Shown: one piece after another, positions 1 through 60,268 of the stretch
How the letters are laid out: each line of letters begins with the position of its first letter
How positions within the stretch are numbered: the stretch's first letter is position 1
Assembly: GCA_018821305.1 (NCBI GenBank)
Contig: JAHJMN010000077.1
Location: forward strand, 1-60,268
DNA: 60,268 nucleotides
Reading direction: 5' to 3'
Source of the DNA: Myxococcota bacterium
GTDB taxonomy: Bacteria; Myxococcota_A; Polyangia; HGW-17
Program-made: the position numbers and the translations under genes
The notes under the pieces: generated by a model
What the model saw: the letters and a program-made list of their open reading frames with translations, nothing else
The model's database searches: none
What the model was told of the DNA's origin: nothing

Positions 1-104
1 GAACTCGGAAGTTAAGCTCTTTAGCGCCGATGGTACTGCACGGGCCCCCTGCAGCGGAGAGTAGGACCCCTCTCGACAATTTTCTGCGAAAATAGTCTGC
101 CGGG
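1..104 (+). rRNA. rrf: 5S ribosomal RNA, 3' part (5' end outside window)
   Basis: The first bases match the conserved middle of bacterial 5S rRNA (GAACTCGGAAGTTAAG, then GCGCCGATGGTACTGC and GGAGAGTAGG). The 3' strand of helix I is visible as TCTGCCGGG at 96-104. It can pair with the CCCGGTGAC that begins the truncated 5S copy at 300. Between GTAGGA (ending at 66) and that strand lie about 29 extra bases (67-95) compared with E. coli 5S, containing a hairpin with arms 79-84 and 88-93. The gene is cut by the window edge, so total length cannot be judged. Confidence 0.9.
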
Positions 105-108
105 CTTC

Positions 109-152
109 GCAATTTTATTCTAAAATTGCTGTGATCGCTGGGATTTTTTTTT
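109..152 (+). terminator. possible terminator after 5S rRNA
   Basis: A perfect 9-bp hairpin (arms 109-117 and 121-129, loop TTC) lies just downstream of the 5S gene. A run of nine T follows at 144-152, but about 14 bases separate it from the hairpin, which is unusual for an intrinsic terminator. It may instead mark the end of 5S processing. Confidence 0.35.
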
Positions 153-154
153 CC

Positions 155-269
155 TATAATATGGACAATCTTACGTCCATCCTCAATACAAGGTGCCAAA
201 CACCATTTACAAATCTACCGGACAAGTTCCGGTTTTTTTGTACTTATAATATGGGCATGCTTTGTCCAT
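155..269 (+). repeat. two copies of a TATAATATGG-headed hairpin
   Basis: Two similar units flank the terminator at 217-239. The first has TATAAT at 155-160 and hairpin arms ATGGAC 161-166 and GTCCAT 175-180. The second has TATAAT at 245-250 and arms ATGGGCA 251-257 and TGTCCAT 263-269 with one G-T pair. TATAAT resembles a -10 box but no clear -35 box sits at the right distance. The pairing suggests duplication of a spacer between tandem 5S genes. Confidence 0.5.
217..239 (+). terminator. intrinsic terminator
   Basis: A perfect 6-bp hairpin ACCGGA/TCCGGT (217-222 and 228-233, 5-base loop) runs straight into seven T (233-239). This is a textbook rho-independent terminator for transcription leaving the rRNA region. 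Confidence 0.75.
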
Positions 270-299
270 CATATATACCAAAAACGTTATTTCGATTTT

Positions 300-363
300 C
301 CCGGTGACAATAGCAAAGAGGCATGCACACCCGACACCCGATCCCATTTGGGAACTCGGAAGT
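300..363 (+). pseudogene. 5S rRNA remnant, 5' half only
   Basis: This stretch reads as the 5' half of a 5S rRNA: helix I strand CCCGGTGAC at 300-308, AATAGCAAAGAGG at 309-321, then ACCCGATCCCATTTGGGAAC and CTCGGAAGT ending at 363. It overlaps the intact 5S at 1-12 in the words GAACTCGGAAGT, after which the similarity stops abruptly. The following bases belong to a family B repeat. No 3' half of 5S is seen beyond the repeat. It is probably a tandem 5S copy destroyed by insertion or recombination at the repeat. Confidence 0.7.
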
Positions 364-465
364 ACGATCAGGGCGTAAACATTCAAAATCAAAGCATAAT
401 TACAAATGGCAGGATGAAAATATTCACTTTTTCCGTTCCGATCCTTTTACTTATGAAGCGGTCTA
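364..465 (-). repeat. family B repeat, subtype with one-sided end (copy 1)
   Basis: Read on the minus strand it begins TAGACCGCTTC at 465 and continues AGTAAAAGGATCGGAAC, AAAAAGTGAATATTTT and TTGTAATTATGC, ending near CGCCCTGATCGT. The same order of words occurs at 2450-2548 and 10850-10944. It abuts the broken 5S copy. Confidence 0.7.
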
Positions 466-560
466 GAAATTTTTACCATATTAGAACTTGTTTAATAATT
501 CCAAATATAAAGGTGTAAATATTTAAATTAGATATAAAATTTAGAATAGAGGCAAAAATA

Positions 561-2294
561 ATGTTTAGAATACGCCGCGTGTTTGATGATATATCCCCAG
601 TGAATAAAGAAATTATTTCCAGAGTTCAGGCATTAATGAGGAATACCTTTCCGGATATCCATCCCTCAGAATTATCAGAATTGCCTAAAAGATTAACTAA
701 TCCTTTTTTAAATAGGTTTGATACTATTTTATATATTGCTGAAAAAGGGAGACATCGAGTCGCTGGATTTGCAATTTTAATGTTGGATCCTGAGTTAGGA
801 TTTGCATTTTTAGATTGGATTGCGACTGGAAAAGACCTGAAAAATAGAGGTATCGGTGGAGCACTTTACGAAAGTATTAGAAATGAAGTAATATCAAGAA
901 ATTATAGTGGTTTGTTTTATGAGTGCCTTCAAGATAACTTGGAAGCATGTGATTCTATAGATATCTTCGAACAAAACTCAAAACGTTTGAGATTTTATGA
1001 AAAATATGGTGCAAGACCTATTATAAATACTGACTATGAATTATCACTTGATGAGAAATTGAAAAATGGACCTTTTCTCGTCTGGGACAATACTTCAAAT
1101 AAAGTGCTTACCGCAAATTATCTGAAAAAAATAGTCAGGGCTATACTTGAGAGAAAATACAGTTATTTGTGTCCTACTGAATATAATGAGTTAATTATTA
1201 AATCAATTAAGGAATCTCCTGTAAAATTGAGAGATTATAAATATATAAAACCAGATGAGTATAAACCACCTTCTCTGGTAATAAGCGTACATGAAAAAAT
1301 GTCTGTCTGTTTAAATGAAAAACATGACATACATCATATAAAAGAAAGGGGATATGTTGAAGCACCGGTAAGAATAAGCTCAATAATGAAGGAAATCGGA
1401 AAATTTGAAGAAATTAAAGTAATAGAATCAAGATCTTTTTCTGAAAGAAATTTAGAATCTGTTCATTCGAAATCTTTATTAAATTACCTCGAAAATATAA
1501 GTAAAAAAAGTGAGGAAACAGGTGGCAAATCATTTTATCCATATGTTTTTCCAGTAAGAAATGCTGCCAGAGAACCTTCAGATTTAACCGTAAGAGCAGG
1601 CTATTATTGCATTGATACTTTTACGCCAATCAACGCTGCCGCATATTTTGCGGCGAAGGAAGCAGTTAATTCGACCTTAACCGCTGCCGCAAGGATAATA
1701 GATGGAGATCATTTTTCTTATGCACTTGTAAGACCGCCTGGACATCATGCAGAAAGCAAGTATTTTGGTGGATTTTGTTATTTTAATAATAACGCAATTG
1801 CAACAAATTGGCTTTCAAAACATGGAAAAGTCGCAATTCTTGATATTGACTATCACCATGGGAATGGGCAGCAGCAAATTTTTTATAAAAGCAGCAATGT
1901 TCTTACTGTAAGTATTCATGGACATCCAGATTTTGCATATCCTTATTTTTCCGGATATGAAGATGAACGGGGGCAAGGGAGCGCAACTGGCTTCAATATT
2001 AATTTTCCTCTTGGTGAACACATTACTCCGGAAGAATATTATAAAACACTTATTGTAGCGCTTGATTATATAAAAAATTTTAACCCATCTTTTTTAGTTG
2101 TAGCTCTTGGTTTTGATACCGCAGCAAATGATCCAACAGGTACCTGGAAAATAAGGGCAAAGGATTTTAGAAAGGTAGGAAAAGCAATATCTTCTTTAGG
2201 GAAACCAGTTCTTTTTGTTCAGGAGGGCGGATACAGAACATCAACCCTTGGCATAAATGCAGCCTCGTTTTTTTCTGGAGTTTTGAGTATTTAG
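561..2294 (+). CDS. GNAT acetyltransferase fused to histone deacetylase-family hydrolase
   Basis: Two enzymes of opposite chemistry share one 577-residue chain. Residues about 1-165 are a GNAT N-acetyltransferase with the acetyl-CoA pyrophosphate loop KNRGIGGALY near 95-103. Residues about 238-577 are an arginase/deacetylase-fold domain of the acetylpolyamine amidohydrolase/HDAC type. The tandem histidines (RPPGHH, H395-H396), the zinc ligands D430 and H432 (DIDYHHGNG) and D519 (LGFD), and the EGGY tyrosine Y558 are all present, so both halves look active. Likely substrates are acetyl-lysine or acetylated polyamines and other small amines; which one cannot be read from sequence. AGAGG lies about nine bases before the ATG. 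It stands alone on this strand. Its stop codon TAG lies inside the boundary of a family A repeat. Confidence 0.85.
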   Translation: MFRIRRVFDDISPVNKEIISRVQALMRNTFPDIHPSELSELPKRLTNPFLNRFDTILYIAEKGRHRVAGFAILMLDPELGFAFLDWIATGKDLKNRGIGGALYESIRNEVISRNYSGLFYECLQDNLEACDSIDIFEQNSKRLRFYEKYGARPIINTDYELSLDEKLKNGPFLVWDNTSNKVLTANYLKKIVRAILERKYSYLCPTEYNELIIKSIKESPVKLRDYKYIKPDEYKPPSLVISVHEKMSVCLNEKHDIHHIKERGYVEAPVRISSIMKEIGKFEEIKVIESRSFSERNLESVHSKSLLNYLENISKKSEETGGKSFYPYVFPVRNAAREPSDLTVRAGYYCIDTFTPINAAAYFAAKEAVNSTLTAAARIIDGDHFSYALVRPPGHHAESKYFGGFCYFNNNAIATNWLSKHGKVAILDIDYHHGNGQQQIFYKSSNVLTVSIHGHPDFAYPYFSGYEDERGQGSATGFNINFPLGEHITPEEYYKTLIVALDYIKNFNPSFLVVALGFDTAANDPTGTWKIRAKDFRKVGKAISSLGKPVLFVQEGGYRTSTLGINAASFFSGVLSI

Positions 2295-2450
2295 TTACTG
2301 TCCTGAAATACCGGAAATCAAATTTTTCGCCGGATTTTGACACAGGACATTAAGAATGAAGACCTTGAAATTATTATAGTGTTCTGAATAGCATGTTTTC
2401 GTAAACATGCTCAATTTTGATAAAAATTGAATTTCAGGACACGAACTATT
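2291..2450 (+). repeat. family A repeat, full copy (A-1)
   Basis: Starts TTAGTTACTGTCCTGAAATA and ends CAGGACACGAACTATT. Hairpin 1 pairs TGTCCTG with CAGGACA. Hairpin 2 is a three-way junction: outer arms 2379-2388 and 2433-2442, inner perfect 9-bp hairpin 2390-2398/2403-2411, and inner 7-bp hairpin 2412-2418/2423-2429. Near-identical copies are at 20954 (inverted), 23643 and 51567. Confidence 0.85.
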
Positions 2451-2548
2451 TAGACCGCTTGCGGAATAAAAGGATCGAAATCTAAAAAGTGAATATTTGC
2501 TTCAAGTTTTTGTAATTTTACATTGATATTAAACGGTTACGTCCTGAA
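2450..2548 (+). repeat. family B repeat, one-sided subtype (copy 2)
   Basis: Begins TAGACCGCTTGCGGAATAAA, then AGGATCGAAAT, AAAAAGTGAATATTTG, TTTTTGTAATTTTACATTG and ends GGTTACGTCCTG. It directly abuts the family A copy on its left. Together with the similar copies at 364-465 and 10850-10944 it defines the one-sided subtype. Confidence 0.7.
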
Positions 2549-2550
2549 CC

Positions 2551-2640
2551 TGACCCTATTTTCCTGACTTCCTGTTTTTCTGTAATTATTATATAATGTT
2601 GTATTGATTGACTATTTGCAACCGATCAGCATTGATCTTG
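2551..2640 (+). repeat. family C repeat pieces
   Basis: The words TTTTCCTGACTTCCTGT and CTGTAATTATTATA (2559-2594) recur in inverted orientation at 57791-57840. AACCGATCAGCATTG (2620-2634) recurs in the same orientation at 58082-58096. The remaining 70 bases up to the amidase stop show nothing further. Confidence 0.5.
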
Positions 2641-2713
2641 TTCGTGTCTGCCTGCATTTCGCTTTGCGTCGGGAAGAATTTTAGAAAAGACCCTGATGTC
2701 CCACTTAAATATA

Positions 2714-4144
2714 TCAGTTAGTCGTTAGTACAGGTCTGACAAAGCCCTCAAGGCCTTTTTCAATTAAATTTGCAATTTCTAAAAGTCTTATGTCATCAAA
2801 TTTTCTTCCTACCAATTGAAAACCAACGGGAAGACCTGAAGGAGAAAGGCCCGCTGGAATTGTAACTACAGGATGTCCAGTGAGATTAAACGGAGATGTC
2901 AGTCCAACATAGGAAAGATGTCCCGGGTGCTTTTGACCGTCATATTCGACCACAGTATGGATTTTACCAGCTTTTCGATGGGGTGGAGCGGGCATTGGCG
3001 TAATAGGGATTAACCATGCATCATATTTTTTGAAAAAAAGCTCAAGTATTAAGGTAAAATAATCTCTTAGTTCTAATAATTCAAAATATCTGGAAAAATT
3101 GCTATTGGCTGCTCTTATAGCTTCTTTTGTGATGGTATCTTTAATAAGGACGGGAGCAGCAATGCCCAGAAATTTTTTGATTATGATATTTACTTCCGCA
3201 AGGGCCATAATTCCAAATAGACCACCGTATGTTTTCCATATTTGTGTGAGATTAAAATCCTGTGGTACATCTTCTGAAATAGAAAAAATTGAATTTTTTA
3301 AATGAGCAATAGAATTTTCGAGGACAATATAAGTTTCCTTCGAAACAGGTAAGTCTTTAAAATCAATGGTACTTGCAATTTTAATATCTTTGAGCTCCCG
3401 TTGATGTATAATTGGATAAGAAACCACATCCAGGTCACTCCCATCAGGTCCAGCAATTATTGAAAAAACACTTTTTAAATCGTTTGAACTGCGCGCGATA
3501 ATTCCTACTGAAGCCATATATCGCACAGTTTTGATAGTTCCCGGAAACATTATCCCAGTTTTGGGAATAGTATTTTCAGTGGGCTTAAAGGAAAACACTC
3601 CGCACATTCCAGCTGGTATACGAACTGAGCCTCCGATATCTGTTCCAATTCCTACTGTTGACATTCCACACGCAACAGAAACAGCATCCCCGCCGGAACT
3701 CCCTCCACAAGTACGATCTGTATCCCAGGGATTTAATGTACGACCGAAAGATTTATTTTCAGTTTGAACATCCATGGCTCCTTCTGGTAAATTGGTTTTG
3801 CCAATCAAGATGGCTCCGGCATTTTTCAATCTTGAAACGACTGTAGCATCTTTAAGTGGAATATTTTTTAGTAAAGAAGATTTTCCATTCGTAGTTCTTA
3901 TTCCCGCTGTTTCAATCATGTCTTTTACAGTGAAAGTTAGTCCCGCAAGTTTCAAATTTTCTTTTGATTCAAATGATTTTTTAGCCTCGATATTTAAATG
4001 AGGATTTACTGTAATAACTGCATTGAATTTTTTATTGTATTTAAACAATTGATCATCAATAATTTTTATAAGTTCTGCAACGGGCACGTCACCATTTTTA
4101 AAAGGAAGTATTTGTTCTGAACCACGACTGAAAGGATTTATCAT
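2714..4144 (-). CDS. amidase, amidase-signature family
   Basis: A 476-residue hydrolase of the amidase-signature superfamily, which cleaves carboxamide bonds. The Ser-cisSer-Lys triad is complete: Lys74 in FTVKDM, the cis-Ser in CGGSSGG (149/150) and nucleophile Ser173 in TDIGGSVRIPAG. Length and domain order fit single-domain amidases. There is no GatB or GatC nearby, and the C-terminal part resembles stand-alone amidases, so it is unlikely to be GatA. No signal peptide is seen, so it should be cytoplasmic. The gene starts one base after the stop of the TetR-family gene upstream and must be cotranscribed with it. The regulator probably senses the substrate or product of this enzyme. Confidence 0.88.
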   Translation of the reverse strand: MINPFSRGSEQILPFKNGDVPVAELIKIIDDQLFKYNKKFNAVITVNPHLNIEAKKSFESKENLKLAGLTFTVKDMIETAGIRTTNGKSSLLKNIPLKDATVVSRLKNAGAILIGKTNLPEGAMDVQTENKSFGRTLNPWDTDRTCGGSSGGDAVSVACGMSTVGIGTDIGGSVRIPAGMCGVFSFKPTENTIPKTGIMFPGTIKTVRYMASVGIIARSSNDLKSVFSIIAGPDGSDLDVVSYPIIHQRELKDIKIASTIDFKDLPVSKETYIVLENSIAHLKNSIFSISEDVPQDFNLTQIWKTYGGLFGIMALAEVNIIIKKFLGIAAPVLIKDTITKEAIRAANSNFSRYFELLELRDYFTLILELFFKKYDAWLIPITPMPAPPHRKAGKIHTVVEYDGQKHPGHLSYVGLTSPFNLTGHPVVTIPAGLSPSGLPVGFQLVGRKFDDIRLLEIANLIEKGLEGFVRPVLTTN

Positions 4145-4145
4145 G

Positions 4146-4772
4146 TTATACCTCGATGTAATCTATACAAAATGGTCTTAAAGTAGATTCAATATAAAAA
4201 TCTACTTGTTTCAAAAATTCGAAAGAATTAGAAGATGTTATATAATGAAGGCCTAAACCATCTACAAAGGCTACAGTGTTTACAGAAATAATATCAAGAT
4301 GCCTGACTATGTTTTTATCAAGTTTGTTGGATGCTACACCTTGTATAATAATTTCGGATATTTTATTCCTTACTGGTTGCGATACTCGGAAAATAGAATA
4401 ATCATTTGAAGAAAGTTGATTTTTCATGAAGAAAATGGAAAACTCTAAAAATAACTGAATAATTTTGGGGTTTTCAAGGAATGCACTGGATGTTGTTTTA
4501 ACAAGACTTTTGATCTGCTCAATAGGATCACCATCGGGAACTTCATAGATATCAAAACTGGTATCAATTTGTTTTACCCAGGCACAGGCTGCTGTTGAAA
4601 TGAGATCTGTTTTATTTTCGAAATATTCATAAAATGTGCCTTTTCCAATTCCAATTTTCGTTGCAATTTCATTCATTGTTGTTGTTTCAAATCCGCAATC
4701 AATGAAAATATTCAGAGCAGCGAGAGCAATTTCATTTTTTCTTGTTTCTTTATCAACAAATTTTGGTGTCAT
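4146..4772 (-). CDS. TetR-family transcriptional regulator
   Basis: A 208-residue regulator. The N-terminal 50 residues carry the TetR helix-turn-helix (ALNIFIDCGFETTTMNEIA, then GIGKGTFYEYFENKTDLI). The C-terminal ligand domain is not recognisable, as is usual in this family. GGAGGA precedes the ATG by three bases. The promoter side carries a perfect 40-bp palindrome at 4781-4820 that reaches into this ribosome binding site, so the protein very likely represses itself and the amidase gene that follows one base after its stop. Confidence 0.9.
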   Translation of the reverse strand: MTPKFVDKETRKNEIALAALNIFIDCGFETTTMNEIATKIGIGKGTFYEYFENKTDLISTAACAWVKQIDTSFDIYEVPDGDPIEQIKSLVKTTSSAFLENPKIIQLFLEFSIFFMKNQLSSNDYSIFRVSQPVRNKISEIIIQGVASNKLDKNIVRHLDIISVNTVAFVDGLGLHYITSSNSFEFLKQVDFYIESTLRPFCIDYIEV

Positions 4773-4780
4773 GATTCCTC

Positions 4781-4820
4781 CAAGTTGATTATGACCGAAC
4801 GGTCGGTCATAATCAACTTG
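4781..4820. promoter_or_regulatory. 40-bp palindromic operator for the TetR-family regulator
   Basis: Two perfect 18-base arms (4781-4798 and 4803-4820) surround the centre ACGG. The core TGACCGAACGGTCGGTCA is the GACCG/CGGTC type of site bound by many TetR-family dimers. The left arm runs into the Shine-Dalgarno of the regulator gene, so binding would block expression of the regulator-amidase pair. Confidence 0.8.
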
Positions 4821-5004
4821 TTTTCATTTATTTCCCTTTTTCCTTTATTCAGGCCGTAAATATTTTAAACACACAGAGAGATATTGCCTGTTATCAGATA
4901 TTCTTTTTGGAGAATGACTCAATTCCGTTGTCAATAGAATGAGTATTTTACTATGGGGAGGAGAAAGAAATTAAGACCGGGGGATTTTTGAACTTAAAGA
5001 AGTC

Positions 5005-5394
5005 TTATCGACAGGCGCCTTCCATAATCAGCATTTTGTTTTTTCTACTTCTCTGGTTGCCGCTCCACCAGTATCCACGGGCTTGGTTTCCATCGGGCAG
5101 TTTGAATGAGAATCCGCCGTTAGACCCACGCTGAGACCAGGTTCCATTAAGGGTACCGTCTTTAGCAACCGTCCCCACCATTCGTCCCGAGACTCCCTTT
5201 TTGTTTGAGTACGTAATGACAATGCGATTTCCCATTTTGCTTATTTTTCCTGTAGACCAGAATACACCTTTCCCAGCAGTACCACCTGTCCAACCTAAAC
5301 AAATTGTGTCTTTGTTCCTTTTAGCTTCAGATTTTTCAGGTAAAACATTCAGCACTACAAAAAAAGAAAATACAGCAATTAACAACTTTCTCAT
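5005..5394 (-). CDS. small exported protein of unknown function
   Basis: I do not recognise this family. A Sec signal peptide is clear (MRKLLIAVFSFFVVLNVLP, cut near SEA-KR), leaving a mature protein of about 105 residues. It is rich in Gly, Ser, Lys and Trp, has one Cys near each end (CLGW and GACR) that could form a disulfide, and repeated GxW and WSxG motifs. It is basic and probably a beta-rich periplasmic or secreted protein. The start is chosen at the second of two adjacent ATGs because AGGAGG lies about seven bases before it; the first ATG is only four bases away. It sits downstream of the phosphatase-TPR-binding-protein operon on the same strand, after a 130-base AT-rich gap. Confidence 0.65.
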   Translation of the reverse strand: MRKLLIAVFSFFVVLNVLPEKSEAKRNKDTICLGWTGGTAGKGVFWSTGKISKMGNRIVITYSNKKGVSGRMVGTVAKDGTLNGTWSQRGSNGGFSFKLPDGNQARGYWWSGNQRSRKNKMLIMEGACR

Positions 5395-5527
5395 CATAAA
5401 TCCTCCTCTAGTTTTTGTTAAGAGACCCAAACACAAGCATATTTAATAATATATAAAAAATTTGTCAATATAAAAAAAAACTTGATTGAATTTTTAATGT
5501 TTCTTTGAGAAGTGAACGACAGGTCAT

Positions 5528-6391
5528 TTACCGGATGTAGTTTTTCAAAAGGGGGGATTTTTCGTAAGTTCCAGTAAAAGGCTTCAAAAAGCCGCGGAAG
5601 GCAAAACCTAAAACACCGGGCATTGTGTTCATGAAAGTTGCTTTTGGCTTGCCACCCATTATTCCACCTCTGGAAGGTCCGCCCATACCACCAAGACCAC
5701 CACTGCCGATGGATTGCACAGCAGCACGAACTTTTGCAACGATATCAGCAGGAAGTTTACGATTAATTTGCACAAAAGAAGCGTTAGGAACACTGCCCGC
5801 TGCGAAAACTAGGGTTAGTCCACTGGCCATTGCCATGGGAGCAAAAACCGCGTCTGCTCCACCATTTCTAACAGTCTGAACAGCGGCTGCCAGATCAGGA
5901 ACTATTTTGACTGAACCAAACCATGAATTGACTTTTACTTCACCATAAAGAAGACCATCCACAAGTGTGGTCTCTCGACCACCAGCTCTCGATATAACCA
6001 GAGATTTCCCTTTAAGTCCTGCAAAGGTACTTGTTCCTCGACTGTAAAGTCCCCATGGTGCGCGGCTGGATCCACCATACATTGATGTAGCTAAAACAGT
6101 CCATCCGCCACGGGTTGCGAGATATACTCCATCGACCAGAGCAAAGTCAAGACCACCAGCGGCTCCAGAAAATTGACCAGCCTGTGCATATGCTGAGCCA
6201 GTGCTTGGTATCTTTGTGACACCCTGAACGTAGGAAGCAATTTTTTGAATATAGCTCCATCTTTCAGAGTTGGAACCGAAAGCTGTATTAGGAGCGTAGA
6301 TGCCAAACCGAAGTTTTGTGACCTTTGTCTGGCCATGAGCCAATGAAGGTATAAGAAGAAGAATAATAGTTGAAATCAATATGTTTTTCAT
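5528..6391 (-). CDS. periplasmic binding protein-like, PhnD/NMT1-type fold
   Basis: A 287-residue exported protein with signal peptide (MKNILISTIILLLIPSLAHG). The body reads like a type 2 periplasmic binding protein of the phosphonate/TAXI/NMT1 kind: KLRFGIYAP at the start, DFALVDGVYLA, then AGLKGKSLVISRAGGRE and a GGADAVFAPMAMA segment matching the usual second-domain motif. An odd glycine-rich stretch lies at residues 228-248 (GSGGLGGMGG, then RGGIMGGK), where binding proteins normally have an ordered helix. No ABC permease or ATPase lies beside it. It is the last gene of an operon with an 11-base gap after the TPR gene, so it may be a sensor subunit rather than a transporter part. Confidence 0.6.
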   Translation of the reverse strand: MKNILISTIILLLIPSLAHGQTKVTKLRFGIYAPNTAFGSNSERWSYIQKIASYVQGVTKIPSTGSAYAQAGQFSGAAGGLDFALVDGVYLATRGGWTVLATSMYGGSSRAPWGLYSRGTSTFAGLKGKSLVISRAGGRETTLVDGLLYGEVKVNSWFGSVKIVPDLAAAVQTVRNGGADAVFAPMAMASGLTLVFAAGSVPNASFVQINRKLPADIVAKVRAAVQSIGSGGLGGMGGPSRGGIMGGKPKATFMNTMPGVLGFAFRGFLKPFTGTYEKSPLLKNYIR

Positions 6392-6402
6392 GTCTTGCAG
6401 CC

Positions 6403-8838
6403 TTATTTATATCCAAAGATTTTACTTTTAATGTTCATAAGAGTCTTTGCAGATTCACCACCCAGACCTGCGGCAGTGCATATTTTATAGTACTTGAAAG
6501 ACTCTGCACTATTATTTGTATTATGATAATGAGCGGCAAGGTTACATGCGGCCATGGGAGTCCCAAGAGCTTTCCAAATTATGAGTGCAGCATCTACCTG
6601 CCCGGATTGATAAAGAGCAAGTGCTTTATTGAGTCTGGAAGCGGGAGACATACCCTGATCCGGAATGTTTTTAAAATATTCTAGAGCCTTTGAAGCTTTT
6701 CCGCTTCGGAGCATGGTTGATGCAGCGATCTCATCACAGGAACGGATAAAATTACCAATCTGAATACGAATATCTTGAGGTGCATTTTTCCATGTTTTGT
6801 AGAAATTTACTTTAGCAGTGTCATAACGTCCCTGACGATAAGCAAGGTATGCATTTATCAGATCCTGTCCAAATTTATCCCAGGGAGCTTTGAACAGGTC
6901 TGCAATACTTCCTCCAGCCTGAACTTTATTCATATAACGTGTTCCATCTTTATAATTTCCAAGATCAACATATGCCAGAGCAATAAGGAAATCCTTTTGC
7001 CTCTGCTCGGTTTTAGTGAGTTTTGCTTTATATTCATCAAGACTCTCGAGATCTGTAAGGGCATCTTTTCCTTTGCCAAGTCCAAGTCGCATATTAGCCC
7101 TGGCTAAAATAGCACGAACAAGATTCTTTTCTATTTGGGCAGCAAGATCTGGTTCGTTAAGTGAGTTTGAATAACTTTCTTTAAGAACATCAACAGCTTT
7201 TTCAAAGTCACCTTTTAAAATATATGCTACACCAAGATCCATTTCTATACGAGCTTGAATATCACTACTGCGGGATCTCGCCTTTTCTCTCGTGGCTACA
7301 AGAATTTTTACGGCCTCATCAATTTTTCCCTGATCAAGTCTTAATCTACCAAGCAGCCTGTTGAAATGGTAATCATCGGGAAGAGCTTTGAGCCCTTCGG
7401 CAATCAGTTTTTCGCTTTCGGTAATATCATTTTTCATCATGGCAACGAGAGCCATATTGCGAAGTATGTCCATGTTGGTCGGTTGTAATTTGCGGGCTTC
7501 AGAAAGTATATTGAAGGTTTCTATAAGCTTCCCGGCGTTAATTTCTCTCCAACCAATTTTAATCAAGTTTTTAACTGCATATTCTCTGGCTTGAATACTG
7601 TCAGGTCGGGTTTTTACAACATCAGCAAGAACCTTCCGTGCTTCATCAAACCGGTTTGTTTCAACGGCAGCAATTCCATAAATAGTTTTTAGACGCGGAG
7701 ACATAGCCTGATTATTAAGTTTTTCAAGTATATTCCAAGCCTGTTTAGCCTTCTTTTCCATCACCAGAGCGTGGGCAAGTGGAATAATAATATCTTCACT
7801 GTTGGGCCATTTTTTATAAGCAACCTCAAGAGTTTCCACGGCTTTGAAAACCTGTTTCATTTTAATAAATGCAATGCCAGTTTTTATGTATATTTTCATT
7901 TCATTGGGATTGAGTTTCATGGCACGTTGCCACGATCTAACAGCGTCCTGCCGTTTACCCATAGCATAATAAAGATCTCCCACAAGAATCTGCCCTTCAT
8001 AGTCAGCAGGTCGCAAACCAAGGTATCGTCTTGCATAGTTTAAAGCCTGTGTAGCGCTTCCAGAATAAAAGAGTGAAACAGCAAGTCCTATGAAAATACG
8101 AGGGTTTTTGCCTCCATTTGGAGCAACCCTGCGGAAATAAGGTAAGGCTTCTGTATAACGTTTGAGACCTCTAAGCGCTTCAGCTTTACACCATTGAGCC
8201 GAAGGGTACCGATTGTTAATTTTGAGCGCTTTGTCACAATTTTTAAGGGCTTCTTCTGATTTACCAGTTTTTAAATTAAGCTCACCCAGGCGAAAATAAA
8301 CCAGGTGATCAACGTCTTTGCTTATTTCTTTTGGGCGATACTTCAGAAAATTGGAAAACGCATTCAGGGCTTTTTGCCATTCTGATGTCTTACGGTAGTA
8401 AACACCAAGTCCAATTTTGCGGGCTGGTTCGAAATAAGCAAGTGCTAGAGAGGATTTTCCGCGGACTGCTTTTTCAAGATTTCCTGTTCCCTCTTTTACT
8501 TTGCCAGTAAATTGTTGTGAAAGGCCAAGCCACATCTGTAATTCACTGGTACCAGGATTTGCTTTCAAACCATTTTCACATGAACTGATAACATCTCCAA
8601 ACTTTCCTTCGGAATAATAGATTGAGGCAAGCTTTTCCCAGGCTGCAACAACAGTCGCGTCTAACTCAGTAGCCTTAATAAATCTCGTAATGGCTTCTTT
8701 TGAATTACCAGCATCCAAAGCACGTTCACCTTTTTTTAGCTGGTTTATTGCATCTCTGGTAGCACCAGTATTCTGAGCAATGGCTGGCAGAGCGATAGAA
8801 GAAAATAACAAAGTAATTATTAAAATAGAGTTTTTCAT
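6403..8838 (-). CDS. large exported tetratricopeptide repeat protein
   Basis: 811 residues. A signal peptide (MKNSILIITLLFSSIALPAIA) is followed by TPR units across almost the whole chain, for example AITRFIKATELDATVVAAWE and QALNYARRYLGLRPADYEGQ. No enzyme domain is visible. TPR arrays are protein-binding scaffolds, and here the protein should sit in the periplasm or on the outer membrane. It starts two bases after the stop of the membrane phosphatase gene and is followed 11 bases later by the binding-protein-like gene, so the three products probably work together in one envelope-sensing complex. The partner is unknown. Confidence 0.85.
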   Translation of the reverse strand: MKNSILIITLLFSSIALPAIAQNTGATRDAINQLKKGERALDAGNSKEAITRFIKATELDATVVAAWEKLASIYYSEGKFGDVISSCENGLKANPGTSELQMWLGLSQQFTGKVKEGTGNLEKAVRGKSSLALAYFEPARKIGLGVYYRKTSEWQKALNAFSNFLKYRPKEISKDVDHLVYFRLGELNLKTGKSEEALKNCDKALKINNRYPSAQWCKAEALRGLKRYTEALPYFRRVAPNGGKNPRIFIGLAVSLFYSGSATQALNYARRYLGLRPADYEGQILVGDLYYAMGKRQDAVRSWQRAMKLNPNEMKIYIKTGIAFIKMKQVFKAVETLEVAYKKWPNSEDIIIPLAHALVMEKKAKQAWNILEKLNNQAMSPRLKTIYGIAAVETNRFDEARKVLADVVKTRPDSIQAREYAVKNLIKIGWREINAGKLIETFNILSEARKLQPTNMDILRNMALVAMMKNDITESEKLIAEGLKALPDDYHFNRLLGRLRLDQGKIDEAVKILVATREKARSRSSDIQARIEMDLGVAYILKGDFEKAVDVLKESYSNSLNEPDLAAQIEKNLVRAILARANMRLGLGKGKDALTDLESLDEYKAKLTKTEQRQKDFLIALAYVDLGNYKDGTRYMNKVQAGGSIADLFKAPWDKFGQDLINAYLAYRQGRYDTAKVNFYKTWKNAPQDIRIQIGNFIRSCDEIAASTMLRSGKASKALEYFKNIPDQGMSPASRLNKALALYQSGQVDAALIIWKALGTPMAACNLAAHYHNTNNSAESFKYYKICTAAGLGGESAKTLMNIKSKIFGYK

Positions 8839-8840
8839 AT

Positions 8841-10574
8841 TTAAACTCCGTCAGGTTTTCGTGTGTTTTTAACACGGCCGAAAACAAGTGTATGATCATC
8901 CTGATGTGGAATACCATTATAGTAAGTTTCTGCGTCAGCTACAACGGCATCTCTTAATTGAATGAGGGCTTTTCCACTGTTATCTTTGATAACTCTCCTG
9001 AAACGTTTTTCACCATATTCCGCACCTTCAGTATTTTCATCTTCGATAATACCGTCCGTGTACCAGATGATTATATCTTCCGGACTCAGTTCAAGTTCTT
9101 TAATTTCATAATTGGGATTATCCATATTCTCACCCAAACGACTGCCACGAGCCATCAATTGAATATATTTGTCTTCTCCCGAGCGATAAACATATGGAAA
9201 GTTATGTCCAGCATTGGCGTAAGTAATTTTGTTACTTTCAGGGTCAATTATTGAAACAAAACAAGTCATGAAAAAGTTACCCTTTCCACTTGCGGCAATA
9301 ACACTATTTAAAGTAGCCATAAGAGCGGAAAGATCAGGAATTTTATTTTCAATAGTTAATACAGTATCAAATGCACTTTTGGCAGCAGCGGTAATCATTG
9401 CTGCGGGAACACCATGGCCGGTAACATCTCCAATTACAACGAGAAGCCTATCTTTTGATATTTTATAATAAGACCACCAGTCTCCTCCCGTTTCCGAAGC
9501 ACTCTGAAAGTGTCCTACGAGATCAATAAATGGAAACCGGTGAACTTTATCTTCAGGAACCAGTGTTTCCTGAATGGTCCTGGCAACTTCCAACTCTTTT
9601 GCCATAACAGCCTTTTTTTCTGTTTCCTGGAGAAGAATAACTAGATTGTCCGCCATAAAGTTAAATCCTTCTCCGAGTATTTGAATCTCATCATTTGTAC
9701 GAATGTTGACCCGGTGACCGAGATCTCCCTGAGCAAATGTTGCAAAGCTGTTTACAAGACCCTTTATAGGTCTCGTTATTCTGAGCCCCTGAAAAACTGC
9801 AATAAATGCTCCGAGTAAAAGAAGAACCGCGCCGAAAATGATAATTTTATTAAGCGTATCCTTTTGTTCTTTTTTAAGCGATTCCGCCAGTTTTTTCTCA
9901 TACTCATTGAGTGATTTGAGATTATAAATCATGGAAATTGTGCCAATATATTGATTTTCTTCAATTATTGGTTTTGAAAAAAGCATGATTTGAGTGTCAT
10001 TACCACTTTTTTTAATAATGCCATCAGCACCAGCAACAATGACATCTTTCCCAGATGGAAGACCAACAGGGTCGGGCCGTTCAACCTTAATTTTCATTTT
10101 TGTTAAATCAGTACCCTTAGCGGCAAGAAATTCGGACCATGGAAAACCAGTGAATACTACTTCTTTTTTTCCGAGAGAGCGATCGCCCACCAGATAAGTC
10201 TTATCTTCCCTTTTAACAGCAGCCTGAGGGTATCTTGAATCATAATAACCAATAAGATTCCCGCGGTTATCAAACGCAGCAATTGCATCAATTTTTGAGT
10301 CTTCTCGACCAACGGGAGGAATTGCGTCAGATAATTCAGCAAACTCCGAAGATTTGAGAAATTTTGATGTAAGTTTGCTGAGGGTAAAAAGTTGTGCTTT
10401 TCCAGCAAACTTAAGATTTTGAATATACTGCTCTTTTTGTTCAGAACCAGTTGTTAGATAAACCTTTTCCAGTCGTTTCGAGCTCATAAAGCCGAAACCC
10501 CCAAGAAGTACGAGGATAAGGAAAAGAGTGCCGATAATAATTCGCCATGCAATAGAGATTCTTGGTCCAGCCAT
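8841..10574 (-). CDS. membrane PP2C/SpoIIE-type serine phosphatase with HAMP domain
   Basis: A 577-residue signalling phosphatase. A membrane helix lies at about 9-30, an extracytoplasmic sensor region at about 31-243 and a second helix at about 244-264. A HAMP linker follows (RITRPIKGL, to about 320), then a SpoIIE/RsbU phosphatase domain from about 345. Metal-binding acidic residues are seen in GGDWW (D365), GDVTGHG (D383) and WYTDGIIE. Family members usually dephosphorylate an anti-sigma-factor antagonist (STAS protein). No STAS protein or anti-sigma kinase is encoded in this window, so the partner lies elsewhere. It is the first gene of an operon with the exported TPR and binding-protein-like genes. 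A full family B repeat ends 12 bases before its start codon. Confidence 0.88.
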   Translation of the reverse strand: MAGPRISIAWRIIIGTLFLILVLLGGFGFMSSKRLEKVYLTTGSEQKEQYIQNLKFAGKAQLFTLSKLTSKFLKSSEFAELSDAIPPVGREDSKIDAIAAFDNRGNLIGYYDSRYPQAAVKREDKTYLVGDRSLGKKEVVFTGFPWSEFLAAKGTDLTKMKIKVERPDPVGLPSGKDVIVAGADGIIKKSGNDTQIMLFSKPIIEENQYIGTISMIYNLKSLNEYEKKLAESLKKEQKDTLNKIIIFGAVLLLLGAFIAVFQGLRITRPIKGLVNSFATFAQGDLGHRVNIRTNDEIQILGEGFNFMADNLVILLQETEKKAVMAKELEVARTIQETLVPEDKVHRFPFIDLVGHFQSASETGGDWWSYYKISKDRLLVVIGDVTGHGVPAAMITAAAKSAFDTVLTIENKIPDLSALMATLNSVIAASGKGNFFMTCFVSIIDPESNKITYANAGHNFPYVYRSGEDKYIQLMARGSRLGENMDNPNYEIKELELSPEDIIIWYTDGIIEDENTEGAEYGEKRFRRVIKDNSGKALIQLRDAVVADAETYYNGIPHQDDHTLVFGRVKNTRKPDGV

Positions 10575-10585
10575 TTTTCACCTGT

Positions 10586-10687
10586 CTAGGCCACTTCTGT
10601 AACTATACGATTGTGTTGAATTTCAAAAATAGAATTTAACACTGAAAATAATGTAATTTCGATCCTTATAAAACAGAAAGTGGTCTA
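10586..10687 (-). repeat. family B repeat, full subtype with paired ends (copy 1)
   Basis: Read on the minus strand: left end TAGACCACTTTCTGT, internal AAGGATCGAAAT and a TTGAAATTC/AACACAATCGTATAG stretch, right end ACAGAAGTGGCCTAG. The ends can pair with each other. It shares the internal words with 18545-18648 and 54536-54640. Confidence 0.75.
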
Positions 10688-10849
10688 ATCAATATTAATG
10701 GACTCAAAGCGGTTTTCCAAGCGGTAAAAACAAAAAAATTGATACTTAAGTTAAAATACTACTAAAAATAAAATTAAAAATATGTTTAAAAGCAATAATT
10801 TTAGTACTTTAGAAAAAATAAAATAAGAAAGGAATCAACAAATAGATCT

Positions 10850-10944
10850 TAACCGGTTTCGGGATAAAAAAATCGAAATCGGGAAAGTAAGTGGAATATT
10901 ACGTTCTTTTGTAATTATGCATTGATGTTGAATGATTACGCTGC
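10850..10944 (+). repeat. family B repeat, one-sided subtype (copy 3)
   Basis: Contains CCGGTTTCGGGATAAA, AATCGAAATCGGGAAAGTA, TTTTGTAATTATGCATTG and TTGAATGATTACG, in the same order as the copies at 364-465 and 2450-2548. The 160 bases between this copy and 10687 are very AT-rich and hold nothing I can identify beyond a second AAGCGGT word pair near 10710. Confidence 0.65.
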
Positions 10945-10966
10945 AGTTTGAAAACTGAATAATTGG

Positions 10967-13426
10967 TTAATCCGGTGGAATAGATACCAGAACTTCTCTT
11001 TGATTCTGGTGATTTGGACGGCTGACAATACCTTCGATTTCCATTCTTTCTATGATTCTCGCAGCCCTGTTGTAACCAATCTTTAATTTTCGCTGAAGAT
11101 AAGAAATTGAAGCGATTCTGTCTCTACTTATAATATCAACAGCCAAATCCCATTTTGAATCCAGAGGTTCGTCGGTAACATCTTCAATATCTGCATCATC
11201 GTCCGTAACTATACTCAAGTCATAAGAAGGTGTTCCCTGACTTCGGAGGTGTTCTACAACACTCATAATTTCCGCAGTGCTCACATAACTTCCATGAACA
11301 CGAGCTGGAGCAAGTCCACGGTCGGCATAAAGCATGTCGCCATTCCCAAGTAGAGTTTCAGCACCATGTTTATCAAGTACAACTTTGGAATCTATTCGTG
11401 AAGAAACCATGAATGCAATTCTCGTGGGAAAGTTACTTTTAATAAGTCCAGTAATAACATCCGTGGAAGGTCTCTGGGTTGCTACAATGAGGTGTATACC
11501 AACAGCTCTTGCTTTCTGAGCAATTCTAGCGACGGCGATTTCCACATCTTTTGCAGCTACCATCATAAGATCTGCGAATTCATCAATTACGATAACAATG
11601 GAAGGCAGGTGTTCCGGGATCTCATCAATCCCACGGTCTCGAATACTTTCAATCCTCGTATTATAATCCGCAAGATTTCTGACATGAAGTTCCGCTAAGA
11701 GTGCATATCTGCGTTCCATTTCTCTGACAGCCCATTGTAATGCCAGAGATGCTTTTCCCGGATCAGTTACCACTGGTAAAAGCAAGTGAGGAATATCGTT
11801 ATATATACTAAGCTCAACCATTTTAGGATCAATCAGAATGAATTTTACCTCTTTGGGGGTAGCTCTGTACAGAATACTCATTATCATTGTGTTGATCCCG
11901 ACGCTTTTTCCTGAACCTGTAGAACCAGCAACAAGAAGGTGAGGTGCTTTTGCGAGATCACATACTACAGGGCGTCCTTTTATATCTTTTCCAAGGACCA
12001 TCGTGAGATAACTTTTTGATTTGGTAAATAAATCGCTTGTAATTAATTCTTTAAGATAGACAGTTTGCCGGATTTCATTTGGAACTTCAATTCCTACGGC
12101 GGATTTTCCTGGAATTGGCGCAACAATTCTCACTCTTGTAGCTGCCAGCGACAATGCCAGATCTTTATCAAGACTTTCTATTTTTGATACTCGGATCCCA
12201 GCTTCGGGAACAAATTCATACATTGTTACAACAGGTCCTGGATGAATTTCTTCAACTCTGCCCTTTATTTTATAATCCACCATGCTGGAAACTAAACGCT
12301 CCGCAAGAGCGATCATTGCCTGTCGATCTTCCTGTTCGTTTACAGGTGGTTCATAGTGAAGCATTTCGATATCGGGAAGAATAAACTCACCATAGTCAGT
12401 TACGGCAAGACGAGGGGACTGGGAAGACTCCGGAACCGGATCCGACTTCACAATAGCATGAATTCTTATTCCGCCCGCATCCGCCACGACGGGATCATCG
12501 GTAATTATTCCTTCCAGAATTTCCGGCTCTGGATCCCTGGAAACTTCGCTGGTTACTGATTTCTTTTCTATTTTATCGTTTTCAATAGATACAGGAACAG
12601 TTTTTTCTATATTATTAATGTCATTTTCTGTATCTGCTATCTTTGGAGTACTTTTGCGACGTGCCTTTATTTTTGCAGGTTCTTTTAAAGCAGAAATGCT
12701 ATCAATATATTCAGATGGTGACGCAGTTTCATTAGCTTTTTTTGTGATAGTAACCTCAACGGTTTTTTCCTCCGATGTGACAGGCAATTGTTCAGAAGAC
12801 TCTTCAGTATAGCCCTCAGGTCCCCATGTAAAGAGCGAGGAGATATTTTTGTAAATCCAAACACTTACTGCAGCCAGAATTAATCCAGTCTTTTTAATAC
12901 CCCCAATGAGTGTTCGCGCTACCGTAATCGGAGATGCCTGTGTAGCTAAAACCAGAAAAAGTACCATAATTATAGAAAAAATAAGAAAACTTCCAACTCT
13001 GGAAAAAAAACTGATTCCGAGAGTTCCTAAATATTCACCTGTTTTACCACCGGATGAAAGACCCTGAAGTCTGTATGATGGAAAAAGAAGAAACAAAATA
13101 ATGGTTCCGGTAATTGTTGCTCCGGAATATCCCAGCCACAATCGAGCATCCCGTATAGAAAAACGCTGACTGAAAATACCCCAGGAAATAGAAAAAAGAG
13201 CAGCAATTACAAGCCAACTGCCCATTCCAAAAACTGCATAAAGGCCAAGGGCAAGAAGTTGACCGAAGGGTCCCATAAGTTTTCCGTCTCCAGCCATAAG
13301 AGACAAAAGAGCTCCCGCAAGTAGAACACTTAATCCAAGTATAACGATGCCCCACATCTCACGGCGGATGTTGATTTCTCTTGTGGATCCGGAAGGAGAT
13401 CCGGTTCGCTGTGTTGCCTGAGTCAT
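10967..13426 (-). CDS. ftsK: DNA translocase FtsK/SpoIIIE
   Basis: An 819-residue translocase that pumps chromosomal DNA and resolves termini at the division septum. About four membrane helices occupy the first 190 residues. A charged, Glu/Lys-rich linker of about 150 residues follows, then the alpha and beta motor domains with Walker A AGSTGSGKS near 499-507 and Walker B VIVIDEFADLMM. The C-terminal gamma winged helix (YLQRKLKIGYNRAARIIERM) reads the orienting DNA motifs. The linker is short compared with E. coli FtsK, giving the common SpoIIIE-like length. GAAGGTG lies just before the ATG. Confidence 0.95.
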   Translation of the reverse strand: MTQATQRTGSPSGSTREINIRREMWGIVILGLSVLLAGALLSLMAGDGKLMGPFGQLLALGLYAVFGMGSWLVIAALFSISWGIFSQRFSIRDARLWLGYSGATITGTIILFLLFPSYRLQGLSSGGKTGEYLGTLGISFFSRVGSFLIFSIIMVLFLVLATQASPITVARTLIGGIKKTGLILAAVSVWIYKNISSLFTWGPEGYTEESSEQLPVTSEEKTVEVTITKKANETASPSEYIDSISALKEPAKIKARRKSTPKIADTENDINNIEKTVPVSIENDKIEKKSVTSEVSRDPEPEILEGIITDDPVVADAGGIRIHAIVKSDPVPESSQSPRLAVTDYGEFILPDIEMLHYEPPVNEQEDRQAMIALAERLVSSMVDYKIKGRVEEIHPGPVVTMYEFVPEAGIRVSKIESLDKDLALSLAATRVRIVAPIPGKSAVGIEVPNEIRQTVYLKELITSDLFTKSKSYLTMVLGKDIKGRPVVCDLAKAPHLLVAGSTGSGKSVGINTMIMSILYRATPKEVKFILIDPKMVELSIYNDIPHLLLPVVTDPGKASLALQWAVREMERRYALLAELHVRNLADYNTRIESIRDRGIDEIPEHLPSIVIVIDEFADLMMVAAKDVEIAVARIAQKARAVGIHLIVATQRPSTDVITGLIKSNFPTRIAFMVSSRIDSKVVLDKHGAETLLGNGDMLYADRGLAPARVHGSYVSTAEIMSVVEHLRSQGTPSYDLSIVTDDDADIEDVTDEPLDSKWDLAVDIISRDRIASISYLQRKLKIGYNRAARIIERMEIEGIVSRPNHQNQREVLVSIPPD

Positions 13427-13604
13427 TTATCACCTTCACTGACAGACAAATCCGAATAATACAGAAAGTCTGCTTGATTGAAGATTGTTCCATATTATCA
13501 ATAACATAAGTTGTTGTGAAAATTAGGAAAAATCCACTTCTGAAAGACTATAAAACCGAAGAGTGGATAAATCAAAATTCGTGTTTTTTAAAATAAGGTT
13601 AGAA

Positions 13605-13997
13605 TCAGGGTTGGTCTTCTTCTTGACGCTGGATAAATGTCGAAATATGCTTTTTTATTTCAAGGCTGAGAATAGGAAAATAAGTTTTCACAAATTTTTC
13701 AGATATGCGCTTGATGTTAAAATTGATTTCAATACTCATGTCGTCATTTTTTTTAAGCAAAGCATCATTCATATGCAAGAGTCTGGCTATAAGTGCAGTG
13801 AGGGAATCAATGCTGTCAATAAAAACCATGGCATAGATATCTTCAAATCTTTCCATGCCTATAGAATTATTGATCATTTCAGGATAATTACTGGAAAAAA
13901 ATCCAAGTACGACATTGTGATATTCATCCTTGAATATCTCAAAGATATTAGTGAATATTTTTTCCTGGACCACTGTGTCAAGCTCGCTGAAATACAT
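13605..13997 (-). CDS. hypothetical protein upstream of ftsK
   Basis: I do not recognise this 130-residue protein. It is helical and charged, with no signal peptide, membrane helix or known motif, and ends in a QRQEEDQP tail. An in-frame TAA lies four codons before the ATG, so this is the only good start, yet no Shine-Dalgarno precedes it (TCTCTCCCGGCC). It lies on the same strand as ftsK, 178 bases upstream. A 166-codon frame on the other strand overlaps it, but its composition looks like antisense shadow. The call is tentative. Confidence 0.5.
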   Translation of the reverse strand: MYFSELDTVVQEKIFTNIFEIFKDEYHNVVLGFFSSNYPEMINNSIGMERFEDIYAMVFIDSIDSLTALIARLLHMNDALLKKNDDMSIEINFNIKRISEKFVKTYFPILSLEIKKHISTFIQRQEEDQP

Positions 13998-14206
13998 GGC
14001 CGGGAGAGATTAGCAGTATTTTATGGAATCTCAATGGTAAAATCTCTTAATTCAAATAAGTGATTGATGTGCACTATTGATACAGCGATTTTTTACGTTT
14101 TTTTTATCACAATATAATATTGTAAACTGACCAGAAAAGCTTGTACCATGAGATCAAACAGTTATGGAAACGAAGGACCTGACAACATGTAATTCAATAT
14201 TTTACT

Positions 14207-14237
14207 TTGACAATTTTAAAATTGATACATATATAAT
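14207..14237 (+). promoter_or_regulatory. sigma-70-type promoter of the OFA transporter gene
   Basis: TTGACA at 14207-14212 is followed 17 bases later by TATATA (14230-14235) and 19 bases later by a perfect TATAAT (14232-14237). It lies about 60 bases before the ATG, whose AAAGGAG is well placed. Nothing else is seen in the 300-base gap before it. Confidence 0.6.
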
Positions 14238-14295
14238 CCACCCTGTCTGAACCAGAAATTTGGTATGACTCAATTTTCAATAAAGGAGTGTTAAA

Positions 14296-15501
14296 ATGAG
14301 TGATTCAGTCATAGGATCTAAACGCGGATGGACTGTTGTTGCCGCCGGTATTGGTATCAATTTGGCTCTAGGCGTACTTTATGCCTGGAGTGTTATTTCT
14401 AAAGCTATCCCCCAAAGTTGGGGATGGAGCGAAGCGGAAAAGGCTCTTCCATACACAATAGCTTGCCTCACATTTGCTTTTATGATGGTTCCTGCCGGTC
14501 GTCTTCAGGATAAACTTGGTCCTCGTATTGTGGCTTCCATCGGAGGCGTTCTGGTCGGTATTGGTATGATTATGGCCAGTTTCTTTACTTCCGTTGCCAT
14601 GTTCATTGTATTCTTCGGATTACTTGCCGGAACAGGTATTGGTTTTGGTTACGCAAGTGCAACCCCACCAGCTATTAAATGGTTTCCCCCGGCAAAAACC
14701 GGTATGATTGCAGGTCTTGTGGTTGCAGGGTTTGGTCTTGCCTCCGTTTATATTGCTCCTTCAGTTAAATTCATGATTGGTGCAGTTGGACTCCAGAAAA
14801 CCATGCTTATTCTGGGTGGAGCATTTTTCGTTATAGTTGTTGGCCTCGCTCAGTTGCTTATTAATCCACCCACGGTCGCTGCGCCAAAACCCGCTGCGGG
14901 ATCAGCACCTGCTGCTTCCTCAAATGATTTTGCTCCCATGGAACTGTTTAAGACACCTCAGTTTTTTTTCCTGTGGATCATGTATGCAATTAACGCTGGT
15001 GCAGGTCTTATGGTTATTGGAAAACTTGCCGGTGTTGTTAAAGCACAAGCCGCTTCTGAAGCCGGGTTTATACTCGTTGCACTCTTAGCTGTAGGTAATG
15101 CCGGTGGACGAGTTGTTGCCGGAACTTTTTCAGATAAACTTGGTCGTATTCGTACCCTGCAGATTTTTGCAGTTTTACAGGCTTTATTGATGTTTGCCAC
15201 CCCATTCATCAACAGTCTTGCGGTTCTTGTTATTTTCTCTATGCTTATTGGCGCAAGTTATGGTTCAAATCTGGCTGTTTTCCCGTCAATTACAAAAGAT
15301 TTCTTTGGCATCAAAAACTTTGGCGTCAACTATGGCCTTGTATTTACATCATGGGGTGTAGGTTCACTTATGGCTCTGGTTTCCGGTATAATTAAAGACA
15401 AAACAGGTTCTTTTAAATTAGCCTTCTTTATTGCTGGTGGCCTCCTTATTTTTAGTATTTTACTCTCCTTCGTAATTAAAAAGCCCGAAAAATCTGCCTG
15501 A
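14296..15501 (+). CDS. MFS transporter, oxalate/formate antiporter (OFA) family
   Basis: A 401-residue inner membrane transporter with twelve predicted helices. The start of helix 1 (GWTVVAAGIGINLALGVLYA, then WSV) and the following QSWGWS are typical of the OFA branch of the major facilitator superfamily. The loop-2 motif appears as GRLQDKLGPR. The cytoplasmic loop after helix 6 is Ala/Pro-rich (TVAAPKPAAGSAPAA). OFA members move small carboxylates such as oxalate, formate, lactate or pyruvate; the substrate here cannot be told. AAAGGAG precedes the ATG and a good promoter lies upstream. It appears monocistronic. Confidence 0.88.
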   Translation: MSDSVIGSKRGWTVVAAGIGINLALGVLYAWSVISKAIPQSWGWSEAEKALPYTIACLTFAFMMVPAGRLQDKLGPRIVASIGGVLVGIGMIMASFFTSVAMFIVFFGLLAGTGIGFGYASATPPAIKWFPPAKTGMIAGLVVAGFGLASVYIAPSVKFMIGAVGLQKTMLILGGAFFVIVVGLAQLLINPPTVAAPKPAAGSAPAASSNDFAPMELFKTPQFFFLWIMYAINAGAGLMVIGKLAGVVKAQAASEAGFILVALLAVGNAGGRVVAGTFSDKLGRIRTLQIFAVLQALLMFATPFINSLAVLVIFSMLIGASYGSNLAVFPSITKDFFGIKNFGVNYGLVFTSWGVGSLMALVSGIIKDKTGSFKLAFFIAGGLLIFSILLSFVIKKPEKSA

Positions 15502-15646
15502 TCAGAGATTTTATCTTTTGTTAGCATGAAATAAATATTCAAAAACCCTTGTTTCTTTTACCAGCAGATGATATTTTTATTCACAGTAAAAGTTATATTT
15601 TTAAATATTGATATTGTTTATTAATTTAATGTAATTTGAGGTAGTT

Positions 15647-16786
15647 ATGACAGTTGATATCTATGGTGAGTCGCTGAAAGCATTTTTGAGCCCTGTTCAG
15701 AAATATCTCGAAGATGATAGAATCTCGGAAATACTTATAAACGGACCAGAGAGTGTCTGGGTTGAAATGAAAGGCACTCTTTATAAAACAAAAGCTAAGT
15801 TTACGGATGATGGTCTTTTAGCTGCAGCTAGAAATATTGCTCAATATGTTGGTCGAACAGTAAACGACGAGAGACCTCGTTTAGATGCCCGTCTTCCCGA
15901 TGGTTCCCGTATACATATTGTTTTACCCCCCATCGCTCGTTGCGGTACTATTGTTTCAATCCGTAAATTTTATCCCGGAGGTCTTACTATTGAGCAGATG
16001 GTCAATTTCGGATCTATAACAAAAGAATGTGCAAGACTTGTGGAAGCTCTTGTTTTAATAAAAGAAAATATTGTTGTCAGTGGAGGAACCGGTTCTGGTA
16101 AAACCACTTTGCTGAATGTTGTTTCCAGTTTTGTTCCCAATAACGAAAGAATCATTACCATTGAAGACAGTGCTGAACTTCAATTAAGTCAGGATCATCT
16201 CGTTCCTCTGGAATCAAGACCCGCTGATGAAAAAGGTAGAAATGCCGTTACCATGAGGGATTTGCTCCATTCATCTCTTCGTCTTCGTCCCGACAGGATC
16301 GTTATCGGCGAAGTTCGTGGTGGTGAAGCTTTTGATCTTCTCCAGGCTATGAATACCGGCCATGGTGGAAGTATGTGTACTACCCACGCCAATACTCCGA
16401 GAGAAACTCTTTCCCGTCTCGAGTCGCTGGCTCTTTTCAGCGGAATCGAACTACCATTAGTTGCTGTACGCTCTCAAGTGGCAAGTGCAATACATTGTGT
16501 TGTTTCCTGTGCCCGTCTCTCTGATGGAAGCAGGAAAGTTACACATGTAAGTGAAGTGCTTCCTTTAAATGAAAAAGGTGATTACCGCGTTCAGGATATA
16601 TGGATTTATAATCAGACCCACAGGGATCAGGATGGTAAAATTCATGGATATCATACACCTACGGGAATAGTTCCTCATTTTCAAAGAAAGTTACTTGCTA
16701 ACGGCTTTGAAGATATGACTGATGATTTTTTCAATCCTGCTACTTGGGGTCTTGAAGCTCCGAAATACTTTGAAAACGGCAAATAG
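15647..16786 (+). CDS. cpaF: CpaF/TadA-type secretion ATPase
   Basis: A 379-residue hexameric ATPase of the type II/IV secretion superfamily, closest in layout to CpaF/TadA, which powers Flp-type pili. Walker A GGTGSGKTT is at about 145-153, the Asp box ITIEDSAELQ follows, then the Walker B region RLRPDRIVIGEVRGGEA and the His box TTHANTP. The N-terminal domain contains the usual DERPRLDARLPDGSR. No pilin, TadB/C, RcpA or prepilin peptidase gene is nearby, so it is an orphan here. GAGG lies ahead of the ATG. Confidence 0.88.
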   Translation: MTVDIYGESLKAFLSPVQKYLEDDRISEILINGPESVWVEMKGTLYKTKAKFTDDGLLAAARNIAQYVGRTVNDERPRLDARLPDGSRIHIVLPPIARCGTIVSIRKFYPGGLTIEQMVNFGSITKECARLVEALVLIKENIVVSGGTGSGKTTLLNVVSSFVPNNERIITIEDSAELQLSQDHLVPLESRPADEKGRNAVTMRDLLHSSLRLRPDRIVIGEVRGGEAFDLLQAMNTGHGGSMCTTHANTPRETLSRLESLALFSGIELPLVAVRSQVASAIHCVVSCARLSDGSRKVTHVSEVLPLNEKGDYRVQDIWIYNQTHRDQDGKIHGYHTPTGIVPHFQRKLLANGFEDMTDDFFNPATWGLEAPKYFENGK

Positions 16787-17049
16787 TCTTGTTATTTAAA
16801 TAATCAAAATAAAACAATTTCAAATATATATAATTGTAAACAAACTCAAAATATATGTGAAAAAAATAGACAGTGTGAAAAAATGGCACAGGTTCCTTTT
16901 CCGGACAATTGAAAAAGAAGTTGATGATTATCTGAAATCCATGTAATTTCCGTTCGCTGGAAGTTGGTTCTTTTTTGGATCAAATATTGCTTGCCGCACC
17001 GCCGGTTTTTTGTGTTTACTCTTTGACCCACGGGGTTTTGAGGATAAAA

Positions 17050-18390
17050 GTGACTTTACGACAAGAATATCTCGAAGCAGCAAGTGAATATCTTGCCAGA
17101 CTGGATAACTCCTACTCTTATTTTCCTGAAGACGATACTCCGGTTTTTGTCCGTGGAAAAGGCTCTCGTCTTTATGATCCGGATGGAAATGAATTTCTTG
17201 ATATGGTAGCAGGTTACGGTGCGCTGAATCAGGGTCACACTCATCCTAAAATAGTTGCCTCTCTCCTTGCTCAAGCTGACCGGCTGACACATACAAGTGC
17301 TACGCTTTCGGACGTAAAAATCGAATTTGCGGAAAAACTTGCCAGTATCAGTCCAATTCCAAATACTAAGGTACATTTTGATTTGGGTGGCGCAAGAGCT
17401 GTAGAAGGGGCAAAACTTCTGACCAGAGCTTATACCGGTAAATCGAAAGTTATATCATTTCATAATTCATTTCATGGCCGCTCCACGGGTTCCTTGTCCA
17501 TGTACGATGCGGATACTTTCCATCACTTGTTTCATTCTCCACGAGATTATTATAGTGCATCCTACCCCTATTGTTATCGATGCCCGGCAGGTTTGAAGAA
17601 AGAAACCTGCAACTATGAATGTCTAAATGGAGTATATGATATTCTTGAAGAAAACAAAGATATTGGTGCAATTATTGTTGAGCCTGCCCTGGGTGCAAGG
17701 GGATATATTATTCCTCCCAAGACGTTCTTCAAGAAACTTCGACGAATCTGTGATAAATACGGCTTACTCCTGATTGATGATGAGATTCAGATGGGACTTG
17801 GCCGACTTGGTAGTATGTTTGCGTGCGAATATTATGAAACTGTTCCTGACATTATACTTCTCTCAAAATCTATTGCCGGTGGAATGTGGCCTCTAAGCGC
17901 CATTTTGGCCAGTAAAGACATTATGGAGCGAATCAGGCCAGGAACCCTTGGTAGTACATTTGCTGGAGCGCCTCTTGGCTGTGCTGTAGGTATTGCGTCA
18001 ATAGAAGTTATTGAAGAGGAACAACTCTGTCGCAGATCTCTTGAATATGGTGAATACTTTATGGAAGAGCTCCATAAACACCTCTCTGAGTTTCCAATTA
18101 TTGGAAATATTGATGGAATTGGTCTTGGAATAGGTATTGAATTGATTCTTCCCAACGGTGAACCAGCTACGGAGGAAGCCCAGAAACTTCAACTTACTGC
18201 TCTGAGAAATCGTCTTCTTCTTCAGCGTGGCGGTCCTGCAAAAAATATAATCAATTTAATTCCTGCCCTCACGATTACCAAAGCAGAAATTGATGAAGCT
18301 GTTTTACGAATACGCGAAAATCTGATGCTTGTTCTGGGTGAACCGGAAGTTATTGAACACATATCCTCAGTTAAACCTGTTTCAATTTAA
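17050..18390 (+). CDS. class III (GABA/ornithine-type) aminotransferase
   Basis: A PLP-dependent fold-type I aminotransferase of about 446 residues. The Schiff-base lysine is K273 in LLSKSIAGG, preceded by the LLIDDEIQMGLGR cofactor motif. An unusual cysteine-rich insert (YCYRCPAGL, then ETCNYECL) in the middle could bind a metal; it occurs in some members of this class. GTG is chosen as start because TTGAGG lies seven bases before it and the protein family begins there. An ATG 75 bases upstream in frame has no ribosome binding site. The amino donor (4-aminobutyrate, ornithine, taurine or similar) is not determined. A hairpin terminator follows at 18461. Confidence 0.87.
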   Translation: MTLRQEYLEAASEYLARLDNSYSYFPEDDTPVFVRGKGSRLYDPDGNEFLDMVAGYGALNQGHTHPKIVASLLAQADRLTHTSATLSDVKIEFAEKLASISPIPNTKVHFDLGGARAVEGAKLLTRAYTGKSKVISFHNSFHGRSTGSLSMYDADTFHHLFHSPRDYYSASYPYCYRCPAGLKKETCNYECLNGVYDILEENKDIGAIIVEPALGARGYIIPPKTFFKKLRRICDKYGLLLIDDEIQMGLGRLGSMFACEYYETVPDIILLSKSIAGGMWPLSAILASKDIMERIRPGTLGSTFAGAPLGCAVGIASIEVIEEEQLCRRSLEYGEYFMEELHKHLSEFPIIGNIDGIGLGIGIELILPNGEPATEEAQKLQLTALRNRLLLQRGGPAKNIINLIPALTITKAEIDEAVLRIRENLMLVLGEPEVIEHISSVKPVSI

Positions 18391-18460
18391 AAATAAAGCT
18401 AAATTTAAATAATAAATCCTTTCTTTACATATAAAAAGGAATGGTTTAACTATAAGAGCT

Positions 18461-18486
18461 TGCGGAAATGATCCGCATTATTTTTA
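18461..18486 (+). terminator. probable terminator after the aminotransferase
   Basis: GCGGA (18462-18466) and TCCGC (18472-18476) form a hairpin with a 5-base loop, extended by a T-A pair, followed by ATTATTTTTA. A second small hairpin, CCGGT/ACCGG, follows at 18499-18514. Confidence 0.55.
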
Positions 18487-18544
18487 CCCACAATAATTTC
18501 CGGTATAAAGACCGGTTTCGGTTAAATATGATAGTGTTAGAAAT

Positions 18545-18648
18545 CGACCGCTTTCGGAATAAAAGGATCGAAACCATATTATTGTGAGTGTCAAATTGAA
18601 TGATATTTTTAAAATTCAATTCAATTGTATTACTCCGAAAGAGGTCTA
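18545..18648 (+). repeat. family B repeat, full subtype with paired ends (copy 2)
   Basis: Left end CGACCGCTTTCGGAATAAAA, then GGATCGAAA and AAATTGAATGATATTTTT; right end TACTCCGAAAGAGGTCTA (18631-18648). GACCGCTTTCGGA pairs with TCCGAAAGAGGTC with one mismatch. It lies 100 bases before the MATE gene. Confidence 0.8.
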
Positions 18649-18748
18649 GATGTGGATATTAATAACAGACACTTGAAGTTTCTTGATACTTTTAAACCGG
18701 AAGCGAAGTACAAACTATTTCGGATTTGCCGGAAATCCAGGATAATTT

Positions 18749-20161
18749 ATGAAAACAACCACTGATTTGCGCTCCAGGTGGAATTCAATATTCAGTTTTG
18801 ACTGGCCAATGTCCAAAGAGATCATAATCATTGCAGCTCCCGTTGTTGGGGCAATGCTTGCTCAGGCTCTTGTTAATCAGGCTGATTCGATCATGGTTGG
18901 TCGACTTCCTGCTGCGGATAGTGTACCAGGGCAAAGTGCGGTAGGCCTTACTGTTAAAATACTTTGGGCTATTGGTGGGTTTCTCAGCGCTATTTCCGTT
19001 GGAACTCAGGCTATTGTTGCAAGGAGAAATGGAGAGAATTCTCCATACGGGGCAGGGAATGCTCTGGCAAGTTCTCTAACTGTCGCAGTTCTTACTTCTG
19101 GAATTGCAACAATTCTAGGCGTAATTTTCGGACCCACATTATTGAAAATAATAAGTGGAAATGATCCTGAAGTTATGAGAGTTGGAGCGCCATTTATAAG
19201 GATCAGGCTTCTGGGAATATTTACAATGGTGACAACAGTTTCGTTTAAGGCCTTTTTTGATGGCCTTGGTAAAACCTACGTTCACTTTTGGGCTTCAATT
19301 CTTATGAATATTACAAATTTAGTCTTAAATTACGCCTTTATTTATGGGAAACTTGGGGCACCTAACTGGGGAGTACATGGAGCAGCCACGGCCAGCGTTA
19401 TCGCTACGGTAATTGGTCTTGCTGTAATGATATATTTTGCTTTAAAAAAAGAGAACCGTGATACTTACAAATATTTCCAATTCTTAAGCATTAAAAAAGA
19501 TGTGATCTGGTCTATTGTAAAACTGTCTGTTCCATCAGGAATCGCTACTTTTCTTCTTATGGCAGGGTTTTTAATTGTCGACTGGGTTGTTGGCGGTATC
19601 GGCACCGGAGAAATGAAGACCATTAATCAGACTTCTAATCAGATAATTATCACAATTATGATGCCTTTCTTGATGACTTGTGTTGCATTTGGAACAGCTA
19701 CAGCAACTCTTGTCAGTAGATCTCTTGGAGAGAAAGATACTCTTAAAGCAGAAAAATATGGTTGGAACAGCGTCAAGATATGGGGAAGTGTCATGCTTAT
19801 TCTTGGCCTTATCGTCGGAATCTGGCCGGAGTTTCTTATACGGTTTTTCAACCCAGGCGAAAGTAGGCTCATAGAAGTTGCATCAGGTCCTCTGAGCATA
19901 ATTGGTTTTATGTTGCCATTTGCAGCAATGGGCGTTGTACTCATGCAGGCTCATTTTGGGGCAGGAAATACGCTTTTTGTAATGATCGTCGAATTTGTTT
20001 CTCAATTTGTTGTTTTAATTCCGCTTAGTGTAATTTTAGGCAGAGTTTTAAAATTGGGAATAATGGGTGTATGGGGACCCATAATCGTGTATATTCTTAT
20101 GATTGCATTAGCAATGACGGTTACATTTTACCGGGGAAAATGGAAATTGATAAAAATATAA
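18749..20161 (+). CDS. MATE-family multidrug/toxin efflux pump
   Basis: A 470-residue inner membrane protein with twelve predicted helices in two similar halves, typical of cation-coupled MATE exporters. Characteristic segments include APVVGAMLAQALVNQADSIM in helix 1 and FFDGLGKTYVHFWASILMN (the FLRGLG-like motif) in helix 5. Length fits the family. AGGATAATTT precedes the ATG. The exported compound cannot be inferred, and no regulator is adjacent. Confidence 0.9.
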   Translation: MKTTTDLRSRWNSIFSFDWPMSKEIIIIAAPVVGAMLAQALVNQADSIMVGRLPAADSVPGQSAVGLTVKILWAIGGFLSAISVGTQAIVARRNGENSPYGAGNALASSLTVAVLTSGIATILGVIFGPTLLKIISGNDPEVMRVGAPFIRIRLLGIFTMVTTVSFKAFFDGLGKTYVHFWASILMNITNLVLNYAFIYGKLGAPNWGVHGAATASVIATVIGLAVMIYFALKKENRDTYKYFQFLSIKKDVIWSIVKLSVPSGIATFLLMAGFLIVDWVVGGIGTGEMKTINQTSNQIIITIMMPFLMTCVAFGTATATLVSRSLGEKDTLKAEKYGWNSVKIWGSVMLILGLIVGIWPEFLIRFFNPGESRLIEVASGPLSIIGFMLPFAAMGVVLMQAHFGAGNTLFVMIVEFVSQFVVLIPLSVILGRVLKLGIMGVWGPIIVYILMIALAMTVTFYRGKWKLIKI

Positions 20162-20200
20162 CAACTTACAGGTAACCCTGACGGTCTTTACTTCGGTTTC

Positions 20201-20956
20201 ATGCGATTTATAATTTATTTTTTTATAATTGTGTCATTTTTTTCTACATCCTGTCTACAGAGACGCAGTTTCAGTGTGCCTACAGCAAGACATCTTCATT
20301 ATGAAATAGAAATGTCTAAAAATTTTCGGGAATCTATCAGTTTTGATTATGCAATATCAGGGGAAAAAATACACATTAGACTTAAAAGTATAAAAAACTG
20401 TCGTCAGATTCAATACAAAGTTGAATCCCTGAGCACAATTGAAACAGTACAATATCCACTTGCTCGTTATTATTTGATGATTGGGTCCATACTTGCCGCC
20501 CTCGCTCTGCCGTCTTTTTATATGGCCGCTTTTAAGAGTGAAGGAAAAAGTTCGTGGATTCAGGCAGGTATAGGAACAGGTGTTTTTCTGGGTCCAGGGT
20601 TGGGTATAGGTGGATACGGTTTCCTTAAAATACAAGAAGAATCAACAGTGACCAAACATGTAGGTAATGTACGCAGGGAAATCTCAAGTAAAGAGATTGT
20701 TTGTGGAACTGATGATTTTACAAAGAAAAAACGTATTGATATACTTACAAAGACTGGACCGGAAAACGTTGGATTCACAGATGATAAAGGTAAGTTGGAG
20801 ATAAATTGTAGTAAAATGGAGCCTTTAGTAAACGAAGACCGGAAAATAAAGTATTTTGAACTGATGGTGGATGGAGAATCTCTTGGAAAAATTGTAATAG
20901 GCGACTCCAGAACCAGAGAAAAAACGAAGCCGGAAATAAAGACACAAACTAAATAG
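20201..20956 (+). CDS. lipoprotein of unknown function
   Basis: A 251-residue protein with a lipoprotein signal (MRFIIYFFIIVSFFSTSC; lipobox Cys18). Two hydrophobic segments lie in the middle (about 86-104 and 113-140), around ASLP and a glycine-rich GTGVFLGPGLGIGGYG stretch. The C-terminal half is charged. I do not recognise the family. It follows the MATE gene by 39 bases and may be cotranscribed. Its stop codon TAG is the first base triplet of an inverted family A repeat, so the repeat boundary may have reset its C-terminus (last residues TQTK). Confidence 0.65.
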   Translation: MRFIIYFFIIVSFFSTSCLQRRSFSVPTARHLHYEIEMSKNFRESISFDYAISGEKIHIRLKSIKNCRQIQYKVESLSTIETVQYPLARYYLMIGSILAALALPSFYMAAFKSEGKSSWIQAGIGTGVFLGPGLGIGGYGFLKIQEESTVTKHVGNVRREISSKEIVCGTDDFTKKKRIDILTKTGPENVGFTDDKGKLEINCSKMEPLVNEDRKIKYFELMVDGESLGKIVIGDSRTREKTKPEIKTQTK

Positions 20957-21258
20957 TTCGTGTCCTGAAATTCAATTTTTATCAAAATTGAGCATGTTTA
21001 CGAAAACATGCTATTCAGAACACTACAATAATTTCAATGTCTTCATTCTTAATGTCCTGTGTCGGATTTTGGTGAAAACTTGAAAAGATCATATTACAGG
21101 ACATTAACTAAATAGTTCGTGTCCTGTAATTCGCTTCACGAAGGATTTTAATAAAAATCCTAACAGGCCACTATTAATATTTTCAACACCTTGCGGTTAC
21201 TGTCCTGAGTAAAAAATCGGCGAAAAATTTGATTTCCCGTATTTCAGGACAGTAACTA
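20954..21258 (-). repeat. family A repeats: one full inverted copy plus a partial copy
   Basis: 20954-21112 is a full copy in inverted orientation, with outer arms GTGTCCTGAA/TTCAGAACAC, the AGCATGTTT/AAACATGCT hairpin and CAGGACATTAACTAAATAG at its end. A second, damaged unit starts TAGTTCGTGTCCTG at 21113. It ends in a perfect 12-bp hairpin, TTACTGTCCTGA 21197-21208 and TCAGGACAGTAA 21244-21255. The block fills the gap between the lipoprotein and TPR genes. Confidence 0.85.
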
Positions 21259-21382
21259 AATAATAAGCCTGATTGTCGAGAAAAACAGGCTCATTCTTCA
21301 GGAACAAAATCTATAAGCCCCTTGCATATAAATCGAAAAAAATAGATACTTCAGGTGAATAATTTTCTTACGGAGAATTACA

Positions 21383-22981
21383 GTGGATACTATTGATACC
21401 AGCGGACAAATAAAAGAACTTGAAGAAGAATACCTGAAAAAACCATGGGATATGTCACTTATCCTTACTCTGATAGACGTTTATCAGGAAGATTCCCGTT
21501 GGGAAAAACTAGTTGAAATGCTCATTCGCCTTACAGAACTTGAAACGCATGAAGAAAAAAAGTCAGGTTATTACTATACTATAGCTCAAGTGTATGACTA
21601 CGAACTGGGCAATGAACTTGATGCTGTTGATTATTATAATAGAGCCCTAGATATAAACTGCAATCTTCAGGGAGCCTTTCATAATATTTCAATAATGTTA
21701 TCAAAGTCTGAAAACTGGTACCTTCTCGAAAGAAATATTCGTCGTATGATATCCAGGCTGGAAAAATCCACCAATGAATCCCGGGAAGTTATGACAAATT
21801 TATGGTTTGAGTTGGGAGATATCCTGAGATCTCACAAGAATGATATACGAGGCGCAGTAGAAGCTTATCGAAAAGCGTTGGAGCTTTCACCCGGAGATAG
21901 CCAGATAAAAAAAGAATTGGCAGCAATATACGAATCCCATGGGGAAACTTTTCTTGATGACGCCATTATCCTTTGTACGCAGATTAAAAAACGAACTCCT
22001 CTTGATACTGAAAACCTCATTATGCTTTTTAATCTGCTTCAGAAATCAGGGAATCATGACAAAAGTTGGTGTACAGCAGCAGTATTGAATGGTCTTGGTG
22101 TTAAAAATAAGTTTGTAAATGATTATTTTAAATTATATTCAATTCAAGGAAATATAAGGTTTAAAAAAGCACCATCTCAGGACGAATTGGAGGATTTAGT
22201 CTGGTATCAGGGCGAAGATAATAATATTAATAAACTGATGACCTTTTTTTCAACAGTCATGGCAGATATATTCTCAGTATCCTGGAAAAAATCCGGTCTT
22301 AATCCATCTCAGGCAGTTGAATACAGTCCAGATGCTCCACTTTTTGTGAAAGTATTTCATAACATTTCGGAAATTCTTTTATCAACTCCCGTAAAACTTT
22401 TTGCTTTGCCAGAACAAAGTGGGAAAATTAAGGTTCTTGTTGTTAAAGATGATAATGGTAATTTAACCCCGGTGGTAATTGCGGGCCATGATGTACTTTC
22501 AGGTTATTCCGAAAAAGAACTTACCTTCCTTGTTGCAAGAGAACTTTTCTTTTTACATCCTCAAAGAATAGTATTCCGATTACTTGGTTCCCTGAGTGAG
22601 TTATATGGATTGTGCCTTGCCTCCGTCAGATTCACAGATCCGAAAATTGCAGTTGGTGGAGATGATAATGCTATAAATAAAACAGTCAATACTCTGGATC
22701 AAATGCTTAATGAAAATCTTCAGGGAATCCTTGTTAAAATCGTAAAACAATTGATTTCAGATAGAATACCTAATTTTCTTAACTATATTTATCGTATGGA
22801 AGCATCTTCAATCCGTGTTGCCCATTGTATGGTAAACGATGCTGCACTTTCCTTTCGAATGATCGAAAATATGGAAAGTCCGGTAATGACCAAAACTCAG
22901 ATGCAGGAAGTTCTTGTATCTTTTATAACTGATGATGATTATTTTGAGTTTCGTAAAAAAACTGGTATATCAATAGTATAG
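21383..22981 (+). CDS. TPR protein with degenerate peptidase-like C-terminal domain
   Basis: 532 residues, cytoplasmic. Residues about 5-200 are TPR units (DYYNRALDINCNLQGAFHNI, AVEAYRKALELSPGDSQIKK). The C-terminal 280 residues form a separate domain. Its segment ELTFLVARELFFLHPQ (about 378-393) sits where an M48-like metallopeptidase would have HExxH, but the zinc ligands are absent, so it is probably a pseudo-enzyme. Proteins of this build are, to my memory, found in myxobacteria and relatives. The start is GTG with ACGGAGAATTACA before it. The flavoprotein gene follows seven bases after the stop. Confidence 0.75.
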   Translation: MDTIDTSGQIKELEEEYLKKPWDMSLILTLIDVYQEDSRWEKLVEMLIRLTELETHEEKKSGYYYTIAQVYDYELGNELDAVDYYNRALDINCNLQGAFHNISIMLSKSENWYLLERNIRRMISRLEKSTNESREVMTNLWFELGDILRSHKNDIRGAVEAYRKALELSPGDSQIKKELAAIYESHGETFLDDAIILCTQIKKRTPLDTENLIMLFNLLQKSGNHDKSWCTAAVLNGLGVKNKFVNDYFKLYSIQGNIRFKKAPSQDELEDLVWYQGEDNNINKLMTFFSTVMADIFSVSWKKSGLNPSQAVEYSPDAPLFVKVFHNISEILLSTPVKLFALPEQSGKIKVLVVKDDNGNLTPVVIAGHDVLSGYSEKELTFLVARELFFLHPQRIVFRLLGSLSELYGLCLASVRFTDPKIAVGGDDNAINKTVNTLDQMLNENLQGILVKIVKQLISDRIPNFLNYIYRMEASSIRVAHCMVNDAALSFRMIENMESPVMTKTQMQEVLVSFITDDDYFEFRKKTGISIV

Positions 22982-22988
22982 GTGAAAA

Positions 22989-23564
22989 ATGAAAGTTACT
23001 GCTTTTTGTGGAAGTCCTCGAAAAGATGGAAATACAATGGATTTGCTTGAAACAGTCTGTGCTGTTTTAGAAAAAGAAGGTATTGAAACGGAAATTGTTA
23101 ATCTTTATGAATCTGACCTGGTTGGGTGTCGGGCATGTGACAGATGCTACGTAAATAAAGATAATAGATGTGTCTTTAGTAAAGATAAACTTAATGATTA
23201 TGTTAATAAAATGATGGAATCCGACGGAATTATTATCGGTTCTCCAGTATATTTTGCTAACGTAACAACAAATGTTAAAAGTCTGATAGATCGAGGAGGT
23301 AGAGTTTCACGAGCAAACAACAATCTTCTGAAATACAAAGTTGGTGCAGGAGTTGTTGCCGTTCGCAGAGCTGGAGCTCTCCCCGCCCTTGATGCAATTA
23401 ATTATTTCTATCTGGCAAATCAGGTAATTATTCCAGGTTCAAGTTACTGGAACCTGGCGATGGGAAAATCCAGAGGAGAAGTAGCTGAAGATGATGAAGG
23501 TATAAAAACAATGAATGATCTTGGGCGAAATATGGCTTTTCTGCTTAAAAAAGTACGATCCTGA
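22989..23564 (+). CDS. flavodoxin-fold NAD(P)H reductase / iron-sulfur flavoprotein type
   Basis: A 191-residue FMN-binding reductase of the NADPH-dependent FMN reductase family. The phosphate loop GSPRKDGNT is at 8-16 and the flavin-side motif GSPVYFANV near 84-92. Cysteines in GCRACDRCY and RCVF (about 47-62) resemble the compact cluster-binding motif of iron-sulfur flavoproteins. It lies seven bases after the TPR gene with AGGTG before its ATG, so the two are an operon. The electron acceptor is unknown. Confidence 0.82.
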   Translation: MKVTAFCGSPRKDGNTMDLLETVCAVLEKEGIETEIVNLYESDLVGCRACDRCYVNKDNRCVFSKDKLNDYVNKMMESDGIIIGSPVYFANVTTNVKSLIDRGGRVSRANNNLLKYKVGAGVVAVRRAGALPALDAINYFYLANQVIIPGSSYWNLAMGKSRGEVAEDDEGIKTMNDLGRNMAFLLKKVRS

Positions 23565-23642
23565 CTTTCATATCGGAATTTTACAAAAAAAAATTCACTT
23601 TTTTCAAAAAAATTGGGACTGATTACTAAACCAACGGATAAC

Positions 23643-23826
23643 TAGTTAGTTACTGTCCTGAAATACAGGTTTTCAAAGTTTTCGTCGATTTTTAGCTCAG
23701 GACAGTAACAACGAAGGCCTTGAAATTATTGTAGTGTTCTGAATAGTATGTTTTCGTAAACATGCTCAATTTTTCTTAAAATTGAATTACAGGACACGAA
23801 CTAGTTAGTTACTGTCCTGAAATACT
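23643..23826 (+). repeat. family A repeat, full copy (A-4) plus start of another unit
   Basis: The first hairpin is a perfect 12-bp stem (23650-23661 and 23697-23708). The second part repeats the three-way junction, with GTATGTTT/AAACATGC (one T-G pair in place of C-G) and CAATTTT/AAAATTG around a different loop. The stems are kept while loops differ. A truncated extra unit begins at 23806, 37 bases before the ABC-F gene. Confidence 0.85.
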
Positions 23827-23862
23827 ATTCACCGGCTTTGATTCCGGCAAAGAGATACTTTA

Positions 23863-25713
23863 ATGTCATTAGTTACTCTTAAAAATATTACAGTAGGCTT
23901 TGGTGGCCCAAATCTTCTTGAAAACGTAGAGTTTACCATTTCTCCTGGAGATAGAATAGGTCTTATGGGTCAAAACGGTAGTGGTAAAAGTACTCTACTT
24001 AAAATAATATCCGGTATTATTAAACCGGATTCCGGCGAAATAATGACTTCCTCGGAATTTTCCGCATCATATCTTAATCAGGAGGTTCCTGAGCTTCAGG
24101 GATCGGTTTATGAGAACATTGCTGCGGCTTTTCCTGACAGTGATACTCTTTCAAAATATTTTTTAAGTCAAAAAGTGCCCGGTGATGTTCATTATTTCAG
24201 TGATGTTCAGATAAAAATGAATGAAAAGCATCTCTGGGAAACAGATGCTTATATAAAAGAAACGGCAGATAAACTAGATTTAGATTATCGACAGGATGCC
24301 TCAAAACTCAGTGGTGGATATAAAAGGAAAGTAATTTTAGCACGATCTCTAGTTCGCAGAACATCTCTTCTACTCTTGGATGAACCAACAAACCATTTGG
24401 ATATTCCATCAATTATTAAACTTGAAGAGTTTATTGAAAAATATGCTGGAGCAGTCCTTTTTGTGACCCATGACAGAGCTTTTTTGAGGAAAACAGCAAC
24501 CCGAATACTTGAAATTGATAGAGGAAGTGTAATTTCCTGGGACATGAGTTGGGACCGATATCTAGAGCGCCGTGAAAATATGATGGAAAGTGAAAAGGCA
24601 CATCTGGAGCGATTTCAGAAAAAAATCAAGCGGGAAGAGCAGTGGCTTCACCGCGGCATCAGTGCTCGTAGAACAAGAAATGAAGGCAGACTCAGAAATC
24701 TATTAGATATGAGAGAAGAGTGGAAAAAAAGGCGTCTTCAAAGGCAGAATCCTGCATTTTCCTTTGAGCAGTCTACATCCGCTGGAAAAATCGCTTTTCA
24801 ATGCAAAGATATTTCATTCAGTCGGGGTGAAAAAAAGATTATTAATAATTTTACAACAGTAATCACAAAAGGGGAAAAAATTGGAATAATCGGGGCAAAC
24901 GGTAGTGGAAAAACGACGTTATTGAGAATTTTTTGTGGAGATCTGAGCCCTGATACTGGAATTGTAAAAACAGGTACTAATCTGGATATTGTTTACTTTG
25001 ATCAACTACGCTCGACAATTGAACCTGAAAAAACACTGCGGGAAAATATTTCTGGTGGTCCGGATATGGTACGTGTACGGGGAGAATTAAAACATGTTAT
25101 CAGTTATTTAAAAGAATTCATGTTTCGTCCGGAACAGGTAGATTCTCCGGTAAATATACTTTCCGGTGGAGAACTTGCCAGATTGGTGTTGGCAAAACTT
25201 TTTCTTCAAAGTGCAAATGTTCTGGTCTTTGATGAACCCACCAATGATCTGGATATTGAAACTCTGGAGCATCTTGAAAATTTATGCGTAAATTTTGAAG
25301 GAACAGTGCTTTTAGTAAGCCATGATCGTGAGTTTCTAAATAATGTTGCCGCTGCTGTTTTTTATCTCGATGGTAGTGGAAATATCATTGAAACTGCTGG
25401 CGGATATGACGATGTTTCACGCCTTGCAGTACCAAAGGATGAAAAAAAAGCAGAGAAAAAAATTGTTGAAAAGAAAAGCAGAGAAAAAAACAAGCGCTCC
25501 TTCAAAGAGGAACAGGAATATGCTGCTTTACCCGGGTTAATTTCCGACCTGGAAGAACAAAAAAATGAGATTATAAAAACCCTTGAAGATCCGGAGTTTT
25601 ATATAAAAAGATCCTCAGAAATACATGAACTTACTGCACGTATGACCGAAATAGATGAGAAATTGAACAATGCTTATGAAAAGTGGATGGAGTTAAGTGA
25701 ATATGATCGTTGA
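23863..25713 (+). CDS. uup: ABC-F ATPase, Uup type
   Basis: A 616-residue soluble protein with two ABC domains in tandem and no membrane part. Walker A motifs are GQNGSGKST and GANGSGKTT; signatures are LSGGYKRK and LSGGELARL; Walker B motifs are LLLLDEPTNHLD and VLVFDEPTNDLD. The linker has the long charged interdomain helices of ABC-F factors, and the C-terminal tail is Lys-rich and then coiled-coil (about 520-610), as in Uup. Such proteins act at the ribosome or on DNA-precise-excision phenotypes. The last 17 bases overlap the SEC-C gene, implying coupled translation. Confidence 0.9.
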   Translation: MSLVTLKNITVGFGGPNLLENVEFTISPGDRIGLMGQNGSGKSTLLKIISGIIKPDSGEIMTSSEFSASYLNQEVPELQGSVYENIAAAFPDSDTLSKYFLSQKVPGDVHYFSDVQIKMNEKHLWETDAYIKETADKLDLDYRQDASKLSGGYKRKVILARSLVRRTSLLLLDEPTNHLDIPSIIKLEEFIEKYAGAVLFVTHDRAFLRKTATRILEIDRGSVISWDMSWDRYLERRENMMESEKAHLERFQKKIKREEQWLHRGISARRTRNEGRLRNLLDMREEWKKRRLQRQNPAFSFEQSTSAGKIAFQCKDISFSRGEKKIINNFTTVITKGEKIGIIGANGSGKTTLLRIFCGDLSPDTGIVKTGTNLDIVYFDQLRSTIEPEKTLRENISGGPDMVRVRGELKHVISYLKEFMFRPEQVDSPVNILSGGELARLVLAKLFLQSANVLVFDEPTNDLDIETLEHLENLCVNFEGTVLLVSHDREFLNNVAAAVFYLDGSGNIIETAGGYDDVSRLAVPKDEKKAEKKIVEKKSREKNKRSFKEEQEYAALPGLISDLEEQKNEIIKTLEDPEFYIKRSSEIHELTARMTEIDEKLNNAYEKWMELSEYDR

Positions 25714-27805
25714 ATTACCTTCTTTTATTTATAAAAGAGCATTTAACTGGCTTGTCTGGGGAAGATATTTCCCGGACTTTGAACAACCGGAAATTCCCTG
25801 GAATTATAGTCTTTTGGAACAATTGTTATCCAAGAGACAAAACATGGAATATCTTTTTGAAATTGTACCTGAAGATATGTTGGAGGAAGCCTTTCGGATT
25901 TATGTGTTTGAATGGATGGATGAGCATTTTCAGGCGAATTTCAAAGCGGCATGGAAGCGAAATCCAAATGGGATCTTAAAAATTTTAAAAGAGTACGCAA
26001 AGCACAGAGATTACGATTTTAAGCGCACGTGGTTAATGTTTCCCGATGTGATCAAAGAGACCAGATCCACTGATGGAGAACTAATTGAAATATGGAGATA
26101 TTTCAGTAAAAAGAAGGTAAAAGTAAGTGACCTAAACTTACTTCATGAAATCAAGACTACAGATATCTATATTTCCTGGCTTATTGGCGAAAAAATTGAT
26201 CATACAAATCTTCTTTTTCAACAGTTTCGAACAAATCCGGTTTATTTCCTTAAAACCATGGAAGTTCTCCTTAATATGGGAAATTTTATAGAATCTGAAT
26301 ACCTGCATCATATATTCAGTATGAGTCACAATAATCCACATATTGAACCGGAAAAGGATGATTCGTTTCTGATGGGCCCATTTTTAAATACTGTGGTCGA
26401 ACTGAAGACTGCAAAACTTAAAGAAAAACAACAATATCCAGCAAATGTTATGATGGCTGTTGTTTTGGAGCGTGCTTTAGAGATAAATTCGGATATAATT
26501 AAAGTTATCCCCGGATCTGGTGAAGCAGTTGTTCCTTTTTCTAAAAATGTGTCAGGAAAGTATATAAACTTAATAAAAAAATATGAATATGAAAATAATA
26601 ATTTTGTTCAAGAATTGCTTTTTCAGTATTACATGGATATTGCGCCAAATAAAACAGCAGAATGTGCAGGACTGTTCGCAGGTCAGGTGGCTGATATTCT
26701 AAGTGATGGCAATTCCGGCATATCAGGAAATGATTTGATTTCATTTCTCATTAATGGCAAACTCACAGAATACGCTTATTCAGCTGGTTCGTCCCTGGAT
26801 TCTCTTCAATTGATAAACTACTGTGCAAAAACTGGTATAAATGAAAAATTTATTAATAAACTGAAGTCAAAAAAAATGCCCATGGGTTTAATTGAAAACA
26901 ATGCAGTAATTACAGGTAAAAAAGCAGTAAATTTCTTAATTGAAAAAGCGGAACAGTTTGAATTAACTCAGGGGTTTAAGAAATCTTTAGCAATGGGAGA
27001 CATTGATAGTTCAAGTCCCTGCCTTGTGAAAGCGGAATGTATTCATTGTGGTATGGTAAATACTGTTCCTTTTGAGAAAATTAGTTTTTCTTGTGATAAT
27101 CAGGGAAAAAGGACATTTCCAGCTGTTTTAAAAAATGGATCCCCATGTCATTTCTGTGAAGCGCCCCTTGTTGGGGTTATATTTAAAAATTCTCATTGTG
27201 CTACAGAACTTGAAGAAAAAATGGATTTTCTCGAAAAAGAATTTGGAAAAGAAAATCTGGATATTATGAATGCTCAAACAAGAGAAAAAGAGTTTTTACT
27301 GCCCGAAAATATCGAAAAAATAATAAAGAAAATTAGTAGAAACAAAATTATACAAGTATCACCTCAAGAATTTCATGATTTTATTACTGTTTTATTAGCA
27401 GCAGAAAATATTTTTACTTTAAAAATGATTCTCTCCATCACTTATGATAAAGAGCCGAGTTTTCTTTCGATGGAATTTTTAGAAATTTTACTCAAAACTG
27501 GTGATCACCATATTGTTAGATCTATTTTAGAATCTAAAGAATATCTTCCTTTTTATTCAGAAAACTCCATGGCTAAATATTTAACCATTGCTAATGTTGC
27601 AACAAGTCTTAATGAAATGATTAAAGTGGGTCTAATGAAAATAGAGGGGGTTGAATTGCCGGAAGATCCTGTCCAGATGCTTATTTCGTTAAGCCTGATT
27701 CCTCCTCCAACTGATCGGGATGATAAGTGTCCATGCGGCAGCGATCGTCGTTATCGAAACTGCTGTCAACGTAAAAAGATATGGGATTATCCAATATCAA
27801 TGTAA
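25697..27805 (+). CDS. large SEC-C motif protein of unknown function
   Basis: 702 residues. The only recognisable part is a SEC-C zinc motif at the very C-terminus (KCPCGSDRRYRNCC). In SecA this motif binds zinc, SecB and ribosomes. A second possible zinc site lies about residues 443-485 (CIHCG and CHFC). The rest is helical and unfamiliar. The start is either GTG 25697 or ATG 25703; GGAG at 25689 lies four or ten bases away, so it is not decided. It overlaps the end of the ABC-F gene, which suggests a ribosome- or protein-quality-related role together. Confidence 0.8.
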   Translation: MNMIVELPSFIYKRAFNWLVWGRYFPDFEQPEIPWNYSLLEQLLSKRQNMEYLFEIVPEDMLEEAFRIYVFEWMDEHFQANFKAAWKRNPNGILKILKEYAKHRDYDFKRTWLMFPDVIKETRSTDGELIEIWRYFSKKKVKVSDLNLLHEIKTTDIYISWLIGEKIDHTNLLFQQFRTNPVYFLKTMEVLLNMGNFIESEYLHHIFSMSHNNPHIEPEKDDSFLMGPFLNTVVELKTAKLKEKQQYPANVMMAVVLERALEINSDIIKVIPGSGEAVVPFSKNVSGKYINLIKKYEYENNNFVQELLFQYYMDIAPNKTAECAGLFAGQVADILSDGNSGISGNDLISFLINGKLTEYAYSAGSSLDSLQLINYCAKTGINEKFINKLKSKKMPMGLIENNAVITGKKAVNFLIEKAEQFELTQGFKKSLAMGDIDSSSPCLVKAECIHCGMVNTVPFEKISFSCDNQGKRTFPAVLKNGSPCHFCEAPLVGVIFKNSHCATELEEKMDFLEKEFGKENLDIMNAQTREKEFLLPENIEKIIKKISRNKIIQVSPQEFHDFITVLLAAENIFTLKMILSITYDKEPSFLSMEFLEILLKTGDHHIVRSILESKEYLPFYSENSMAKYLTIANVATSLNEMIKVGLMKIEGVELPEDPVQMLISLSLIPPPTDRDDKCPCGSDRRYRNCCQRKKIWDYPISM

Positions 27806-27933
27806 CTTGAATTTCAGGCAAGCAATTCGCGATGCAAAATCCAAGTGGCTTCCAAAGAATTTCCTTTTTCGCAATTACAGTCAAGATAGTTTAGAAAATA
27901 TGACCTAATCTGGTTTCTGAAGGGATGGTGAAT

Positions 27934-28866
27934 ATGATTCGCTGGGATAAATTCAAGGTTGTATCTTATATGCAGCAATATATAGAGGATAACCTAAATA
28001 ATGAAATAACCCTGAAAATGCTCACCTCCGGTACGGGATATTCCATGTACTATGCTCAGCGCATGTTTGCGGAAGTTACAGGGGTAACTCCATTTGAGTA
28101 TCTTCGTCGTCGAAGGCTTTCAGAAGCTTCCAAAAAGCTGCTTAATTCTAATATCCGAATCATTGACGTTGCTTTTGAGTTTGTCTTCGATAGCCATGAG
28201 GGATTTACAAGGGCATTTTCCCGTGAATTTGGATTGACACCTTCAGAATTCATGAAAAGCAGGCCTGCTTTAGAGTGTTTTATGCCAGATTTTATGCGGG
28301 ATTATTATTCAAACCGACAGAAGGGAACAAAAAAAATGAAGGAAAAACGACTTACACCTGTTTTTATTCAGATAATTGAGCGACCATTAAGAAAAATAAT
28401 ATTAAAAAGAGGGACAAAAGCTGAACACTATTTTGCATATTGTGAAGAGGCCGGTTGTGATGTCTGGAATGTACTTTCTTCGATTCCAGAAGCACTGATG
28501 GAACCAATGGGACTCTGGCTGGAAGGAACTCTACGTGTGGAGGGAACATCAAAATATGTTCAGGGCGTTGAAGTTCCATTTGATTGGAGTGGTGAACTTC
28601 CAAATGGTTTTGAAATAATGGACCTTGATGCCAGTAGTTATATGGTTTTTCAGGGACCTGAGTTTTCTGATGAGGATTTTGAGAGGGCGATTGAAGATGT
28701 ATGGGACGTTATGGCTGACTATAAACCTGAGATTCAGGGCTATGAATGGAATGATTTATCCGCTCCAAGATTTCAACTTCAACCTATGGGATATCGGGGT
28801 TACATTGAAGGACGTGGAGTAAAGAAGATTAGTAGCTCCAATAATTCAATTCTAAAGCCTTTGTGA
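27934..28866 (+). CDS. AraC-family regulator with GyrI-like effector domain
   Basis: About 310 residues. The N-terminal 105 residues are the double helix-turn-helix of AraC/XylS/Rob proteins (ITLKMLTSGTGYSMYYAQRM, and IIDVAFEFVFDSHEGFTRAF). The C-terminal half resembles the GyrI/Rob-type ligand domain, which binds small hydrophobic compounds. The DNA-binding domain comes first, as in Rob and MarA-like regulators. The ATG at 27934 is preferred because AAGGG lies nine bases before it; an ATG at 27925 is too close. Target genes cannot be deduced, and no palindrome stands out nearby. Confidence 0.82.
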   Translation: MIRWDKFKVVSYMQQYIEDNLNNEITLKMLTSGTGYSMYYAQRMFAEVTGVTPFEYLRRRRLSEASKKLLNSNIRIIDVAFEFVFDSHEGFTRAFSREFGLTPSEFMKSRPALECFMPDFMRDYYSNRQKGTKKMKEKRLTPVFIQIIERPLRKIILKRGTKAEHYFAYCEEAGCDVWNVLSSIPEALMEPMGLWLEGTLRVEGTSKYVQGVEVPFDWSGELPNGFEIMDLDASSYMVFQGPEFSDEDFERAIEDVWDVMADYKPEIQGYEWNDLSAPRFQLQPMGYRGYIEGRGVKKISSSNNSILKPL

Positions 28867-29022
28867 AGCGAAGTACACGACCCGAGTAAAAGATAAAAAA
28901 GTAAAGAGAATCAAAAATCAGGGAGATTGAGAAGCAAGCGCTCCAAAACAAGGGAACCATCTCTCTACAACCATTTTTGTAATAATGATGCTCATTTGAT
29001 GTGTTGTTTGTATTATTAGATA

Positions 29023-30318
29023 TTAGTTTTGTTCCTTCTTACTGGAAGAAATAATTATTTTAAAAATGTCTTGAAGAAAAGTCATGTCAAGTTGATGAGT
29101 TTTTCCAAGATCTCTCCACATTTTCCAGAGGTTCTCTTCCCGGGATAGATCCTCAATGGGAAAATCATTTTCCTTTTTCAGGAGTCCAATTTTTCTGGAA
29201 ATGTTTCTTCTAGCAGATAGTATCTCAATTAGAGCCTGATCAAGTTCGTTAATACGTAGCCTGAATGTATCTATTTCGGATGATATATTTTCAATAGATT
29301 CTTGAACCATGAGAGCATCATAAATTATTATTGCAGCCATAGATTTTGCAACTTCACTTATTTTTGGAGCGAGGCATATATCATGCCTTCCAATTGTAAC
29401 GTAGGATGTAGAGTTATTATCAAAATCTGTTGTGTTAACAGGAACATTGACAGAAGGAACAGGTTTTATTGCAAGTTCTACATCAATGGTTCTCCCATTG
29501 GTAATGCCTCCAGTGATACCTCCGGAATAGTTATGTTCAACTTCTCCATTCAGGTAAATACTTCCGCGCATTTCTGGCACTTCAAACCCGGCACCAATAC
29601 TAATCCCTTTTACTCCACCGATGGACATGAGACCACCCGCTAAGAGAGCATCAAGTTTTCCGAATACCGGATCACCGAGCCCTGTTGGGACATTTTCAAT
29701 GACGACTCTAACCTTACCACCTATTGAATCACCAGCGAGGGATTGTATGTATTGTTCAATATCTGATTCCATTTCAGGATCTGGAATCCGGTAGGGGCTA
29801 TTTTTAACATAACTGATATCTTTTACTGGAAATTTGTAGGGACCGATGCTTGAAACCCATGTTTTTATATTAATATTACGACCAGAAAGAAGTTTCAAAG
29901 CAAAATATCCTGCGATCACTCTCCCAGCAGTTTCTCGACCAGAAATGCGTCCTCCTCCACGATGATCAACTATTCCAAATTTATTAAACCAACCCCATTC
30001 TCCATGTCCCGGACGAATAATATTTTTAAATTGATCATAGTCGGCCGGTCTTATATCGCGATTTTTCAAGATAATACAGATTGGAGCGCCGGTAGTTCTA
30101 TTTTCATAAATACCGGATAAGACTACAGGATCATCTTCCTCTCTACGGGAAGAAGAAAGCTTTCCTCCGGGATGTCTTGACTTGAGGAGATCCCGCAATT
30201 CGTTAATATCGAATTCTAAATTTCCACGGACTCCATCGATGACGGCGCCCACAGAAGGGCCGTGAGATTCACCGAAGGTTGTTACTGAAAAGAGTGTTCC
30301 ATAATTGTTGAACCACAT
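29023..30318 (-). CDS. aroC: chorismate synthase fused to AroQ chorismate mutase
   Basis: 431 residues carrying the last two steps of the operon: EPSP to chorismate, then chorismate to prephenate. Residues 1 to about 340 are AroC (GESHG near 16-20, GGGRISGRETAGRV at 121-134, GRHDICLAP at 310-318). Residues about 350-430 are an AroQ helical mutase: LRLRINELDQALIEILSARR, then KKEN, PIEDLSREE and the closing FKIIISSSKKEQ. These supply the mutase Arg, Lys, Asp, Arg-Glu and Ser/Gln positions known from the E. coli P-protein. The AroC signatures carry Ile in places usually filled by Ser or Pro. The start overlaps the aroK end by 50 bases, and the family's N-terminus confirms it. Confidence 0.93.
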   Translation of the reverse strand: MWFNNYGTLFSVTTFGESHGPSVGAVIDGVRGNLEFDINELRDLLKSRHPGGKLSSSRREEDDPVVLSGIYENRTTGAPICIILKNRDIRPADYDQFKNIIRPGHGEWGWFNKFGIVDHRGGGRISGRETAGRVIAGYFALKLLSGRNINIKTWVSSIGPYKFPVKDISYVKNSPYRIPDPEMESDIEQYIQSLAGDSIGGKVRVVIENVPTGLGDPVFGKLDALLAGGLMSIGGVKGISIGAGFEVPEMRGSIYLNGEVEHNYSGGITGGITNGRTIDVELAIKPVPSVNVPVNTTDFDNNSTSYVTIGRHDICLAPKISEVAKSMAAIIIYDALMVQESIENISSEIDTFRLRINELDQALIEILSARRNISRKIGLLKKENDFPIEDLSREENLWKMWRDLGKTHQLDMTFLQDIFKIIISSSKKEQN

Positions 30319-30790
30319 TAGATACTTCTTCTACCGTAAGAATTCCGGTATCAATAGAAAAAAGGGATGAATCTGCATAAAGAGGTAGACGGGAATCGTA
30401 AAGATCCGAAATTTGATTCTCGAGGTCTTCATGAGGGTTAAACAAAGGCCTCATTTCGGTTCTCATTCGTTCGACAAGTACACCTGGTGCTGTTTTGAGC
30501 CACACAGTCATGGATGAGCGCATAATCAGACGAGAAGACGGCTCAAGTACAGTTCCGCCCCCTGTGGCTATCACGGAATGATTCATTTTGGAAAGACGCT
30601 CGAATATTTTTTCTTCAGCCTGCCTGAAGCCATCCTCATCAGTTTTAAACCATTCGGAAATCTTTCTATTGTGGATATTTTGCAGGATTTCATCAGTATC
30701 GTAAAAATCGAAACCTAAAGAAGTAGATATATGCTTTCCAGCAGTAGTTTTTCCAGTTCCGGGCATTCCAGTTAAAATTATGTTTTTCAT
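30269..30790 (-). CDS. aroK: shikimate kinase
   Basis: 173 residues, the usual length. It phosphorylates shikimate at O3. Walker A GMPGTGKTT lies at residues 8-16, the shikimate-contact DTDE at about 32-35, DGFRQAEEKIF with the conserved Arg at about 53-63, and the ATGGGTV loop at about 75-81. The lid arginines are in ERMRTEMRPLF. Start ATG overlaps the aroA stop (ATGA). Its end runs 50 bases into aroC, one of the longest overlaps in the operon. Confidence 0.93.
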   Translation of the reverse strand: MKNIILTGMPGTGKTTAGKHISTSLGFDFYDTDEILQNIHNRKISEWFKTDEDGFRQAEEKIFERLSKMNHSVIATGGGTVLEPSSRLIMRSSMTVWLKTAPGVLVERMRTEMRPLFNPHEDLENQISDLYDSRLPLYADSSLFSIDTGILTVEEVSNVVQQLWNTLFSNNLR

Positions 30791-31956
30791 CGAAGTTTTT
30801 CCAATTCTGAAAAGAAATCAGGGAAACTTTTAACAGTGCAGTCTTTATTTTTAACAGAAATTCCTTTACTTACAATAGATAGAAAGCCGAATGCCATGGC
30901 CAGGCGATGATCTGCATGAGGATCCAGAGTAGCGGAGTTTTTATTTATTCCAGGATACACAGTCATTTCATTTTGAGAAATGTCAATTTTACATCCGACT
31001 TTTGCCAATTCGTTTTTTAATATTTCAGGTCTTCGGCTTTCTTTATGATATGTATGGGTAATACCTCTGATATTAATGGGATCTGAACCAAGTATCCCCG
31101 TAAGAGTCAAAGGAACAATAAGATCAGGGGTTGATGATATGTCGAATTCAAAATTTACCTGTTCATTAATTTGTTTTTGAAAGCTGTAAAAAATACTATC
31201 TCCCTGAATGCTTTTACTAAAGTCAAATTCATCGGTTCCTGATGTTAATTGAAATTCCTTTTTGAAGTGGGGTCGGAAAGCTTCAAATAACGCGGCGGCG
31301 CTTGCATCAGGCTCAACAGTTGTTTCAATTCCATCATAGATAACTGGTGAAAAAGAATACGAATCCGCATTATGAGAGAAACCAATGTTGTAATAATTTA
31401 AACACCGCTCTGTCATGGATATGTAAGTACTACTTACGGGATTAGATTTATAAGTGATTTTTGTATCAATTTTTCGTGAAGGACATACCAATATTAAAGA
31501 AGACAAAAATTGAGAGGTCAAACTGGTATCAACAAATGCTTCCGATCTGCAACTCTGCCTCTCAAGTGTCAATGGAAATTTTCCATTATGCTTTACACCT
31601 AATTTTTCAAGACTTTCTAGAAGACCCGATACAGGTCTTTTTTTCATGGAACCCTCAACATCCAGATGCAGTGGTTTATCTGAAAGCAGTGATAGCGAAG
31701 ACATAAAGCGTACTGTTGTTCCACCATCACCACAGTTTATTGGAACATCCGGAAAAAGAACAGGTGCGGGTTTTATTAAAATAGAATTACCAGTATGAAT
31801 TATCTTAATTCCGCATAATTTCATCGAATTTTCAAGAAATTTACAATCTCCTGCTCGTGAAGGATTATTTATAGTTGAAGGAGTCTGAGCAAGGGAAGAA
31901 AGAATAAGTAATCTTTGATATATGGATTTTGAAGAGGGAATGGATATTTTTATCAT
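30787..31956 (-). CDS. aroA: EPSP synthase (3-phosphoshikimate 1-carboxyvinyltransferase)
   Basis: 389 residues, somewhat shorter than the 420-440 usual for the enzyme. The PEP/shikimate-phosphate lysine is in PSSKSIYQRLL (K9), the PEP loop is CGDGGTTVRFM (in place of NAGTAMR), and MKKRPVSGLLESLEKLGVKH and DHRLAMAFGFLSI are conserved. The loop differs from glyphosate-sensitive class I enzymes, so sensitivity is uncertain. There is no clear Shine-Dalgarno, and translation is probably coupled to aroDE nine bases upstream. Confidence 0.92.
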   Translation of the reverse strand: MIKISIPSSKSIYQRLLILSSLAQTPSTINNPSRAGDCKFLENSMKLCGIKIIHTGNSILIKPAPVLFPDVPINCGDGGTTVRFMSSLSLLSDKPLHLDVEGSMKKRPVSGLLESLEKLGVKHNGKFPLTLERQSCRSEAFVDTSLTSQFLSSLILVCPSRKIDTKITYKSNPVSSTYISMTERCLNYYNIGFSHNADSYSFSPVIYDGIETTVEPDASAAALFEAFRPHFKKEFQLTSGTDEFDFSKSIQGDSIFYSFQKQINEQVNFEFDISSTPDLIVPLTLTGILGSDPINIRGITHTYHKESRRPEILKNELAKVGCKIDISQNEMTVYPGINKNSATLDPHADHRLAMAFGFLSIVSKGISVKNKDCTVKSFPDFFSELEKLR

Positions 31957-31965
31957 TTTAAAAAT

Positions 31966-33279
31966 CTACAGATCTTCAGGTCTGAACAGTTTTCCAGAAA
32001 TGATTGACATCTGAAAACTACCTTGTATTTTCCAGAAATCTAATCCCGATATAAATATAGAATATTTATTGGATGTAAAATTATTGGTGTAATCGAGATC
32101 CAGAAGAATTGAATCCATTGCTTTGGGCAATAAACTGAAAGGGTGTTCCGGTACATTTACTCCAACGGGAATCGTATTTATAAAAAGAGTACTGGTATCC
32201 AGACAGAGTTTACTTAGATCTGTTTTTCTTGATACAATGACAATATCGTCGATTACCCCAATGTTGTTCAGAGCTGAAACGGCACAGTGAGAAGTAGCGC
32301 CATCTCCTGCAATGACAACTTGATTGAATTTGAGAGTAGAAAAAATATCAATAAAAGCAAGGTAATCAGTATTGTATCCAATAAAAACATTATTGATATT
32401 CACAATAGTATTTACACTTCCGGCTTTTTCCGCTGAAATATCTAATTCATGACAGAATCTTAAGAAATCCTTCTTATGAGGCATTGTTACAGATGCCCCT
32501 GGACTTCCCGTGAATTCAAGAAATTCAACAGGATTAAAACCTTCCTTACAAACATGATTTATGTAACATAGTTCAAGTCCAGAGTCTGTGAACAACTTAT
32601 TATATATTTTCATTCCGGGACTTTTAGAAATCTGATTTCCACCAAAAAGAAAGACAGGCTTCAATCCTGTAATGTTAATTCTGGATTGAAGAGCCAAAGC
32701 AAGATCAATCTGACCTGAATCCGTACTGGATTCTTTCGAAGTTGAAAGATAGGTCATATAACTGTTATAATCGCGATACCTCAGTCTTGTAAATAGGCCG
32801 CTTTTTCCCGTTGCAATAAGAACACTGTCTGGAAATAGACCGGATAAAGCTAATAGATTCTGGTATTCCTGCACGGATTGAGCATTTACAGCAAATTTAA
32901 AACGATATCCCCGAAATTTCAGCAGCAGGTCCGTAATGGAATTCAGATTTGAGATATTTCCGTGATAACTTATCATTATTTCCTGAGGAGAGAAGTGGTT
33001 TTCAATGAACACAGTTTCGGAAAGAAATTTTTCAAGTTCAATATCAATAAGGAAATAGTCAAGTTTTGAAAAGATTTCAAGTAATGCAAGAGATTGAATA
33101 AAATCATTAGATCTATGGGTTATTATCAATCTTGATTTCCAGGGAATTAACTGTTCAGGTAAATTGTCAGTTATATTATCAAGTAGATCTAGACGAACTT
33201 CGTTTATATAATCACTGTTGGATTTTATACGACAAATCAGTTTCTCAAGGGTGTTTTCGTTGCCACTGAGGCAGATCAT
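31966..33279 (-). CDS. aroDE: bifunctional 3-dehydroquinate dehydratase / shikimate dehydrogenase
   Basis: 437 residues catalysing two consecutive steps. Residues 1 to about 198 are a type I (Schiff base) dehydroquinase: EVRLDLL, His106 in ISYHG and Lys128 in RFKFAVNAQS. Residues about 205-437 are shikimate dehydrogenase: SKSPGM for shikimate binding, Lys269 in VTMPHKK, NTD at 303-305, the GDGATSHCAV nucleotide loop and FINTIPVGV. The order is that of plant and chlamydial AroDE. GGAG lies seven bases before the ATG. The gene overlaps the aroB end by 35 bases. Confidence 0.93.
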   Translation of the reverse strand: MICLSGNENTLEKLICRIKSNSDYINEVRLDLLDNITDNLPEQLIPWKSRLIITHRSNDFIQSLALLEIFSKLDYFLIDIELEKFLSETVFIENHFSPQEIMISYHGNISNLNSITDLLLKFRGYRFKFAVNAQSVQEYQNLLALSGLFPDSVLIATGKSGLFTRLRYRDYNSYMTYLSTSKESSTDSGQIDLALALQSRINITGLKPVFLFGGNQISKSPGMKIYNKLFTDSGLELCYINHVCKEGFNPVEFLEFTGSPGASVTMPHKKDFLRFCHELDISAEKAGSVNTIVNINNVFIGYNTDYLAFIDIFSTLKFNQVVIAGDGATSHCAVSALNNIGVIDDIVIVSRKTDLSKLCLDTSTLFINTIPVGVNVPEHPFSLLPKAMDSILLDLDYTNNFTSNKYSIFISGLDFWKIQGSFQMSIISGKLFRPEDL

Positions 33280-34312
33280 TCTGAAACTCCATTATTTTGC
33301 GTAAAACTAAATCCTCCGATGCTTCAAGGATTGGATCCGGGGAAACATACGATGGGGAAGAAAACCGTAGGCAGGTGTTTAAATTTTTTTTATCGCTAAT
33401 TGCATGCTGCAGTATTGTGTATGGATCTGGGAGAGCAAGATCTTTAAATAAAGATTCTGGAAAAAAGTTGGAAGGTAAAAAAATATCTTTTCCAGTCAGT
33501 TCCTTTAATATTGAGTGTTCAATTATTAGTCCGATAGCCACTGCTCTCCCGTGAGAAAGTCCAGCAGAAGTTTCTAAAGCATGACCAATAGTATGACCGG
33601 CATTTAAACGCAGTCTATTTCCTTTTTCAAAAGGATCTTCAGAGGTTATTTTTATTTTATAAAGTGCGGATTGAATCAGAATATTTAAATAACTATCATT
33701 AATAGTAACCGGATCATTTTCTCCAGGGTAATTTTGTTTTAAAAAGGCATTTATATTTTTAAGAAGATCTTCGTTTTCAAGTAAACCATGCTTTATGGTT
33801 TCAATAAATCCTTCCATATGTTGAATAGCCGGAAGAGTCTTCAGAAATCCAGGATAGAAAATGATTTTTTCAGGGAAATACCAACTTCCCGCCATGTTTT
33901 TACGATTTGAAAGATTGACAGCATTTTTTCCGCCGATAGATGCATCGCAAACGGCTAAGACAGTGGTTGGGAAAAAAAGTGCTTTGAGTCCACGGTGGTA
34001 CATACTGCAAGCAAGACCGGCGGTATCAAGGACACTTCCACCACCTATGCAGGCAACGGTTGATTTGCGGCTGAGGGACGATTTCATCATTTCTTCGCAT
34101 AAAATTTCAACAACACTGAAATTTTTGTCTTCCTCACCTTTAAGTAAAAAATAATCTTTATTATCGATTAGTTCTTTGTGGAGAAAATATACATTATGAT
34201 CACAAATGACAAAGTCTGAGTTTTTTATACAATCTTTTGTACCGTTATATGAACCTGAAAAAAAAGCTGTATTGTGCTCCTGATGATATTTATTTTGTGA
34301 TATTAGTTTCAT
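33245..34312 (-). CDS. aroB: 3-dehydroquinate synthase
   Basis: 355 residues, typical length. It converts DAHP to 3-dehydroquinate using NAD and a divalent metal. NAD-site motifs GGGSVLDTAG and PTTVLAVCDASIGGKNAVNL are visible, as are metal-binding and catalytic segments ETIKHGLL and NAGHTIGHALE and the following HGRAVAIGL. It starts eight bases after aroF and overlaps aroDE by 35 bases. Confidence 0.95.
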   Translation of the reverse strand: MKLISQNKYHQEHNTAFFSGSYNGTKDCIKNSDFVICDHNVYFLHKELIDNKDYFLLKGEEDKNFSVVEILCEEMMKSSLSRKSTVACIGGGSVLDTAGLACSMYHRGLKALFFPTTVLAVCDASIGGKNAVNLSNRKNMAGSWYFPEKIIFYPGFLKTLPAIQHMEGFIETIKHGLLENEDLLKNINAFLKQNYPGENDPVTINDSYLNILIQSALYKIKITSEDPFEKGNRLRLNAGHTIGHALETSAGLSHGRAVAIGLIIEHSILKELTGKDIFLPSNFFPESLFKDLALPDPYTILQHAISDKKNLNTCLRFSSPSYVSPDPILEASEDLVLRKIMEFQNDLPQWQRKHP

Positions 34313-34320
34313 TGAAAAGT

Positions 34321-35097
34321 TCAGTATATCTGTCTATTGTCGTTGATGAGGTTAAGACGATCTATCAGAGTTTTAAAGTCATTGTGATTAAGGCTCTGAG
34401 CTCCGTCAGACATGGCGTTTTCCGGATCATGATGAACTTCAACCATCAGTCCATCTGCTCCTGCAGCCCGGGAGGCCATAGCCAGAGGAATAACCATATT
34501 TTTTATGCCTGCCGCATGAGACGGATCAACAATTACAGGCCAGGGAGTTAGTTCTCTAACTCGAATGACGGCAGCCAGATCGAGGGTAAACCGACTTGAA
34601 TCTGAAAAAGTCCTGATGCCGCGCTCACACATAATTATCCTGGAATTTCCCTGTCTGTGGATATAATTTGCTGCATTAATCCACTCGGTGACAGTCGAAC
34701 CGAATCCACGTTTGAGTATTACAGGCTTATCTGTGCGTCCAATGGCCTCCAAAAGAGCGTAATTATGCATAGATCTGGCTCCAACCTGTATAATATCAAG
34801 ATGTTGTACCAGAATTTCAAGTTGCGATGTGTCCTGTGCTTCACTGATGGTATGCATATTGAATGAATTGCCAACCCTTGAAAGCATTCTAACACCATCC
34901 GCTGCGAGCCCCTGGAAACTTTCTGGAGCAGTTCGAGCCTTAAAAGTGCCACCACGAAGAAATTTGATGCCCATGGAGTTCAGAAAAGATGCTTCCTTAT
35001 TGATCTGTTCCTCAGATTCAATAGCGCAGGGTCCTGCGATTATATTAAAAACGCGCTCATTATTCAGGGAGTTATATAGATCATCTGAAATTGACAT
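34321..35097 (-). CDS. aroF: DAHP synthase, type I-beta
   Basis: 258 residues. It condenses PEP and erythrose 4-phosphate, the first step of the pathway. Conserved pieces are IAGPCAIES, GIKFLRGGTFKARTAPESFQ, QVGARSMHNYALL, ILKRGFGST, MCERGIRTF, DPSHAAGI and LMVEVHHDPENAMSDGAQS. The length shows only the catalytic barrel: the ferredoxin-like N-terminal regulatory domain is missing, and no mutase is fused to it, so feedback control must come from elsewhere if it exists. The start overlaps the U32 gene end by 17 bases. Confidence 0.95.
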   Translation of the reverse strand: MSISDDLYNSLNNERVFNIIAGPCAIESEEQINKEASFLNSMGIKFLRGGTFKARTAPESFQGLAADGVRMLSRVGNSFNMHTISEAQDTSQLEILVQHLDIIQVGARSMHNYALLEAIGRTDKPVILKRGFGSTVTEWINAANYIHRQGNSRIIMCERGIRTFSDSSRFTLDLAAVIRVRELTPWPVIVDPSHAAGIKNMVIPLAMASRAAGADGLMVEVHHDPENAMSDGAQSLNHNDFKTLIDRLNLINDNRQIY

Positions 35098-36319
35098 TTT
35101 TTACTTCTTTCAGAACAAAGAATTTGTCCCCTGTTCTTACTTTAACATCTGTGGAAGGCCTGATACCATAAAGTCCACCTTTTTTACCGATGTTGATGGA
35201 CTGATTTTCGTTATTTTCGATGGAAACAATTGTTCCTTCGAGAAAACCGGTTGTTGTCCCGGTTATAATAAAATGATCACCAACGGTGACATCAAAAGAA
35301 AAAGCGTTCAGATCAAATACATTTATTCTAGAATAATATTTTTCTATACGACCGACATAAAGCTTTTTAAATTTAGATGCATTGTTTTCAATGGTTGAAA
35401 AATCATCTGAAGTGGGCAGTCCCAGATAAAACCCAGTATGGTAACCTTTGCTGTAAACTTTTTCAATTTCCGACATGAGTGAAGTCTTCATATCAGTTGT
35501 AAAATTTCCCACTTTAACAGCATCAATTGCTTTTCTATAGCAGGATGTAACAGTGTGGACATAATAAGGGTCTCGGTTTCGGCCTTCTATTTTTAGTATA
35601 TCGATACCTGCGTAGATGAGTCTATCAACAATGGGTAGCGTACAAAGATCCTTGGGGCTGAAAATTGTGTGACGATCAAAAGCGATTTGATTGCCCGTTT
35701 CCATATCCGTAGCTAAATATTTTCTTCTACAAGGCTGAAGGCATTCACCACGATTTCCGCTTTTTTCATATAAATGCTCAGAGAAAAAACATCTTCCACT
35801 TATGGCTACGCACATTGCACCATGGGCAAAACATTCAATATTAAGGGAACTACCTCGATCAATCAGACCATTTTTTATGGTTGTGATATTTTCAAGACTT
35901 AACTCTCTTGCAAAAACAATTGTTTTGGCTCCCAGGGCCTCCCACATAAGTGCACTTTCCAGATTAGTGCATCCTGCCTGAGTGGAAACTGTTAAGGAAA
36001 GATCAAAATCTCGAATCATTTTAACAACTGAAAGATCCCATGCGATGATGTTATGGATTCCAGAGGAAACTGCTGTCTCCAGTATGCGTTTAATCCGGAT
36101 CTCTTCACCGGGAAAGACTATTGTGTTCAGTGTCAGAAAGGGAATAACAGAATATTCTGAACAAATCCTGGAAATCAGATCAAGTTCAGAAAGCTCGAAA
36201 TTTCGGGCTGAAGCACGCATGTTCATTCCGCTTACACCAAAATAGACTGCATCGGCACCAGCTTTTATTGCTGCCATAAGAGTTTCCCGATTTCCGCAGG
36301 GAGATAATAAACGAGTCAA
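35081..36319 (-). CDS. U32-family protein (TrhP/RlhA-type RNA hydroxylase), head of shikimate operon
   Basis: About 412 residues. The barrel begins LLSPCGNRETLMAAIKAGAD followed by AVYFG, and has the family's cysteines in CFAHGAMCVAISGRCFFS and GECLQPCRRKY, then ILKIEGRNRDPYYV. This fits the U32 peptidase-like family whose E. coli members TrhP and RlhA perform 5-hydroxylation of tRNA U34 and 23S rRNA C2501. These reactions are known to need prephenate and iron-sulfur-type cysteines. Here it heads the operon that makes prephenate. The start is TTG at 36319 (GGAGG six to seven bases before it); the TTG at 36325 is too close. The end overlaps aroF by 17 bases. Confidence 0.85.
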   Translation of the reverse strand: MTRLLSPCGNRETLMAAIKAGADAVYFGVSGMNMRASARNFELSELDLISRICSEYSVIPFLTLNTIVFPGEEIRIKRILETAVSSGIHNIIAWDLSVVKMIRDFDLSLTVSTQAGCTNLESALMWEALGAKTIVFARELSLENITTIKNGLIDRGSSLNIECFAHGAMCVAISGRCFFSEHLYEKSGNRGECLQPCRRKYLATDMETGNQIAFDRHTIFSPKDLCTLPIVDRLIYAGIDILKIEGRNRDPYYVHTVTSCYRKAIDAVKVGNFTTDMKTSLMSEIEKVYSKGYHTGFYLGLPTSDDFSTIENNASKFKKLYVGRIEKYYSRINVFDLNAFSFDVTVGDHFIITGTTTGFLEGTIVSIENNENQSINIGKKGGLYGIRPSTDVKVRTGDKFFVLKEVKNVNFR

Positions 36320-36327
36320 AAACAATC

Positions 36328-36354
36328 CTCCCTTTTCTGTCCAGAGACAGGGAG
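36328..36354 (-). promoter_or_regulatory. hairpin covering the ribosome binding site of the shikimate operon
   Basis: On the minus strand CTCC pairs with GGAG (36351-36354 with 36328-36331) outside a perfect CTGTC/GACAG stem (36337-36341, 36346-36350), with a 4-base loop and a bulge. GGAGG is the Shine-Dalgarno of the first gene, so the fold would hide it. Function as translational control is inference. Confidence 0.45.
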
Positions 36355-36475
36355 TAAAAGTGCATCAGGTATGCTTTCTAAAGGAAACAGTGGGTTTTTC
36401 AAGAAAAAAGATTTTTTTTTGCAACCGCATTAAAAAACTACGGATAACAAATTACAAAAAAGGAGGGATCAGACA

Positions 36476-36931
36476 ATGATTCTTAAAGTAAAAAAACATT
36501 TAAAAAATAATAAGACACAGTGCAGGACATTTTCTTCAAGGCATCAGGATATCTGTTTTGATTTCCGGGATATACCAGATATGAGCGATATTGATTTTTC
36601 AACGTCCTGGAATCTTAAACGCCTTCTTGAATGGGAAAGAACAAGAATATGGACCGCAAGACGTAATATTGAAAACATGTCAACAGAGCTTTCGATGTAC
36701 TTATTCGGGGGAATTGAAAATGGTATTGAGTTTGGAGAAATGACAGACGTTTTGTTATTTATAGAAAGAAGCTGGGTTGTGTTACTATATGATCGGATAT
36801 GGGGGAATATGATCAGAAAGGCGGGAATTGATGAAAAAGTACTCGAAAGAGGATCTTTGCTCTGCCAGAGAGTTATTGAAGAGACAATAAAAGAACGAAA
36901 GAAAATGACATCAACTTCAATTTACTGGTAA
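36476..36931 (+). CDS. hypothetical protein
   Basis: 151 residues, cytoplasmic, no recognised domain. It is rich in Arg, Glu, Ile and Trp and mostly helical after residue 40 (WNLKRLLEWERTRIWTARRN). An excellent AAAGGAGGG lies nine bases before the ATG, which supports real translation. It diverges from the shikimate operon, sharing a 150-base promoter region, and precedes the HAD phosphatase gene on the same strand. Confidence 0.65.
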   Translation: MILKVKKHLKNNKTQCRTFSSRHQDICFDFRDIPDMSDIDFSTSWNLKRLLEWERTRIWTARRNIENMSTELSMYLFGGIENGIEFGEMTDVLLFIERSWVVLLYDRIWGNMIRKAGIDEKVLERGSLLCQRVIEETIKERKKMTSTSIYW

Positions 36932-37094
36932 AAGTTATGGATCTACTATCTTGCGCTTTGCTGTAATATCCATAATTCTGGGCCGAAAACGATATAGACA
37001 AAAAACCTGGTTTCTGGCACAACTGCCACTTTGGATTCAATTTCTAACAAATATCGAATTGAGTCAAACCCGGTTTTCGGGGGAAGGTGGAGAT

Positions 37095-37940
37095 ATGGCG
37101 GTTGATAAATTTATCGTTGCATTTGATGTGGATGGAACCGTTGTAATCGGCAATGAATCCGTAGATCGTGAATTGATAGAGTTAATTCAACTAGTTAAAA
37201 GCATGGGACATATTGTAACCCTGATAACAGGCAGGTTACCTTCGGGAATGGTTCTTCAGGCGGAGGAAATGGATATTTCAAAAAATGTACTTTGTGCCGG
37301 AGGTGATGGAGGGAGCCTTTACCGCTGGATGGGAAATAAATTTGTAAAGCAAGATGTTAAAACGATGAGTTGTGACAAATTATCAGAAATAATGATGGAA
37401 TTTGAACCTCCAGGAATTGTTTTAAAATCGGATTCCCTTGAAACAGTCGGTAGAGGTCCAGCTTTGCTTACGCATCTGGCAAGAATCACTTCGCCGAATA
37501 TTTCGGATTTGATCAGTTGGCGGGAAGTTGATTTTACACAGGATATAACAGGCCTTCGCTTTTTACTCCCATCAGGAAAGCATGGAGCGTTTATTAAAAC
37601 ACTTGAAGATTACACCGAAAATCAAGTTGAGTTTTACAGAGGAGAAGACTTTGATAATTCCCTTACTGGTATAAGTATAAAAAAACCTGGCACGAGTAAA
37701 GGTACTGCCATGATTGAGATAGCAAGGGATGCTGGAATAGATCCTGAAATGCTATTTGCAGCTGGAGATTGGGTAAATGATATCCCCATGCTCAAAGTAG
37801 CAAAATATTCATATTGCCCTTCCGATTCATCATCAAGAGTAAGAGAAAGCGCAAAAACAGTGGTTGGTATGACATCAAAACAAAACTGGGCGTGTGAAGC
37901 TCTTCGACATTTTTGTAGAGAAGTTCTTGGTGTTTTATAA
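37095..37940 (+). CDS. HAD-superfamily hydrolase, Cof/HAD-IIB type
   Basis: About 281 residues, a cytoplasmic phosphatase. Motif I is AFDVDGTV (near 8-15), motif II TLITGR, and motifs III/IV are the GTSKGTAM lysine and FAAGDWVNDIPML. The long C2-type cap between motifs II and III fits the HAD-IIB (Cof) group, which acts on sugar phosphates, FMN or PLP. GGTGGAG precedes the chosen ATG. A longer in-frame start at 36951 would add 48 residues unlike any HAD protein and is rejected. Confidence 0.85.
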   Translation: MAVDKFIVAFDVDGTVVIGNESVDRELIELIQLVKSMGHIVTLITGRLPSGMVLQAEEMDISKNVLCAGGDGGSLYRWMGNKFVKQDVKTMSCDKLSEIMMEFEPPGIVLKSDSLETVGRGPALLTHLARITSPNISDLISWREVDFTQDITGLRFLLPSGKHGAFIKTLEDYTENQVEFYRGEDFDNSLTGISIKKPGTSKGTAMIEIARDAGIDPEMLFAAGDWVNDIPMLKVAKYSYCPSDSSSRVRESAKTVVGMTSKQNWACEALRHFCREVLGVL

Positions 37941-37991
37941 AGAGTGGTCCATATCCCGGATAAAAATGTGCAGTAGAATAGAGAAAAGTGA

Positions 37992-38801
37992 CTAAAGAGA
38001 GCAAATATAAACCTGAGAGGTAGAAAACATATCAAGAGCACTTCCGTCAAAACCGCCAAGGACAGAATCCAGTATAAATCCGTGCCGCTTAAGAATGTAC
38101 GACATTTCCTGTGGGTAATAAAATCTATGGGCTAATCGCATCGTATAGTCGGGACCATCACCTTCATTTACTGGTTCATGGTAAATATAAACGTATGAAA
38201 TCTGCTCTTCAGCATCATAATAATGGTTCGTAGTATAATAATACCAGCACCCATGAAGGGGATGTTTGAATCTGGTTCTAGACCACCTTTTTTCGGGATC
38301 TCTTAAAAACCATCTGAAGTCGGGATTAAGTATATCAAAAATAAAAGTTCCCTCTGTCCCCAAATTTCTTTTAATGTTGTCTAAAAAAAGATCCATATCT
38401 TCAAATGTATAAATGTGCATCATTGTATTGAAAGCACTGACAATCAGATTGTATTTATTTCCATCGCTCCAGGAAATCATATCTCCTTGTTCAAGAGACC
38501 ATAAATTAGCATATTTTTTGCCCGCCCTTATCAACTTTTTTTCAGCGGTTTTCAGCATGTCTTCACTGAGGTCGATACCCTTTACCTGAATACCTTTCTT
38601 AATCCAGTCAAGCATGAGTCGACCACTACCGCATCCTATTTCAAGAATAGGCCCCCCAAGAGAAAGAGCCATATTTGAATAGAATTTCTTATCTGGAGCA
38701 TACTTTTTAAAATCAAAATCATACATTGTAGGATTTTGATAATACTCTACGGAGCCTCTGTTCAATTCAAACGGTTCAGCGGCGGTCATTTTTTTTTGCA
38801 T
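37992..38801 (-). CDS. class I SAM-dependent methyltransferase
   Basis: 269 residues. The SAM-binding motif I is PILEIGCGSGRLML (about 51-64), with the acidic ribose contact in VKGIDLSEDML and motif II QGDMISW. The C-terminal half carries many Tyr/His residues (YYYTTNHYYDAEEQ) and probably forms the acceptor pocket. The substrate is unknown. AGGAG precedes the ATG by seven bases. Its start overlaps the end of the nucleotidyltransferase gene by 26 bases, so it is the last gene of that operon. Confidence 0.8.
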   Translation of the reverse strand: MQKKMTAAEPFELNRGSVEYYQNPTMYDFDFKKYAPDKKFYSNMALSLGGPILEIGCGSGRLMLDWIKKGIQVKGIDLSEDMLKTAEKKLIRAGKKYANLWSLEQGDMISWSDGNKYNLIVSAFNTMMHIYTFEDMDLFLDNIKRNLGTEGTFIFDILNPDFRWFLRDPEKRWSRTRFKHPLHGCWYYYTTNHYYDAEEQISYVYIYHEPVNEGDGPDYTMRLAHRFYYPQEMSYILKRHGFILDSVLGGFDGSALDMFSTSQVYICSL

Positions 38802-39963
38802 GTCTTCTCCTGGAGGAAACTTTTCCGGAATTTTTTACATCCAGTTTATTATCCAAAATTTGAATGGAAAAACCTCTTGATTTCCATACCAAGTTCCAGA
38901 AAAACTCTGCCTGTGGAAAAAGTTGGCGACCCCTGGTTCGAGGTAATATTTTTCGTTCAAGGCCTGGATGGCCAATTTGAGCAAAAATCTGAAGAATCTG
39001 ATGGATCTCATCACGGATTTTTCTGGAAAAGCCATATTTTTCAAGCATAGTGTTGAGATTATTTCGAAAAACAGAAGTAACTATATTGCCTTTAAAATAT
39101 CTTTCTTCGAATAATTCCTGATAAGTACCCTGAAAGATAAGAAGAGCTGAAATTCCAGGTTGGAGAAGTGGATGGTTGATTGCAGTATCAATAAGTCCGA
39201 AAGTCTCCTTCATTATGGAATATCCTGGTTCAGTTGCCATCCATTCATCAATTTCGGGAAGTACGACTTTCATCATGCCGCTTTGTATAAAAAGAGGAAA
39301 AATATCAGTTGCATATCCACTAAGGATTGTTTTCCATATTTCGTCCAATACTCTTCTGGGAGAAGATTCAAGAATTTTTTCCCTATGATGAACCATGTTA
39401 TACCAGGTTTCATCTTCAATCCTGAAATCCAATTTTCCTGCAAATCTTATTGCTCTTATAATTCGAACTGGATCTTCCTGAAATCTAATGTCAGGGTTTC
39501 CAATAGTTCGAATGGATCTTAAATCAATATCTTTAAGACCGTCAACGTAATCGATAATCTTATCTGAAACAGGATCATAAAAAAGCCCATTTACAGTGAA
39601 ATCGCGTCGAAGAGCATCTTCCTGAGCAGTTCCAAAATTATTATCAGAAGTGATCAAAAGATCATCAGAATCAATTTGTTGTGGATTAGAACGAAATGTT
39701 GATGTTTCTATGATTTTGTTATTATTGAAAAAAACATGGACCAGTTTAAAGCGTCGACCAATAACTCTAGAATTGCGGAAAATTCTGCGAATTTCTCGTG
39801 GTGTAGCATTTGTTGCAATGTCGAAATCCTTGGGAGTTCTATTTATCAGAAGATCCCTTACACTACCACCAACAATAAATGCACTGAAACCGGCATTTTG
39901 AAGTTTTTTGACAATAAAAAAAGCGTCCCTGTCAATGTTTCCGGGACACAAAAATTCTCTCAT
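38776..39963 (-). CDS. pcnB: tRNA nucleotidyltransferase / poly(A) polymerase
   Basis: 395 residues, class II nucleotidyltransferase. The head domain has FIVGGSVRDLLINRTPKDFD with the catalytic DFDI, then RRIFRNSRVIGRRFKLVHV and RDFTVNGLFYDP. The neck with IRFAGKLDFRIED and the lack of an HD domain fit the PcnB/Cca family. Poly(A) addition and CCA addition cannot be told apart by eye; the R/K-rich C-terminus (GKVSSRRRHAKKNDRR) recalls PcnB. It starts four bases after lon on the same strand. Confidence 0.85.
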   Translation of the reverse strand: MREFLCPGNIDRDAFFIVKKLQNAGFSAFIVGGSVRDLLINRTPKDFDIATNATPREIRRIFRNSRVIGRRFKLVHVFFNNNKIIETSTFRSNPQQIDSDDLLITSDNNFGTAQEDALRRDFTVNGLFYDPVSDKIIDYVDGLKDIDLRSIRTIGNPDIRFQEDPVRIIRAIRFAGKLDFRIEDETWYNMVHHREKILESSPRRVLDEIWKTILSGYATDIFPLFIQSGMMKVVLPEIDEWMATEPGYSIMKETFGLIDTAINHPLLQPGISALLIFQGTYQELFEERYFKGNIVTSVFRNNLNTMLEKYGFSRKIRDEIHQILQIFAQIGHPGLERKILPRTRGRQLFPQAEFFWNLVWKSRGFSIQILDNKLDVKNSGKVSSRRRHAKKNDRR

Positions 39964-39967
39964 TTTA

Positions 39968-42325
39968 TTAACTGCCGAATGGTGAATTTCCTTGCCAGTC
40001 GAGGGCTTTATTTAAAACTCCGGTAACATGAGATACCCGGATAATTTCCATAGCCCTTAGTATTCTGCCAGGAACATCAGTCAAATCCGAAAAATTTTCT
40101 TCCGGTATAATGACCCGTTTCATACCGCTCCTGTGAGCGGCAATTATTTTTTCTTTGAGGCCACCAATTTTTAGGACACGGCCTCGAAGAGTAACTTCTC
40201 CTGTCATTGCAGTATCAGAGAAAACAGGTATTTTCAACAGGCTGCTTAATACCGCAGTAACAATTGTGATTCCCGCTGAAGGCCCATCCTTTGGAATAGC
40301 ACCTTCAGGAAAGTGAATATGTATATCAATTGAATCAAAAAATTCAATATTCAATTGTAATTTTTCCATCTGGGAGCGAATCCATGATATTCCCGTTTGC
40401 GCACTTTCCTGCATTACTTCGCCAAGTTTGCCTGTGAGAACAACGCGACCTTTCCCAGGAATAACCGCTGCTTCAGCAGAAAGAAGGTCTCCTCCGGAGG
40501 ACGTTACAGCAAGACCGTTTACGACACCGATTGGATTATCAACTTCTCCCCTGCCAAAAGAATACTTGTGAGGACCAAGCCATTTTTCAATTATCTGTGA
40601 AGAGATCCTGATATTTGTTCCTGGGTTTTTACCGGAGACGATTTCAAGGGCAATTTTTCGTAAACAAGCGCTTATTTGTCGTTCAAGTGAACGTACACCA
40701 GCTTCCCTGGTATAATGGTGAATAATTGTTTTTAAAGCAGGCTCTAAAAAACTTATTTGATAGGTATCCAGTCCATGTTTAGTAATTTGCCGGGGAATCA
40801 GATGTTTTTCAGAAATAGCAAGTTTGTCCCACTCGGTATAGGCGTCCAGTTCAATTATTTCCATTCGATCTCTCAAGGCCCAGGGGATGGTATCCAGAGA
40901 GTTAGCAGTGGCAATGAACATGACAGATGAAAGGTCATAATCTATATCGAGATAATGATCCACAAAAGTGTGATTTTGTTCCGGATCCAGTACTTCAAGC
41001 ATGGCAGAAGCAGGATCTCCTTTAATATCCGAAGACATTTTATCTATTTCATCCAGAAGAATTACTGGATTGCAGGTTTTCGCTCTTCGCATGGCCTGTA
41101 TAATTTTTCCTGGCATTGAGCCGACGTAAGTTCTACGATGTCCTCTGATTTCTGACTCATCTTTAACACCGCCGAGGCTGATTCGCACAAAAGAGCGGTT
41201 ACAGGCATTTGCAAGGGCTGTTGCGAGTGAAGTTTTACCTACTCCCGGTGGTCCAGCGAGACACAGAATCTGGCCGGAATTAGAGTGAGTGAGGGAGGCT
41301 ACGGCAAGATGTTCAAGAATTCTTTGTTTAGGTTTTTTCATCCCATAATGACCGGAATCCAGTATTTCTTCAGCTGTATCTATCTTAAAAACGTCAGGGG
41401 AATATTCTCCCCAGGGAATTGAAATAATCCAGTCGATATAGGATCTGGCGACAGTTGCCTCGGCTGACATGGGAGCCATCTGTTTTAGGCGTTTCAGTTC
41501 TCTGAGGGTTTTATCTCTGGCTTCTTCAGATAGATTTAAAGAAAGTATCTTTTCCTCAAGTTCTTTATTTTCAGACGAAAAATCATCTTCAGAATTGTTA
41601 TCAGTATGAAAGTGGGTTTCGGCGTTTTTTATGGGGATATCAATAGTTTTGGGAGGTTTATAATTTCTTGATTTGTTACGAAGATTCCTCTCATCTTCCA
41701 TAATGCGAAGTTCTTCTTCCAGGAGATTTTTTACTGAATTGAATCGTTTAAGAGTATCTGTTTCTTCAATTAATTGAAGGTTTGCTTTAACTGATATTTT
41801 GCCTGAAATAGTTCCAGCAGCAAGATCAATTAACTGAGAAACATCTTTGATTTGCTGAAAGGTAGCGATCATTTCCTGTGGTAGATTTCCAGAAAAAATT
41901 ACATATCGTTCAAAAAGATTTCGAAAATTATTTAATTCATCATCGGAAATTTCAGGACTTGTAGCATTCAATAACTCGTATCTGACTTTTATACATGGTT
42001 CTTCCGTAACCGTTTCAAGAATCCTCACGCGCTCCATGCCAGATACAAGAGATTTGCAAGTCCCGTTTTTTAACCTGAAAAGCTGCAGAATATTACAAAG
42101 GACACCACATGGATAAATATCTCTAAGGCCTGGATTTTCCACAGTATCATCAAGTTGAGTGGATAAAATAATAAAACCACCCTCTTTTTGTGAAATCTCT
42201 GCTGCTGAAATTGATTTCCTCCGACCTATATAAAGTGGCAAAGCCATAAGAGGAAAAATAGTTTTGTTTCGCAGAGGTAATAAAGGGACTATTTCCGGTA
42301 CAGGTTCTTTAAGGAGTGTTTTCAT
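39968..42325 (-). CDS. lon: ATP-dependent protease Lon
   Basis: 785 residues, the usual LonA length. The N-terminal LON domain begins about residue 12. The AAA+ module has Walker [10 protein letters not shown] and Walker [10 protein letters not shown]. The Ser-Lys dyad is complete: Ser683 in KDGPSAG and Lys724 in GGLKEK. It degrades damaged and regulatory proteins in the cytoplasm. It heads the lon-pcnB-methyltransferase unit. The gap to clpX is filled by repeat pieces. Confidence 0.97.
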
Positions 42326-42355
42326 AAAGGTATCTCAGATTATACAAAGTAGTTA

Positions 42356-42536
42356 ATTCGTTTGTGTCCTGTAATTCGCTTCGGGGCGAAATACAGGTCG
42401 AATTATACAACAAAAGTTTTTATAGAGAAATTTTCAGACCGCTTTAAAACAAAAAAGTAGGATTATAATAAATTTCGTTAAGAATATAATTAGTTAGTTC
42501 ATGTCCTGAAAAAATTGAATTTTAAGACACGAACGA
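42356..42536. repeat. degenerate family A and B pieces between clpX and lon
   Basis: GTGTCCTGTAATTCGCTTCG at 42364 onward with GAAATACAGG, and TTAGTTCATGTCCTG to AAGACACGAAC near 42494-42534, are family A ends. CAGACCGCTTTAAAACAAA at about 42446 is a family B end. None is complete. Confidence 0.6.
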
Positions 42537-42551
42537 ATTATATGAGATGAT

Positions 42552-43847
42552 TTATTTGTCGTTACTGGAATCAATGGATTTGTATTTCAAGACTAATTCA
42601 GGTGATTTTGAACACTTAACAACATCCTGATCTATAATTACTTTTTCAATATCTGTCCTGGAGGGAATATCAAACATTACATCTGTCATTATGTTTTCCA
42701 TAATAGATCTCAAACCACGCGCTCCACTACCTAGATTAATTGCTTGATTGGCAATTTCCTGGAGCGCATCTTTTGTAAACTCAAGTGCTACTCCATCAAG
42801 TTCCATGAGCCACTCATACTGTCGTGAAAGTGCGTTGCGTGGTTCCGTAAGGATAGTTACAAGCGTTTCATTATCGAGGTTATGGAGAGGCGCAATGACG
42901 GGAATACGACCTACAAATTCAGGAATAAGACCATAACGTAATAGATCTTCTGGTTGGATCTCTTTAAGATACTGCCATGTATCCTTTTTTTCTTTTTTAA
43001 TGATACGCGCTCCAAAACCAATTGTTTTGGATCCAACCCTCTTTTCAATAATTTCTTCAATTCCACTGAAAGCTCCACCACAGATGAACAGGATATTTTT
43101 CGTATCCACAGGAATAAATTCCTGCTGTGGATGTTTTCTGCCACCCTTTGGTGGAACAGCAGCGATTGTACCTTCAAGAATTTTAAGTAAAGCTTGTTGA
43201 ACACCTTCTCCCGCGACATCACGAGTGATGGAAGGATTCTCACTGCGTCGAGCAAGTTTGTCTATTTCATCAATATAAACAATACCTTTTTGGGCTTTTT
43301 CAACGTCATTATCTGCATTTTGAAGAAGACTTAGAATAATATTTTCAACATCCTCACCAACATACCCGGCTTCTGTTAGATTTGTTGCATCTGCAATTGC
43401 AAAAGGAACATCAAGAATTTTTGCCAGCGTTTGAGCAAGAAGTGTTTTACCGGAACCTGTGGGTCCCAAAAGAAGAACATTGGATTTGAGAAGTACAACT
43501 TCTTCTTCATCCTTCGGATCTGTTTGTTCTTTATAGTTACTCTCAAGACGTTTGTAATGATTGTAGACGGCAACAGAGAGTATTTTTTTGGCTCGCTCTT
43601 GACCAATAACGTATTCATCCAGAATAGTCCTGATTTCTTTTGGGGTAGGAAGCGAACTTTTTTTAACGGTTGACTCGTCTTCTACAGGTAGGAGATCATC
43701 TTCAATTATCTCCGTACAGAGATGGACACATTCTTCACAGATATAAACTGCGGGACCCGCAATGAGACGCTTAACATCATTTACGGTTTTTCCGCAGAAT
43801 GAGCAGAAGACATTTTCATCAGCATTGTTTTTTGTGGTCGTATCCAC
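42552..43847 (-). CDS. clpX: ClpX, ATPase subunit of ClpXP
   Basis: 431 residues. An N-terminal zinc domain (CSFCGK, then CEECV; residues about 15-40) binds adaptors and substrates. The AAA+ domain has Walker A GPTGSGKT and Walker [10 protein letters not shown]. The ClpP-contacting loop is close to the usual IGF motif (KTIGFGA). It unfolds substrates and feeds them to ClpP. The start is GTG, immediately after the clpP stop, so the two are translationally coupled. Confidence 0.96.
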
Positions 43848-44459
43848 TTATTTGCCTTTTTCTTCAGTTTCAGAATCCTTTTTTGAGTAAAGGATTTCAT
43901 CAATGAGTCCATATTCAAGAGCTTCCTCAGAACTGAGGAAATAATCCCTATCCGTATCTCTGGAAATCTTTTCAATACTTTGCCCTGTGTGAAGAGCCAG
44001 GATGGAATTCAATTTTTCCTTCATTTTGAGGATTTCTTTAGCATGACGTTCAATATCACTTGCCTGTCCAGAAAAACCGCCGAGAGGCTGGTGAATCATA
44101 ACACGGGAATTAGGAAGCGCATAACGTTTACCATGAGATCCTGCAGCGAGAAGAATAGCTCCCATTGAAGCAGCCTGACCTATACAAATAGTATTAACTT
44201 TTGAGTTAACATGCTGAATTGTATCGTAAATGGCAAGACCAGAAGTGACAATTCCACCAGGAGAATTAATATAGAGCATAATATCTTTATCCGGATCCTC
44301 TGATTCGAGATAAAGAATCTGGGCAATTATCAAATTGGAGATGTCATCATCAATGGGTGTACCCAGGAAAATGATTCGGTCTTTGAGTAGACGGGAATAA
44401 ATGTCCCACCCACGCTCACCTCGGTGAGTCTGTTCAATTACGGTTGGAATAATGGTCAT
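43848..44459 (-). CDS. clpP: ClpP, protease subunit
   Basis: 203 residues, the standard size. The catalytic Ser is in [14 protein letters not shown], His in [10 protein letters not shown] and Asp in DRDYFLS. It forms the double-ring chamber served by ClpX. It lies 10 bases after tig and abuts clpX, the classic tig-clpP-clpX order. Confidence 0.97.
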
Positions 44460-44469
44460 TATTTACCTT

Positions 44470-45843
44470 TCAGGAGTTTTGCTCCCCTGCTTCATTCTCC
44501 GTTTGAGGTTCTTCTGCAGGGAATTCTTCAACTTCCACTTCTGTTATCTTGGATTCAGATTTCAGGAAGTCAAGGGTTTTGCTTATTTTAAGGTAATATC
44601 TCAAAGTATCAAGCCGATTTTCTTTCAGATAATCAGCTTTTATGCGTTCAGCACTTTTTCCTTCTTCTTCTGCGATTTCATTGATTTTGCTCTCAATCTC
44701 TTCGTCGCTTACTTCAATGGATTCTGTGCGTGAAATGGATTCAAGAACGAGATTTTCGCGGAGTTCAACTTCAGCTCTCTTTTTGTAACTGGAAATGAGA
44801 TTGTCACGAACATCGCCCATAAGACCATCTGTATTGAAACCCAGCCCCATGAGAGTCTGCTGCACTTTCATTTCAGCTTGTTTACCGATCAGGTTGTCTC
44901 CGAGGTCAAAACTGTTCACTTTTAGAATTTCTCCAAGAATTTCTTTTTCAAGAAGATTTTTAGATTGCTCTTCATTTCGTTTATCAAGATCACTTCGGAG
45001 TATGGATTTAAGTTCTTCCAGCGTTTCAGCTCTTTGGGTTTCTTTTGCAAAATCGTCGTTCAGTTCGGGAGCTTCAATTCTACGCACTCCCGTAAATTCA
45101 ACGAAGAAGTTACCTGTTTTACCAGCATATTTTTCGTGTGATTCCGGGAAGTTGATTTCGACTTCTTCTTCATCCTGAATATCGGAAATATTTTTACCCA
45201 GGAATTTAAAGGCTACCAATTGCGGAATAGTAATTGCTGAGTCCATATTTTCAGGAACAGCAATTTTCTGATTTTCAAAAGATTCTGCTTCGGAATCAAT
45301 TTTACCCATAATGCTGAGGGAAAGAATATGGCCAGCTTCGATTGTACCTTCTTCAACAGGAAGGGATTTTTTCATGTGTTCACGAAGGTGCTCAAGTTCT
45401 TTTTCTACATCAGAATCTTTTACTTTTACTGTGTATTTTTTAGCATCAATACCTTTGTAATTTTCAATAGTTACATCAGGAATAACTTCAAAGGTAGCCT
45501 TGTAAGGAAAATCAGTATCGTTCTGGACTTCATCATATTCAAGCTTCCATTCATTTATGTCACCGACAGGGCGAATTGTTGAGTTTTTCTGAAGAATTTC
45601 AACGATATCTGTACGAATCAGTTCCTGAACTATATCCCGTTCAACATGTTTACGAAACATTTTTTCAAGTATACTGCGAGGAACTTTACCTCTACGAAAT
45701 CCCTTAATACTGACATTTTTTGCGATCTCACGGAAAGTCTCATCAAATTTTTCCTTTACGATGGGCCATCCAATGGATGCATTAAGTATTCGGGTAGTGT
45801 TATCTGGAGTCTCTATATTAAAGCGTTCAGCTGTTTGAGTCAT
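44470..45843 (-). CDS. tig: trigger factor, ribosome-associated chaperone
   Basis: 457 residues. The ribosome-docking signature appears as GFRRGKVPRSILEK (near 49-62), followed by the peptidyl-prolyl isomerase domain (VEEGTIEAGHILSLSIMGKI; TGNFFVEFTGVR) and the helical substrate-binding C-terminal domain. The tail is acidic (EFPAEEPQTENEAGEQNS). First gene of the tig-clpP-clpX unit. AGGAAGG precedes the ATG. Confidence 0.95.
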   Translation of the reverse strand: MTQTAERFNIETPDNTTRILNASIGWPIVKEKFDETFREIAKNVSIKGFRRGKVPRSILEKMFRKHVERDIVQELIRTDIVEILQKNSTIRPVGDINEWKLEYDEVQNDTDFPYKATFEVIPDVTIENYKGIDAKKYTVKVKDSDVEKELEHLREHMKKSLPVEEGTIEAGHILSLSIMGKIDSEAESFENQKIAVPENMDSAITIPQLVAFKFLGKNISDIQDEEEVEINFPESHEKYAGKTGNFFVEFTGVRRIEAPELNDDFAKETQRAETLEELKSILRSDLDKRNEEQSKNLLEKEILGEILKVNSFDLGDNLIGKQAEMKVQQTLMGLGFNTDGLMGDVRDNLISSYKKRAEVELRENLVLESISRTESIEVSDEEIESKINEIAEEEGKSAERIKADYLKENRLDTLRYYLKISKTLDFLKSESKITEVEVEEFPAEEPQTENEAGEQNS

Positions 45844-46143
45844 TTTTAAACCTTCCTGTTTTCAAAAGCTTAGTACCTAAAGTACTATGATCATTATGTA
45901 ATCCCGGTAAAAACCGGATTGTGATATTCGCCCATTAATCTTTACAGTCAAGAATTTATTTCTGTTTTCCTTAACATATTGAAATCATTGTCTATAAAAC
46001 AACAAAATAAATAGATATTTTATAGTGGACGTTAATTAAAAAAATAACTTTTCATTCAAAAAACTTAATAAATATACGTTGCAATTAAGGGGAGTTGAAT
46101 ATATTTGATGCTATTTTGTGAGAAATTCTTCACAATGAGATTT
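45844..46143. other. tig leader and first part of the 657-base tig-ugd divergent gap
   Basis: On the tig side are two hairpins: perfect TAGTAC/GTACTA (45871-45876, 45882-45887) and AATCC(C)GG/CCGGATT (45900-45920). TTGACT (minus strand, near 45948) could be a -35 box, but no good -10 box follows. The rest to 46143 is AT-rich. A 27-codon frame from ATG 46108 exists but is not convincing. Confidence 0.4.
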
Positions 46144-46167
46144 ACCTTGTTGACAATAAGGTTTTTT
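46144..46167 (+). terminator. intrinsic terminator with no obvious gene before it
   Basis: ACCTTGTT (46144-46151) pairs with AATAAGGT (46155-46162) with one G-T pair around a 3-base loop, running into six T. It points along the plus strand, but no plus-strand gene lies upstream within the gap. It may end a small RNA or a premature ugd transcript. A second small hairpin, AGTCC/GGACT, lies at 46192-46205. Confidence 0.55.
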
Positions 46168-46343
46168 CAGATAAGCCTTTTCTGCGGTTGAAGTCCTATG
46201 GGACTACTTTTAAGCGAGCCTTGTAGATTTTGCTTCTCGAAGGAATTTATGAAAGTTTCAAACGAGATACTATAATAAATACATACACTTATGGTTAGAG
46301 GCTCTTCGCAAATCACCTGGACGACAACTCTTTTTTATGGAGC

Positions 46344-46386
46344 CCTGAATTTGATATCGGTCAATCTGGAAATCCGATGATTCAGG
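46344..46386 (+). repeat. degenerate family A hairpin
   Basis: CCTGAAT (46344-46350) pairs with ATTCAGG (46380-46386), with an inner ATCGG/CCGAT stem (46356-46360, 46374-46378). It is followed by ACACAGACTATTTG, which matches the family A end GGACACGAACTATTTAG. Confidence 0.5.
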
Positions 46387-46416
46387 ACACAGACTATTTG
46401 CTCTCGAATTGACATA

Positions 46417-46484
46417 TTTTCAGCTTGTGGTCTCTATCCGATTAAAAAGCTGAAAAACATATATCGAAAATGGATAGAGACTAT
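46417..46484 (+). promoter_or_regulatory. interleaved inverted repeats in the ugd leader (possible attenuator)
   Basis: Arm A TTTTCAGCTT (46417-46426) matches A' AAGCTGAAAA (46447-46456). Arm B GTCTCTATCC (46430-46439) matches B' GGATAGAGAC (46472-46481); B extends to 46427/46484 with G-T pairs. The order A-B-A'-B' makes the two hairpins exclusive, or a pseudoknot. B' is followed by TATTTTTA, so B:B' could act as a terminator and A:A' as its antiterminator. AAGGAG of ugd begins at 46489. Confidence 0.55.
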
Positions 46485-46500
46485 TTTTAAGGAGTCAGTT

Positions 46501-47820
46501 ATGAAACTATGTGTAATTGGTACAGGATATGTTGGTCTCGTAGCAGGTGCAGCATTTGCGGATTATGGTAATAATGTCATTTGTGTTGATATTGATCCAG
46601 AAAAAATAAAAATGCTTAAAGAAGGTAAAATACCAATTTATGAACCTGGTCTTGATAAAATTGTTGAACGAAATGCAAAAAAAGGTTTCATTACATTCAC
46701 TACAGACATTGTGACTGCAGTGAAAGGTGTAAAAGTAATTTTTATGGCCGTTGGAACCCCTCAGGGCGATGATGGAAATGCCGATCTTAAATATCTTGAA
46801 CAAGCAACAAAAACAGTGGCTTCAAGTATAAATAGTGATGTTATTGTTGTGCATAAATCAACAGTTCCAGTTGGCACAGCATCAAAAATGCAGGAAATTT
46901 ATGATAAAGAATCAAAATACAAAGTAAGTGTTGTTTCGAATCCGGAATTTCTCAAAGAAGGTGATGCTATAAATGATTTTATGAAACCGGAAAGAATAAT
47001 TATTGGAACTAATGACGAAACTACTAGAGCCACTATGCATGAGCTTTATTCTCCATTTGTTAGAACTCGAGATCGTATTATTGATATGGATCCTATAAGT
47101 GCTGAGCTCACAAAATATGCATCAAATGCATTTTTGGCTACAAGAATCAGTTTTATGAATGATTTAAGCAGATTGTGTGATCTTGTTGGCGCTGATATTG
47201 AACTGATTCGGCGTGGAATGGGTTCCGATAGTCGTATAGGTCCTAAATTCCTTTATCCTGGCATCGGATATGGAGGTAGTTGTTTCCCTAAAGATATCAG
47301 TGCAATACTTTATCTTTCAAGAAGTCTTGATTCCAGACTATCCATTGTTGAGGAAACAAGTAACGTAAATGATACTCAAAAAGGACTTGTTGTGGATAAA
47401 ATGCTCAGACATTTTAAATCCTTAAATGGAATGACGGTAGCTGTTTTAGGTCTTGCTTTCAAACCGAACACTGATGACACAAGAGAAGCACCCGCAAAAG
47501 TCATTATCAGACGTTTAAAAGAAAACGGGGCAAATGTACGGGCTTATGATCCTGTTGCTCAGGAAAATTTCAAGAATGAGTTTCCGGAAGATGCTAACCT
47601 GAAGTATTGTAATGGTTTATATGAAACAGTAACTGGAGCAGATGCGGCAATTTTATGTACTGAGTGGAAAGAATTTCAACAACCTGATTTTGAGAGAATT
47701 TCCAAACTTATGAAAGGAAGAGCTCTTTTTGACGGTAGAAACGTTTGGTCCAGGAAGGAAACAGCCCGATGTGGATTCAGACTTGAAGGAATTGGACGTC
47801 CGGTAACAGGTGAAAAATAA
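46501..47820 (+). CDS. ugd: UDP-glucose 6-dehydrogenase
   Basis: 439 residues. It oxidises UDP-glucose to UDP-glucuronate with two NAD, a precursor for exopolysaccharide or lipopolysaccharide sugars. The NAD loop GTGYVGLVAG lies at 7-16, VGTPQGDDGNAD follows, the catalytic Cys is C261 in GYGGSCFPKD, and the C-terminal domain has LGLAFKPNTDDTREAPA. It lies behind a long structured leader. AAGGAG precedes the ATG. Its stop overlaps the gltX start (TAATG), an odd pairing of sugar-nucleotide and tRNA genes. Confidence 0.96.
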   Translation: MKLCVIGTGYVGLVAGAAFADYGNNVICVDIDPEKIKMLKEGKIPIYEPGLDKIVERNAKKGFITFTTDIVTAVKGVKVIFMAVGTPQGDDGNADLKYLEQATKTVASSINSDVIVVHKSTVPVGTASKMQEIYDKESKYKVSVVSNPEFLKEGDAINDFMKPERIIIGTNDETTRATMHELYSPFVRTRDRIIDMDPISAELTKYASNAFLATRISFMNDLSRLCDLVGADIELIRRGMGSDSRIGPKFLYPGIGYGGSCFPKDISAILYLSRSLDSRLSIVEETSNVNDTQKGLVVDKMLRHFKSLNGMTVAVLGLAFKPNTDDTREAPAKVIIRRLKENGANVRAYDPVAQENFKNEFPEDANLKYCNGLYETVTGADAAILCTEWKEFQQPDFERISKLMKGRALFDGRNVWSRKETARCGFRLEGIGRPVTGEK

Positions 47821-49286
47821 TGACTGAAAAAACTGTAAGAACAAGAATAGCTCCTTCTCCAACGGGAGATCCCCATGTAGGTACCGCCTATATTGCTCTT
47901 TTTAATTATGTTTTTGCAAAAAAGCATGGTGGACAATTTTTACTAAGAATTGAGGATACTGATCAGACGCGTTCCCGATCCGATTCAGAACTCGCAATAA
48001 TGGAAAGTCTCAATTGGCTTGGTCTTTCCTGGGATGAAGGTCCGGATAAAGGAGGACCATACGGTCCATATCGCCAGAGTGAACGTCAGAGTATTTATAA
48101 AGAACAAGCCGAAATCCTTCTCGAAAAAGGAGAAGCCTATCGATGTTTTTGTACTCCTGAAATTCTTGCAGCGGATCGTGAGGCTGAGTTAAAATCTGGC
48201 TCCAGACGCACAGGATATAACAGGCGTTGCCGAAATATAGATGCTCAGACATCCGCCAAACGTGCAGCAGATGGAGAACCGTTTACAATCAGGCTAAAAA
48301 TGGCTGTGGACGGAGACAGTGTATTTACTGACCGCCTGAGGGGAGAAATTCGCCGTCCCAATGAAGAACTGGACGATCAGGTTCTGTTAAAATCCGACGG
48401 TTTTCCAACTTATCATTTGGCAAATGTTGTTGATGATCATCTTATGAAAATAACCCACGTAATCAGGGCAGAAGAATGGATACCCTCTACACCAAAGCAT
48501 GTTCGGCTTTATGAAGCCTTTGGATGGGAAAAACCTGAATTCATTCACATGCCGCTTTTACGAAACCCGGATAAGAACAAAAGTAAAATCAGTAAGAGGA
48601 AAAATCCTGTTTCTCTTAAATTTTACAAAGAGACAGGTATTCTTCCTGAGGCGCTTGTGAATTTTCTAGGGCTTATGGGTTTTTCATTTGGAAATGATGT
48701 AGAGAAATTTACCGTTGAACAGATGATTGAAGTTTTCAGTTTTGACAATGTTTCTCTAGGCGGACCGGTTTTTGATTTGGAAAAACTGACCTGGCTTAAC
48801 GGACTATACATAAGAGATCTTGGACCAGAAGAGCTTCTGGATAGAGTCATGGGACTTTACTTGAACCGTGAATATTTCCAGAAAATAGTTCCCCTCGTTC
48901 ATGAACGTATGAGATATTTGAGTGATTTCATTGATTCTGCGCCATTTTTCTATAATGGTGATCTTGATTATTCAGCCGAAGGAAATCTGATGGTTCCTAA
49001 AGGAAGAACACAGGTGGAAATGGCTTCAATGTTTGAAGAAGGAGCCGAAAAAATCGACGCTCTTGAGTCTTTCTCTGCCTCTTTGGTTGAAGAAATCTTT
49101 CGAACAATTTCAGAACAGAAGGAATGGAAGATCAAAGAAATCTTTATGCCTGTCCGTATTGCATGCCTGGGACGAAAAGCTTCTCCACCACTTTTTGAAT
49201 GTATTGAGGTAATTGGCAGGGAACGTATTCGCCGCCGCTTGCGTAAAGCAGCCGAATACGTTCGTACTATGAAAATGCCCGCATAA
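47820..49286 (+). CDS. gltX: glutamyl-tRNA synthetase
   Basis: 488 residues, class I synthetase. The HIGH-like motif is APSPTGDPHVGTAY (near 11-24) and the KMSKS-like motif is KSKISKRKNP (about 257-266). The C-terminal anticodon-binding domain follows. The short cysteine segment CFCTPEIL is present. Whether it also charges tRNA-Gln is not decided; no gatCAB genes are in the window. It shares one base with ugd and ends one base before the opposing permease gene. Confidence 0.96.
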   Translation: MTEKTVRTRIAPSPTGDPHVGTAYIALFNYVFAKKHGGQFLLRIEDTDQTRSRSDSELAIMESLNWLGLSWDEGPDKGGPYGPYRQSERQSIYKEQAEILLEKGEAYRCFCTPEILAADREAELKSGSRRTGYNRRCRNIDAQTSAKRAADGEPFTIRLKMAVDGDSVFTDRLRGEIRRPNEELDDQVLLKSDGFPTYHLANVVDDHLMKITHVIRAEEWIPSTPKHVRLYEAFGWEKPEFIHMPLLRNPDKNKSKISKRKNPVSLKFYKETGILPEALVNFLGLMGFSFGNDVEKFTVEQMIEVFSFDNVSLGGPVFDLEKLTWLNGLYIRDLGPEELLDRVMGLYLNREYFQKIVPLVHERMRYLSDFIDSAPFFYNGDLDYSAEGNLMVPKGRTQVEMASMFEEGAEKIDALESFSASLVEEIFRTISEQKEWKIKEIFMPVRIACLGRKASPPLFECIEVIGRERIRRRLRKAAEYVRTMKMPA

Positions 49287-49287
49287 A

Positions 49288-50265
49288 TCAGTTTTCCTGA
49301 TAGACACGTACTTTCCACAGTAAAAAAATAAAAAATGGACCACCAGTCAGGGAAGTAACGACACCTGTTGGCAATTGTGCAGGGGCAAGGATTATACGTC
49401 CGATAAAATCACAGAAAACAAGAAAAGTACCACCGGCGATAATACTCAGAGGAAGCAGTTTACGATTATCGTGAACACCGGAAAGCCTCAATACGTGAGG
49501 AACTACGATTCCCACAAAAGATATGGGACCCGCTATGCTGACGACACCGGCCACAGCAATTCCCGTAGCACCAAGGATGATCAAAGAAGATCGTCTGACA
49601 TTGAGCCCGCTTGTAAGAGCTGTTTCATGTCCGAGAGCCATGAGATTCAAACTCTTCCCCATTAAAGCCAGAGCAATAACCGCTGGAATTGTCAAAGGAA
49701 GTAGACCTGCAACCTGTTTCATTGTGACAAAATCCATGTTTCCCATTAGCCATCGAACCATGCGAAAAGACTCGTTGTATGTGCTTGTGTACTGGATAAA
49801 CATTATCGCACTTGAAGAAAAAGATGCAATTGTAACTCCGCCAAGAATGACGGAAACTGCCCCAAATTGTCCTCTTTTAAGGGAGAAACCCATGAGTGCA
49901 ATTAAAACAATCATTCCTGTTAGTAAACTGAAAAGAAAAGTCCCGCCGGGAAGAATAATATCCAGGCCAAGTCTTATTGCTAATACTGCACCAAGGCTGG
50001 ATCCAGATGCTACACCCAGTGTAAACGGGCTTACGAGAGGGTTTCTTAAAAGCCCTTGAAGTGCTGCACCGCAGACAGCAAGAGAAGAACCGGCAATAAA
50101 GGACAATAAAATTCTTGGTAAACGAATATGGGTAATAAGTTTTCCTTCGGGACCTTCAAGCGTTAGGATCAGACCTCCCGGGCCCAGCACAAGAGACAGG
50201 AATAATATTATTATTGCAATAAGAGATGTAAAAAACCAGATTCTGTATTTTTGAAAAAAAATCAT
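49288..50265 (-). CDS. FecCD/BtuC-type ABC transporter permease
   Basis: 325 residues with about ten membrane helices. LPRILLSFIAGSSLAVCGAA and the following LQGLLRNPLVSPFTLGVASG are signature segments of permeases for siderophore-iron, heme or vitamin B12 import. A further match is GPISFVGIVVPHVLRL near the coupling region. It overlaps the ATPase gene by four bases. No periplasmic binding protein or TonB receptor is adjacent, so the substrate is open. It converges on gltX with one base between stops. Confidence 0.92.
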   Translation of the reverse strand: MIFFQKYRIWFFTSLIAIIILFLSLVLGPGGLILTLEGPEGKLITHIRLPRILLSFIAGSSLAVCGAALQGLLRNPLVSPFTLGVASGSSLGAVLAIRLGLDIILPGGTFLFSLLTGMIVLIALMGFSLKRGQFGAVSVILGGVTIASFSSSAIMFIQYTSTYNESFRMVRWLMGNMDFVTMKQVAGLLPLTIPAVIALALMGKSLNLMALGHETALTSGLNVRRSSLIILGATGIAVAGVVSIAGPISFVGIVVPHVLRLSGVHDNRKLLPLSIIAGGTFLVFCDFIGRIILAPAQLPTGVVTSLTGGPFFIFLLWKVRVYQEN

Positions 50266-51041
50266 GCGAGGAAGTACTTCTTTCCTTCGGGTGACAACCC
50301 TGATTCAAGGGTAACATTAAAATAACTACTTGCGTTTTTCTCCAAGATATTCAATGCATTTCCGAAGATTATCTCTCTGCCTTTTGCCAGTAGAATCGCA
50401 TGACTGAAATATCTCGCAACGACGGATAGATCGTGAGTAACACATATGACAGTGGAATTGTGTTCAGTATTAAATTTCTTAAGTAACTCTATCATATCCC
50501 TGCTTTGGGCTATGTCTAAAAATACCGTCGGTTCATCAAGCAGTAGTACTTTATTGCACTGGATAAAACCCCTCGTGAGCATTACTCTTCTTTTCTCTCC
50601 CCCGGAAAGGGTAGAGTATCGACGCTCCAAAAGATGTTCGATTCCTGTTACAGATGCGGATTCTTTGATTTTATGAGATTTTTCAATTTCATTCAGATTT
50701 GAATAGTACAGAGCAGTTTCGAGAATTTCCCGGGAAGACATCTCAATATTTCCCGGAAGATGCTGACTTACAAAACTTCGATTTCTTGCAAGTTCCTCCT
50801 GTGTATAGTCCCGAATGGACCTTGAATTGAAAAAAATTTCTCCCTGATCCGGGGAAAGAAGACCAGCAAGAATTTTAAGCAGCGTTGTTTTTCCCGCACC
50901 GCTCGGACCACATACTGCAGTAAATGATCCTTGCATAATTTCAAGTTTAATATTTGAAAATATTGCGTTTTCAGCATGTGAGAAAGAAATGTTTTTCAAA
51001 AAAAATAATTTTTTTTCAGAATTCATGAAACCAATGTTCAC
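50262..51041 (-). CDS. ABC transporter ATP-binding protein of the iron/B12 import type
   Basis: 259 residues. Walker A GPSGAGKTT is near 43-51, the Q-loop in FVSQHLPG, signature LSGGEKRRVML, Walker B VLLLDEPTVFLD and the switch His in VCVTHD-like VICVTHDLS. It powers the FecCD-type permease encoded directly after it. The start is uncertain: GTG 51041 has AGGA only two to three bases before it, and an ATG 15 bases further in lacks a ribosome binding site. Confidence 0.9.
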   Translation of the reverse strand: MNIGFMNSEKKLFFLKNISFSHAENAIFSNIKLEIMQGSFTAVCGPSGAGKTTLLKILAGLLSPDQGEIFFNSRSIRDYTQEELARNRSFVSQHLPGNIEMSSREILETALYYSNLNEIEKSHKIKESASVTGIEHLLERRYSTLSGGEKRRVMLTRGFIQCNKVLLLDEPTVFLDIAQSRDMIELLKKFNTEHNSTVICVTHDLSVVARYFSHAILLAKGREIIFGNALNILEKNASSYFNVTLESGLSPEGKKYFLA

Positions 51042-51125
51042 TTCCTGCGAATATTGGTATAAGAAATTTCTGTTTTTTTCAATTTAACTTTCCCTTATTT
51101 GCTTGAGGGGCTTTTGGAGGTAATT

Positions 51126-51560
51126 ATGGCAGATGGACTCAATAAAGTAATGCTGATAGGTCATCTGGGAGCAGACCCGGTTCACAAAGTAACAAGTGGT
51201 AACAATGATGTAACCGATCTCAGACTTGCAACCACTGAGAGTTGGCGAGGACCTGATGGTAATCGCCAGGAACAGACCGAATGGCATCGTATCGTCGTTT
51301 GGGGAAAACAGGCAATTTTTGCCCGTGATTACCTGAAAAAAGGAAGTAAAATCTATGTGGAAGGTAAAATCCGCACGAGAAAATGGACAGATCAGGAAGG
51401 AAAAGATCATTATACAACAGAAATAATGGCTAAATCGTTCCTGTTCCTGGATTCAAAGAAACCTATTGATAATAATTATCAGGGTTCAGGTCAGGACAGC
51501 GGAATGCCTTCGAATTATGGATCACCCATGGGTGCTGATGATGATGATATTCCGTTCTAG
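51126..51560 (+). CDS. ssb: single-stranded DNA-binding protein
   Basis: About 144 residues. An OB fold begins NKVMLIGHLGADP, with WHRIVVWGKQA and KGSKIYVEGKIRTRKW. A short Gly/Ser/Asn linker leads to the acidic tip DDDDIPF, which recruits replication and repair partners. The ATG at 51126 is chosen because GGAGG lies seven bases before it; an upstream in-frame start lacks one. A family A repeat follows right after the stop. Transcription diverges from the ABC importer genes. Confidence 0.95.
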   Translation: MADGLNKVMLIGHLGADPVHKVTSGNNDVTDLRLATTESWRGPDGNRQEQTEWHRIVVWGKQAIFARDYLKKGSKIYVEGKIRTRKWTDQEGKDHYTTEIMAKSFLFLDSKKPIDNNYQGSGQDSGMPSNYGSPMGADDDDIPF

Positions 51561-51566
51561 AGAAGT

Positions 51567-51705
51567 TGTTTCTGTCCTGTAATGCGATCTTTTGAATTTT
51601 TGTCGATTTTTTTACTCAGGACACTAAGAATGAAGACCTCGAAATTATTATAGTGTTCTGAATAGCATAAAAATTGAATTTCAGGACACTAACGAAATAG
51701 AAATA
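51567..51705 (+). repeat. family A repeat with internal deletion (A-5)
   Basis: The first hairpin (TCTGTCCTG to CAGGACAC) and AAGAATGAAGACCTCG are kept. In the second part the 27 or so bases between AGCAT and AAAAATTG are missing, removing one inner hairpin entirely. What remains still pairs GTGTTCTGAA with TTCAGGACAC. It lies between ssb and the next lipoprotein gene. Confidence 0.8.
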
Positions 51706-51717
51706 AGGTTCGGTTAA

Positions 51718-52926
51718 ATGAATCTGCCGGTTAAAAAAAGCAGAGGAATATTAATGATATATACATTTATTGTATTGTCTTCCCTGTTTGTTTTTTCAAC
51801 TTGTAGTGAATTTAAAGAAATTATCTCTACTCCTGATGATAAGCTTGCTAAGAAAAAAATCTGGGAAGGTAATCCTTATGAAGAATGGGAAGTCACCACT
51901 TTTGTTTACCCCGTGATTCCCTGGGTTTTGACGCCATCAGGGATTGTTGCCCTTGAAGGTTCTTATGAAAAAAATATTTTTCGTCCGGAAAAAGTGATGC
52001 TTCTGGATCTGGAAGATGGAAAAGTAATCTGGAGAAAGGCCTGGAAACCGGTTTATGAAGATACAATATGGAATTCTCGAAGCCTCATTGTGTCCGACTG
52101 GAAGCGTATACTGACTCATGCTCAAGGTGATATTCTTAGATTTACTAATCTTGCAAAGGGGGAAGACATTTGGAACAGGCCTGCCTGCAGTGTCGGTGCC
52201 CTTGATAAAGAATTTGCCGCAGGATGGTGTATGGAAAGATTGGCTTTGATTGATCCGGAATCGGGGAAAATAACAAAAAATATCAGAATAAATATCACAC
52301 CTTCTGAGCTGCACTTTGTTGACAGTAATCTCCTTATTGCAGATAAAACCGGCGCTCTTTATCGTTTCAACATCAATGAAGAGAAACTTACCTATCTTGA
52401 GTATGGTAAAAAAATAATAACGATATATATAAATAAATCTGATATATACGTTTTTTCCCAAACAGGAGATGATTATTTCATTGAAAAACTGATCGTTGAA
52501 AAATTCAGCACAAAAGTTGTCTGGTCTCGACCCCTGAGTCTAAAGCCGGAAAATTATTGGCTCCACACTTTAAATAATGGAGTTATCTATCCTGCTGGTT
52601 TTGATTGTATTGCTTTTGATAATTTTAAAGGTGAAACTCTATGGACAAGTTGTGGCGTAAATACGAAAAACCCTCCATCATGGGATGATAACGGGCTTTA
52701 CATGTTGTCTTCCCGGGTGATGCCGGATTCGGAAAGACCACTTCTTTTTATAGACATTGAAAACGGTCTTCAGACTACCTTATTTAAAAATACTAACGAC
52801 GGAAGCGTAGCAACATTCATGGCATCATGGATTGTTCCCGGTGCTGCAATAAATGGACTCATCTATTGTATCCGGGCGAAAAACCGTATTTTCAGTCTTC
52901 GTATTGCTGCTGCGGTTTCAAACTGA
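51718..52926 (+). CDS. lipoprotein, probable beta-propeller
   Basis: 402 residues. A lipoprotein signal (LMIYTFIVLSSLFVFSTC; lipobox Cys near 29) is followed by repeated sheets of the PQQ/quinoprotein-like type, such as VMLLDLEDGKVIWRKAW, ICIAFDNFKGETLWTSC-like FDNFKGETLWTS and RPLLFIDIENGLQTTLF. No enzyme residues are evident, so a scaffold or BamB-like envelope role is possible. The family is not recognised beyond the fold guess. An internal ATG (residue 13) is an alternative start; AAGG before the first one is weak. Confidence 0.65.
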   Translation: MNLPVKKSRGILMIYTFIVLSSLFVFSTCSEFKEIISTPDDKLAKKKIWEGNPYEEWEVTTFVYPVIPWVLTPSGIVALEGSYEKNIFRPEKVMLLDLEDGKVIWRKAWKPVYEDTIWNSRSLIVSDWKRILTHAQGDILRFTNLAKGEDIWNRPACSVGALDKEFAAGWCMERLALIDPESGKITKNIRINITPSELHFVDSNLLIADKTGALYRFNINEEKLTYLEYGKKIITIYINKSDIYVFSQTGDDYFIEKLIVEKFSTKVVWSRPLSLKPENYWLHTLNNGVIYPAGFDCIAFDNFKGETLWTSCGVNTKNPPSWDDNGLYMLSSRVMPDSERPLLFIDIENGLQTTLFKNTNDGSVATFMASWIVPGAAINGLIYCIRAKNRIFSLRIAAAVSN

Positions 52927-53067
52927 TTTTTTTCCTTTTTACGGAATTAAAATACCTGTATTATACTCAACAATCCTGATTGGGCGTTTTAAATAAATGC
53001 CTGAAAATTATTATAATCAGGAATCGTAAAAACGGGAGACATATCCTCCCTGAAAAGCAGGTAATTT

Positions 53068-54393
53068 ATGGACAGTAAATTAGATAATGCATCAAAGCCC
53101 TATGAAATATCGAAAAAACTTCACGAATTCTATCGTGGAAAAATCGAGGTTACACCCAGGTGCGTAATCCGGGATCTGAATGATTTTTCCTACTGGTATA
53201 CACCGGGGGTTGCGCAGCCCTGTATGGAAATTCACGCAGATCCGCGAAATGCTCGAAAGTACACAAATCGATCAAATATGGTAGCAGTTGTAAGTGACGG
53301 AACGAGAGTCTTAGGTCTTGGGAATATAGGCCCACTTGCAGGATTGCCGGTTATGGAAGGAAAGGCACTCATTTTCAAGTATCTCGGTGGCGTTGACGCT
53401 TTTCCTCTTGTAATCAATGTGCATTCTGTAAGAGAAATTGTAGATTTTGTAAAAGCTGTCTCTCCTTCGTTTGGTGGAATAAATTTGGAAGATATAGAAA
53501 CACCAAAATGTTTTCATGTTCTTGATGCTCTTCGCGATGAACTTGATATACCTGTATGGCATGATGATCGACAAGGAACGGCAACAATTATTCTCGCGGG
53601 AGTTTTCAGTTCTCTTAAGTTGAAAAACCTGAAAATAGAAGATGCAAAATTCGTACTTTTCGGAGCAGGTGCATCAAACCTTGCGGTAGCTGATCTGCTG
53701 GAAGTTTCCGGTGCGGATCCGGGAAACATTGTTTTACTTGATAAATCAGGAATACTGAATAAGAACTCCATTCAGGACCCTGATAACCCATTTAAAAATA
53801 AATGGTCCCAAATAAGCAATAAAACACAGCTAAGTGGCGGACTTGACGATGCACTGAAAGGGGCCAACTTTCTGATTGCTCTTTCAACGCCAGGGCCTGA
53901 TATTATAAAATCTCATCAGATCGCATTGATGGATAAGGATCCGGCGGTTTTTGCCTGTGCAAACCCGGTACCGGAAATCTGGCCATGGGTTGCAAAAGAA
54001 GCGGGAGCTTTTATTACAGCTACAGGTCGTAGTGATTTTGAGAATCAACTGAATAACTCTATGGTATTTCCCGGAATGTTCCGCGGTGCCCTTGATTGCG
54101 GTGCCAGGAAAATTACCGATGACATGTGTGTTACAGCGGCTCAGGCCATTTCAGGACGGGCGGAAGAACTCGGGCTTGACCCCGGTCACATTGTTCCGAC
54201 AATGGAAGATGATGAAACACATGTACGAGTTGCCGTAGCTGCGGCAAAACACGCTATGGAACTTGGTCTAGCTGAATTCCCAAACTCTCTTGAATATTTT
54301 GAAGAATCAGCCCGGGCGCATATCAGTCATGCAAAGAAAACGGTTAAAACCCTCATGCAGCAGGAAATTATAAGAAAGCCACCGGAAATATAG
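53068..54393 (+). CDS. malic enzyme
   Basis: 441 residues, the single-domain bacterial NAD(P)-malic enzyme without a phosphotransacetylase tail. It decarboxylates malate to pyruvate. Seen are SYWYTPGVAQPC, SDGTRVLGLGNIGPLAGLPV, the metal/substrate segment GINLEDIETPKCF, the WHDDRQGTA motif and the nucleotide loop FGAGASNLAVADLL. Before the start are hairpins CCTGA/TCAGG (53000-53021) and GGGAG/CTCCC (53034-53050), the latter ending close to the AGCAGG ribosome site. The gene appears to stand alone. Confidence 0.93.
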   Translation: MDSKLDNASKPYEISKKLHEFYRGKIEVTPRCVIRDLNDFSYWYTPGVAQPCMEIHADPRNARKYTNRSNMVAVVSDGTRVLGLGNIGPLAGLPVMEGKALIFKYLGGVDAFPLVINVHSVREIVDFVKAVSPSFGGINLEDIETPKCFHVLDALRDELDIPVWHDDRQGTATIILAGVFSSLKLKNLKIEDAKFVLFGAGASNLAVADLLEVSGADPGNIVLLDKSGILNKNSIQDPDNPFKNKWSQISNKTQLSGGLDDALKGANFLIALSTPGPDIIKSHQIALMDKDPAVFACANPVPEIWPWVAKEAGAFITATGRSDFENQLNNSMVFPGMFRGALDCGARKITDDMCVTAAQAISGRAEELGLDPGHIVPTMEDDETHVRVAVAAAKHAMELGLAEFPNSLEYFEESARAHISHAKKTVKTLMQQEIIRKPPEI

Positions 54394-54535
54394 ATTGTGT
54401 TTTTAATGGTTTCGTCGTTTTTTGATTCAGGATTCGCAATGTTGCCACAGTGAAACGGCAATAAGGGACATGAACATTGTAGATTTTTTCCTTGAATTTC
54501 GCTCCCATGACATTTATTCAGGGTGGTGATAAAAT

Positions 54536-54640
54536 TAGACCGCTTCCTGAATAAAAGGATCGAAATTAAAATAAGGTAATTGTTAAATTGAATGATATTT
54601 TAAAAATTCAGCACAATCGTGTTACTCAGGAAGCGGTTTA
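54536..54640 (+). repeat. family B repeat, full subtype with perfect paired ends (copy 3)
   Basis: Left end TAGACCGCTTCCTGA (54536-54550), right end TCAGGAAGCGGTTTA (54626-54640): 13 of 15 positions pair as Watson-Crick, the others being G-T or unpaired at the tip. Internal AAAAGGATCGAAAT and AAATTGAATGATATTTT match 18545-18648. It lies 37 bases before metG. Confidence 0.85.
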
Positions 54641-54677
54641 GCTGTTTTACGGCGGATATTTTTTTCAGGAGTTAAGT

Positions 54678-56702
54678 ATGTCGAAAATTCTTGTTACCAG
54701 TGCTCTTCCCTATGCAAATGGGGATATTCATATAGGCCATCTTGTTGAATATATTCAATCTGATATTTTTGTACGTTTTTTAAAATCTGTTGGGGAAGAT
54801 GCTGTTTATATGTGTGCCAGTGATACTCATGGTACACCTATAGAAATAAATGCTCGCAAACAGGGAATTTCCCCGGAAGAAATGGTTGCACGCTTTAATG
54901 ACGCCCATTTCCGCGATTTCTCAGGGTTTCAGATAAATTTTGATCGGTTTTATACAACACACAGCGATGAAACCCGCATTCATGCCGAGAATATATTCAA
55001 TAAACTTAAGGAAAAAGATCTTATTGAAGTAAAAGATGTTGATCAGTTTTATTGTGACCACGACCAACGTTTTCTTCCAGATCGTTTTGTTCGTGGAATA
55101 TGTCCTCGATGCAACGCTCTGGATCAGTATGGAGACAGTTGCGAAAAATGTGGGGCAACCTACGAACCACTGGATATAAAAGAACCGCGCTGCAGCATCT
55201 GTTCTAATACTCCCGTTGTAAAAACATCACGACATTATTTCGTAATTCTCGAAAAATGTCGTCCTGTTATTGAAGAATGGGTGAAGCAAAAAGAGCATCT
55301 GGCAGATGATGTAAGATCCTGGCTTGAAAAAAACTTTCTGTCCGGTGAACTCAGACCCTGGGATATCAGCAGAGATGCTCCCTACTTTGGTTTTCGCATT
55401 CCCGGTGAGGAAAACAAATATTTTTATGTCTGGATGGATGCTCCTGTGGGCTATATTGGAACTACTCAGAAATTCTGTGATGAAAACAAATTGGATTTTT
55501 CATCATACTGGGATCAGAACTCGGATAGCGTAATTTATCACATTATCGGCAAGGATATCACCTACTTTCATACGCTATTCTGGCCAGCAATGCTGAATTA
55601 CGGCGGTTATCGCATGCCATCTCGCGTTCATATTCATGGTTTTCTGACGGTAAACGGGGAAAAAATGTCCAAAAGCCGCGGTACCAGTGTAAAAGCAAAA
55701 ACGTATCTTGAACACCTTGATCCTCAGTATCTCCGTTTTTATTATGCTTCAAAACTTGGTCCAACCATGGATGACATTGACCTTAATCTTGAGGAATTCC
55801 GGCTTCGTGTTAATGCTGAACTTATAAATAAAATAACAAATCTTGCAAGCAGATCCATGGGAATCATAAATAAAAAACTGGATTCTGTTACGGGTATTCC
55901 TGATGAAGGATGCCGTGAAATAGTTGCAGATGCACTTTCCCGGGTGGAAAACATAAAAAATTATTACCGTTCTTTTGAATTTTCCAAAGCAGTGCGTGAA
56001 ATCTGCATTATTGCGGAAAATGCCAATCGTTATCTGCAGGATACGGAACCCTTCCGCTATACAGTTTCAGATCCTGAAAAAGCCCGCAGCATAATTACTT
56101 CTGCTCTTGGGCTTTTAAAAGGAATAGCTATTTTACTGGGCCCTGTAATTCCAGTTTTTAAAATGAAAGTTGAAAAAATGCTGGGAGCGTCCAGAGTTTG
56201 GGATTTCTCAGATCTGGATTTCATGCTCGAAAGCGGAATAAAACTTGGCGAATTTGAACGCCTTGCCGAACGTGTCGAAGAAGATAAAGTAAACGCTATA
56301 ATTGCACAGACTGCTACCGAAGCCGCATTGCAGGCTGCGCCTACTGTTGAATTGCCTCCATTAAGGGAAGAAATCACATATGATGATTTTGCAAAACTTG
56401 ATTTGCGTGCAGGAAAAATCATCGAAGCTGAGGAAGTCAAAGGAGCCGGTAAACTCCTTCGTCTCACAGTGGATATCGGTATCGGAAAACGAAATGTATT
56501 TGCTGGAATTAAAGCTCACTTTAATCCGGCAGATCTTATCGGAAAAACTGTTATAGTATGCGCAAATCTGGCTCCGCGTAAAATGAAATTCGGCGTATCA
56601 GAGGCCATGGTACTTGCGTGTGAAGATCCCGAAGGTCATCTTGGACTTCTTATTCCTACCTTCGGAGATAAAACCTTCCATCCTGGAAGTCAGGTAAGTT
56701 GA
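54678..56702 (+). CDS. metG: methionyl-tRNA synthetase
   Basis: 674 residues, the long bacterial form. The HIGH motif is in NGDIHIGHLVEY, the zinc knuckle has CPRC, CEKC and CSIC (about 149-178), and KMSKS is in GEKMSKSRGT. Residues about 570-674 are the C-terminal tRNA-binding (EMAP/Trbp111-like) domain that dimerises, with DFAKLDLRAGKII. AGGAG lies before the ATG. A family B repeat lies immediately upstream. Confidence 0.97.
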   Translation: MSKILVTSALPYANGDIHIGHLVEYIQSDIFVRFLKSVGEDAVYMCASDTHGTPIEINARKQGISPEEMVARFNDAHFRDFSGFQINFDRFYTTHSDETRIHAENIFNKLKEKDLIEVKDVDQFYCDHDQRFLPDRFVRGICPRCNALDQYGDSCEKCGATYEPLDIKEPRCSICSNTPVVKTSRHYFVILEKCRPVIEEWVKQKEHLADDVRSWLEKNFLSGELRPWDISRDAPYFGFRIPGEENKYFYVWMDAPVGYIGTTQKFCDENKLDFSSYWDQNSDSVIYHIIGKDITYFHTLFWPAMLNYGGYRMPSRVHIHGFLTVNGEKMSKSRGTSVKAKTYLEHLDPQYLRFYYASKLGPTMDDIDLNLEEFRLRVNAELINKITNLASRSMGIINKKLDSVTGIPDEGCREIVADALSRVENIKNYYRSFEFSKAVREICIIAENANRYLQDTEPFRYTVSDPEKARSIITSALGLLKGIAILLGPVIPVFKMKVEKMLGASRVWDFSDLDFMLESGIKLGEFERLAERVEEDKVNAIIAQTATEAALQAAPTVELPPLREEITYDDFAKLDLRAGKIIEAEEVKGAGKLLRLTVDIGIGKRNVFAGIKAHFNPADLIGKTVIVCANLAPRKMKFGVSEAMVLACEDPEGHLGLLIPTFGDKTFHPGSQVS

Positions 56703-56711
56703 GGTGCAGGT

Positions 56712-56948
56712 TTGAACGCTGTTTACTGGCTTATTTTAACATTTTTAACTCTACCAATTCCTTTTTATTTGCTTTCAACCGGTGCATCTGCTGGGCTCAC
56801 GCTGGCCGCCAGTGCGGTCTTTTCCGGTTTAACAGTCTTTTCATCTATTTTAAGTTTTAAACAGAAAAAATATGGCCTCTGGGCCGCCGGCGCAGTCTTT
56901 TTCATGTCCTATCTCCTTATAACCCTCTACTACGTACGCATTTATTGA
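56712..56948 (+). CDS. small membrane protein
   Basis: 78 residues with two to three hydrophobic helices (about 3-22, 26-48, 56-74) and no known family. The start is TTG, with GAGGTGCAGG eight bases before it. It follows metG by nine bases and is probably cotranscribed with it. Confidence 0.6.
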   Translation: MNAVYWLILTFLTLPIPFYLLSTGASAGLTLAASAVFSGLTVFSSILSFKQKKYGLWAAGAVFFMSYLLITLYYVRIY

Positions 56949-57016
56949 TTTTCCGTATTTTTACTTGAATCCTGAAAAAAATATTCAGAATAAAATTTGA
57001 AAAGGAGACAAAATTA

Positions 57017-57712
57017 ATGAGTTGGCCAATAAATGATTTTAAAGCTCTTGAAACAGGTGAAGTCATTATCAGTAATGAAAAACTTCGTTTAAGCACCGTC
57101 GATTGCGGTTTTCTTGAGATGCCGTCGGGAAAACTTATTGCATGCGATCCATTTGTTTTTCTATCAAAAAATGACAATCCTTTTTTCCAGGTTCCCCCGG
57201 GGAAGTACCAGGTTTTAGTGACACTTGCTGATGTTTCAGAAGCTCTTGATGGAAGTCATTTGCGTGAAGCTTATGCTTCACTTATAATCAATCCTGAAGG
57301 AAAAGAGATTACAAGGAAAGTACTTGAATTAACACATGATGGCAAACCGTCAGGTGAAATACTCAATGAAGGTGAATATTTTGGATTCGGTGTTGATGCT
57401 GGAACAGCTTGTTTTACAGATGCTCTTTCAATATCCAGGGCAATGCCTGACGATAAAGAATCAGACTGGAACGATGATATCTTCGACAGTGGAAAAGACG
57501 ATAGTTGGTTTGAAAAGATGGATGACGAAGAACATATTCGCGAAGGTATTGCAAATATTGAGCTTCCATTGGCAACAAAGGGTGAAAATATAATTATTTT
57601 TCATTCCGGATGGGGCGACGGAATGTATCCGGTTGTAGGCGGATATGACTCAAACGGCAATCTGACCGCAGTACACATAGACTTCTTTGTCTTACCCCAG
57701 CCTGAAGCCTGA
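57017..57712 (+). CDS. DUF4241-family protein
   Basis: 231 residues, cytoplasmic, DUF4241. Family marks are GKLIACDPF near 37-45, VPPGKYQVLV, VDAGTACFTDA and IIFHSGWGDGMYPVVGGYDS. An acidic insert (DDKESDWNDDIFDSGKDD) is unusual. Members are widespread and their function is not established; some occur with toxin-immunity genes, but no toxin is recognisable here. AAAGGAG precedes the ATG. Confidence 0.8.
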   Translation: MSWPINDFKALETGEVIISNEKLRLSTVDCGFLEMPSGKLIACDPFVFLSKNDNPFFQVPPGKYQVLVTLADVSEALDGSHLREAYASLIINPEGKEITRKVLELTHDGKPSGEILNEGEYFGFGVDAGTACFTDALSISRAMPDDKESDWNDDIFDSGKDDSWFEKMDDEEHIREGIANIELPLATKGENIIIFHSGWGDGMYPVVGGYDSNGNLTAVHIDFFVLPQPEA

Positions 57713-57790
57713 AACGGCAGTAGAGTTAGACCGATCTAGAGGAAATGCTGTTCGGTTAGTGAAATTTGGAAAGAAATAATTAATAAATAC

Positions 57791-58096
57791 AACATCGTAT
57801 AATAATTACAGGCAGACAGGAAGTCAGGAAAACAGGGACAGGAGCAGGGCGTTTACTTTGAAGGTGAGTGTTTTTGTGGCATAAAGACCGCTTTCGTAAG
57901 CGGTCAAGATCGATTTCAATTCAGTATTTGCGTATACACCTTCAGGAACAAGACCCTGTATCCCTTGCATTCCGCTTTGCGAAATTGCTTGCCTGATTCT
58001 GCTCCTGTTTCTGACTCCCTGAATGTTCTTGCTTTTATTAAAGTATGTTGTTTTTGTTAACAATATCAACTAATACGCCTTAACCGATCAGCATTG
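57791..58096. repeat. fold-back region with family C pieces and a family B-like hairpin
   Basis: CAGGAGCAG (57839-57847) and CTGCTCCTG (57999-58007) face each other 150 bases apart, with further matching words outside. In between lies a perfect 8-bp hairpin GACCGCTT/AAGCGGTC (57886-57905), the family B end sequence closed on itself. Inverted family C words are at 57791-57840 and AACCGATCAGCATTG at 58082-58096. No gene is seen in this 387-base gap. Confidence 0.55.
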
Positions 58097-58099
58097 GGT

Positions 58100-58780
58100 C
58101 TAGAGGGGTTCTTCGCAGGTCAGGTTGTCTGTGCCATCAGGGTCTGCAAAGACTGCAAAAGTAACATTTCCGGATATTGCACTGAGGACTTCAATTTTTC
58201 CATATCTTCCATTTGGAAGTTCAAGAATGTAAACATTCTGTGTCATGTTGAATCCTGCTGTTCCGTTTCCACCATCCTGCCATGTTGTTCCCATTACATA
58301 TTCAGTGCCATCATCTTCAGTAAAAACTGCATCCTGAGGGATAGAGTCAATGTCATAAAAATCAACGGAATTTCCAGCGTTAAAAGCCTTTGTACCATCA
58401 CACAGAACCAGAGCTGGTACCGAACCTGTCTTCAGGATTCCAAAGTGGCAATCCATGATGTTTGAACCGCTGGTAACTTCAATGATGTTTATTTTTTGAA
58501 GGTCAGCATCATGGATGTTTACAACAATTTCAGCGGCATTGCGGGGAGTTGTGTTATTCGTGTTATTTAAATTAGTATTATTCGTATTATTTGAGTTGGT
58601 GTTATTTGTATTATTTAAATTAGTATTATTGGTATTGTTTGTATTCGTGTTGTTGGTGTTATTCGTATTATTTATATTATTGGAATTATTACTGGAATTG
58701 TCATCATCGCATGAGACAACTACTAATGAAACAATAATAACAAGTATCATTTTAAATAAAGAAAATTTAAAAATCGACAT
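58100..58780 (-). CDS. lipoprotein with Asn/Thr-repeat linker
   Basis: About 226 residues. A lipoprotein signal (MSIFKFSLFKMILVIIVSLV ending at SC) is followed by a linker of repeated NNT and NTNNTNLN units, encoded by a tandem array of AATAATACT-like 9-base units (about 58550-58690). The globular domain after it has two or three Cys and no known family. AAGGAGTATTTT lies before the ATG at 58780, chosen over an upstream in-frame start without such a site. Since the units are multiples of three, changes in copy number would alter tether length without shifting frame. A long antisense frame on the plus strand is an artefact of the repeat. Confidence 0.75.
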   Translation of the reverse strand: MSIFKFSLFKMILVIIVSLVVVSCDDDNSSNNSNNINNTNNTNNTNTNNTNNTNLNNTNNTNSNNTNNTNLNNTNNTTPRNAAEIVVNIHDADLQKINIIEVTSGSNIMDCHFGILKTGSVPALVLCDGTKAFNAGNSVDFYDIDSIPQDAVFTEDDGTEYVMGTTWQDGGNGTAGFNMTQNVYILELPNGRYGKIEVLSAISGNVTFAVFADPDGTDNLTCEEPL

Positions 58781-58910
58781 AAAATACTCCTTTTCTATCA
58801 TTAGGATAGCAATTTTACTGATATCGCGTTTTTCAGCATATGACAAGTTTTTAATGAAAATATAAAAATCAGTGGCGAGTATCGTTAAAGGGAATCATAT
58901 CGGTTTTTCG

Positions 58911-58954
58911 TTGACAGCACTGTTCAATGCTCTAAAGTGCCTCCTTTGTGGAGG
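58911..58954 (+). promoter_or_regulatory. thiC upstream elements: possible promoter and a hairpin covering the ribosome site
   Basis: TTGACA at 58911-58916 with a weak TAAAGT 16 bases later (58933-58938) could be the promoter. CCTCC (58940-58944) pairs perfectly with the Shine-Dalgarno GGAGG (58950-58954) around TTTGT. No TPP riboswitch is recognisable. If transcription starts as the promoter implies, the left arm may not be transcribed, so only one of the two proposals may be right. Confidence 0.35.
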
Positions 58955-58960
58955 TGTGCT

Positions 58961-60238
58961 ATGGCAACACAACTTAGTCGTGCGAGAAACGGCGAAATTA
59001 CTGAAGAAATAAAGCAGGTTGCTGCTGATGAAGGTTATGAGCCGGAGTATATTCGTGAGCAGGTAGCTCTTGGTAATATCGTAATTCCTAAAAATAATCA
59101 TCGTTCTTTCCGGGCTGTTGGCATCGGAAAAGGTCTTAGAACAAAGGTTAATGCCAATATAGGTGCTTCAAGCCTCCGAAATCTTGAAAAAGAAGAACTC
59201 AAAAAGCTGGAAACCGCTGTTTTATATGGTGCAGAATCTGTAATGGATCTTTCAACAGGTGGAGATCTCGACGAAATACGTTGTAAAATTATTGAAAATT
59301 CTCCGGTAATGATTGGAACAGTTCCAATTTATGAACTTGCAACCAAGTATGATTATCAGGAATTCAATGGAGAGCTTCTTTTTGAAGTAATTGAGAAACA
59401 GGCAAAGCAGGGTGTTGATTTTATTACGGTTCACTGCGGGATTAACAAACGCACACTGACAGTTATGGATTCAAATCCTTCACCACGCATTGCCGGTATT
59501 GTAAGCCGTGGAGGTTCGCTGCTTGCGGCTTATATAAGTTCAACCGGTAATGAAAACCCGCTTTATGAGCAGTTTGACAGGCTTTGCGCTATTTGTTTTG
59601 AGCATGATGTCACTTTAAGTCTTGGGGACGGTTTCAGACCCGGGGCATTAGCTGATGCTTCAGATTCGGGGCAGATTGCGGAACTTATGGTTCTCGGTGA
59701 ACTTACGATGCGCGCCCGGGAAATGGGTGTACAGGTGATGATCGAAGGTCCGGGGCATGTTCCCCTGGATCAGATTGAATCCAATGTAGTCCTTGAAAAA
59801 CGCCTATGTCATGGAGCTCCGTTTTACGTACTGGGGCCATTAGTGACGGATGTGGCTCCTGGATATGACCACATTACTTCCGCCATTGGTGGAGCCATGG
59901 CAGCGGCCTTCGGGGTTGATTTTCTGTGTTATGTCACCCCGGCGGAACATCTTCGACTTCCCGATGTTCATGATGTTCGTGAAGGCGTTATTGCAAGTAA
60001 AATTGCAGCACATGCAGGTGATATTGTTAAGAAAGTTCCCGGTGCTTTCGAGTGGGATAAGGCTATGAGTCGGGCCCGGAAAAAACTCGACTGGGAAGCC
60101 ATGTTTTCCCTTGCGATTGATCCTGTGAAAGCCCGCAGTTACAAAATGGAAAGTGAAGCCTCCTCCGAGGACGTCTGCACTATGTGTGGAAAACTCTGCG
60201 CCGTCCGTACGGATTCCGAAAGAAAAAAACACAAATAA
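58961..60238 (+). CDS. thiC: phosphomethylpyrimidine synthase ThiC
   Basis: About 425 residues. It converts aminoimidazole ribotide into the pyrimidine of thiamine with a 4Fe-4S cluster and SAM. Family marks: [46 protein letters not shown] and [14 protein letters not shown]. The C-terminal cluster motif is C406-x2-C409-x3-C413 (CTMCGKLC), spaced one residue shorter than the CxxCxxxxC of the E. coli type. The short overall length matches the form lacking the extra N-terminal region. ATG 58961 is chosen for GGAGG six bases before it. The rest of the thiamine pathway is not in the window. Confidence 0.95.
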
Positions 60239-60268
60239 GTTTTAAAAATAATCTATATAAAAAAAATA

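Follow-up and report, generated by a model that had tools for sequence, protein, structure and literature searches.

The window analysed in this study, a stretch of 60,268 nucleotides from a Myxococcota genome (assembly GCA_018821305.1, contig JAHJMN010000077.1), contains a shikimate operon whose genes all lie on the minus strand in the order U32-aroF-aroB-aroDE-aroA-aroK-aroC::CM, which either overlap or lie no more than 9 nt apart. The gene for a U32-family protein was called by the ORF tool at 35081-36325 and matched Pfam Peptidase_U32 (PF01136) with E=1.1e-66 (224.9 bits; cut-off 22.4). Because its upstream neighbour at 36476 is oriented oppositely, the U32 gene is the first gene of the operon, as the first-pass annotation had stated. 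The likelier start is a TTG at 36319, which would give a protein of 412 aa (35081-36319), since this codon is spaced 6 nt from a Shine-Dalgarno-like GGGAGGA read directly at 36326-36332, whereas the in-frame TTG at 36325 abuts that element. The second gene, aroF (34321-35097), encodes a type I-beta DAHP synthase (TIGR01361, 320.7 bits; cut-off 267.75) and overlaps the U32 gene by exactly the 17 nt first proposed (35081-35097). It is followed by aroB, encoding a divergent 3-dehydroquinate synthase recognized by profile matches (33245-34312); aroDE, a divergent type I dehydroquinase fused with shikimate dehydrogenase (31966-33279); aroA, EPSP synthase (30787-31956); aroK, shikimate kinase (30269-30790); and aroC::CM, a chorismate synthase that carries an AroQ chorismate mutase at its C-terminus (CM_2; 29023-30318). 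Pfam matches above cut-off were obtained for chorismate mutase and for each of the seven steps that begin with DAHP synthase and end with chorismate synthase, in agreement with the earlier reading of an operon that runs from DAHP to prephenate and ends in a fused mutase. As judged from the reading frames and profiles, the gene set is complete from DAHP to prephenate, and the U32 gene is translationally coupled with the aro genes. A search for a riboswitch or leader RNA before the operon gave no Rfam match within the window.

The mutase domain of aroC::CM comprises residues 353-430 (29029-29262), and R12, R29, K40, D49 and R52 of the aligned segment, which we take to be the AroQ active-site set, were invariant. 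The AroDE segments SYH, KfAv, SvTMPhK and NTD, assigned to the active site by inspection, were retained in an alignment of five genomes of the family. The mutase domain has changed partner. In the window's family it is found at the aroC C-terminus (in the window and at three other loci), and in the sister families f2 and f4 it is fused at the N-terminus of the DAHP synthase (three loci); unlike the DAHP synthases of the sister families, the AroF of the window is without this N-terminal domain. Separately, the chorismate synthase of genome G012 (locus L176, 2236-3603) carries a C-terminal extension of about 70 residues with no match to the mutase profile.

Prephenate is viewed as an intermediate on the way to phenylalanine and tyrosine. 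The models used for its consumers and those of chorismate were prephenate dehydratase (PDT, PF00800), TyrA (PF02153) and the chorismate-binding enzymes TrpE, PabB, MenF and EntC (PF00425), and each of the three matched in all 14 control genomes (14 of 14). These models gave no match above cut-off to PDT, TyrA or a chorismate-binding enzyme in any of the family's five genomes with the pathway; non-homologous consumers such as a PheC-type dehydratase, the chorismate lyase UbiC, chorismatases and CmoA lie beyond their reach. Across the 13 genomes of the order, the three models exceeded their cut-offs in family f2 only, and MqnA/MqnD (PF02621) were found nowhere. By these profiles, the genomes of the family have no detectable enzymes of the phenylalanine, tyrosine, tryptophan, pABA, isochorismate or futalosine branches. 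Three candidates were set aside during this search: the single sub-threshold TyrA match, in the window genome, was ProC; CmoB as a second prephenate user was represented by a best PF08003 match of 26.6 bits in the window genome, a partial generic methyltransferase match; and a futalosine route to menaquinone, as an explanation for keeping the pathway, was rejected for want of MqnA/MqnD in the order. Since the pathway ends at prephenate without a classical consumer, the U32 protein is the only visible candidate for a prephenate user.

Among the alternatives, the one that survives best is that aromatic products are still made by unrecognized enzymes, for example a PheC-type dehydratase, and that the U32 protein merely gains from co-expression. 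We regard this as unlikely, because three independent branches (PheA, TyrA and TrpE-type) would have to have escaped detection in five genomes with models that found every control, and because all three types of enzyme were found in the sister family f2 (G008, G011). The observation that speaks most for it comes from G010, a 97% complete genome of family f4 in the same order, which has CM-aroF, aroDE, aroA, aroK, aroC and a second mutase, lacks every tested consumer and yields no U32 match better than a weak one (E=5e-11). As a potential counter-example, G010 leaves two readings: either its weak U32 match is the prephenate user or the order has some other use for prephenate or chorismate. As the pathway of G010 may serve something else, the pathway described here might do so too.

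A reduced shikimate pathway is known from Chlamydia, in which it is kept for menaquinone, lacks the aromatic amino acid branches and includes a fused AroDE. The pathway in the window's family is likewise retained without these branches and likewise has a fused AroDE, but it differs in the absence of MqnA/MqnD and the presence of a chorismate mutase, which indicates that the route leads past chorismate to prephenate. Moreover, the operon shares its DAHP-to-chorismate enzymes with standard aro operons and differs from them in that a U32 gene stands first, the mutase is carried on the chorismate synthase C-terminus, and no PheA, TyrA or TrpE was detected in the genome.

Previous investigations have reported that the hydroxylation carried out by two U32 proteins, TrhP (tRNA U34) and RlhA (23S rRNA C2501), requires prephenate (PMC6599085). 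Furthermore, prephenate has been reported as the oxygen donor in anaerobic ubiquinone synthesis (PMC11574389), in which the U32 proteins UbiU and UbiV act on ubiquinone precursors (PMC10470549). The role of prephenate in RNA hydroxylation came to light through genetics in E. coli and B. subtilis, and catalysis has yet to be demonstrated directly (PMC6599085, PMC11574389). A general model calls for caution, because ho5U in Pseudomonas aeruginosa rose rather than fell on loss of aroB/aroC (PMC12300143), and in other bacteria TrhO makes ho5U from O2 (PMC6599085). E162, C170 and C177 are needed in E. coli TrhP, as are their counterparts E161, C169 and C176 in RlhA (PMC6599085), while CX6CX15CX3C has been described as the U32 oxidase motif (PMC11574389). 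In the window protein, this motif is exact and, together with E162, constitutes the presumed 4Fe-4S site (C170, C177, C193 and C197, numbered from 36319; 35729-35836); all five residues were invariant across 32 aligned sequences, so the functional residues of the family are in place.

The resemblance to TrhP and RlhA noted in the first-pass annotation held for the U32 domain and these residues, and did not extend to orthology with either. Like TrhP (YegQ), the window protein has the same E162/C170/C177 numbering, the same cysteine motif and a similar length, with 28% identity over 428 aa, but it falls below the NCBIfam equivalog cut-off for TrhP (173.9 of 534 bits), as it does below those for UbiU (135.8 of 440) and UbiV (41.2 of 275). 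With RlhA it shares the U32 domain and the Fe-S motif, the two being 34.6% identical across a 266-aa stretch in the first domain, but E. coli RlhA has 653 aa and belongs to another clade, and the 412-aa window protein has no DUF3656 match. In a tree of 113 rows, the window protein fell into its own subfamily of about 410 aa, separate from TrhP, RlhA and UbiU/UbiV. Because the protein is orthologous to neither TrhP nor RlhA, the RNA target named earlier cannot be assigned to it. E. coli trhP, unlike the gene in the window, is not adjacent to aro genes.

The same subfamily also occurs in Chlorobiota, Verrucomicrobiota, Ignavibacteriota, Aquificota, Alistipes, Patescibacteria and DPANN archaea. 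Fourteen of the loci belong to DPANN archaea or Patescibacteria, groups that, to our knowledge, usually lack the shikimate pathway, and this occurrence of close homologues speaks against the reading of the operon favoured below. At seven Alistipes loci, the gene lies directly beside a polyprenyl-synthase-like gene, and at five of these loci MqnB-like and MqnD-like genes were seen by eye about 2-5 kb downstream. In Chlorobiaceae (seven loci), it lies upstream of a conserved cluster that, by eye, is soluble-hydrogenase-like. Beyond such lineage-specific synteny, no conserved non-aro neighbour of the subfamily was found outside the window's family. Additionally, the window genome encodes a second U32 protein of 748 aa on a long branch outside the RlhA clade (contig C31; locus L052, 7532-9775), whereas G001, of the same genus, does encode an RlhA-clade protein, away from the operon.

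An AlphaFold model of the U32 protein (pLDDT 89.8) found its best solved-fold match in 5D88, a U32 protein; a sequence search of solved structures with the window protein gave no match. The C-terminal domain (35084-35377) was modelled alone as a beta-barrel with a pLDDT of 93; it resembled the U32 C-terminal domain 4HE6 (rmsd 1.2 A, TMq 0.76) and IF2 7UNT (TMq 0.80), and the domain II barrel of EF-Tu was also matched. By sequence, Peptidase_U32_C was sub-threshold and seen in the G001 protein only. Since the predicted barrel is common to IF2 and EF-Tu, and since UbiU and UbiV (331 and 292 aa) are too short to hold one, the model favours an RNA or ribosome partner, and with it a tRNA or ribosomal site of action.

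These structural data bear on a second alternative, that what the U32 protein hydroxylates is not RNA but, for example, a quinone or lipid, or that it works as a protease, in line with the older name of the family; we consider this improbable. UbiU and UbiV, from the same superfamily, provide its precedent, and the window's subfamily is that of neither RNA hydroxylase. The predicted barrel counts against it, as does the lack of room for one in UbiU and UbiV. These two proteins also have no uninterrupted CX6CX15CX3C and act as a pair. Nor is a quinone ring synthesized by the cell a likely substrate, since a search confined to menaquinone found neither the futalosine nor the isochorismate route.

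The window's family was sampled with eight genomes, five of which carry the pathway, all as drafts: the window genome (97.7% complete), G001 (95%), G002 (92%), G003 (77%) and G005 (73%). The full operon is present in G001, which belongs to the window's genus. In G005, of another genus, U32-aroF-aroB-aroDE-aroA-aroK is followed soon after by the end of the contig, and in G003 the U32 gene lies at the end of one contig and aroF-aroB-aroDE-aroA-aroK...aroC::CM at the end of a second, which is consistent with the same U32-aroF arrangement. In G002, of a third genus, U32 and aroF form a two-gene unit with a convergent gene after aroF, aroB-aroDE-aroA-aroK-aroC::CM lie in a separate cluster, and the aroF-linked gene is the only U32 gene. 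The U32-aroF pair is therefore conserved in the three pathway-bearing genera of the family, at 44-60% protein identity, and it looks like a unit under selection since G002 keeps it apart from the other aro genes. That the U32/aroF junction is ATGA in both G001 and G002, and that the gene order recurs in G001 and G005, indicate that the arrangement is not due to chance. No U32, aroF, aroC or mutase was found in the three genomes of g4, the fourth genus of the family, which are 70-88% complete.

Outside the family, the surroundings of 76 U32 genes were examined in stretches of about 6 kb on each side where the contig allowed, the genes having been chosen mainly by U32 score and their neighbours not being known beforehand. 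At 13 of these 76 loci, a small AroQ mutase was found within about 1.1 kb of the U32 gene, where random placement predicts 0.097. These 13 loci, two of which were checked with Pfam, are spread over eight genera in three other families of the class; eight pairs are head-to-head, three are divergent with about 1 kb between the genes, one is in tandem upstream and one in tandem downstream. Genes for the steps leading to chorismate were found at none of the 76 loci. The mutase-paired U32 proteins form a separate subfamily of greater length, and those that were checked contain DUF3656; this points to at least two origins of a link to prephenate supply. In four genomes of family f25, the paired mutase is the sole mutase found, and no PDT match was obtained in any of the 13 genomes of that family. 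None of 16 high-scoring stand-alone mutases was near a U32 gene, so that only some mutases are paired in this way. At the level of whole genomes, strong U32 presence accompanied mutase presence (140 of 146 genomes versus 122 of 172; Fisher 1e-9, ignoring shared ancestry). A U32-family match was found in 41 of 43 genomes with a mutase and no PDT (32 strong and 9 weak, from 11 families), compared with 120 of 219 genomes with both (Fisher 7e-8, again ignoring shared ancestry); genome incompleteness adds noise to all of these profile counts.

The distribution is thus narrower than first stated, U32-aroF being conserved in one family, and mutase and U32 being paired independently and more widely across the class. 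The proposed adjacency of U32 and aro genes was conserved within the window's family and absent near the 78 closest homologues outside it. It is very improbable that the U32-aro neighbourhood is an inherited accident of this family without functional meaning, even though the family is small and no aro gene lay in the flanking sequence, up to 8 kb, retrieved around those 78 homologues, because the U32-aroF pair outlives the break-up of the operon in G002 and is conserved in three genera at the identities given above, and because a different U32 subfamily has been linked independently to chorismate mutase, head-to-head and in both tandem arrangements.

On balance, we lean towards the reading that the operon makes prephenate for the product of its own first gene. 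The deliberate link to prephenate supply that had been suggested from the gene order was strengthened by the missing consumers and by the chorismate mutase beside a different U32 subfamily, and remains partly supported as a whole: genome evidence supports the connection between prephenate and U32 well, and the substrate and chemistry are proposed by analogy with TrhP and RlhA. In the proposed mechanism, the U32 protein would hold a 4Fe-4S cluster and act as an O2-independent hydroxylase, through which prephenate would donate a hydroxyl to the 5-position of a tRNA or rRNA pyrimidine. Co-translation would tie the supply of the donor to the amount of the enzyme. Aromatic amino acids would be imported, and the shikimate pathway would be kept mainly to supply the hydroxyl donor. 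The stricter form of this proposal holds that the pathway is retained solely to provide the oxygen donor, prephenate, with which RNA is hydroxylated, that all aromatic amino acids are imported, and that the tie between chorismate mutase and U32, with loss of PDT, evolved two or more times within the class, involving different U32 subfamilies; we put this forward tentatively, as possible but somewhat short of an even chance.

In the literature covered, with most subscription journals outside its scope, no description was found of a U32 gene with a shikimate operon or with chorismate mutase. The mutase-U32 pairs provide numerous additional cases for testing and, for U32 proteins that have not been assigned, a genomic marker, and the locus described here offers a one-operon system for reconstitution. 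If the proposal is true, a lineage with the whole pathway and U32 as its sole visible user would be natural evidence for prephenate as the physiological donor and for RNA modification being worth an entire pathway to these bacteria.
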